Below, piece after piece: positions 1-31,861 of a DNA stretch of 31,861 nucleotides. The position numbers were made by a program, and so were the translations under genes. The notes below the pieces were generated by a model. It saw nothing but the letters and a program-made list of their open reading frames with translations. It had not been told where the DNA came from and searched no databases. Origin of the DNA: a virus; IMG/VR virus record IMGVR_UViG_3300034418_013792, positions 1-31,861 of that record. The stretch is one strand, 5' to 3'. The first letter of the stretch is position 1, and every line of letters starts with the position of its first letter.

Positions 1-340
1 CTTCATCCCCCCAATTATCATAAGGGATATTATCATCATCAATTGTAGCTACAATATTAGCACCTTGATCATAAGCAAATACAAAACCTATATTTCTTCG
101 TTGAATAGTTTTCCAACCAATAGTTTCACTTAATTCGGGATAAAATACTTCTTGTTGATCTGGGTGAAGGTAAATTACACATTCTCCAAATTCATTTTCT
201 AGGTCATTATACATTTCGTGGGGTGTTTTAGTATCACCTACAATGACAAATGTCCAATCTTTTTCTTTAGCTATTTTACAAAACCTACGAGTTGCTAGTG
301 TGGGTTCATTAATAGTTGTTGTAACTATAAATTTTTTCAT
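1..340 (-). CDS. STELLO-like (DUF288) glycosyltransferase, 3' part cut by window edge
   Basis: The gene starts with ATG at 340-338 and runs off the left edge, so only about 113 N-terminal residues are visible. They begin MKKFIVTTTINEPT, continue through VGDTKTP and a RRNIGFVFAYDQGA stretch, and reach TIDDDNIPYDNW. The order 'TTTINEPT, VGDxKTP, RRNIG-Y/F-xxA, DDDN' is what I know from the STELLO/DUF288 glycosyltransferase family, where the acidic DDD run is a metal and nucleotide-sugar binding candidate. It is the last visible gene of the sugar cluster. Its start shares one base with the stop of the preceding gene (TGATG), which suggests coupled translation. The acceptor is unknown. Family assignment is by remembered motifs, and the C-terminal half cannot be judged. 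Confidence 0.6.
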   Translation of the reverse strand, partial: MKKFIVTTTINEPTLATRRFCKIAKEKDWTFVIVGDTKTPHEMYNDLENEFGECVIYLHPDQQEVFYPELSETIGWKTIQRRNIGFVFAYDQGANIVATIDDDNIPYDNWGDE

Positions 341-1251
341 CAATTAAGTTTTTGTTTTACATCAATATACCATTTCTTAACATAGTTTCCAAATTTAGAT
401 TCGAATACCTGTCTTTGATTTGGGATATCATTTAATGTTAATAAATTTTTATAATAGGTTGAAAAATGTTCATCTTTTAAGGGGCCTGTAGAATGTTCGA
501 ATATAACTTGATTTTCTAGTAAATATTCTTTGACAGGGGTACCTTCTTTACGTGCTACATCACTAACTACCATTCCAAAATAATCCCAAGGTCCATAACC
601 TTTCCATTCATCAAAAATTGGAACTAATTTTTCTACAAATGATTTACTGTAAATATCAAACCATCCAGCCCATTTGAAATCATAAATTTCTTTTAATTGG
701 GGAGTATCTGAGTTGTTAGACATAAAATTAGCTATATCAAACACATCACCCTTATCCCATTCATTATAAGGGATATTCATATAATTGGGGTGAGTTAAAT
801 GGTCCCAAGTTACATCCCACATTTTATATATTTGGGGAGTAATAACAAAATATTCATCATTAACTGATTTGGCTGATTCAATTAAATAAAACAATAAATG
901 TTCATGAAACCACATATCAGGACAAATACTCATGTAATAATCAATATGAGGCCCAATAATAGATTTTTCTAAATCTAAATGTCCATATAATTCATCACCT
1001 TCATAAATAAAAGGTTTATGTTCAGCCCAATCTAGTAATTTAGAAATTGTTTTATATTTTTCAATAAAAAATTCTTTAGGTAATTTAGATTCTTCCCAAT
1101 TAATAATATAGCTAGAAAGATTAAGAGCAGTATCTATATAAATTGTATCTTCAGAATTAAGATAATAAGATGATTTTTTTAATTGGGAAAATGTTAATAA
1201 AGCATAATCAATTTCCCAAGGCATTATATGGTATTTGATTTTTATATTCAT
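340..1251 (-). CDS. Unrecognised protein, possible glycosyltransferase partner
   Basis: A 303-residue protein that I cannot assign to a named family. It has no signal peptide or membrane segment. It is rich in aromatic residues, with PDMWFHEHLLFYLIES near residues 111-126 and YFVITPQIYKMWDVTWD near 134-150, then KWAGWFDIYSK near 194-204 and GPWDYFGMV near 221-229. Trp/Asp-rich stretches of this kind with a 'xDxYFVxTP' strand are compatible with a GT-A type glycosyltransferase, but no clean DxD is assignable. It overlaps the preceding SDR by four bases (ATGA) and the following STELLO-like gene by one base, so it is embedded in the sugar operon. A role in glycan assembly is inferred from this position only. 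Confidence 0.45.
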   Translation of the reverse strand: MNIKIKYHIMPWEIDYALLTFSQLKKSSYYLNSEDTIYIDTALNLSSYIINWEESKLPKEFFIEKYKTISKLLDWAEHKPFIYEGDELYGHLDLEKSIIGPHIDYYMSICPDMWFHEHLLFYLIESAKSVNDEYFVITPQIYKMWDVTWDHLTHPNYMNIPYNEWDKGDVFDIANFMSNNSDTPQLKEIYDFKWAGWFDIYSKSFVEKLVPIFDEWKGYGPWDYFGMVVSDVARKEGTPVKEYLLENQVIFEHSTGPLKDEHFSTYYKNLLTLNDIPNQRQVFESKFGNYVKKWYIDVKQKLN

Positions 1252-2018
1252 TTTAATTTATTATAAACTTCTTTAATGCCTTGCTCTAATCCTATATAAT
1301 CTATTCCTAAATCAGTAAATGTACCTGAATATGAGGGGAAATCTCCTATCCATTCTTGTCTTATTCTTCGTCTTAGGCCTCCTTGATCATTAATTAAGGA
1401 AGCTATTTGGGTTAAAAATGGAGACTTATTATAAGTACAGTCAATAATTTTAGGAGGATTATCATTTTTTATATAAAAGTTAACTAATTTAATTAAATCT
1501 TTCATATAAAAAAAATCCATTTTCTTTTCAGCGAACACATATAGGTCTTCCCCTTTTAAATAACGTTTTATATTAGATTTAATAAACCTAGTATCTAACT
1601 CATTTTCATCAAAAACGGCAAATATTCTAATATTATAAAAATTATCCTCAGCATTACAAATATCTTTTATAATTTTTTTACTTAAACCATAAGGAGTAGT
1701 AGGTTGTCCTAACTCAGCACCAGATCCAAATTGAATTAATTTATTAAAATGAGACTTATTATAATATAAATTATAAAACATTTGAAGGTTTTGGTAAAAA
1801 ACCTCTCCAGTATCAGGTTTAAGGCGGCTACCTCCTTTAATAGCAGTATGGATAACTATATCAAAATGTTTATTAGTAAACCATTTATCAGTGGCTTCTT
1901 TGTCTGTAAGGTCAAAATCCTTTCTTGTGATACAAGTTACATTATAAGGAAATGAACTCAGGCCTTTTTTAAGGCTCTGAGCTATGTATCCATTTCCTCC
2001 TGTGATGAGAATTTTCAT
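1248..2018 (-). CDS. Extended SDR, NAD(P)-dependent sugar epimerase/reductase
   Basis: A 256-residue Rossmann protein. The nucleotide-binding turn TGGNGYIA is at residues 6-13, the VIHTAIKGG segment near 55-63, a Ser-containing strand FGSGAE near 97-102, and the catalytic pair Y110-GLS-K114. It is shorter than RmlB or GalE (about 320-340), nearer the size of reductase-type members such as RmlD or YerF-like ketoreductases. It follows panB with a TAATG overlap and overlaps the next gene by ATGA. Downstream of a dehydratase and a ThDP carboligase-like gene, a plausible job is the final 4-keto reduction of the nucleotide sugar. The substrate cannot be read from the sequence. SDR membership is secure; the reductase role is inference. 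Confidence 0.75.
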   Translation of the reverse strand: MKILITGGNGYIAQSLKKGLSSFPYNVTCITRKDFDLTDKEATDKWFTNKHFDIVIHTAIKGGSRLKPDTGEVFYQNLQMFYNLYYNKSHFNKLIQFGSGAELGQPTTPYGLSKKIIKDICNAEDNFYNIRIFAVFDENELDTRFIKSNIKRYLKGEDLYVFAEKKMDFFYMKDLIKLVNFYIKNDNPPKIIDCTYNKSPFLTQIASLINDQGGLRRRIRQEWIGDFPSYSGTFTDLGIDYIGLEQGIKEVYNKLK

Positions 2019-2953
2019 TAGCGCTTAATAACTGTTTTGTTATTAGTAATAGGGGTTACAGAGTGGTTTGTATTATTATAATAATCATGATCTTTTTCGT
2101 ATTTCCATTTTGAATCCCCTAACAATTTTTCAAGTTCATCTTCTTTAATTTCATAAAAATTTTCTTGAGATGGAAATTGACGATTACGAACTTCATCTAC
2201 ATACTCTGTAAGGGCACTAGTCATCATTTGGCCTGCTTCACAATAACGTTTTACAAATTTAGATTTAAATTCCCAAAACAGACCCATCAAATCATGAAAA
2301 ATAACTAATTGACCATCTACTTCATCACCAGCACCAATTCCATAAACTGGAATATCTAGAGCACGTGCAATCATGCCTGCAGGTTCTTTTGGCATGGCTT
2401 CAAGTAATAAAGCAGAACAACCTGCTTCTTGAAGAGCTAATGCTTGTTTAAGAACGATTTCAGCTTGTTCAGCTGTTTTACCTTGAACTTTGTAACCACC
2501 TAATTTAGCACGAGTATGGGGAGTAAGACCTAAGTGACTCATAACCATAATACCTGAATCAGCAATTGCTTTAATTCGTTCTACCATAGCTCCTTCAACT
2601 TTAACCATATCCATACCAGCTTTAATAAAACGACCGGCATTTTCAACTGCTAATTCATTTGAAGATTGATAAGACATATAAGGCATATCACCAATTAAAA
2701 ATGCATTATCAGCACCTCGACTTACGGCCTCACATGAACGGACCATATCATCCATAGTAACTGGAATGGTTGTTTTGTGTCCTAATGTGGTCATTCCTAA
2801 TGAATCACCTACTAGAATACAATCTACACCACTCATATCCGCAATACGAGATTGAGGATAATCGTAGGCTGTAACCATTACAGTTGGAACATTATTCTTT
2901 TTGTTGTTGTTTAAGGTTAGAATTGTTTTTTTCGTTTTGCTATCTGCAGCCAT
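2018..2953 (-). CDS. panB: Ketopantoate hydroxymethyltransferase (PanB family)
   Basis: A 311-residue TIM-barrel enzyme. PanB transfers a hydroxymethyl group from 5,10-methylene-tetrahydrofolate to 2-oxoisovalerate, a step of pantothenate synthesis. Family landmarks appear in order: VTAYDYP, VGDSLGMTTLGH (first metal Asp), LIGDMPYMSY (second metal Asp), MVKVEGA (Lys and Glu), MSHLGLTPH (His), GGYKVQG, LLLEAMP (catalytic Glu), GIGAG and DGQLVIFHD. All residues I remember as Mg/substrate ligands or catalytic in E. coli PanB are present, so it should be active. It carries about 45 more residues than E. coli PanB (264), mostly a hydrophilic C-terminal tail rich in Asn/Thr/Lys. No panC, panD or panE is in view, and the neighbours are sugar genes, so a role in hydroxymethylating a sugar precursor is possible but unproven. 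Confidence 0.92.
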   Translation of the reverse strand: MAADSKTKKTILTLNNNKKNNVPTVMVTAYDYPQSRIADMSGVDCILVGDSLGMTTLGHKTTIPVTMDDMVRSCEAVSRGADNAFLIGDMPYMSYQSSNELAVENAGRFIKAGMDMVKVEGAMVERIKAIADSGIMVMSHLGLTPHTRAKLGGYKVQGKTAEQAEIVLKQALALQEAGCSALLLEAMPKEPAGMIARALDIPVYGIGAGDEVDGQLVIFHDLMGLFWEFKSKFVKRYCEAGQMMTSALTEYVDEVRNRQFPSQENFYEIKEDELEKLLGDSKWKYEKDHDYYNNTNHSVTPITNNKTVIKR

Positions 2954-2971
2954 GATTTAATTGTTTTAAAT

Positions 2972-4750
2972 TTATTTTTCTAAAGTTATCCATCCTTGAG
3001 AATTATCTCTCCTTGGAATCATGTCAATAACCATATTTTCTTCAATTTGTTTATCAGTTAAATAAGGTGACATATCTTCCAATGGATTTCCAAATTCTAA
3101 TTTTGGAATTAATTTTTGTTCTTTATCAATTATAACATTTACTAATATACTACCTTCTTCTTGCATTGCCAAGTTAAGAATATCTTTATAATTATCTTTA
3201 GTAGCAGTTACAGCTTTAATCCCATAAGCTCCAGCTACTTTAACAAAGTCAGGTGCTGTATAATCTTGAGATTCAGTAGCAATATATCTTGAATCAAAAT
3301 ATGAATCCTGAAATTGTTTAATAATACCGTAACAATTGTTATTCATTATAAAAATTTTAACAGGTAGGTTATAATGTTTAATTGTTTGTAATTCCTGAAT
3401 ATTCATTTGAAAACCACCATCACCATCAATACAAATCACGGGACCAGTATTTCCAATAGCGGCTCCAATAGCTGAGGGTAACCCATAACCCATTGATGAG
3501 TTACCAAAATTAGAGAACATACGTTGGGTTCCTTTTGGTTTAATAGATTGCATAGACCAAACTAAGTGTCCTCCTTCATCAGGGATAATAATAGCATTAT
3601 CTGGTAGATGATTATTTAATTCTTCTAAGAATTCGTATGAAGTTAAAATATTATCCTTTAATGGGCGGTTATCTAATTGTAGGGTTTTGTATTTGTGGGT
3701 ATGTTCTTCCCAACTATTAATTGTTTGAGGTAAATTATTTAACCAACTTTCAATAAACCACTTAGCATCACTTACAACTGGTAAATCTATTTCAAGTCCT
3801 CTATCTTTATAAACTTCATTGTAATCAATATCAACCATTACTTTATAAGATTCTCTTGAGAATGTTTGAAGATTACCCCCAGTTTGTCTAGTATCTAATC
3901 TTGAACCAATTGAAATGAGCATGTCACAATTTTGGACTGCGAAATTGCCACCACGACTACCGTAAACACCAATATCACCTACAAATAGAGGATGATCATG
4001 AGGTAACAAATCAAACCCACCCCAAGATACTACAAAAGGAATATTAAGTTTTTCTACTAATTGTTTTACTTCATCTTTGGCTCCACTTAATCTAACCCCG
4101 TGACCCAATAATAATAGAGGGCGTAAACTGTTTTTTAATTTAGAATTAATAGTTTTAAGTACTGAATCAATATCAGGTGTGTGGAGTTTTATAGATTCGG
4201 TTAAGGTGAATTCTGTGATTATTTCATTTTGGATATTTACAGGAATATCTAACAACACCGGTCCGGGTCTTCCTATTTTAAGTTCAAATAATGTTTTATT
4301 CAACACTTTTTCTAATGAATCACCTGTTTCTAATCTAGTAGCAAATTTAGTAAAATGGCTAAAAGATTCGGCTACAGGCATTTCTTGAAAACCTACTTGG
4401 CGAGGTTTAGTACTTACTGAGGTTAAAGATTCATATGTGCTTACTTGTCCTGTAATAAAGACACAAGGAACTGATTCATACCAGCAACCACAAATACCAT
4501 TAAGTAAATTTTGGGCACCCGGACCACTTGTACTTAATACTGCCCCAATTTTACCTGTAGTTCTATAATATCCCTCAGCGGCCATAGCAGCAGATTGTTC
4601 ATGTTGAAAGCAGTAATATTCTGCTCCTTCTTTACGACCAATATAATCAATAGTAGGAACAATGGCCCCTCCAGTTACTAAAAAGAAAGTATCAATATTT
4701 TGATCTACTAGGTGATCTATAAGATGCTCTAAAACTTTTTTCTTTACCAT
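2972..4750 (-). CDS. ThDP-dependent enzyme of the acetolactate synthase family (YerE-like candidate)
   Basis: A 592-residue three-domain ThDP enzyme. The catalytic Glu is E51 in FQHEQSAAMAAEGY, followed by STSGPGAQN and ITGQV. The central domain has the LLLLGHGVR and GSRLDTRQTGG segments. The ThDP/Mg motif starts with GDG at 443-445 and ends with NNN at 470-472. The closest general family is the acetolactate synthase large subunit (IlvB), but there is no IlvN regulatory subunit next to it. Such enzymes occur in O-antigen and capsule clusters. YerE of Yersinia, which transfers a two-carbon unit from pyruvate to a 4-keto-3,6-dideoxy sugar, is of this family. Adjacency to a 4,6-dehydratase and an E1/ColD-like dehydratase favours that reading. 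Its start overlaps the upstream dehydratase stop by 7 bases. Substrate is inferred. Confidence 0.82.
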   Translation of the reverse strand: MVKKKVLEHLIDHLVDQNIDTFFLVTGGAIVPTIDYIGRKEGAEYYCFQHEQSAAMAAEGYYRTTGKIGAVLSTSGPGAQNLLNGICGCWYESVPCVFITGQVSTYESLTSVSTKPRQVGFQEMPVAESFSHFTKFATRLETGDSLEKVLNKTLFELKIGRPGPVLLDIPVNIQNEIITEFTLTESIKLHTPDIDSVLKTINSKLKNSLRPLLLLGHGVRLSGAKDEVKQLVEKLNIPFVVSWGGFDLLPHDHPLFVGDIGVYGSRGGNFAVQNCDMLISIGSRLDTRQTGGNLQTFSRESYKVMVDIDYNEVYKDRGLEIDLPVVSDAKWFIESWLNNLPQTINSWEEHTHKYKTLQLDNRPLKDNILTSYEFLEELNNHLPDNAIIIPDEGGHLVWSMQSIKPKGTQRMFSNFGNSSMGYGLPSAIGAAIGNTGPVICIDGDGGFQMNIQELQTIKHYNLPVKIFIMNNNCYGIIKQFQDSYFDSRYIATESQDYTAPDFVKVAGAYGIKAVTATKDNYKDILNLAMQEEGSILVNVIIDKEQKLIPKLEFGNPLEDMSPYLTDKQIEENMVIDMIPRRDNSQGWITLEK

Positions 4751-5694
4751 ATAAACTTATTCTTGTAATATTTTACGATAGTAGGTAATTCTTCATCAAA
4801 TACTTTTTTAGGTGTCCAACCTAATGATCTTAATTTAGAATCATCTAAAGCATATCTAACATCTTGACCATCACGATTAAAAGATAAGTCTAAGTTATCA
4901 TTAATATTTAAATTACTATCATATAATTTAATGATTTTTTCTACGGTATCCAAATTAGTCTGTTCAAAACCTCCACAAACATTATAAATTTCATTTTTAA
5001 CTCCGGCTTCAATTATAGAAATTACAGCATTAGCAGTATCACTAGCATGCAACCAATTTCTTATAGGGGTACCGTTATTATGTAGAGGAATTTTTCTGCC
5101 TAATTCTATAAATTTAATAGTTTTTGGAATAAGTTTTTCGGTGTATTGACCTAATCCATAATTGTTAGTAGGTCTTAATATAATATAAGGAATATTATAA
5201 GTCCTAGACCATGCTTGAATTAACATATCAGCGGCAGCTTTAGTTGCTGAGTATGGGTTAGAGGGTTTAAGTAAATCGGTTTCAATATGTTCTCCTTCTA
5301 CAATATCACCATATACCTCATCTGTACTAAAATGGAAAAATATAGGGGTATTAGAATTTTCTTGTCTGTAATTTTTAAGTAACTCAAGTAAATGATGAAC
5401 TCCATTTATATTAGAATGAATAAAATCATCACTTTTAATAATAGAATTACCTACATGAGTTTCAGCAGCAGTGTTAATTATATAATCACAGTCATATAAA
5501 AACTCTATATCATTAATATCTTTTTCTTCAAATGTAAAATTAGGATATTGATTAAATACATTTAATAATTCTTTATTAGAGGCATAAGTACATTTATCTA
5601 TGCCTCTAACATACCATCCTTTTTCTAAACATTTTTCAGTTACATATTGTCCAATAAAACCTAAACAACCTGTTACATAAACTACTTTTTTCAT
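4744..5694 (-). CDS. NDP-hexose 4,6-dehydratase (RmlB-like)
   Basis: A 316-residue extended SDR. It has TGCLGFIG at residues 8-15, DKCTYASN at 33-40 (matching the DxLTYAGN of dTDP-glucose 4,6-dehydratases), AAETHVGNSI at 76-85, the catalytic T124-D125-E126 in STDEVYGD, the Y148-SAT-K152 pair, RPTNNYGLGQYTEKLIP near 173-189 and RNWLHASD near 207-214. The Asp-Glu pair and Tyr/Lys are those used to make the 4-keto-6-deoxy intermediate. The nucleotide (dTDP, CDP, UDP or GDP) cannot be told. It overlaps the PLP gene by four bases and the ThDP gene by seven, so the three form one tight unit. It is slightly shorter than cellular RmlB (about 350). Confidence 0.85.
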   Translation of the reverse strand: MKKVVYVTGCLGFIGQYVTEKCLEKGWYVRGIDKCTYASNKELLNVFNQYPNFTFEEKDINDIEFLYDCDYIINTAAETHVGNSIIKSDDFIHSNINGVHHLLELLKNYRQENSNTPIFFHFSTDEVYGDIVEGEHIETDLLKPSNPYSATKAAADMLIQAWSRTYNIPYIILRPTNNYGLGQYTEKLIPKTIKFIELGRKIPLHNNGTPIRNWLHASDTANAVISIIEAGVKNEIYNVCGGFEQTNLDTVEKIIKLYDSNLNINDNLDLSFNRDGQDVRYALDDSKLRSLGWTPKKVFDEELPTIVKYYKNKFIW

Positions 5695-6854
5695 TTATTA
5701 AAATATTCTTTAATTTTATCACAAACATAATCAACATCTTCAGTAGTCATTCCATGATGTGCTCCTAATAAAAATCCATTTTTCATAATAGTATCTGAAT
5801 TTTCAAATTCTTGAAGATATTCTCTATAAATTGGATGACGGGTTACATTCCCAGCAAATGTTACTCTAGTTTGAATATTATTTTCTTCTAAAAATGTCAA
5901 TAAACCTAATCTATCTTCAGTTTGAAGGGGAATAGCTAACCAATTTGGTTTAATACTATCATTAGGTAATGTAATTTCTTTTACATTTTTAAGGTTTTTA
6001 AGATATCTTTCAAAATTAGTTCTTCTAATACCTTCAAATTTTTTAAATCGTTCTAATTGAACTAATCCAAAAGCAGCATTCATTTCAGAAGATTTAAAAT
6101 TATAACCTAATACACCATATAAAAATTTATGGTCATAAGGAATACCATCTACTTTATGATTAAACCTATCATCCATAATTTCACTATCATCTCCTATGCG
6201 ACCCCAATCTCTATATTGTAGTGCTCTATTGCGAAATTTTTCGTTATTAAACATGACCATCCCACCTGCACCACCTGCCGTGATTACATGAGAAGCATAA
6301 AAGCTAGTCGTTGATATATCGCTATCTTCCGTATAGGTAATAGTATCGGCTGAATCTTCAATTAATATAATATCTTCTCTATTAATTCTTTTTAATTCTG
6401 ATCTTAACAGTTTCCAATCAGGTTTATTACCTATTAGATTAGGCACCATAATAGCTTTAATATCTTTAAACATTTCCTCTTCAGGATTTGTTAAAACATC
6501 AATTATACTTTTAACTGAAGGAACATATGTAGTTAGTTCGACATCTACAAAAACAGGTTTTAAACCTAACTGAATAATAGGGGCTAATGTAGTGGAAAAT
6601 GTACAAGCAGGTGTAATAACTTTACTTCCTTTAGGAAGATTAATACTCGCTAAGGCTAATAAACATGCTGAAGAACCTGAATTAACAAATACTCCTAGTT
6701 TTTTACCAAACATTTTAGAAATTCGTTCTTCAAATTCCTTAGAACGAGGTCCAAAACCTGCTAACCAACCTTCTCTTAAACAAGCTTCTACTGCTTTAAT
6801 TTCTTCTTCCCCATAAGCTTCAAATTTATTAGGGGCATACCATACTTTTTTCAT
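5691..6854 (-). CDS. E1/ColD-type PLP(PMP)-dependent NDP-sugar 3-dehydratase, DegT/DnrJ/EryC1/StrS fold
   Basis: A 387-residue sugar-aminotransferase-fold protein: FVNSGSSACLLALAS at 56-70 for phosphate binding and LIEDSAD at 164-170 for the PLP-contacting Asp. At the position where aminotransferases carry the PLP lysine, the segment SFYASHVITAGGAGGMV has His189. That His is the hallmark of 3-dehydratases ColD and E1 (AscC/DdhC/RfbH), which remove the 3-OH of 4-keto-6-deoxy sugars. The following RDWGR (215-219), PYDHKF and LGYNFKSSEM match E1 best. However, the C-x-C...C cluster that E1 uses for its [2Fe-2S] centre just after RDWGR is absent here (IGDDSEIMDDRF). A ColD-like glutamate-dependent cycle is therefore more likely than E1/E3 electron transfer. 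No E3 reductase is in the window. The fold is secure; the substrate is inferred. Confidence 0.85.
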   Translation of the reverse strand: MKKVWYAPNKFEAYGEEEIKAVEACLREGWLAGFGPRSKEFEERISKMFGKKLGVFVNSGSSACLLALASINLPKGSKVITPACTFSTTLAPIIQLGLKPVFVDVELTTYVPSVKSIIDVLTNPEEEMFKDIKAIMVPNLIGNKPDWKLLRSELKRINREDIILIEDSADTITYTEDSDISTTSFYASHVITAGGAGGMVMFNNEKFRNRALQYRDWGRIGDDSEIMDDRFNHKVDGIPYDHKFLYGVLGYNFKSSEMNAAFGLVQLERFKKFEGIRRTNFERYLKNLKNVKEITLPNDSIKPNWLAIPLQTEDRLGLLTFLEENNIQTRVTFAGNVTRHPIYREYLQEFENSDTIMKNGFLLGAHHGMTTEDVDYVCDKIKEYFNK

Positions 6855-6860
6855 ATTTTA

Positions 6861-7667
6861 TTAAATTAAACTGTTAAGTTTAAATATTTCTGTTATTTCA
6901 TTTATTATTCGTTGTTCATAATTTTGATATTCTTGAACTCGATTATAATTTTCTTCTATAATATCTTTTTTACTATTATAAAAATCAGGAGTTAAATTAT
7001 TAGCTATCTGAATTAATTGATCAACACTTTGAAAATTAATTATGCCTTTAGGGTTGTAAAATTTATTAATATCTGAACACCCCCAATATATAGGAATTGT
7101 TTTTAACAACATACAATCTGTAATTTTTTCAGTAAAGTACCCATTATGAGAAGTATTTTCAATTACCACAGCAAACATTGGATCACCAAAGATTTCTTCT
7201 TTAGTAATTAACGCTGCAGGTAGTATTGTTTCTCCTTTAAATTTAAATCGAGTAGGTATTTTTATTTCTTTTTCTCTATTAAATAATTCATGTCTTAAAC
7301 TATGCCCATATGTTAATAATTTATCTCCGCATAAGTGACCTAATTCAAATGTTTTTTCTCTAAATTTTAAACCTATTTCTTCTGTTATCCATGAACTACC
7401 AAAAGGTAAAAATATAGCATTTTCACAATTATTTAATACTTTATCATCCCAAGTTAATATTATGTTAAATAAATGTTGATTTTTAATAACCCAATCATGA
7501 TATCCAAAATATTCATTAGGTTCTTGTAATACAAAGATATTAATTGATGATAAATCTTCATTAGTTTTAGGGACATAATCTACAAATAAAGAAAAATCAA
7601 TATTTTTTAAATGATCTAATTTTGTTTCAAAACTAGATTTTTCGAAATGGTTTATAAATAATTTCAT
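6861..7667 (-). CDS. Glycosyltransferase family 10 (fucosyltransferase-like)
   Basis: A 268-residue protein whose C-terminal half carries the family-10 signature: AVVIENTSHNGYFTEKITD near residues 165-183, then TIPIYWGCSDINKFYNPKG near 189-207. This corresponds to the FALxFENS, GYxTEK and IPIYwG motifs of alpha-1,3/1,4-fucosyltransferases, where the Glu/Asn/Lys residues bind the donor nucleotide. The N-terminal half is degenerate, as usual for the family. No signal peptide or transmembrane anchor is visible, so it is probably cytosolic. It is separated by 6 bases from the PLP gene and one base from the FkbM gene. It may transfer a 6-deoxy or dideoxy sugar made by the neighbouring enzymes; acceptor unknown. 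Confidence 0.8.
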   Translation of the reverse strand: MKLFINHFEKSSFETKLDHLKNIDFSLFVDYVPKTNEDLSSINIFVLQEPNEYFGYHDWVIKNQHLFNIILTWDDKVLNNCENAIFLPFGSSWITEEIGLKFREKTFELGHLCGDKLLTYGHSLRHELFNREKEIKIPTRFKFKGETILPAALITKEEIFGDPMFAVVIENTSHNGYFTEKITDCMLLKTIPIYWGCSDINKFYNPKGIINFQSVDQLIQIANNLTPDFYNSKKDIIEENYNRVQEYQNYEQRIINEITEIFKLNSLI

Positions 7668-7668
7668 T

Positions 7669-8286
7669 TTATTTTATTTTTTTATAAATTTCATCACATC
7701 CTAATTTTATTACACGTGAATAATTTTTATCTTTAAAGAAATTTATAAATTTATCATCATAATCATTATTTTCTACTGTTATTACATCTATATTATATTT
7801 AGTAAAATCAATAGATTGTAATATTTTTAATTCATTACCCTCAGTATCTAAAGATAAAAAATCAATATCATATACATTTATTAAACTATCAAATGTTCTA
7901 CATTCAACATCAATATAATCATATTGTTGTGTATCTTCTAAATTATATTCATTAATTCTATAAATAGCCTTTTGACTAAACTCATCTACTAAACCACTTA
8001 AAACATTAGGTCCACCTTTTTTAATTTGGAAAAACTGAGCTGTTTTATTTTCATTGCTTATAGCATATGGAAAACATTTACATTTTCTTATGGTTTTTAA
8101 TTGATTAAATATTTCAGGATTAGGTTCTATACAAAAACCAGTCCATCCTAGATTTTCAAAAAATAATGAATTGCTATCAACTTCACCATCATATGCCCCT
8201 ATGTCAACAAACACTCCATTTTTTTTGTCTTTGAAATAAGTAGTATAAACAAATTCATCTTGTCTAAATTGGGAATAAAATTTCAT
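7669..8286 (-). CDS. FkbM-family SAM-dependent O-methyltransferase
   Basis: A 205-residue methyltransferase. The SAM-binding start FVDIGAYDG is near residues 26-34, followed by GWTGFCIEPNPEIF near 47-60 with the acidic Glu for the SAM ribose, FPYAISN, and the IDFLSLDTEGNELKIL segment near 141-156 with the DxEG motif of FkbM proteins. FkbM enzymes O-methylate sugars and polyketides and are common in glycan clusters. It lies directly after the paratose-epimerase-like gene with no gap. It probably methylates a sugar hydroxyl before or after transfer. Family call is firm; the target is unknown. Confidence 0.85.
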   Translation of the reverse strand: MKFYSQFRQDEFVYTTYFKDKKNGVFVDIGAYDGEVDSNSLFFENLGWTGFCIEPNPEIFNQLKTIRKCKCFPYAISNENKTAQFFQIKKGGPNVLSGLVDEFSQKAIYRINEYNLEDTQQYDYIDVECRTFDSLINVYDIDFLSLDTEGNELKILQSIDFTKYNIDVITVENNDYDDKFINFFKDKNYSRVIKLGCDEIYKKIK

Positions 8287-9330
8287 TTAACTTTTTTTAT
8301 ATATGTTTTCTATAATATACGATAAATCTTTTGTAATTCTAAATTTAGGATAGTGTTCTTTTATTTTAGATAAATCACTATAATAACAAATATGATCACC
8401 TATTCTATTAGTATCAACATATTCATACACCATTTGTTTATTAGATACCTGTTCTACTAAATTAAATGCTTCTAATATTGAACATGAATTATCTTTACCC
8501 CCACCAATATTATATACTTCAGCAACACGAGGATCAGCAATGAATAAATCCATAAATTGAATTACATCTGATGAGTGGATATTATCTCTAACTTGTTTTC
8601 CCTGGTATCCAAATATATTGTATTTAGTCCCATCAGCATTACATTTAACTAAGTAATTTAAAAATCCATGCAGTTCAACACCACTATGGTTTTCACCTGT
8701 TAAACATCCACCTCTTAAAATACATGATGGTATTCCAAAGTAACGACCATATTCTTGAACCATTACATCTGCTGCTACTTTACTAGCACCAAATATACTA
8801 TGTTTTGATTGATCAATACTAAAATTTTCATTTATACCATTCTTATATTCAGGGCTAAAATAATCATAACGAGTAGGTAATTCAATTAATTCTAATGTAT
8901 TAGGTTTATCACCATATACCTTATTAGTAGACATATGAATAAAAATACAATCTTTATTTGTTTGTCTAACAGCTTCTAATAAATGTAAAGTACCATTAGC
9001 ATTTGTTTCAAAATCATCAAATGGAATATCAGCTGCTTTATCATGGCTTGGTTGTGCGGCCGTATGAATAATAACATTAAATTTAATTGTTTTAAATAAT
9101 TCTAATACTGTATTTTTATCTCTAATATCAATATTAAAATTTTTAAATGTTGGATATTGTGTTTGTAATTGATTTAATCTAGATAATGTGCTACCTTTTT
9201 CTCCAAAAAATACTTGTCGTTGATTATTTTCAATTCCATAAACTTGAAACCCTTGACTGCAATAATAATCTACTGCTTCTGAGCCGATTAACCCACCAGC
9301 TCCTGTTATTAATATATTTTTAATCTTCAT
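8287..9330 (-). CDS. NAD-dependent epimerase of the CDP-paratose 2-epimerase-like family
   Basis: A 347-residue extended SDR with TGAGGLIG at residues 9-16, IIHTAAQPSHDKAA near 88-101, MSTNKVYGD, then HSIFGASKVAADVMVQEYG and LRGGCLTGENHSGVELHGF. The STNKVYG element and the long C-terminal half are those of proteins annotated as CDP-paratose (tyvelose) 2-epimerase-like. The usual YxxxK appears as F-GAS-K, so the catalytic Tyr is replaced by Phe. My recollection is that many members of this subfamily share FGASK whereas Salmonella RfbE has YGCSK. A 2-epimerase of 3,6-dideoxy sugars would fit the E1/ColD-like gene 1.4 kb downstream. It overlaps the preceding gene by 11 bases. The exact reaction is uncertain. 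Confidence 0.75.
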   Translation of the reverse strand: MKIKNILITGAGGLIGSEAVDYYCSQGFQVYGIENNQRQVFFGEKGSTLSRLNQLQTQYPTFKNFNIDIRDKNTVLELFKTIKFNVIIHTAAQPSHDKAADIPFDDFETNANGTLHLLEAVRQTNKDCIFIHMSTNKVYGDKPNTLELIELPTRYDYFSPEYKNGINENFSIDQSKHSIFGASKVAADVMVQEYGRYFGIPSCILRGGCLTGENHSGVELHGFLNYLVKCNADGTKYNIFGYQGKQVRDNIHSSDVIQFMDLFIADPRVAEVYNIGGGKDNSCSILEAFNLVEQVSNKQMVYEYVDTNRIGDHICYYSDLSKIKEHYPKFRITKDLSYIIENIYKKS

Positions 9331-10462
9331 AAATCTGATATTCAGGATATTGTTTTAAATATTCGTTTAGTATTTTATTTTTTACTTCATCATCTATAAA
9401 ATAATAATCAGAAGTATATATCATTTCTAAAATTGATTTTAATCTATATTGAAGTATTTCTTCTTCATCTAGGTTAATATTTGAATCTACTATAGAGATT
9501 CTAGATTTCCAAACTAAAGGAAGATCTTTTAAAGTAAATTTATAATCAGTTCCTGATTTACTATAAGCGTAATAATAATCATTTTTAGGATTAATATTAA
9601 CCCATCCTTCTTTATAATCATCATAACCATATCTAATTTTTATATTATTTTCAAAAAAACCAGGAGGAATATCAATAGCAGGACATTGATTATTAGTAAT
9701 AATAGGTTGAACGTGTTGATAACCATCAAAATGTCTACAGATTTCTTTTAAAGGAATTATTATTTTATGATAAGGGATTTTTTTAAGTTCCGCTAAGTTT
9801 ATACCAAAATAATCAGGACGAGGTAATTTCACTCCTCCAAATTCCCCAGTACACCACCATTCATAATATAAATCTTTAGTTATAATTTGTATACTATCAA
9901 TACTTTCATTTACAACTGAGATGTAATTATCTTCTTTTTGGTATGTAGAAGGATCTCTTGGTAATGCAACACCTCCATTTTTAGCAGTTCTAATATTTTC
10001 AGGCCAGTGAGAAAAATGTAAAGAACATAGTTTTTGTCCTCTCATTTTTTCAACTAAATCTTCTAAATATTTGGTATTAGAATCAAAAAATATATGGTCA
10101 TGGTTACAATAAAACCAAATTAATTCATCATCTAAAATTTCATAATCTTTTTTCCAATCACTTTGGAAATAATTTCTTTCCCAATTTAGTATTAAATTAA
10201 ATTCTTTAAATTCACTTTTTATAAAATCTTCTAATTCCTGTTGGCGAGGTTGATAAATAGGGTCTAATTCTATTTTTAATATAACTTTACTCCAAGGATA
10301 AGCCACAGCTAAACTTGATAATGAATATTTAAATATATCAAAATTAGTAAATTTTTTAAGATTTTCTCTGTATTTTGGGGATTGAGCCCAATTACCATTT
10401 GCCATTTGGCCTGTTACTTGAGCTGGTTGTTCTGTTATAAATGTATTACAAAGTAAAATCAT
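9320..10462 (-). CDS. Unrecognised protein, possible GT-A-type glycosyltransferase
   Basis: A 380-residue protein. The N-terminal region has FDIFKYSLSSLAVAYPWSKVILKIELD near residues 42-68, which looks like the opening of a nucleotide-sugar fold. DDELIWFYCNHDHIFFD near 110-126 ends a strand with an H-D-H element that could take the place of a DxD. Later come SLHFSHWPENIRTAKNGG and WWCTGEFGG, Trp/Gly-rich loops typical of transferases. There are no membrane segments. I do not recognise the family. It overlaps the HAD gene by four bases and the epimerase by 11, so it is co-expressed with the sugar pathway. A transferase role is inferred from context and the look of the sequence only. Confidence 0.45.
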   Translation of the reverse strand: MILLCNTFITEQPAQVTGQMANGNWAQSPKYRENLKKFTNFDIFKYSLSSLAVAYPWSKVILKIELDPIYQPRQQELEDFIKSEFKEFNLILNWERNYFQSDWKKDYEILDDELIWFYCNHDHIFFDSNTKYLEDLVEKMRGQKLCSLHFSHWPENIRTAKNGGVALPRDPSTYQKEDNYISVVNESIDSIQIITKDLYYEWWCTGEFGGVKLPRPDYFGINLAELKKIPYHKIIIPLKEICRHFDGYQHVQPIITNNQCPAIDIPPGFFENNIKIRYGYDDYKEGWVNINPKNDYYYAYSKSGTDYKFTLKDLPLVWKSRISIVDSNINLDEEEILQYRLKSILEMIYTSDYYFIDDEVKNKILNEYLKQYPEYQIYED

Positions 10463-10824
10463 AAATTAATATTTTTAATACCTTCATTTCTATTAATATT
10501 TATAGCTAAAGCATAATCCTCACTACCATAAGGTTTTCTATCATTTATAAGATATCTTTTACCACCTTTTATACCCATTAACAAATAATCATATATAATA
10601 CCTGCTTTTGATAGTTGATCTTCAGTTACTTTTCTCATACTTTCTCTCCTTCCTGTAGTAAGAATTATATTATGTCCTGCTCTATCCCACTCTTCTAACT
10701 TTTCAATAGTTCCAGGAAGTACCTGCATTTCAAAATTAGGTTTGGTAGCTTTGAAAGGTGATTCATGGGCTACAAGAGTCCCATCTATATCACAAAATAT
10801 AGTTTTTGGTCTCGTTTCTTTCAT
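10459..10824 (-). CDS. HAD-superfamily phosphatase, small (sugar phosphate phosphatase candidate)
   Basis: A 121-residue HAD core. Motif I is IFCDIDGTLV with the nucleophile and acid Asp pair at residues 12 and 14, motif II is LTTGRRES near 55-62, the Lys motif lies in KGGKRYLI near 85-92 and the acidic motif is NDRKPYG near 93-99. There is almost no cap domain, as in small phosphatases that act in glycan precursor pathways (GmhB and KdsC-like sizes are 170-190, so this is shorter still). It lies 9 bases after the AroE-like gene. Together with a SIS isomerase, a transketolase and a kinase/nucleotidyltransferase fusion, it could remove the C7 phosphate of a heptose bisphosphate. That role is inference; the superfamily is clear. 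Confidence 0.8.
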   Translation of the reverse strand: MKETRPKTIFCDIDGTLVAHESPFKATKPNFEMQVLPGTIEKLEEWDRAGHNIILTTGRRESMRKVTEDQLSKAGIIYDYLLMGIKGGKRYLINDRKPYGSEDYALAININRNEGIKNINL

Positions 10825-10833
10825 ATTATACTT

Positions 10834-11475
10834 TTAGTATGGAAATTTTAACCCAGTATATAAATTAAATTGATAAGATGCTTGTAAAGTTGCTAGTGCA
10901 TGTCCAGATTCAGATGTAACAATACAGTTTATAAAATGGTTATTTTCATACAAATAATCTAAATTTTCTACTGGGGTGCAATTATATATTAAGCAATTGT
11001 TTATAGTAGGGAGTATATCCCAATTATTTCTATTAACCTCAATAAACCCCATGCCTAATTCTTTAGCTGCAGCTTTAACTGCTAAAGCATAACCCCCATT
11101 TCCTAATATGTAAAATTCCTTATAGGATTCTATTTTCCCTAAATAATCTAAAGCAGCTAAATAATCAGTATTATAAGCTGTTAATTTTCCTTCATTATTA
11201 ATTACAGTATTAGCTGCTCCTACTTTAGCAGATGGATCTATTTTATCCACATAATTTAAAACTTCTTTTTTATAAGGCATTGTAATAGCAAATCCCTTAA
11301 TATTTAAAGTTTTAACTGCATTAACTGCATCTTTTATATTATCTACTGAAAATGATTTGTAAATTTTATTTAAACCATAGTAATAAAAGGCTGAGTTCAT
11401 CATTTGGCAACCCGTGTTACCTGCTTTTTTAGCAAATGAACAATATATTTCTGTATCTTTATTTATCCAACTCAT
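10834..11475 (-). CDS. Shikimate dehydrogenase-like oxidoreductase (AroE family), short
   Basis: A 213-residue protein. The catalytic-domain motif GFAITMPYKKEVL (residues 61-73) holds Lys69 and is followed by VGAANTVINNEGKLTAYNTD (85-104), where N89, T90 and D104 match the substrate and catalytic residues of AroE. The NADP-binding turn is LGNGGYALAVKAA at 124-136 with NRN near 148-150, and NCTPVE near 165-170 matches the family's NxTPxG loop in part. The protein is about 60 residues shorter than cellular AroE, and the canonical N-terminal SxxHN substrate site is degenerate (NTGCQMMNSAF). It may thus act on another cyclic polyol or sugar acid. No other shikimate gene is in view. It overlaps the transketolase C gene by 17 bases. 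Confidence 0.78.
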   Translation of the reverse strand: MSWINKDTEIYCSFAKKAGNTGCQMMNSAFYYYGLNKIYKSFSVDNIKDAVNAVKTLNIKGFAITMPYKKEVLNYVDKIDPSAKVGAANTVINNEGKLTAYNTDYLAALDYLGKIESYKEFYILGNGGYALAVKAAAKELGMGFIEVNRNNWDILPTINNCLIYNCTPVENLDYLYENNHFINCIVTSESGHALATLQASYQFNLYTGLKFPY

Positions 11476-12370
11476 TAGATATTTTTTCTTTTATTCTATT
11501 AGCACTTAAACCATATTTTTCATATAAATCCGATGGTGTGCCTGATTCAGGGAATACATCGTTTACTCCTATTCTATGAAGTTTTCCTTGAATTCCTTCT
11601 TCAGCCATTACTTCTGCAACACTAGATCCTAAACCACCAATTATTGAATGGTCCTCAACTGTAAAAATATTACCTTTAGAGTAATGCTTTATAATTTCTT
11701 TATCTAAAGGTTTAATAGTAGGCATATCAATAACAGTTACATCTAAATCTTTAGTTGCCTCTATAACATCAGGTAAAATACATCCTGTAGAGAATACTAC
11801 TCCATTAGATCCTTCTTTACAAATAATTCCTTTTCCTAATTCAAAAGAAATATTTTCATTATATAATTCTTTAACAGGTTGTCTACCTAATCTTAAATAA
11901 TAAGGATTATCTAAATCATTATCACAAAGCCATTTTACAACTGATTTTGTTTGGTTATATGTTGAAGGATTTAATACGGTCATGCCAGGTAGTGATCTCA
12001 TTAAACTTAAATCTTCTAGTCCCATTTGAGTTACACCATCTTTTCCAATAGCTAACCCACCATGAGTTCCTACTATAATACATGGGGCATTAGAGTATGA
12101 AATTGAACATCTAATAGTATCATATTTGCCTGTTAAAAATGAAGCAAAGGAAGCTAAAAATACTTTATACCCATATTCAGATAAACCTGAAGCTACTCCT
12201 ATCATATTATTTTCTGCAATCCCTACTTCAAAAAATCTATCAGGGTAAGCTTCACCAAATTTACTTAATTTAGTAGCTTTTCCTAAATCAGCATTAACCC
12301 CTACTATATTAGGGTTATCTTTTCCTGATTCTACTAGTTGTTCTCCAAATGCATCACGCGTTGCTTTCAT
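11459..12370 (-). CDS. Transketolase, C-terminal subunit (pyrimidine-binding and C domains)
   Basis: A 303-residue protein corresponding to the second half of a split transketolase. It has EVGIAENNMIGVASGLS near residues 48-64 with the cofactor-activating Glu53, FASFLTGKYDTIR, GTHGGLAIGKDGVTQMGLEDL, the PGMTVLNPS segment, and the regulatory-looking C domain with TVEDHSIIGGLGSSVAEV. Transketolase moves two-carbon ketol units between sugar phosphates. Split forms are common in bacteria and in glycan clusters. It follows the N-terminal subunit with a 17-base overlap, ensuring balanced synthesis of both chains. In this setting it may supply sedoheptulose-7-phosphate or a related ketose. Confidence 0.88.
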   Translation of the reverse strand: MKATRDAFGEQLVESGKDNPNIVGVNADLGKATKLSKFGEAYPDRFFEVGIAENNMIGVASGLSEYGYKVFLASFASFLTGKYDTIRCSISYSNAPCIIVGTHGGLAIGKDGVTQMGLEDLSLMRSLPGMTVLNPSTYNQTKSVVKWLCDNDLDNPYYLRLGRQPVKELYNENISFELGKGIICKEGSNGVVFSTGCILPDVIEATKDLDVTVIDMPTIKPLDKEIIKHYSKGNIFTVEDHSIIGGLGSSVAEVMAEEGIQGKLHRIGVNDVFPESGTPSDLYEKYGLSANRIKEKISNELDK

Positions 12371-13145
12371 AACTTAATTCTTTTAAGGATTTAACATATT
12401 CTTCTTGATTTGGGGCTTTAGCATGCCATTCAGGTTGTTCCATAAATGAAATACCTTTACCTTTTACTGTATTCAAGATTACACAAGTAGGTTTACTAAC
12501 TTTTACATATTTATCTTCTAAAGTAGATGTAATTTGATCTAAATCATGCCCATCTATATTATAAACATCCCAACCAAAAGATTCTATTTTAGCAGATAAA
12601 TCTTTCATGTCTAATATATCCTTTACATAACCATCATTTTGTGATTTATTGCTATCTATAAAACATACTAAATTATCCAATTTGTATTTAGGGGCTAACA
12701 TAAAAGCTTCCCAAATTTGTCCTTCTTGAATTTCACCATCTCCTAAAATACAAAAAATACTATTAGATAAACCTTTAGTTTTACAGGCTAAAGCATGGCC
12801 TATACTTATACTAAGGCCTTGGCCCAAAGCTCCTGTAGTAGCATGCATATAAGGAAGTCTAACTTTATCTGGATGTCCTTGTAAGGGTGAATTTACTTCT
12901 CTAAAATTATCTAAAGTATCAATATAACCTAATTCATATAGGGCAGCATATAAAATAGGTACTGCATGTCCCTTAGATAAAATTAATTTATCTTTATTAG
13001 GAGTTATTAAATCATAGTTACTATATAAATAAGCTACAATTTCAGCTATTGAAAAACTACCACCAATATGGCCAGATTGTTTTTCATATACCATGTCTAA
13101 AACATGTTTTCTTAGTTTATTTGGATCAATTTTCATTTTCAACAT
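12354..13145 (-). CDS. Transketolase, N-terminal subunit (ThDP diphosphate-binding domain)
   Basis: A 263-residue protein with GHIGGSFSIAEIVAYLY from residue 25 (His26), LILSKGHAVPILYAAL with His60, GHPDKVRLPYMHATTGALGQG near 90-110, and the ThDP/Mg motif GDGEIQEGQIWEA starting at 135 and closing at N166 in FIDSNKSQND. These match bacterial split transketolase alpha chains. ATG codons at 13145 and 13136 are both possible; the shorter start still overlaps the SIS gene by 11 bases, the longer by 20. No ribosome binding site decides between them. It is paired with the C-terminal subunit just downstream to form an alpha2-beta2 type enzyme. Confidence 0.88.
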   Translation of the reverse strand: MLKMKIDPNKLRKHVLDMVYEKQSGHIGGSFSIAEIVAYLYSNYDLITPNKDKLILSKGHAVPILYAALYELGYIDTLDNFREVNSPLQGHPDKVRLPYMHATTGALGQGLSISIGHALACKTKGLSNSIFCILGDGEIQEGQIWEAFMLAPKYKLDNLVCFIDSNKSQNDGYVKDILDMKDLSAKIESFGWDVYNIDGHDLDQITSTLEDKYVKVSKPTCVILNTVKGKGISFMEQPEWHAKAPNQEEYVKSLKELSYESNA

Positions 13146-13755
13146 ATTGTTTTAATATTCCTACAGCTATATGAGATACTTTTGATATACAGTCTTCATA
13201 ATGGAAATTATTATTATTTCCTCCAGTTTGGCCTGGAAATTGAGAATTTTTACTAGTAATTCTTAACATTAAATCTGCATATTCATCTGATTTAGTATTT
13301 TGATTTCTTGTCATTACTATACAAATCATACCTATTTCTTTAGCTACTTTTAAAGCTTCTATTACATTTTTAGAATTTCCTGAACCTGACATTGCGAATA
13401 ATATATCTCCTTCACTTGCTTGATATTTTAGCTGTTCAGCAAATATATTTTCAAACCCAATATCATTAGTCATTCCTGTTATAGCTGCCGCTGAATCACA
13501 TAAGCTAATAGCTTGAAATTTATTTCTTTTACCTTTTCTAGAGGATTTATCTTCTGATACAAAAGGATGCATATTTAAATCTAATACTAAATTTTGTACA
13601 GAGGCTACATTCCCCCCATTACCACAAGCAAATACTTTACTTTCATTTTTATATGCTTTGATAATTAAATTTACAAAATTAACTATAGATGAGCTTGATA
13701 TAGATTTAAATGCCGTATCTGATTCTGTTTTATAAAGATCAATTAATTCTTTCAT
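13126..13755 (-). CDS. SIS-domain isomerase, phosphoheptose isomerase (GmhA)-like
   Basis: A 209-residue SIS protein. The phosphate-binding start ACGNGGNVASVQN is near residues 43-55, AAITGMTNDIGFENIFAEQL near 88-107, the second phosphate loop MSGSGNSKNVIEALKVAKEIG near 120-140, and a C-terminal helix with SKVSHIAVGIL. GmhA converts sedoheptulose-7-phosphate to heptose-7-phosphate. Gene order with transketolase (which makes sedoheptulose-7-P) supports this. Two differences from classical GmhA are visible: the DAQH after the Gly loop is SVQN here, and the AAEL Glu site reads VLDL. The substrate may therefore differ. It overlaps the kinase/nucleotidyltransferase gene by 17 bases. Confidence 0.78.
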   Translation of the reverse strand: MKELIDLYKTESDTAFKSISSSSIVNFVNLIIKAYKNESKVFACGNGGNVASVQNLVLDLNMHPFVSEDKSSRKGKRNKFQAISLCDSAAAITGMTNDIGFENIFAEQLKYQASEGDILFAMSGSGNSKNVIEALKVAKEIGMICIVMTRNQNTKSDEYADLMLRITSKNSQFPGQTGGNNNNFHYEDCISKVSHIAVGILKQYVENEN

Positions 13756-15412
13756 TATTTAATTTTTTAGTCAATAAATATTTTCCTAATAAGAATAAAA
13801 ATTCTCCGTATTTTCCTTCATGGAAGTCCTGGTATAAAGAACATATTCCTATATATTGTAATATACCCAAAAGTTCAACATTATCCCAATCTAGATCATT
13901 ATTTTTGCAAAACTTTTCAAAATAATTTAATAAAAATAATAAATTACTTTTTGTAATATAGCTGATATAGGCATTATTATCTTTTAAAGAATATTCATAT
14001 CCTTTTTTTAAAACAATTTGACCATTAATTATTAAAGCATGGTATAATTTTCCTAAATCATAATATAAATCTCCTACATCTAAACTATCCCCAAATGATT
14101 CTCTCCAATCTATTAATTTAAAGTCATTACCGTCATGAATTATATTTTCAGGTTGAAAATCCCCATGAAAATAAGAAGGAATAGCATTTTTATATATAGA
14201 ATCCCAATTAATTCTATCCAATAATTCTTTTATTCCACTAACTTTAACACCATTAATATATTCAATTTTATCTAAACGAGAATTTTCAAAAAATTTAATC
14301 CTATCATAAGTTTTAGTTTTATATATCCTGATACAATTAGTTAAAAATTCATCAGATTTTTTAAACTTTTTTATTGAAAATTTATTATGATAAAAACTTA
14401 AAATATCTTTTAAAATATTATCATCTAAAATGTTTGAAAATAACTCACCAGGTACATAATCATAAGAATACATATTATCATTTAACTTAGTAACTTTAGG
14501 GCAATACCCATTCAAAAATTCAGTTCTTTTTATTCTTTTAGTAACTTTATCTGAATCTGTAAAATATTTAATTACTTTACCCTCATCAATGAATATAGAT
14601 TCTTTATTTTTAACAGCTACTACTTCTTTAGGAAAATGTTTTCTTGTATTTTCGTATGATTCATTATTACCAGTATCAAACCAAGTAAAATTAACTAATC
14701 TTATTTTATCCATTCTATCAAACCCATGAATTACTTGATATTCATCTTTAATTATTTTATGATCCTCTAAACTTTTCCAATAGTCTTTATAATCATATAT
14801 TCCAGCCATTCCAATATATGCTCGGTTGCCTGTTCCAAAGTATAATTTATCTAAATATTTAGATCCTTTTACTAAGCAATATTTTAGGGAATCTTCCATT
14901 TCAACATGGGATACCCCAAGCCAATTTTCTTCTAATTCATTAAATATAAATGATTCTTTAACAATGGTATCAGCTGAGGTAAATATAAATGGGGTTTGTA
15001 AATGTTCTTTACATTTTAATAAACTTAATCCAGGACCAGATCCAGGTCCATCAAAATTATCTACATCTACAAATGTAATATCTCTTCTTGGAAAAACGTG
15101 TTTAATATAGGACTTGACCTGATCTGATTTATATCCTACAGCGATTACAATTTCTATTGTACTTGGAACACTTTTTATAATATGGGATATTACAGCTTTA
15201 TTTTCTATGGGTAATAAAGATTTATGTAAACTATCTATTGAGGTATTGCGTGTTCCTTTACCCGCAGCTAAAATACAAAGTTTATATTTTTCTTCTATTC
15301 TTGTATCGCAATCTATACAAAATTTTGCTTGTGATTTTTTATCTGCTACAAAATCCGTATAATAATCTACTTGTGTATCACATTCATTACAGTATATTTT
15401 ACTTTTTCCCAT
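13739..15412 (-). CDS. Fusion: zinc ribbon, sugar nucleotidyltransferase and APH/choline-kinase-type phosphotransferase
   Basis: About 557 residues from the ATG at 15412; an in-frame GTG at 15418 would add two. Positions here count from the GTG. The N-terminus has CNEC at 10-13 and CIDC at 34-37, a four-Cys zinc ribbon. A nucleotidyltransferase domain follows with LAAGKGTR at 50-57, HKSLLPI near 65-71, GYKSDQV and FTSADTIV near 146-153. The C-terminal third is an aminoglycoside/choline kinase fold with HGDFQPEN at 418-425 (catalytic Asp420) and IDWRE at 436-440 for metal. One chain could thus phosphorylate a sugar (or choline-like alcohol) and activate it as an NDP derivative. It sits between a cupin and a SIS isomerase. 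The zinc ribbon on such an enzyme is unusual. Substrate unknown. Confidence 0.8.
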   Translation of the reverse strand: MGKSKIYCNECDTQVDYYTDFVADKKSQAKFCIDCDTRIEEKYKLCILAAGKGTRNTSIDSLHKSLLPIENKAVISHIIKSVPSTIEIVIAVGYKSDQVKSYIKHVFPRRDITFVDVDNFDGPGSGPGLSLLKCKEHLQTPFIFTSADTIVKESFIFNELEENWLGVSHVEMEDSLKYCLVKGSKYLDKLYFGTGNRAYIGMAGIYDYKDYWKSLEDHKIIKDEYQVIHGFDRMDKIRLVNFTWFDTGNNESYENTRKHFPKEVVAVKNKESIFIDEGKVIKYFTDSDKVTKRIKRTEFLNGYCPKVTKLNDNMYSYDYVPGELFSNILDDNILKDILSFYHNKFSIKKFKKSDEFLTNCIRIYKTKTYDRIKFFENSRLDKIEYINGVKVSGIKELLDRINWDSIYKNAIPSYFHGDFQPENIIHDGNDFKLIDWRESFGDSLDVGDLYYDLGKLYHALIINGQIVLKKGYEYSLKDNNAYISYITKSNLLFLLNYFEKFCKNNDLDWDNVELLGILQYIGICSLYQDFHEGKYGEFLFLLGKYLLTKKLNNERIN

Positions 15413-15875
15413 GCTCACTTTCTATTTTACCAGATACTCTATTTGTATCGTCTTCATACCTTACTACATCATTAAGATGGGGAGTAGATACTTCTAGGGC
15501 TGTGTAACTTTCTCTAGCAATAACTCTATGTTTTCTGCCTAATGGTACTGTCCACCCAGAACCTGCTTTATATATTTTAGATTCCATAACACCCTCATCA
15601 TTTTCTAGTAAAACTTCTGCTTCTCCTTCAATAACATAATTAGCTTCAATTTTATAATCATGAGATTGAAGACTACATTTATTACCTTTTTCCATATGAA
15701 TAAGCTTATAAGCATAAAATTCATTTAACTCTAACCATAATTCATACCCCCAAGGTTTTTCTACTCTATATTCACTAACAGAAAGAACATCGGGTTTAGC
15801 ATTATTAATAGGTTCTTTATATTCTTCTAATGATTCTCTTATAAATTTGTCTTTAATATGTTGGTATTTACTCAT
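15399..15875 (-). CDS. Cupin, mannose-6-phosphate isomerase type II-like
   Basis: A 158-residue single-cupin protein. The segment VEKPWGYELWLELNEFYAYKLIHM (about 33-56) matches the PWG-xxE entry of the C-terminal isomerase domain of bifunctional ManC/AlgA enzymes. Metal-ligand candidates are in SLQSHDYKIEANYVIEGEAEV (His then Glu), and the second motif is VPLGRKHRV. The full isomerase/pyrophosphorylase is not present, so this is a stand-alone cupin that may isomerise a sugar phosphate or tailor a nucleotide sugar. An A/T-only leader of 50 bases precedes it, the only real gap in the left half. Its 3' end overlaps the fusion gene start by 14-20 bases. Confidence 0.72.
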   Translation of the reverse strand: MSKYQHIKDKFIRESLEEYKEPINNAKPDVLSVSEYRVEKPWGYELWLELNEFYAYKLIHMEKGNKCSLQSHDYKIEANYVIEGEAEVLLENDEGVMESKIYKAGSGWTVPLGRKHRVIARESYTALEVSTPHLNDVVRYEDDTNRVSGKIESEHGKK

Positions 15876-15925
15876 TTTTAATAAATTTTTACGATTTAAT
15901 TGTGATTAAATATAATAAAAAATGT
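15876..15925 (-). other. Short A/T-only intergenic gap
   Basis: Fifty bases between the GDP-mannose-epimerase-like gene and the cupin gene. On the minus strand it reads as T- and A-runs with the imperfect repeat TTTAATCACAATTAAAT. This might hold a promoter or a weak operator for the cupin and following genes, but there is no convincing -35/-10 pair, hairpin or terminator. I see nothing definite. Confidence 0.3.
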
Positions 15926-16987
15926 TTAATTTTCCAAGCTGTTTGCAACTTGAGTATTTATCCATTCATAGGTTTTTTCCATACCCTTAATTAAAGGTTG
16001 TGTAGGTTCCCATCCTATTTTTTCTTTATAAAGTTTATTATCTGAGTTACGTCCTCTGACTCCCATAGGACAAGCAAAGCCATATTTATCTATAAAATCC
16101 TGCCCATCTATGTTATTAATTTTAATATCTTTTTTAGATATATCAATTGCCATTTGGGCTAACTGATTAATAGTAACCATTTCTTCAGAACCAATATTTA
16201 CAGGTCCCATAAACTCCTCTTGACGCATAAATCGAAGTACTGATTCTAAACAATCATCAATATAAAGAAAAGAACGTGTTTGTAAACCATCTCCCCAAAC
16301 CTCAATTTCACCATCAGATTCAGCTGCTTTCCTACACATTGCTGCTGGTGCTTTTTCTTTCCCACCTGTCCAAGTTCCCATAGGACCAAAAATATTATGA
16401 AAACGAGCTACACGAACATCAAGCCCATAATTACGATTAAAGGCTAAAAACAAACGCTCACTAAATAATTTTTCCCAACCATATTCTGAATCTGGGTTAG
16501 CTGGATAGGCACTTGATTCTTCACAATTAGGATTATCTGGATCTAATTGGTTATGTTCTGGGTACATACAAGCCGATGAACTATAGAATACTCGTTTAAC
16601 TGATTTTTTAGCAGCCTCATATACAACATTTAAATTAATTAAAGCTGAGTTATGCATTACATTAGCATCATTATCGCCTGTAAAAATATACCCGGCACCA
16701 CCCATATCAGCTGCTAATTGATATACTTCATCAAATGAATTTTCTTTATCATTTACAGCGTATTGAATTGGGGAAAACATTACTTGAGATACTACTTTAG
16801 GATCTCTTAAATCACCTGAGATGTATTCATGACAAATATCATCATGGTTCCAAAATTCATGTTTTTCTTTGATATCCACTACACGAACCCAAAACCCTTC
16901 ATCTTTTAACCGTTTTGCAAGGTGACCACCAATAAAACCACCCCCACCTAATACTAGTGCTGTTTTTTTTATATCTGTTTTTTTCAT
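15926..16987 (-). CDS. GDP-mannose 3,5-epimerase-like SDR
   Basis: A 353-residue extended SDR with VLGGGGFIGGHLA at residues 12-24, YQLAADMGGAGYIFTG near 89-104, FYSSSACMYPE near 134-144, the Y169-GWE-K173 pair, VARFHNIFGPMGTW near 197-210, GGKEKAPAAMCRK just after it, and a C-terminal substrate strand with TRSFLYIDD. The AADMGG, SSSACxYP, YGWEK and EKAPAA motifs are those of GDP-mannose 3,5-epimerase, which makes GDP-L-galactose and GDP-L-gulose. In plants this feeds ascorbate; in phages and bacteria it supplies glycans. It overlaps the GT2 gene by four bases. Family is well supported; nucleotide identity is inferred. Confidence 0.85.
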   Translation of the reverse strand: MKKTDIKKTALVLGGGGFIGGHLAKRLKDEGFWVRVVDIKEKHEFWNHDDICHEYISGDLRDPKVVSQVMFSPIQYAVNDKENSFDEVYQLAADMGGAGYIFTGDNDANVMHNSALINLNVVYEAAKKSVKRVFYSSSACMYPEHNQLDPDNPNCEESSAYPANPDSEYGWEKLFSERLFLAFNRNYGLDVRVARFHNIFGPMGTWTGGKEKAPAAMCRKAAESDGEIEVWGDGLQTRSFLYIDDCLESVLRFMRQEEFMGPVNIGSEEMVTINQLAQMAIDISKKDIKINNIDGQDFIDKYGFACPMGVRGRNSDNKLYKEKIGWEPTQPLIKGMEKTYEWINTQVANSLEN

Positions 16988-17628
16988 AATGTATTATAAT
17001 AATTGTTTTGTTTTTCTTGTCGTTCTATTGTTTTTGGATGATACAATGCAAATTCTTCACTAGGAGGAAAATCTGTTATGGTCTTGTATTTATCTAATAC
17101 TTCATGTACTTTATTTTTCCACTTAATATCATCTGATTTTTTGTAAATTCTCCATTGATAATCAGGCCAATTAACCCAACCTTTTTCATTAACCCCCCAA
17201 CCCCACATTTGAATATGTTGAGGTGTAAGACCTTTTACAGTATTTACCCTAGGAACTCTAAAAACATCTATATCATTAGTTTCTAAAATTTCAGGTAAAT
17301 AATCTACCAAATATTTACTAGGCATTTCATCAGCATCAATCTGAAAAACATAATCACCTGTACACATATCAGTAAGCCAATTCTTCATTTTTCCAAAATC
17401 ACCCTCAAAATCATATGAATACCATCTAATAGGATAATCTTGCATGGGATTATATGCTGTTCCTGGGTCTATTGAAACGAGATATTCTCTAACTTCTTTA
17501 GTACCATTTACTGAATCATATACTATTACAATTTCATCTTTATCTCTTTTATTTTCAATTAAAAATGAGAGAAGACGTTCAATCTCCTCTCTTTCATTGC
17601 ACACAGGTATTGCGTAACTTATTTTCAT
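16984..17628 (-). CDS. Glycosyltransferase family 2
   Basis: A 214-residue GT-A protein. It opens ISYAIPVCNEREEIERLL, then has DEIVIVYDSVNGT near residues 35-47 and the metal-binding DxD within YVFQIDADEMPSKYLVDYLP near 92-111. A long loop with WGWGVNEKGWVNWPDYQWRIYKK follows, and it ends with ALYHPKTIERQEKQ. No membrane segments are present. The size and the W-rich QWRIYKK segment recall small GT2 enzymes that act on protein or lipid-linked glycans. It follows the zinc-ribbon gene after two bases. Donor and acceptor are unknown. Confidence 0.85.
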   Translation of the reverse strand: MKISYAIPVCNEREEIERLLSFLIENKRDKDEIVIVYDSVNGTKEVREYLVSIDPGTAYNPMQDYPIRWYSYDFEGDFGKMKNWLTDMCTGDYVFQIDADEMPSKYLVDYLPEILETNDIDVFRVPRVNTVKGLTPQHIQMWGWGVNEKGWVNWPDYQWRIYKKSDDIKWKNKVHEVLDKYKTITDFPPSEEFALYHPKTIERQEKQNNYYNTL

Positions 17629-17630
17629 TT

Positions 17631-18101
17631 TTATACTTCTTGTTTATCGAATATACCAATAAAATCTAAAGCATCCAAGAAATCTTTCTCATTATAATGA
17701 GTAATTGTTGACATATCCATTCTCCATTCATAAAACTCTCCTTTTTTACCTGGGATAGGATATTTTTCTTTTTCTTCTTCTTTTACAGGAATTGCTTTAA
17801 CAGCTGACCATTTCCAATTATCTGCTCTGGTTCCATTAGCAAATACCATTCCTTTAGTAGGTAAATTAATAGCAGTAGGCATCCAAATTTTACCTTCTTC
17901 ATCTTCACCCATTAATTCTTTATACAAATCAGGTAAGGTTTCCATTTGTTGTTCAAAAAATTCTTCACCTTTTTTCATTAAAGAATTAGTTTGAAAACCA
18001 CATCCATAACACATATAATTGGTAATAGATTCATTTACTTCTTGGGAATAACAAGCATCCCCCTCACATCTAGCACATTTAATTAAATTGTCGTAACCCA
18101 T
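17631..18101 (-). CDS. Zinc-ribbon protein of unknown function
   Basis: A 156-residue acidic protein. The N-terminus has CARCEGDACYSQ at residues 9-20 and CYGCGFQTN at 32-40, giving a C-x2-C ... C-x2-C zinc ribbon. The rest, rich in Lys/Glu and Trp, includes WMPTAINLPTKGMVFANG near 68-85 and DNWKWSAVKAIPV near 89-101, which looks like a compact beta domain. I do not recognise it. It sits between two glycosyltransferase genes with two-base gaps on each side, so it is part of the same transcript. It could be a scaffold or a regulator of the cluster. The zinc ribbon resembles the one fused to the nucleotidyltransferase only in having two CxxC pairs. Confidence 0.6.
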   Translation of the reverse strand: MGYDNLIKCARCEGDACYSQEVNESITNYMCYGCGFQTNSLMKKGEEFFEQQMETLPDLYKELMGEDEEGKIWMPTAINLPTKGMVFANGTRADNWKWSAVKAIPVKEEEKEKYPIPGKKGEFYEWRMDMSTITHYNEKDFLDALDFIGIFDKQEV

Positions 18102-18103
18102 AA

Positions 18104-19411
18104 TTAAGATTCTTTAACAGCTACCTCTTTTTTCTTTGGTAACTCTATTTTTTTAAGTTTTGGTAATTGTAATTTTACTTGTTTAGGAAACTCAGGAATA
18201 TTTTTATCAAGATATGCATTCAACATTTCATCCATTTTTTCCCAACTAAAATTAGTTTTAGAATAATGGGCTTGACGTTTACCTAATTCAGCATATTTTT
18301 TATAATTTTCAAACATATCTTTTAAGTAATGTCCAATTTCTCCTGAATTAGGAGAAAACCATTGAGATTCTTTTAAAATCATATCTTTAACAACAGCTGA
18401 ATCATCTACATTTTTTAATTCTCCATTAATTAAAGTAGTAAATTCTGAGTTTAAAAAATCAATATGACCACTCCAATTGGTTGCTAATATTGGTTTTTTA
18501 GTTAAACTAAATTCAAGTAGAGGACGCCCAAAACCTTCTCCTTTAGTTAAACTAACCATAGCTTTTACTTTAGAATGATTATAAATTGAATTCATTTCTT
18601 CATCACTAAATTCACCATGAAGTAAATAAACATTAGGTAACCTTCTAGCATTTACAGTAGATTTAATTTGATTGATTTTATCTATAATTTTATCCCTACC
18701 CATATAAGAAGCTCCTGTAACTGCTGTTTTAAGAATCAATGCAGGAGCATTTTGTTTATTTTTAAATAATTCAAAAAAGGCTTTAACTAATAAACCTACA
18801 TTTTTTCTATCTTCCCCTAGGTTTCCTTGCATCCAATGTCCTACAAATAGATAAGCAAATTTTTCAGGAATATTAAAATCAACTAAACATGGTTCGGTAG
18901 TAGGTTTATAAATTTCTAGATTAGCACCTTCAAATAATACCTCAATAGGTTTATTTACTTTAATTTCTCCAACTGCTTGGCCTTGTTGATTATTTTTAGT
19001 ATAAACTGAATTTAAGAATGTTTGTTTAGAATGTTCTGATGATACAAAATTAATATCCATTCTATTAATCCCCTCAACCCAACTATGATGAACAATTGTA
19101 GTTTCCATTCCTGCGGTCATTCCTATATTATATTTTCCTACAGGTTGGAATTCATTTGGAACTGTAATTTGCATCCAAATATCAGGTTTTTGGGTTAATT
19201 GAGGTTGATTATAAAGATAATTTTTTAAAAATCCCCATTCTTCTTCATGGTCTTTTACAAAACCCCAAGGTGTATTACCCCACCTTTGAGATAAAAGTTT
19301 AACGTCATATTTTCCAGATTTTACAATAGATTTAATAATATCTCTGGAACGAGCTCCATATCCTGAGTAGGTATCAAAGGGAGCTGATATGTAAAAAGTT
19401 GGTTTATCCAT
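18104..19411 (-). CDS. Glycosyltransferase family 4 (GT-B)
   Basis: A 435-residue GT-B protein. It opens with FYISAPFDTYSGYGARSRDI, the donor-independent N-terminal domain, and includes MTAGMETTIVHHSWVEGINR near 103-122. The C-terminal donor domain has YLFVGHWMQGNLGEDRKNV, VYLLHGEFSDEEMNSIY and the nucleotide-sugar E-x7-E element TKGEGFGRPLLEFSLTKKPI near 289-308. These are GT4/group 1 traits. A Lys/Pro-rich tail closes the protein and may aid membrane or partner binding. It lies 12 bases after another GT4 gene. The pair probably acts one after the other on the same glycan. Specificity unknown. Confidence 0.88.
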   Translation of the reverse strand: MDKPTFYISAPFDTYSGYGARSRDIIKSIVKSGKYDVKLLSQRWGNTPWGFVKDHEEEWGFLKNYLYNQPQLTQKPDIWMQITVPNEFQPVGKYNIGMTAGMETTIVHHSWVEGINRMDINFVSSEHSKQTFLNSVYTKNNQQGQAVGEIKVNKPIEVLFEGANLEIYKPTTEPCLVDFNIPEKFAYLFVGHWMQGNLGEDRKNVGLLVKAFFELFKNKQNAPALILKTAVTGASYMGRDKIIDKINQIKSTVNARRLPNVYLLHGEFSDEEMNSIYNHSKVKAMVSLTKGEGFGRPLLEFSLTKKPILATNWSGHIDFLNSEFTTLINGELKNVDDSAVVKDMILKESQWFSPNSGEIGHYLKDMFENYKKYAELGKRQAHYSKTNFSWEKMDEMLNAYLDKNIPEFPKQVKLQLPKLKKIELPKKKEVAVKES

Positions 19412-19423
19412 ATAACTTGTTTT

Positions 19424-20854
19424 TTAATAAATTAATTCGTGCATTAGTTTTTCTTCTGGGAGTTCTGTTACATTAATAAATTCAAATTTTTCTCTTGGTT
19501 TCCAAGTTTTAAATAACTTATCAACGTAAGTAATAACCCTATTCCCCATTTTTTCTCCTGTAAATCCTGCTTCATTACTTATAGACCACTCGTATCCTTC
19601 CATACCACATTCTTTACGTTCTTCAGGACTCATGTTATAAAGCTTCATAATTTGTTCAGCAGCATCTTCAGGTCTGCATCTATCATCCCAAATGTAAGGT
19701 GTAGGAGGAGAACCTTGTAATGAACGATTAGTAGGATATACTGGAAAAGCCCATTTACCATGTTTTTTATATCTTCCTGTATGGTTTGAAGGGATTTCTT
19801 TTGATGGTACAAACCAATTTCCATCCTCATCTTCAAAACGCATTTGATCTTGCATACCACCTGTTACATTAGCAATAATAGGAGTTCCTGTTACTAAAGC
19901 CTCAGTAAGTGAAAGACCCCAGCCTTCATTAGAAGTTAATAATATTTGGGCATCAGCTAAATTATACAACCTATTTAATTCTACAGGTGTTACTTTACCT
20001 GTGGAAAAAATTATATTTTTAGAGTCTTTACCAAATAAATAATCCCTAACAGCAACTAAATTAGTACCATGATCACTAACAGGTTCTGTGTGTAAAATTA
20101 AACGACACTTATCTGCTTTTTCTTTTGGTAACTTATCTAAGAAATATTTAAAAGCTAATAAAGTATCAGGAATTTGTTTTCTTCTAATATTTCTAGAATT
20201 AAAGAATAAAGTAAAGTCAACTTTATTTTTACCATAAACTTTTTCTCTTAGTTTTTTAAGATCTTCATCACCATTTTCTAAAGGATAAAAAATATTAGTA
20301 TTAATACCATGGGGAACATACTCAATAATTTTATTTTTAGCTTTTTCACCTAATGCTAACTTATTAATTAAAACTGTTTGTTTAGAAATACCTAGCAAAA
20401 CATCACAAGATTCATAATAAGGTTTATTGTAAAGAGGAACAGGAAAATCATCCCAAATATTTAAATAAATAATAGGAATAGTTTTTCTAATTTCATTTTC
20501 AATATCAAATAACCAAGTAAAATATCTAGGATCTGTAATTAAAAATATTGCATCTGGTTTTTCAACATTTATCATATTTCTAATAAAAGCAGCATCCCCA
20601 TAACCATCAATAGGATAAATAATTACAGATGCATCATTAATACCTGCTGCTTCATTAGTAGCTTGATTAATATCAAATCTTTTACCTTTATCGGGGTGAT
20701 TAATAGCACCTCCAATATTTACCCAATTATAGTGATGGCAAGTGTTAATAATTAACTCTTTACCTACATTTGCTACACCAGAAGGCATTCTGATGTCATC
20801 ACAGATCAAAAGTATTTTTTTCCTTTGATCGGGTTTCAAATAACCATTTTTCAT
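19424..20854 (-). CDS. Glycosyltransferase family 4 (GT-B)
   Basis: A 476-residue GT-B protein. It starts with a Lys-rich leader and ILLICDDIRMPSGVANVGKELI, has a central IFLITDPRYFTWLF strand, then the acceptor-to-donor linker VPHGINTNIFYPL near 186-198. The donor domain has LFFNSRNIRRKQIPDTLLAF near 221-240 and the E-x7-E motif LTSNEGWGLSLTEALVTGTPI near 307-327 followed by NVTGGMQDQM. These define a GT4/group 1 transferase. It is the first gene of the sugar run and follows a ribbon-helix-helix gene by 13 bases. Donor and acceptor are unknown. Confidence 0.9.
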   Translation of the reverse strand: MKNGYLKPDQRKKILLICDDIRMPSGVANVGKELIINTCHHYNWVNIGGAINHPDKGKRFDINQATNEAAGINDASVIIYPIDGYGDAAFIRNMINVEKPDAIFLITDPRYFTWLFDIENEIRKTIPIIYLNIWDDFPVPLYNKPYYESCDVLLGISKQTVLINKLALGEKAKNKIIEYVPHGINTNIFYPLENGDEDLKKLREKVYGKNKVDFTLFFNSRNIRRKQIPDTLLAFKYFLDKLPKEKADKCRLILHTEPVSDHGTNLVAVRDYLFGKDSKNIIFSTGKVTPVELNRLYNLADAQILLTSNEGWGLSLTEALVTGTPIIANVTGGMQDQMRFEDEDGNWFVPSKEIPSNHTGRYKKHGKWAFPVYPTNRSLQGSPPTPYIWDDRCRPEDAAEQIMKLYNMSPEERKECGMEGYEWSISNEAGFTGEKMGNRVITYVDKLFKTWKPREKFEFINVTELPEEKLMHELIY

Positions 20855-20867
20855 ACTTTAAATTTAA

Positions 20868-21059
20868 TTAAGGTTTTATTTCTAAATTATTGTGATTGTG
20901 AATTTCTTTTCTAAATTCATCTTTTGTAAGATATAAATGAATAGCTCGTTCTGCAAGTTTTTGGAAAGAAAATTTATGTCTAACACAAGCTACTTTAAAT
21001 TCATCAAATAATTCACTATCAATTTTTACACTAGTTAATGATTGGTTTTTATCTGCCAT
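20868..21059 (-). CDS. Small ribbon-helix-helix (CopG/Arc-like) DNA-binding protein
   Basis: A 63-residue protein with the pattern SLTSVKIDSELFDEFKVACV: a short beta strand with alternating residues then a helix. A second helix follows, SFQKLAERAIHLYLTKDEF. This strand-helix-helix layout fits a dimeric CopG/Arc/MetJ-type regulator. The C-terminus is short and polar. It lies exactly at the junction between the replication region and the sugar cluster, after the only gap (39 bases) nearby, so it may control the sugar operon or itself. Targets are not visible. The start has only the A/T leader TAAATAAATAAATAATAAAG and no Shine-Dalgarno sequence. Confidence 0.65.
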   Translation of the reverse strand: MADKNQSLTSVKIDSELFDEFKVACVRHKFSFQKLAERAIHLYLTKDEFRKEIHNHNNLEIKP

Positions 21060-21098
21060 AATCTTTATTATTTATTTATTTACACACATACATATATA
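21060..21098 (-). promoter_or_regulatory. Candidate promoter/leader before the ribbon-helix-helix gene and sugar cluster
   Basis: A 39-base A/T-rich gap. On the minus strand it reads ATATATATGTATGTGTG then a TAAATAAATAAAT leader. The block ATATATGTAT also occurs upstream of hsp20 (about 27298-27307), where it runs into TATAAT. Two of the few real gaps in the window thus share this element. No -35 box is clear. A role as promoter is a guess based on that coincidence and on position. Confidence 0.3.
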
Positions 21099-22040
21099 TT
21101 ATTTTTCAAAAGTCGCTGGGCATAAATGAGTTTTATAAAAAGAACAATATTGACAATGGTTATTAAGTTTAGGTTGATGGTTTTTTTGTGAGTATCCTTC
21201 TTTTGTAAATACGGACTCAATAAATTCATTTAATTCTTTATCGGCTTTATTTAATTTAACTTTTCCTGAGGCTGGGGTAAATGTTTGTATTCTAGAAATT
21301 GGAAAATCACTTTCTTCCCATATTTTTCTTTTCACAATAAAAAATTCAATATTAATTTTATCTAAAGGAATATTAAATTGTTTTGCAAAGAATTTCTTAT
21401 AAAGTATAAGTTGGAATTGTTTATTTTCGTCTTTTTTAGTTTTATCATGCCAACCCCGTGTAGATGTTTTAATGTCTATAATCTTGAAGGATTGCGTGGT
21501 TTCATTATATAAAACTACATCTAAATGACCTTGGTATATTACATTAGGGTATCGCTTATTAGGCGTTAAAATTACAGGCACTTCACACCCTACTAAATAC
21601 CACCCACGTTTACTAAAATATTTTCCTCTTTTCTTTTTAAAAAAATCTAAAATAGCAATCCCATCTTCATAAAATTCTCTTAACTCTTCAGCTGAACTAA
21701 AATGGAGATTATTATTTTTTTTATAGGAAGAATTATATTCTTCCATTAATCCTTTTTTAAAGTGATCTTCAATATCAATTTTATCTGCCTCAGAAATACT
21801 TTTTTCATACATTATATCTAAATAATGTTGAAGAGTTTCATGTAAAGCAGTACCAAAAACAAAATAGATGGATTGTTCATCTATTTTATGTCCGTCTCTA
21901 TATTGTAGTGACCATTTTTTAGGACACTGCTTATACATTGAAAATTGAGAATAAGAAATGCTTTTTTGAAAACTATAATTTATATTTATAGGTTCAAAAC
22001 TTTTAATTTCTTTAATTATAGAAGGTATTTTTTTAGTCAA
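21099..22040 (-). CDS. PD-(D/E)XK nuclease with four-Cys (Fe-S) site, Cas4/RecB-like
   Basis: A 313-residue nuclease-fold protein. SYSQFSMYKQCPKKWSLQYRDG at residues 29-50 contains C39; His67 is in GTALHETLQ; GHLDVVLY at 171-178 supplies D174; IIDIKTS at 187-193 supplies D189 and K191, the PD-(D/E)XK core; FQLILYKKFF matches the QxxxY motif. The C-terminus has CQYCSF at 296-301 and C307-P. C39, C296, C299 and C307 have the spacing of the AddB/Cas4-type iron-sulfur site. Stand-alone versions occur in many T4-like phages and probably process DNA ends in recombination or repair. There are no CRISPR repeats here, so it is not an adaptation gene. It is separated by 3 bases from the DUF1599 gene. 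Confidence 0.85.
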   Translation of the reverse strand: MTKKIPSIIKEIKSFEPININYSFQKSISYSQFSMYKQCPKKWSLQYRDGHKIDEQSIYFVFGTALHETLQHYLDIMYEKSISEADKIDIEDHFKKGLMEEYNSSYKKNNNLHFSSAEELREFYEDGIAILDFFKKKRGKYFSKRGWYLVGCEVPVILTPNKRYPNVIYQGHLDVVLYNETTQSFKIIDIKTSTRGWHDKTKKDENKQFQLILYKKFFAKQFNIPLDKINIEFFIVKRKIWEESDFPISRIQTFTPASGKVKLNKADKELNEFIESVFTKEGYSQKNHQPKLNNHCQYCSFYKTHLCPATFEK

Positions 22041-22043
22041 AAC

Positions 22044-22424
22044 TTATTTTTTCCATTTATCTCTCATTACAAGCATAGCAATAAGCCCATAATTAGAAAT
22101 ATCAATAAAACTGTCCATCATTGTTTCTCCTGCTACATAATTTTTACCATCACGTTTTAACAGGTTTCTTAAACGATTTATTTTATCATTAATTCTAAGC
22201 CAAATACCTGTAATTGACAAGTGAATATCATAAGGATCTTCTAGGCTAGAACCCAAAGCAATATTTTCAATTCCATAATCCAACATTTTTCTAGCAAATA
22301 ATTCGTATTGTTCTTGTTGAACTTTTTCAAATTCTTTAGATAATGTGGGGTAATTGGTTTTAAAATCTTTTATAGTTTGTTCTCTATCTTGAATTACAAA
22401 ACTTACATCTTGATGTTTAGTCAT
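22044..22424 (-). CDS. DUF1599 / nucleotide modification associated domain 1 (Nmad1) protein
   Basis: A 126-residue all-helical protein. The signature is FARKMLDYGIENI near residues 43-55, then WLRINDKINRLRNLL near 75-89 and MMDSFIDISNYGLIAMLVM near 102-120. This matches the 'KxxDYG ... R..K..R...L ... D...D..NYG..A' pattern of DUF1599 (Nmad1), a family linked by Iyer and colleagues to phage base-modification loci and related in fold to all-alpha NTP pyrophosphatases. The conserved acidic residues (E in the loop, D near 104 and 108) could bind metal. It may clean up or process a nucleotide. It lies one base after the 72-codon gene, near the replisome. Confidence 0.72.
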   Translation of the reverse strand: MTKHQDVSFVIQDREQTIKDFKTNYPTLSKEFEKVQQEQYELFARKMLDYGIENIALGSSLEDPYDIHLSITGIWLRINDKINRLRNLLKRDGKNYVAGETMMDSFIDISNYGLIAMLVMRDKWKK

Positions 22425-22425
22425 A

Positions 22426-22644
22426 TTAAATAACTTGTTTTTGGTCTAAATATTTTTCTATTGTTTCTAACCTTTCATCAGCATCAGCTAACATTCTAAT
22501 TGCTTCTTCAGCATTTTTATAAAAATCTTCTGTTGAATGGTCTCCAATACCTGCTGGATGTTTTTCTAGTAATTCTAGGGTTAATAGTGCTTTAGTTTTA
22601 TCAGCAATAGCTGATGTATATAGCATATTTTTTAATCGATTCAT
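22426..22644 (-). CDS. Small helical protein of unknown function
   Basis: A 72-residue, predicted all-helical protein. It contains ADKTKALLTLELLEKHPAG and a second helix EDFYKNAEEAIRMLADADERL near 40-60, then LETIEKYLDQK. There is no known motif. Its start overlaps the gp62-like gene by four bases (ATGA), so translation is probably coupled. Charge and helix pattern suggest a small adaptor or a coiled coil. I do not recognise the family. Confidence 0.6.
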   Translation of the reverse strand: MNRLKNMLYTSAIADKTKALLTLELLEKHPAGIGDHSTEDFYKNAEEAIRMLADADERLETIEKYLDQKQVI

Positions 22645-23090
22645 AATTTTGCTTCTTTTAACAACTTATTAGTTTCTTCTTCATTTAACCCCATTTCCCA
22701 AAGAATTCCTTTAACTCCATGTTTACGTAAAATATCAATATAATTTTCAGCTTCTCCAAGTGAACAATTAAAATATTCAGCTATGTATTCAGGAATTTGT
22801 TTTAAATTTCTTTTATTTTCGTTTTTTACGTATTTAAGCCATAGTTTTTTCTTTGGTATCATTTCTCGATAAATGGTGTAAATTTGTTGTTTATTTTGTG
22901 GATTAATCTTTTGAACATAATTTACAATATCAATATAACTTATATTCATAGATAAATATCTATGTACCATATAAGAATTCCATTTATCCCATGATTCTTG
23001 TGAGAAAGATTGGGGGTCAGATTTATGTAACATTATTTCATCTAACCACTCAAAAAGATTATTAATCTGCTTTGTTTCCAAACTCTTCAC
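22641..23090 (-). CDS. 62: Probable clamp-loader small subunit (gp62-like)
   Basis: A 149-residue protein. The pattern recalls T4 gp62: a mid-protein WNSYMVHRYLSMNISYIDIVNYVQKIN near residues 37-63, then YTIYREMIPKKKLWLKYVK near 72-90 and IAEYFNCSLGEAENYIDIL near 103-121. In gp62 of T4 the matching parts are a yxxFMVNRxLS-type helix, a xxPxxxRxxKW strand and an IxxxYxxSxxxAxxYxxIL helix. Gp62 and gp44 form the clamp loader that opens gp45. The gene lies two genes downstream of gp44, as expected for a partner. It is shorter than T4 gp62 (187). Identity is based on a remembered pattern, so moderate confidence. It overlaps the 82-codon gene by 29 bases. Confidence 0.62.
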   Translation of the reverse strand: MKSLETKQINNLFEWLDEIMLHKSDPQSFSQESWDKWNSYMVHRYLSMNISYIDIVNYVQKINPQNKQQIYTIYREMIPKKKLWLKYVKNENKRNLKQIPEYIAEYFNCSLGEAENYIDILRKHGVKGILWEMGLNEEETNKLLKEAKL

Positions 23091-23310
23091 GTAATTCTTG
23101 AGGTAACATTTCTTTAATTACTTCCCCAGAAACAACATCATAAAATACAGGAATAGGCATAATAGCATCCTCAGAAGTACCAGCTACAAATTTAGATACT
23201 TTACGAAGAATAACTCCTTCAGCAAATACTTTTCCTCCTGTAGAAGATGTTAAAGGTTGAGTGTTTTTAATATCAATATTTACATTTAATTCTTGTTGTT
23301 GTTTTGCCAT
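23062..23310 (-). CDS. Small protein of unknown function between gp44 and gp62
   Basis: An 82-residue protein with a polar N-terminus (MAKQQQELNVNIDIKN) and a compact beta-like core GGKVFAEGVILRKVSKFVAG and PIPVFYDVVSGEVI. It ends in a charged helix EMLPQELREEFGNK. No family is recognised. Its 3' end overlaps the start of the gp62-like gene by 29 bases, an unusually long overlap for this window. Its place between the two clamp-loader genes suggests a replication-linked role, but nothing in the sequence proves it. Confidence 0.6.
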   Translation of the reverse strand: MAKQQQELNVNIDIKNTQPLTSSTGGKVFAEGVILRKVSKFVAGTSEDAIMPIPVFYDVVSGEVIKEMLPQELREEFGNKAD

Positions 23311-23317
23311 GATTTAT

Positions 23318-24226
23318 TTATTTAAGATTAATTAATTTTTCTATTAAAGCCATACAATTTATTTCTTTATCAATTCTAAAATTCGCTTGATACGAGCATT
23401 CATTAATAAGGATTGCCACCATTCCTTCACTATTAGGAACATAAATTGAAGCATTATCATAAAGATAACGATAAAACTCTTCAAAATCTTGAACATTTGC
23501 ATTTGTAATAATTTGTCTAATTTCTTTCCAATTAGGTTTTGGTTTAGATAATTCTTTAAGTACTTGAGTCATGTAATTAGATGAAACTAATACTGATTTA
23601 TCAATTATAAGTTTATTATCTTGGGTTGATAATTGAATTGTATTAAGACATTTACGTAAATCAGGATAAAATTGATTTACAATTGTAACAATATCTTCTA
23701 GTTCAAATTTAGTATTTTCTTGTTCTAAAATCCAAGTAATATGTTTTGCAACATCTTTTTTAGTTGGAGGTATTACTTTAAGTACTTGACATCGTGATTG
23801 AAGAGGATCAATAATACGTTCTACATAATTACAAGTCAGTATAAAACGAGTAGTACGTGAAAATGTTTCAATTACATTACGAAGTGAGGCTTGTGCTTGA
23901 ATAGTAAGAAAATCTGCTTCATCTAAAATAACTACTTTAATAGATTTAAAAGAAGCAGCTGAAGCAAAACCTGATACTTTATCTCTAATGGTTTCAATTC
24001 CTCTTTCATCACTTGCATTAATATAAAGATAGTCACAATCTAGATTTTTAACTATAAGTTTAGCAAGAGTAGTTTTACCTGTGCCTGCGGGACCATAAAA
24101 AATAAGATTTTGAATATCATTTTGAGCTAGATATTGAGAAATGGTTTTTTTAATATTTTCATTCCCCACATAATTTTCTAATTGTGTAGGTCTATATCTT
24201 TCAACTAATAATCCGTGATCTTTCAT
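23318..24226 (-). CDS. 44: Clamp-loader large subunit, AAA+ ATPase (gp44-like)
   Basis: A 302-residue AAA+ protein of the RFC/gp44 class. It has ERYRPTQLENYVGNE at residues 9-23, Walker A GPAGTGKT at 45-52, Walker B VVILDEAD at 98-105, sensor 1 ILTCNYVERI near 129-138 and the SRC arginine-finger motif at 144-146. A lid and collar follow. It would load gp45 onto primed DNA with gp62. Length compares with T4 gp44 (319). It abuts the 90-codon gene with no gap and precedes the 82-codon gene by 7 bases. Confidence 0.93.
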   Translation of the reverse strand: MKDHGLLVERYRPTQLENYVGNENIKKTISQYLAQNDIQNLIFYGPAGTGKTTLAKLIVKNLDCDYLYINASDERGIETIRDKVSGFASAASFKSIKVVILDEADFLTIQAQASLRNVIETFSRTTRFILTCNYVERIIDPLQSRCQVLKVIPPTKKDVAKHITWILEQENTKFELEDIVTIVNQFYPDLRKCLNTIQLSTQDNKLIIDKSVLVSSNYMTQVLKELSKPKPNWKEIRQIITNANVQDFEEFYRYLYDNASIYVPNSEGMVAILINECSYQANFRIDKEINCMALIEKLINLK

Positions 24227-24498
24227 TTATACTCCTTGTCTAAATTCCCCGTAGATACTAAAACTTTGTGGTTCTTCAGGTATGATTTCTTCTTCTTGTT
24301 GACGTATAACATACAATTTACTATCCAAAGGGGCAAGCCTAAATTCGGCTTTTTGTTGTGTTTTTTGAAACCATGCCTCTAAAGTTTCTGTTAGTGAATT
24401 ATAAACTACCTTAGATAAATCATTAGTTAAAGACCAACGGTCCCCAGGGGGGACACGTTGAGCTATTAATTCATTATATTCTGTAATTTTTGTTTCCA

Positions 24499-24499
<1 letters not shown>
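24227..24499 (-). CDS. Small protein of unknown function between groEL and gp44
   Basis: A 90-residue protein. It contains VPPGDRWSLTNDLSKVVYNSLTETLEAWFQ near residues 16-45, then FRLAPLDSKLYVIRQQEEEIIPEEP, giving a helix and a beta hairpin, and an acidic stretch. It lacks any motif I know. Its ATG overlaps the groEL stop by one base (TAATG), and it ends right at the gp44 start, so it is co-translated with both. Function unknown. Confidence 0.6.
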
Positions 24500-26403
<1,904 letters not shown>

Positions 26404-26407
<4 letters not shown>

Positions 26408-26691
26408 ATATTAAAATGATTAATTAAACGATTTTGTAATTCTTTGTATTTTGTAATATAATCTTGAAGGGATTCAAAACTAGATTGGTGAATTTGATTT
26501 TTAACCATTGCACTTAAGCAATTTCCTAAATTAGTATAAAACCCTATTTTAGATTCATACTCATTATTATCTTCGGTAGTAATTTTTTTACATAGAGCAT
26601 AATTGTAATCATCAATTTGAATATAATAAGGTTCTAGAATTGGGTCTTTAATATAAGTTAAAGTAGTAGATCCTTTTTGTCTTCCGGCCAT
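26404..26691 (-). CDS. Small protein of unknown function before groES
   Basis: A 95-residue protein: a basic N-terminus MAGRQKGSTTLT, then YYIQIDDYNYALCKKITTED, GFYTNLGNCLSAMVKNQI near residues 50-67 and a helix FESLQDYITKYKELQNRL near 73-90. The 'YxLxxDxxNYxLxK ... GYYxNLxxAL' layout resembles small phage proteins of the DUF5405 sort, but I am not sure. It is the first gene after the 91-base gap that follows hsp20, so it could be the leader gene of the groES/groEL unit. It overlaps groES by four bases. Confidence 0.55.
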
Positions 26692-26782
26692 AATATAACT
26701 GTTTTTATTTTAAATATATAACGTGAATATACGAAAAAATATTGAGGTAACCAAATCAAAATAAACCTTAGGGCACTTAGAT
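26692..26782 (-). promoter_or_regulatory. 91-base gap after hsp20 with possible promoter for the chaperonin unit
   Basis: On the minus strand the gap holds the right-hand copy of the inverted repeat (26762-26776), then TTGGTT, 17 bases, and TATATT, which would be a passable sigma70-type promoter pair, then an A/T leader before ATG at 26691. An A/T hairpin AAATAAA...TTTATTT also surrounds the repeat copy (26758-26788), too weak to be a proper terminator. The promoter is tentative. The gap is one of only two longer than 50 bases in the window. Confidence 0.35.
26762..26776. repeat. Inverted repeat arm, downstream of hsp20
   Basis: The 15-mer TAAACCTTAGGGCAC is found here. Its exact reverse complement lies at 27276-27290, on the other side of hsp20. 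The 499 bases between hold the whole gene. In the minus-strand transcript the two arms could pair, joining the 5' leader and the 3' end. GC content of the core CCTTAGGGCAC is well above the A/T background. Confidence 0.85.
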
Positions 26783-27214
26783 TTATTTAATTTTTAAAAC
26801 TTTGGGTTTAGCTGATTCAGCAAAGGGGATATGAATTCCAAGTAATCCATTTTCCATCATTGCTTCTGCTTTTGCTAAATCAAATTTAGGAGCAATTTTA
26901 TAGCCTAAATTAAAAGAACGTTTAGCTATACCTCTATGGATATAGTTACGATCTTGGGTTTTAGCATCATTTACATCAGCTGCCCTATGGTAAGCAATTT
27001 TAAGAATATCTCCTTCGATATTTAATTCAACATCTTCTTTGGAAAGACCAGTACAAGCAACTTCTAAATGAAGTCCTTTATCTGTTTCAAAAATATCTAC
27101 AGGATGGGAGGGTTTGGCTTCAACTGCCGGTTGAAAATTTAACTCAGACTTGAAAAAGTCTTTAAATAATAGATCAAATGGTGAGAGATTTCTCTCTAAA
27201 AATAATGTACTCAT
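26783..27214 (-). CDS. hsp20: Small heat-shock protein Hsp20 (alpha-crystallin)
   Basis: A 143-residue sHSP. The N-terminal arm (about 1-40) is rich in Phe and Leu. The alpha-crystallin domain runs from PVDIFETDKGLHLEVACTGLSKEDVELNIEGD (about 43-74) to YIHRGIAKRSFNLGYKIAPKFDLAKAEAMMENGLLGIHIP (about 91-130), with the conserved Arg-Ser-Phe and NGLL-x-I-x-IP motifs and a C-terminal VLKIK as the I-x-I-like tail. It would hold unfolding proteins for refolding by GroEL/GroES encoded just after it. Hsp20 is a core gene of T4-like cyanophages and relatives. It is monocistronic in appearance: 92 bases before it and 91 after it, with inverted repeat arms on both sides. Confidence 0.93.
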   Translation of the reverse strand: MSTLFLERNLSPFDLLFKDFFKSELNFQPAVEAKPSHPVDIFETDKGLHLEVACTGLSKEDVELNIEGDILKIAYHRAADVNDAKTQDRNYIHRGIAKRSFNLGYKIAPKFDLAKAEAMMENGLLGIHIPFAESAKPKVLKIK

Positions 27215-27230
27215 ATCATTTTAAATTTAT

Positions 27231-27248
27231 GCTGTCCTAAAGATCAGC
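27231..27248 (-). other. Small hairpin in the hsp20 leader
   Basis: On the minus strand GCTGATCTTTAGGACAGC can fold with four outer pairs (GCTG/CAGC), an A-A mismatch, a U-G and a C-G pair and a four-base loop. It lies 17 bases upstream of the ATG. Thermometer RNAs often sit in front of sHSP genes, but there is no Shine-Dalgarno sequence here to mask and the stem is small. I treat it as weak. Confidence 0.2.
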
Positions 27249-27275
27249 GGGTTAATAATTAATTTTACAAAACGT

Positions 27276-27290
27276 GTGCCCTAAGGTTTA
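27276..27290. repeat. Inverted repeat arm, upstream of hsp20
   Basis: The 15-mer GTGCCCTAAGGTTTA is the exact reverse complement of 26762-26776. It starts five to eight bases downstream of a TATAAT box, so it would be near the very 5' end of the hsp20 transcript. It could be a protein-binding site present in both gaps, the stem of a folded mRNA, or the edge of a gene cassette. Confidence 0.85.
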
Positions 27291-27294
27291 CTTT

Positions 27295-27300
27295 ATTATA
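27295..27300 (-). promoter_or_regulatory. Candidate -10 box for hsp20
   Basis: The minus strand reads TATATG-TATAAT-AAAG immediately after the gp45 stop. TATAAT followed by AA is like a sigma70 -10 and loosely like the T4 late TATAAATA. No -35 box is evident 17 bases upstream, since that is inside gp45. The ATATATGTAT block is shared with the gap at 21060-21098. Likely but unproven. Confidence 0.35.
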
Positions 27301-27306
27301 CATATA

Positions 27307-28041
27307 TTAAAAACTAGTTTCTGCTTTGCGAACCATAAAATATTCGCTAGAAACTATATCTGTTTTAAACTCTAATTTCATTAATCCCATACTACTTACA
27401 AACATTTTCCCTTCTTCCATATCTTTATTTACTTGTAAAATAGATTTAAACATTTCAGAATTAAATGGTATTTTCATATTCGTTTCTTTAATATTTCCTG
27501 AGATTTGATAGGTAATTTTGTTATTATGTCCTGCTTCATCTCCAAAAACAAATTCACAAATATCTTCACCATCTAAATTTTGGGTAGTAGTAAATAACAT
27601 ATTATCTGTTTCTCCTAAAGCACTCTTAGCTTTAATTAAGTTTGTAATATCTTCGGATTCTAAATTAATTTCTATTACCCATTCAGGTATATTAACCGTA
27701 GCTATTTTATTCATTAACAAAGGATCTGATAGAGCATATGTTAAATTAAAACTTGCGTCTGAAATGTAAAGTTTTGTATATATCTTATGGGATTTTTCTA
27801 ATTCCAATAATAACTCACCTTGACAAATTGATAACAGATTAGACAATTTTTTAGTATCATAAATAGCTATCTCACTATCTTCTAATTTAAAATCAGAACA
27901 AGATATTTTACCTATAATATCTTTAGTTGGACTCATAAAATCAATTTCAAGATTATTATTTTTAATAACCCACTTAACTGATTGATTAACACCTAAATGG
28001 TATTTGTTGAGTATCGATTGAAGTAATATTTTATTTATCAT
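27307..28041 (-). CDS. 45: Sliding clamp, DNA polymerase accessory protein (gp45-like)
   Basis: A 244-residue protein with the layout of T4 gp45 (228). The N-terminal repeat contains SEIAIYDTKKLSNLLSIC near residues 56-73 (gp45: VAIYDLNGFLGILSL) and ALSDPLLM near 103-110 (gp45: PAADPS). A second domain runs from EINLESEDITNLIKAKSAL to a final strand SSEYFMVRKAETSF, like the DHF-ended tail of gp45. It forms the trimeric ring that tethers polymerase and, in T4, also activates late transcription. It overlaps the polymerase C-terminal gene by four bases, so the clamp is co-translated with the polymerase. Confidence 0.85.
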   Translation of the reverse strand: MINKILLQSILNKYHLGVNQSVKWVIKNNNLEIDFMSPTKDIIGKISCSDFKLEDSEIAIYDTKKLSNLLSICQGELLLELEKSHKIYTKLYISDASFNLTYALSDPLLMNKIATVNIPEWVIEINLESEDITNLIKAKSALGETDNMLFTTTQNLDGEDICEFVFGDEAGHNNKITYQISGNIKETNMKIPFNSEMFKSILQVNKDMEEGKMFVSSMGLMKLEFKTDIVSSEYFMVRKAETSF

Positions 28042-28967
28042 AAGTTAAAAAACATTTCACGAAATGGGTTTAAATTTAAATTCCAATTTAGATCGCTATA
28101 AAAACCCTCCAATTTATTAAGCAAAATAGATTCAAATATTTTTTCTCTATCAGCATATTGTTCAATAAATGTATTAATTTTTTCTGGGATATCAAACTCT
28201 AAAAATGCAAGGGCTTCAATTTGGTAAGGATTTGGTTTTAAATATATCCATTTTACTTTATCACCTTGAGTAATATAACTATGTTTTTTATTTAAACCCC
28301 AAAATTTAACTAAATCATTATATTTTATAACTGCTCTTACAGCAGCAGGGGCACCTTTAGCTATAATAGAAAACATTTCTCCTGCTCTAGCTTTTCGTTC
28401 AGTGTATTTATTTAAAGTTTTAACGGAAGTAGGATTACCTAATTGAATAAGAGAAATACTTCCATCTAAAATTTCTTGTCTAAATTCCTTAACTCTTTTA
28501 TCAATATCACTCTGTTTAGCTCCTTTTAAAACATCAATCAAAGCTTGTTTAAAAAATTTACCTAATACAGGTGGAAAATTAGCTTTTTTAAATTCAAGTC
28601 CTTTTACATCAAGAGATTCTTTTACAATACCTTCTTGTTTTGTAATCCATTGGGCATAACGACGAGTTGCCCTAAAATAAGCTGAACGAATAACACATTC
28701 AGTCTTCATTTCTAATCTATGTTCCTGAACATTAAAACAATTTTTAGCTAAGTCACTATAAGAATTAGTGATAATATCTTGGTATTGTAAAGCAATTTCT
28801 TCCAATTTGTTATCTTTATCCTCACTTGACATTTCATTAAAATCAGGATATAAATGTCTTAATAAAGGTTCAGCATGGATATAGATAGAATCTGTATCAG
28901 AATATGCTACATAATTAGTATCTTCAGGATCGCAAATCCACCAAGGAGTATCTTCTAAATGCTTCAT
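28038..28967 (-). CDS. 43B: DNA polymerase family B, C-terminal part (gp43B): palm motif C and thumb
   Basis: A 309-residue protein that starts just before motif C: YVAYSDTDSIY at residues 19-29, with catalytic Asp24 and Asp26. Then comes ECVIRSAYFRATRRYAQWI (palm/thumb boundary), the KGLEFKKANFPP region near 119-130 and a thumb domain to FREMFFNL, the last residues being a likely clamp-binding tip as the C-terminus of gp43 binds gp45. It lacks all upstream motifs, which lie in the gene at 29237-30922. The two would have to assemble to form one active polymerase. The 870 total residues compare with 898 in T4 gp43. It follows the 88-codon gene after two bases. Confidence 0.92.
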   Translation of the reverse strand: MKHLEDTPWWICDPEDTNYVAYSDTDSIYIHAEPLLRHLYPDFNEMSSEDKDNKLEEIALQYQDIITNSYSDLAKNCFNVQEHRLEMKTECVIRSAYFRATRRYAQWITKQEGIVKESLDVKGLEFKKANFPPVLGKFFKQALIDVLKGAKQSDIDKRVKEFRQEILDGSISLIQLGNPTSVKTLNKYTERKARAGEMFSIIAKGAPAAVRAVIKYNDLVKFWGLNKKHSYITQGDKVKWIYLKPNPYQIEALAFLEFDIPEKINTFIEQYADREKIFESILLNKLEGFYSDLNWNLNLNPFREMFFNL

Positions 28968-28969
28968 AT

Positions 28970-29236
28970 TTAAAATCTATCATCGGGGCCTGGGGATTTA
29001 ACAATAGCATTGCTCCATTTATCTCCTTTATTATTTCGAAGTACCTCAGCAGGAATAATGGATATGTAATCATTCATAATCTTAAAGTTCCCTCCTTGTT
29101 TTAACATTTTCTTGAAAAAAGTAATATGTTTTTCTTCCCAAAAGGTACTTAAAGCTAATAATTCTTCTTTTTCTACTACATTGTCATTAATTTTTATAGT
29201 GACACCTTTTCTAATCGATTGTGGTTTTAATGGCAT
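28970..29236 (-). CDS. 88-codon gene inserted between the two halves of DNA polymerase
   Basis: An 88-residue basic protein: PQSIRKGVTIKINDNVVEK, LLALSTFWEEKHITFFKKML near residues 27-46, then a Lys/Asn-rich end with IIPAEVLRNN. It starts right at the stop of the polymerase N-terminal gene (TAAATG) and ends two bases before the C-terminal gene, so it fills the split exactly. I see no LAGLIDADG, GIY-YIG or HNH motif, so it is not an obvious homing endonuclease. It could be a remnant, an assembly factor or a new domain. I do not recognise it. Confidence 0.65.
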   Translation of the reverse strand: MPLKPQSIRKGVTIKINDNVVEKEELLALSTFWEEKHITFFKKMLKQGGNFKIMNDYISIIPAEVLRNNKGDKWSNAIVKSPGPDDRF

Positions 29237-30922
29237 TTAATTTAATTTAGTTTCTTTTCTTAATACTTTATTCATATGTCGGTTAGCAGTTAAAGCACTT
29301 TCTTGAATAATTCTTTGACCACTTAAAGTAATGGCTTCAGATAAAATAACATTACCATAACGGAAACTACCAAGAGCAGTTGCACCATACAAACTATTTA
29401 ACAAAATCTTCATTGTGTATTGTTTCATATGGAAACCAGCACCAGCTTCTTTATCACCTGATTTGTATGCTTTTTTCATTTGGTTTTTATATAATACTCT
29501 TTCATCAAACCATTTTTTCAAAATAGTAGATAGTACTGATTCTTTATCTGTTCTAAAGAACACACCATTAGCAGAAATAGACCATTTATTTTTTTCTATA
29601 AATTTAACTAATTCTTTTACTTTAAGTTTAGTTTTTTTACGTTTAACATTTTCAATAATTAATTCTTCTTCAGGTTCTTTAGATTTTAAATCATTAAGAC
29701 CTAAACGATTATTTCTATCATCAGCATCAATAATACGACCAACCATTGTTTCTTTACCAATGTTTATAGTCATTATAATTGAAGGATATAGTGAAGTTAA
29801 ATCTTCATCAAACATATAATTGTAAATACCTGCTTTAGGACAGAATAAGTAACCTCCAGCATAATTTTTTTTAGAAAGTGGGTTTCGGTCTTTAGCTGGG
29901 GGTATAAGTCCTTCACTCAATAAATAAGCAGAAATAGCCCCATCTTGAGTTTTAGTATTAGCATAAACTTCACTATAATTGTGTTTACCTTTATGAGATA
30001 GGTTTTTTACAAGTGCTAGATATTCTAGTTTTTCATCTAATACTTTTAAAATTTCAACATCCCGAAAGTTATACTGGATAAATTTATTTACATCAGTTTC
30101 AAATAACTTATCTAAATTTCCTTCATATTCAATTTTATTTATACCAGCATATTTTTCTCCAATAGCATCTAGTTTAAATGATGGTTCATCAGCCCAACTA
30201 AACTTTTTATGCAGACGCATATAATCAAGAGATTCAACCCCTGCAATTTGGATATATTGATTTACAGACCATGGAGTTTCTCTTACATACCCAATAGGAG
30301 ATAAATAACGAGCTACATCTTCACCTAAAACATTACACATTCTATAATAAAGATAAGGAATATCAAAATAATCACTATTCCATCCTACCACAATATCAGG
30401 ATCTATTTCTCTAAATTTTTCTATAAATTTAAGTAATAGCTCTTTTTCAGTACGACAAGGGATAATTTCTTTGTTTTTAGCTTTAGTATGTTTTATTTCA
30501 TCTTTAACATCTAAAATAAGGATAGCCCATTGATCTAATTGTTTATCATACCAAGCAATTGAAGTTACTTTTTTGGGGGCTGATTTAATATATTCCTCAG
30601 TTAAGGCATCCCCCATTTCAGTTTCAATATCAAAAAATACTTCACGATGGGTTTTAGAGGGTTCATCATTAATTCCATATTTTTCAATAAGAAATTTTTG
30701 ATAAGGAGTCATATCATGGAAATGAAGTTTTGGATTTTCTTTTTCCCATTTAGAAATCTTTTTCAAGGGCTCACCATTTAATCCTACATGGGTGGCATCA
30801 GCTTCATTACATTCTGTATAAACTTGGTTTATCCATTCTACTTTACTGTAGCCTGTATCCTCCCATAAGTGAATAAGAAACTTATTTTTACCTAAACTTT
30901 GAGCAAATGCTTTTTTATACAT
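29237..30922 (-). CDS. 43A: DNA polymerase family B, N-terminal part (gp43A): 3'-5' exonuclease, motifs A and B
   Basis: A 561-residue protein. The proofreading exonuclease has FFDIETE (D98, E100), GWNSDYFDIPYL (180-191) and YNFRDVE (Y284, D288), so all three exo motifs are intact. Polymerase motif A is EDLTSLYPSII with D374. Motif B is KILLNSLYGATALGSFRYG from K505. The chain then stops after NRHMNKVLRKETKLN, before motif C, which lies in the separate gene at 28038-28967. Several Aeromonas T4-like phages are known to have gene 43 split into two proteins, and this is the same kind of arrangement. The start overlaps the MazG-like gene stop by one base. Confidence 0.94.
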   Translation of the reverse strand: MYKKAFAQSLGKNKFLIHLWEDTGYSKVEWINQVYTECNEADATHVGLNGEPLKKISKWEKENPKLHFHDMTPYQKFLIEKYGINDEPSKTHREVFFDIETEMGDALTEEYIKSAPKKVTSIAWYDKQLDQWAILILDVKDEIKHTKAKNKEIIPCRTEKELLLKFIEKFREIDPDIVVGWNSDYFDIPYLYYRMCNVLGEDVARYLSPIGYVRETPWSVNQYIQIAGVESLDYMRLHKKFSWADEPSFKLDAIGEKYAGINKIEYEGNLDKLFETDVNKFIQYNFRDVEILKVLDEKLEYLALVKNLSHKGKHNYSEVYANTKTQDGAISAYLLSEGLIPPAKDRNPLSKKNYAGGYLFCPKAGIYNYMFDEDLTSLYPSIIMTINIGKETMVGRIIDADDRNNRLGLNDLKSKEPEEELIIENVKRKKTKLKVKELVKFIEKNKWSISANGVFFRTDKESVLSTILKKWFDERVLYKNQMKKAYKSGDKEAGAGFHMKQYTMKILLNSLYGATALGSFRYGNVILSEAITLSGQRIIQESALTANRHMNKVLRKETKLN

Positions 30923-31440
30923 TAAATACCTATATTCTCATTTTTAAATTGGGACAATTCATCATTAGTAAAAAATTGAGTGAGATCAGGTCTAAAATAA
31001 TTAATAGATTTCATAACTTTTTTATCCCTTGTTCTGTATACAACAAAATAGTTACCAACTTTTTCGTAATGACATGGTTCACCTTGTTGTTCACTTCGAA
31101 TTTTAACTGTTTGGATAGCTTCTTTCTCGGTTTTGCAAGCTTTTGACATATTTGATGCTTGTACCTCTGAGTATGCTTGGGGTATTTTATCTTTAATACC
31201 ATGTAACATGGCACCATTACCCAAAGAAACATAGGTAATGTCACAAAGAGCATCAAGTACTTCAACAATATTTCCTGTTTCACACGCATGTTTATATTCT
31301 TCAAGTTCTTCTAAGATAAAATTATATACAAACATCCATTCTTTTTCTTCAGGGATGGTTGGAGTATAATTGTTTGGTTTACCCATAGTGGCATTAAATT
31401 CCTCTACTTCATTTACAAATGGTACATTACTTTTACTCAT
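30922..31440 (-). CDS. MazG-like nucleotide pyrophosphohydrolase
   Basis: A 172-residue all-alpha NTP pyrophosphatase-like protein. The metal motif is in FILEELEEYKHA near residues 46-57 (E-E-x-x-E), with EVLDALCDITYVSLG near 64-78 giving ExxDxxxD. After it come HGIKDKIPQAYSEVQASNMSKAC and a C-terminal extra domain of about 60 residues. The SEVQxSNMSK element is typical of the Bacteroidetes forms I know. MazG-type enzymes in phages are thought to clean unusual nucleotides or alter the alarmone pool. It lies 5 bases after folE and just before the polymerase gene, consistent with a nucleotide role. Confidence 0.82.
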   Translation of the reverse strand: MSKSNVPFVNEVEEFNATMGKPNNYTPTIPEEKEWMFVYNFILEELEEYKHACETGNIVEVLDALCDITYVSLGNGAMLHGIKDKIPQAYSEVQASNMSKACKTEKEAIQTVKIRSEQQGEPCHYEKVGNYFVVYRTRDKKVMKSINYFRPDLTQFFTNDELSQFKNENIGI

Positions 31441-31445
31441 AATTA

Positions 31446-31861
31446 TTAAATATTATGTCCTCCGTTATTAATCTTTAGACTGTCAAAAAATTCTTTTCTT
31501 GCTTGATTTGTATCGTCTCTAAATGCACCTGATGCTTTAGTAGTAACCATAGCAGCCCCTTGATGTTTTACACCCCTACAACTTACACAATTGTGAGTAC
31601 CTACAATAGTTACAATAACACCTTTATTACCTTCAGTAATTTTATCTACTGCATTATGAATTGCTGATGTTAATTGTTCTTGGATAGCACCTCTACGACC
31701 AAATAATTCTACAATTCGGTTTAATTTAGATAAACCAATTACTTGCCCATCTTTACCTGCAATATAACCGATATGAACTACACCTCCAATTGTTTGGTGG
31801 TGGTGTGAACACATTGAGGTAAGAGGAATATTACGCTCAATAATTACTCCATCGTAACCAT
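31446..31861 (-). CDS. folE: GTP cyclohydrolase I (FolE), N-terminal part beyond the window
   Basis: The visible part (about 138 residues to the stop) begins GYDGVIIERNIPLTSMCSHHH. The zinc-site CxHH, VIGLSKLNRIVELFGRR and QEQLTSAI, and THNCVSCRGVKHQG (His, Cys, Arg-Gly-Val) match the FolE family; the final TTKASGAFRDD fits its TxxxxGxF end. The enzyme opens GTP to give 7,8-dihydroneopterin triphosphate, for folate or, in some phages, for 7-deazaguanine (queuosine-like) bases. No queD, queE or queC is in view. As panB needs methylene-folate, a phage-borne folate step could be linked, but this is speculation. The first ATG in the visible part is internal, so the gene starts past the right edge. 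Confidence 0.92.
   Translation of the reverse strand, partial: GYDGVIIERNIPLTSMCSHHHQTIGGVVHIGYIAGKDGQVIGLSKLNRIVELFGRRGAIQEQLTSAIHNAVDKITEGNKGVIVTIVGTHNCVSCRGVKHQGAAMVTTKASGAFRDDTNQARKEFFDSLKINNGGHNI

Follow-up and report, generated by a model that had tools for sequence, protein, structure and literature searches.

The locus at positions 1248 to 6854 raises the question of what sugar a phage could make with a tightly packed set of sugar-biosynthesis genes and, if that sugar is carbon branched, where the branch comes from. The window, i.e., the whole 31,861-base virus record that was analyzed (28.9% GC), is T4-like, judged by the genes that it carries for a polymerase, a clamp loader, and a sliding clamp, and its DNA polymerase shares 34% identity with the one in the nearest named phage. 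The interval is filled by five ORFs, all on the minus strand, with overlaps of 1 to 7 bases and one 18-base gap, and each operon family is backed by Pfam/NCBIfam profile matches. The ORFs and profile matches confirm the four genes that a sequence-only reading had named in this packed unit, which encode a 4,6-dehydratase, a His-type PLP 3-dehydratase, a ThDP enzyme, and an SDR, but that reading had overlooked a fifth gene, for PanB (2018 to 2953), between the ThDP and SDR genes. Since the operon gene set is found again in dozens of viral contigs, it is not a product of chance.

Further minus-strand genes adjoin this interval on both sides. The final complete gene of the unit within the window (340 to 1251) has no Pfam, NCBIfam, or PHROGs match and encodes a probable glycosyltransferase of GT-A fold, based on an AlphaFold model (pLDDT 90) and on top Foldseek matches that are GT-A glycosyltransferases (E ~1e-6). 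At the other end are genes for a GT10-family-like glycosyltransferase (6861 to 7667; PF00852, 29 bits, above the cut-off), an FkbM-family methyltransferase (7669 to 8286; PF05050, with TIGR01444 above its cut-off), and a CDP-tyvelose/paratose 2-epimerase-like SDR (8287 to 9330; best solved match 1orr, the CDP-tyvelose 2-epimerase, 132 bits). The last of these is the CDP-paratose 2-epimerase-like SDR that had been noticed earlier at a distance of 1.4 kb, and whether it belongs to the branched-sugar pathway is uncertain.

The two sugar dehydratases are encoded next to each other. The NDP-hexose 4,6-dehydratase (4744 to 5694, minus strand) scores 300 bits with the dTDP model TIGR01181, which is under the equivalog cut-off, and far lower with both the CDP and GDP models (66 bits with the CDP model); it thus does not read as the CDP-glucose 4,6-dehydratase of the yersiniose pathway. 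It carries the motifs STDEVYG and YSATK, its best solved match is 2hun, and by sequence it appears to be of the dTDP type rather than the CDP type. The PLP/PMP enzyme (5691 to 6854, minus strand; RfbH model, 253 bits) has His189 in place of the Schiff-base lysine of aminotransferases (SFYASHVITAGG). Its best solved matches are E1 and ColD, with Yersinia E1 the closest. An aminotransferase had been the alternative to a 3-dehydratase here, and the dehydratase histidine, which is present in the window enzyme and kept in 91 of 93 distinct E1-like genes of such loci, argues against it. The [2Fe-2S] cysteine motif that follows RDWGR in part of the RfbH-like relatives is absent from this enzyme, which reads RDWGRIGDDSEIMDDRF, and as regards the missing iron-sulfur cysteines its sequence is ColD-like. 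This variant E1-like type, with SFYASHVITAGG and no iron-sulfur cysteines, is common to a few viral relatives.

Structure prediction and phylogeny both place the ThDP enzyme (2972 to 4750, minus strand), for which IlvB had been the competing identity, with YerE-like lyases. Its best solved relative by sequence is JanthE, a characterized YerE-like lyase of Janthinobacterium sp. HH01 (PDB 8rph, 8rpi, and 8rpj), and in a structure search with a predicted model (mean pLDDT 84), JanthE chains occupy ranks 1 to 6 and outrank all acetohydroxyacid synthases (AHAS). In a maximum-likelihood tree, 28 glycan-cluster enzymes, including the window enzyme and JanthE, are split from eight AHAS with a support of 100/100. 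These eight AHAS are themselves a clade (99/95), JanthE sits within a group that also contains viral members, and a larger, quick tree agrees with the split; JanthE stands in for YerE and ErwE as the representative of the YerE-like family in these trees. PDB 5ahk, titled acetohydroxy acid synthase of Pseudomonas protegens, also falls in the YerE-like clade and may be PpYerE. The window enzyme shares clade and fold with JanthE, but the two are only ~32% identical and the ThDP motif is CDG in JanthE and GDG in the window. It is below every cut-off of the NCBIfam AHAS equivalog models, and the genes that adjoin it, for the His-type 3-dehydratase and the 4,6-dehydratase, are those expected for deoxy-keto-sugar synthesis. 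The tree split and the structure search rule out a plain AHAS identity, and we conclude that the enzyme is very probably a C-branching lyase.

PanB (minus strand; PF02548, 331 bits) scores 288 bits with TIGR00222, for which the equivalog cut-off is 208, and keeps the Escherichia coli PanB residues D45, S46, D84, K112, E114, H136, and E181. The pocket residue I202 is unchanged as well; it was therefore dropped as a substrate marker, and the substrate specificity of PanB is not readable from its sequence. When the window PanB was used to scan IMG/VR, 67 loci with 55 distinct PanB proteins were retrieved, and a same-strand ThDP gene adjoins PanB in 55/55 of these, with a median gap of 8 bases and with both gene orders represented. 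These loci, many of which are on fragmentary records, are kin that were deduplicated by exact protein identity alone, so that the counts and p-values given here overstate independence. A second scan, with an ordinary bacterial PanB heading the query so as to reduce query bias, yielded 67 distinct viral PanB loci. A ThDP gene is in the flank of all but one of them (66/67), and the sole exception starts at a contig end. The cellular control was the set of the 77 nearest cellular PanB loci, of which only L081 and L083, which lie in sugar clusters, have a ThDP gene. The viral PanBs are 70 to 87% identical to that of the window, while their ThDP partners fall into several groups that are only ~35% identical. 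ThDP-linked PanBs make up their own clade (support, 97). A dozen alignment columns are specific to this clade, some of them close to E181 and I212, and three of its PanBs have no ThDP gene next to them. One locus (L331) has two genes between PanB and ThDP, and another (L079) has a viral-type PanB with no adjacent ThDP gene. Taken with the operon context, we consider it likely that PanB makes the donor for the ThDP enzyme.

The converse does not hold, in that PanB is missing from 22 of 65 distinct viral ThDP loci, often with similar neighbors; L202, for example, closely resembles the window operon except that a different gene is at PanB's position. No residue or alignment column of the ThDP enzyme distinguishes the PanB-linked from the PanB-less enzymes. 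In three loci, an HpcH/HpaI-family aldolase gene lies 5 to 7 bases after ThDP (L207, 7768 to 8589; L209, 7766 to 8590; L211, 7757 to 8503), and a fourth, L269, carries a homologue of this aldolase. The family is found in 4/22 PanB-less loci versus 0/43 PanB-positive loci (P = 0.011), with matches that are few and weak (26 to 33 bits, cut-off 25). In L182 and L193, both from Omnitrophota, the gene adjoining ThDP is of the altronate-dehydratase type (altronate/galactarate). Enzymes of the PanB, HpcH/HpaI aldolase, and altronate-dehydratase types can each yield 4-hydroxy-2-oxo acids, and one such enzyme adjoining ThDP is what a donor-supply role predicts. The Omnitrophota ThDP proteins of L182, L192, and L193 are encoded by long frames; that of L193 has ~850 amino acids, with ~250 extra N-terminal residues.

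Based on the computed families and catalytic residues, the places of the ThDP enzyme and PanB in their trees, and the near-strict pairing of the two in viruses, we infer the following reactions, together with the donor, the nucleotide, and the destination of the sugar. The 4,6-dehydratase would convert NDP-glucose (dTDP-glucose, judging by the enzyme type) to NDP-4-keto-6-deoxyhexose, from which the His-type PLP enzyme would strip the 3-oxygen to give a 3,6-dideoxy-4-keto sugar. PanB, using methylene-tetrahydrofolate, would hydroxymethylate a small 2-oxo acid, of which pyruvate or 2-oxobutanoate is more likely than 2-oxoisovalerate, and thereby yield a 4-hydroxy-2-oxo acid. The YerE-like enzyme would decarboxylate this acid and attach the resulting hydroxyacyl group at C-4 of the keto sugar. 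The SDR (1248 to 2018, minus strand; PF01370, 74 bits, with an RmlD-like N terminus), which comes after ThDP-PanB or after ThDP alone in many viral operons, is a candidate branch ketoreductase and would reduce the branch ketone, and a glycosyltransferase would transfer the finished sugar, whose destination may be the virion, DNA, or the host surface. The product of the operon is thus probably a carbon-branched 3,6-dideoxy sugar, with the branch donor supplied by the operon's own PanB. The identity of the donor as exactly 4-hydroxy-2-oxobutanoate is a tentative proposal, to which we give somewhat less than even odds. With respect to the broader picture, we favor, with some reserve, a mostly viral module in which a recruited PanB tailors a hydroxymethylated 2-oxo acid, in which the gene adjoining ThDP (for PanB, an aldolase, or a sugar-acid dehydratase) sets the branch, and which would form hydroxyacyl-derived branches that are undescribed.

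The closest precedents differ in informative ways. In vitro, formaldehyde addition by E. coli PanB works with many 2-oxo acids (PMC7611260), and among YerE-like enzymes, YerE favors pyruvate, while ErwE and MMAR_2332 favor hydroxylated 2-oxo acids (for ErwE, e.g., 4-hydroxy-2-oxobutanoate) (PMC12247030). The erwiniose system of Pectobacterium atrosepticum resembles the proposed pathway in that a YerE-like enzyme adds a unit derived from a hydroxylated 2-oxo acid to a 4-keto-3,6-dideoxy sugar; PanB is unmentioned in that work (PMC12247030), whereas the phage operon has PanB fixed beside the ThDP enzyme. The phage dehydratase, unlike that of the erwiniose system, is of the dTDP type, and ErwE is likened to the phage enzyme by description rather than by sequence. 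The phage PanB, in turn, has the family and all of the checked catalytic residues of ketopantoate hydroxymethyltransferase but falls in a separate clade, whose links are to ThDP and sugar operons and not to panC. Among the papers searched, none connects PanB with sugar branching. The proposed route would link one-carbon metabolism to sugar branching and would be a new role for PanB. It would also make these ThDP enzymes a set with predicted unusual donors, useful for tertiary alcohol synthesis.

Could the branch instead be that of yersiniose A, in which case the ThDP enzyme would place the two-carbon unit of pyruvate on the 4-keto sugar, with an unrelated role for PanB? The phage operon has the same enzyme series as the YerE pathway of Yersinia pseudotuberculosis (4,6-dehydratase, E1-type 3-dehydratase, YerE-like ThDP enzyme, and SDR), and YerE-like relatives without PanB exist. 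However, the YerE donor is pyruvate and its sugar is CDP linked, whereas the phage adds PanB and has an E1 homologue without iron-sulfur cysteines; furthermore, no E3 is recognized among the annotated genes of the window, unlike in the yersiniose A pathway. A pyruvate donor would leave unexplained both the presence of PanB beside ThDP in all 55 of the viral loci as well as in two cellular clusters and the aldolase at the PanB position, and we consider this alternative unlikely. The sequence-only reading had proposed that this phage has a pathway to a carbon-branched 3,6-dideoxy sugar. That idea is supported, since the ThDP enzyme groups apart from IlvB and the PLP enzyme is not aminotransferase-like, but the close analogy with yersiniose and its pyruvate donor is not, given the tie of PanB to the ThDP gene and the apparent dTDP type of the 4,6-dehydratase. 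Because the operon PanB is so strictly tied to the viral ThDP gene, we favor an erwiniose-like 4-hydroxy-2-oxo-acid donor and a hydroxyacyl branch, and the branch is probably not the pyruvate-derived unit of yersiniose. The same sugar could also be reached in the reverse order if the ThDP enzyme added the acetyl group of pyruvate and PanB then hydroxymethylated the branch on the nucleotide sugar. The gene set would be identical, and an acyloin branch might chelate the metal much like a 2-oxo acid. PanB keeps all of the residues known to bind a small 2-oxo acid, however, and substitution by an aldolase or a sugar-acid dehydratase is better suited to donor supply, which makes this order improbable.

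Two further alternatives would separate PanB from the branching step. The acetolactate-synthase-like ThDP family and the PanB family both act in the valine-pantothenate route, and an AHAS-like enzyme together with PanB might raise pantothenate and coenzyme A synthesis in the host. An ocean virome study interpreted a viral pantoate transferase in this way, as raising pantothenate and coenzyme A (PMC8940887). However, the ThDP enzyme is not an AHAS by the tree, the sugar-gene neighbors are fixed, and no PanC, PanE-type, or over-cut-off IlvC gene was found in any of 40 PanB-positive viral records, many of them fragments, while control genomes matched as expected. The missing partner genes and the ThDP tree argue against the auxiliary role in pantothenate synthesis, which we regard as very unlikely, and viral PanB that is counted as a vitamin B5/coenzyme A gene in ocean viromes (PMC8940887) may often serve a sugar pathway. 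It is equally improbable that the PanB product is joined to the sugar through its carboxylate (as an acyl or amide) rather than by a carbon-carbon bond. The L079 PanB, which adjoins an ATP-grasp gene and has no ThDP gene nearby, would fit such a linkage, but it is one case versus >60 with ThDP, and Pfam/NCBIfam recognize no ligase gene in the window operon. The PanB-ATP-grasp pair of L079 (9983 to 12253), whose contig is assigned to a single cell of Marinimicrobia, is perhaps another use of the PanB product.

Cells seldom carry PanBs of the ThDP-linked type. The counts are 1/297 for the family to which Pelagibacter genome G001 belongs, 2/201 for that of Prochlorococcus genome G003, and 1/199 for the phylum of the Marinimicrobia genome, and 285 Omnitrophota include two clear cases. 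The Omnitrophota cluster L083 has the gene order RfbF-RfbH-RfbG-ThDP-PanB-SDR, in which the Rfb genes, named by reading the genes, are for glucose-1-phosphate cytidylyltransferase, E1, and CDP-glucose 4,6-dehydratase; it therefore reads as a CDP-3,6-dideoxyhexose set with PanB incorporated. In the G003 family, a 130,604-base contig (C3 of G063; L365) has a PanB-ThDP pair together with a gp32-like gene, which suggests that one lineage may have a cyanobacterial host, and its B12-binding radical SAM gene resembles one in the Chloroflexi cluster L081. Among 50,697 named-phage records, there is no close relative of the PanB or the ThDP gene. The panB gene of Microcystis phage MaAM05 was set aside, as it adjoins panC and suf genes, as was a gene of Campylobacter phage A11a, which groups with AHAS in the ThDP tree. 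The phage records MW495066 (L158) and MG065691 (L159) carry ordinary metabolic genes (panB/panC/suf and an AHAS-type gene), which may be host DNA in the assemblies. Plasmids were rejected as the origin of the PanB-ThDP pair, since the matches listed are of the ordinary IlvB and panBC types only.

Farther along the window, the same sugar island also has a split transketolase (11459 to 13145), with the N-terminal half at 12354 to 13145 and the C-terminal half at 11459 to 12370, which is a second ThDP carbon-transfer unit. Its neighbors include SIS-domain, nucleotidyltransferase-like, HAD, and shikimate-dehydrogenase N-domain genes, and homologues of both halves are near PanB-ThDP in L064 and L080. 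The window also carries GroEL-like (24499 to 26121) and GroES-like (26105 to 26407) chaperonin genes, a DNA polymerase in two ORFs of 561 and 309 amino acids with an 88-amino-acid ORF between them (28038 to 30922), and a GTP cyclohydrolase I (FolE)-like gene (31446 to 31814) that is cut near the window end.
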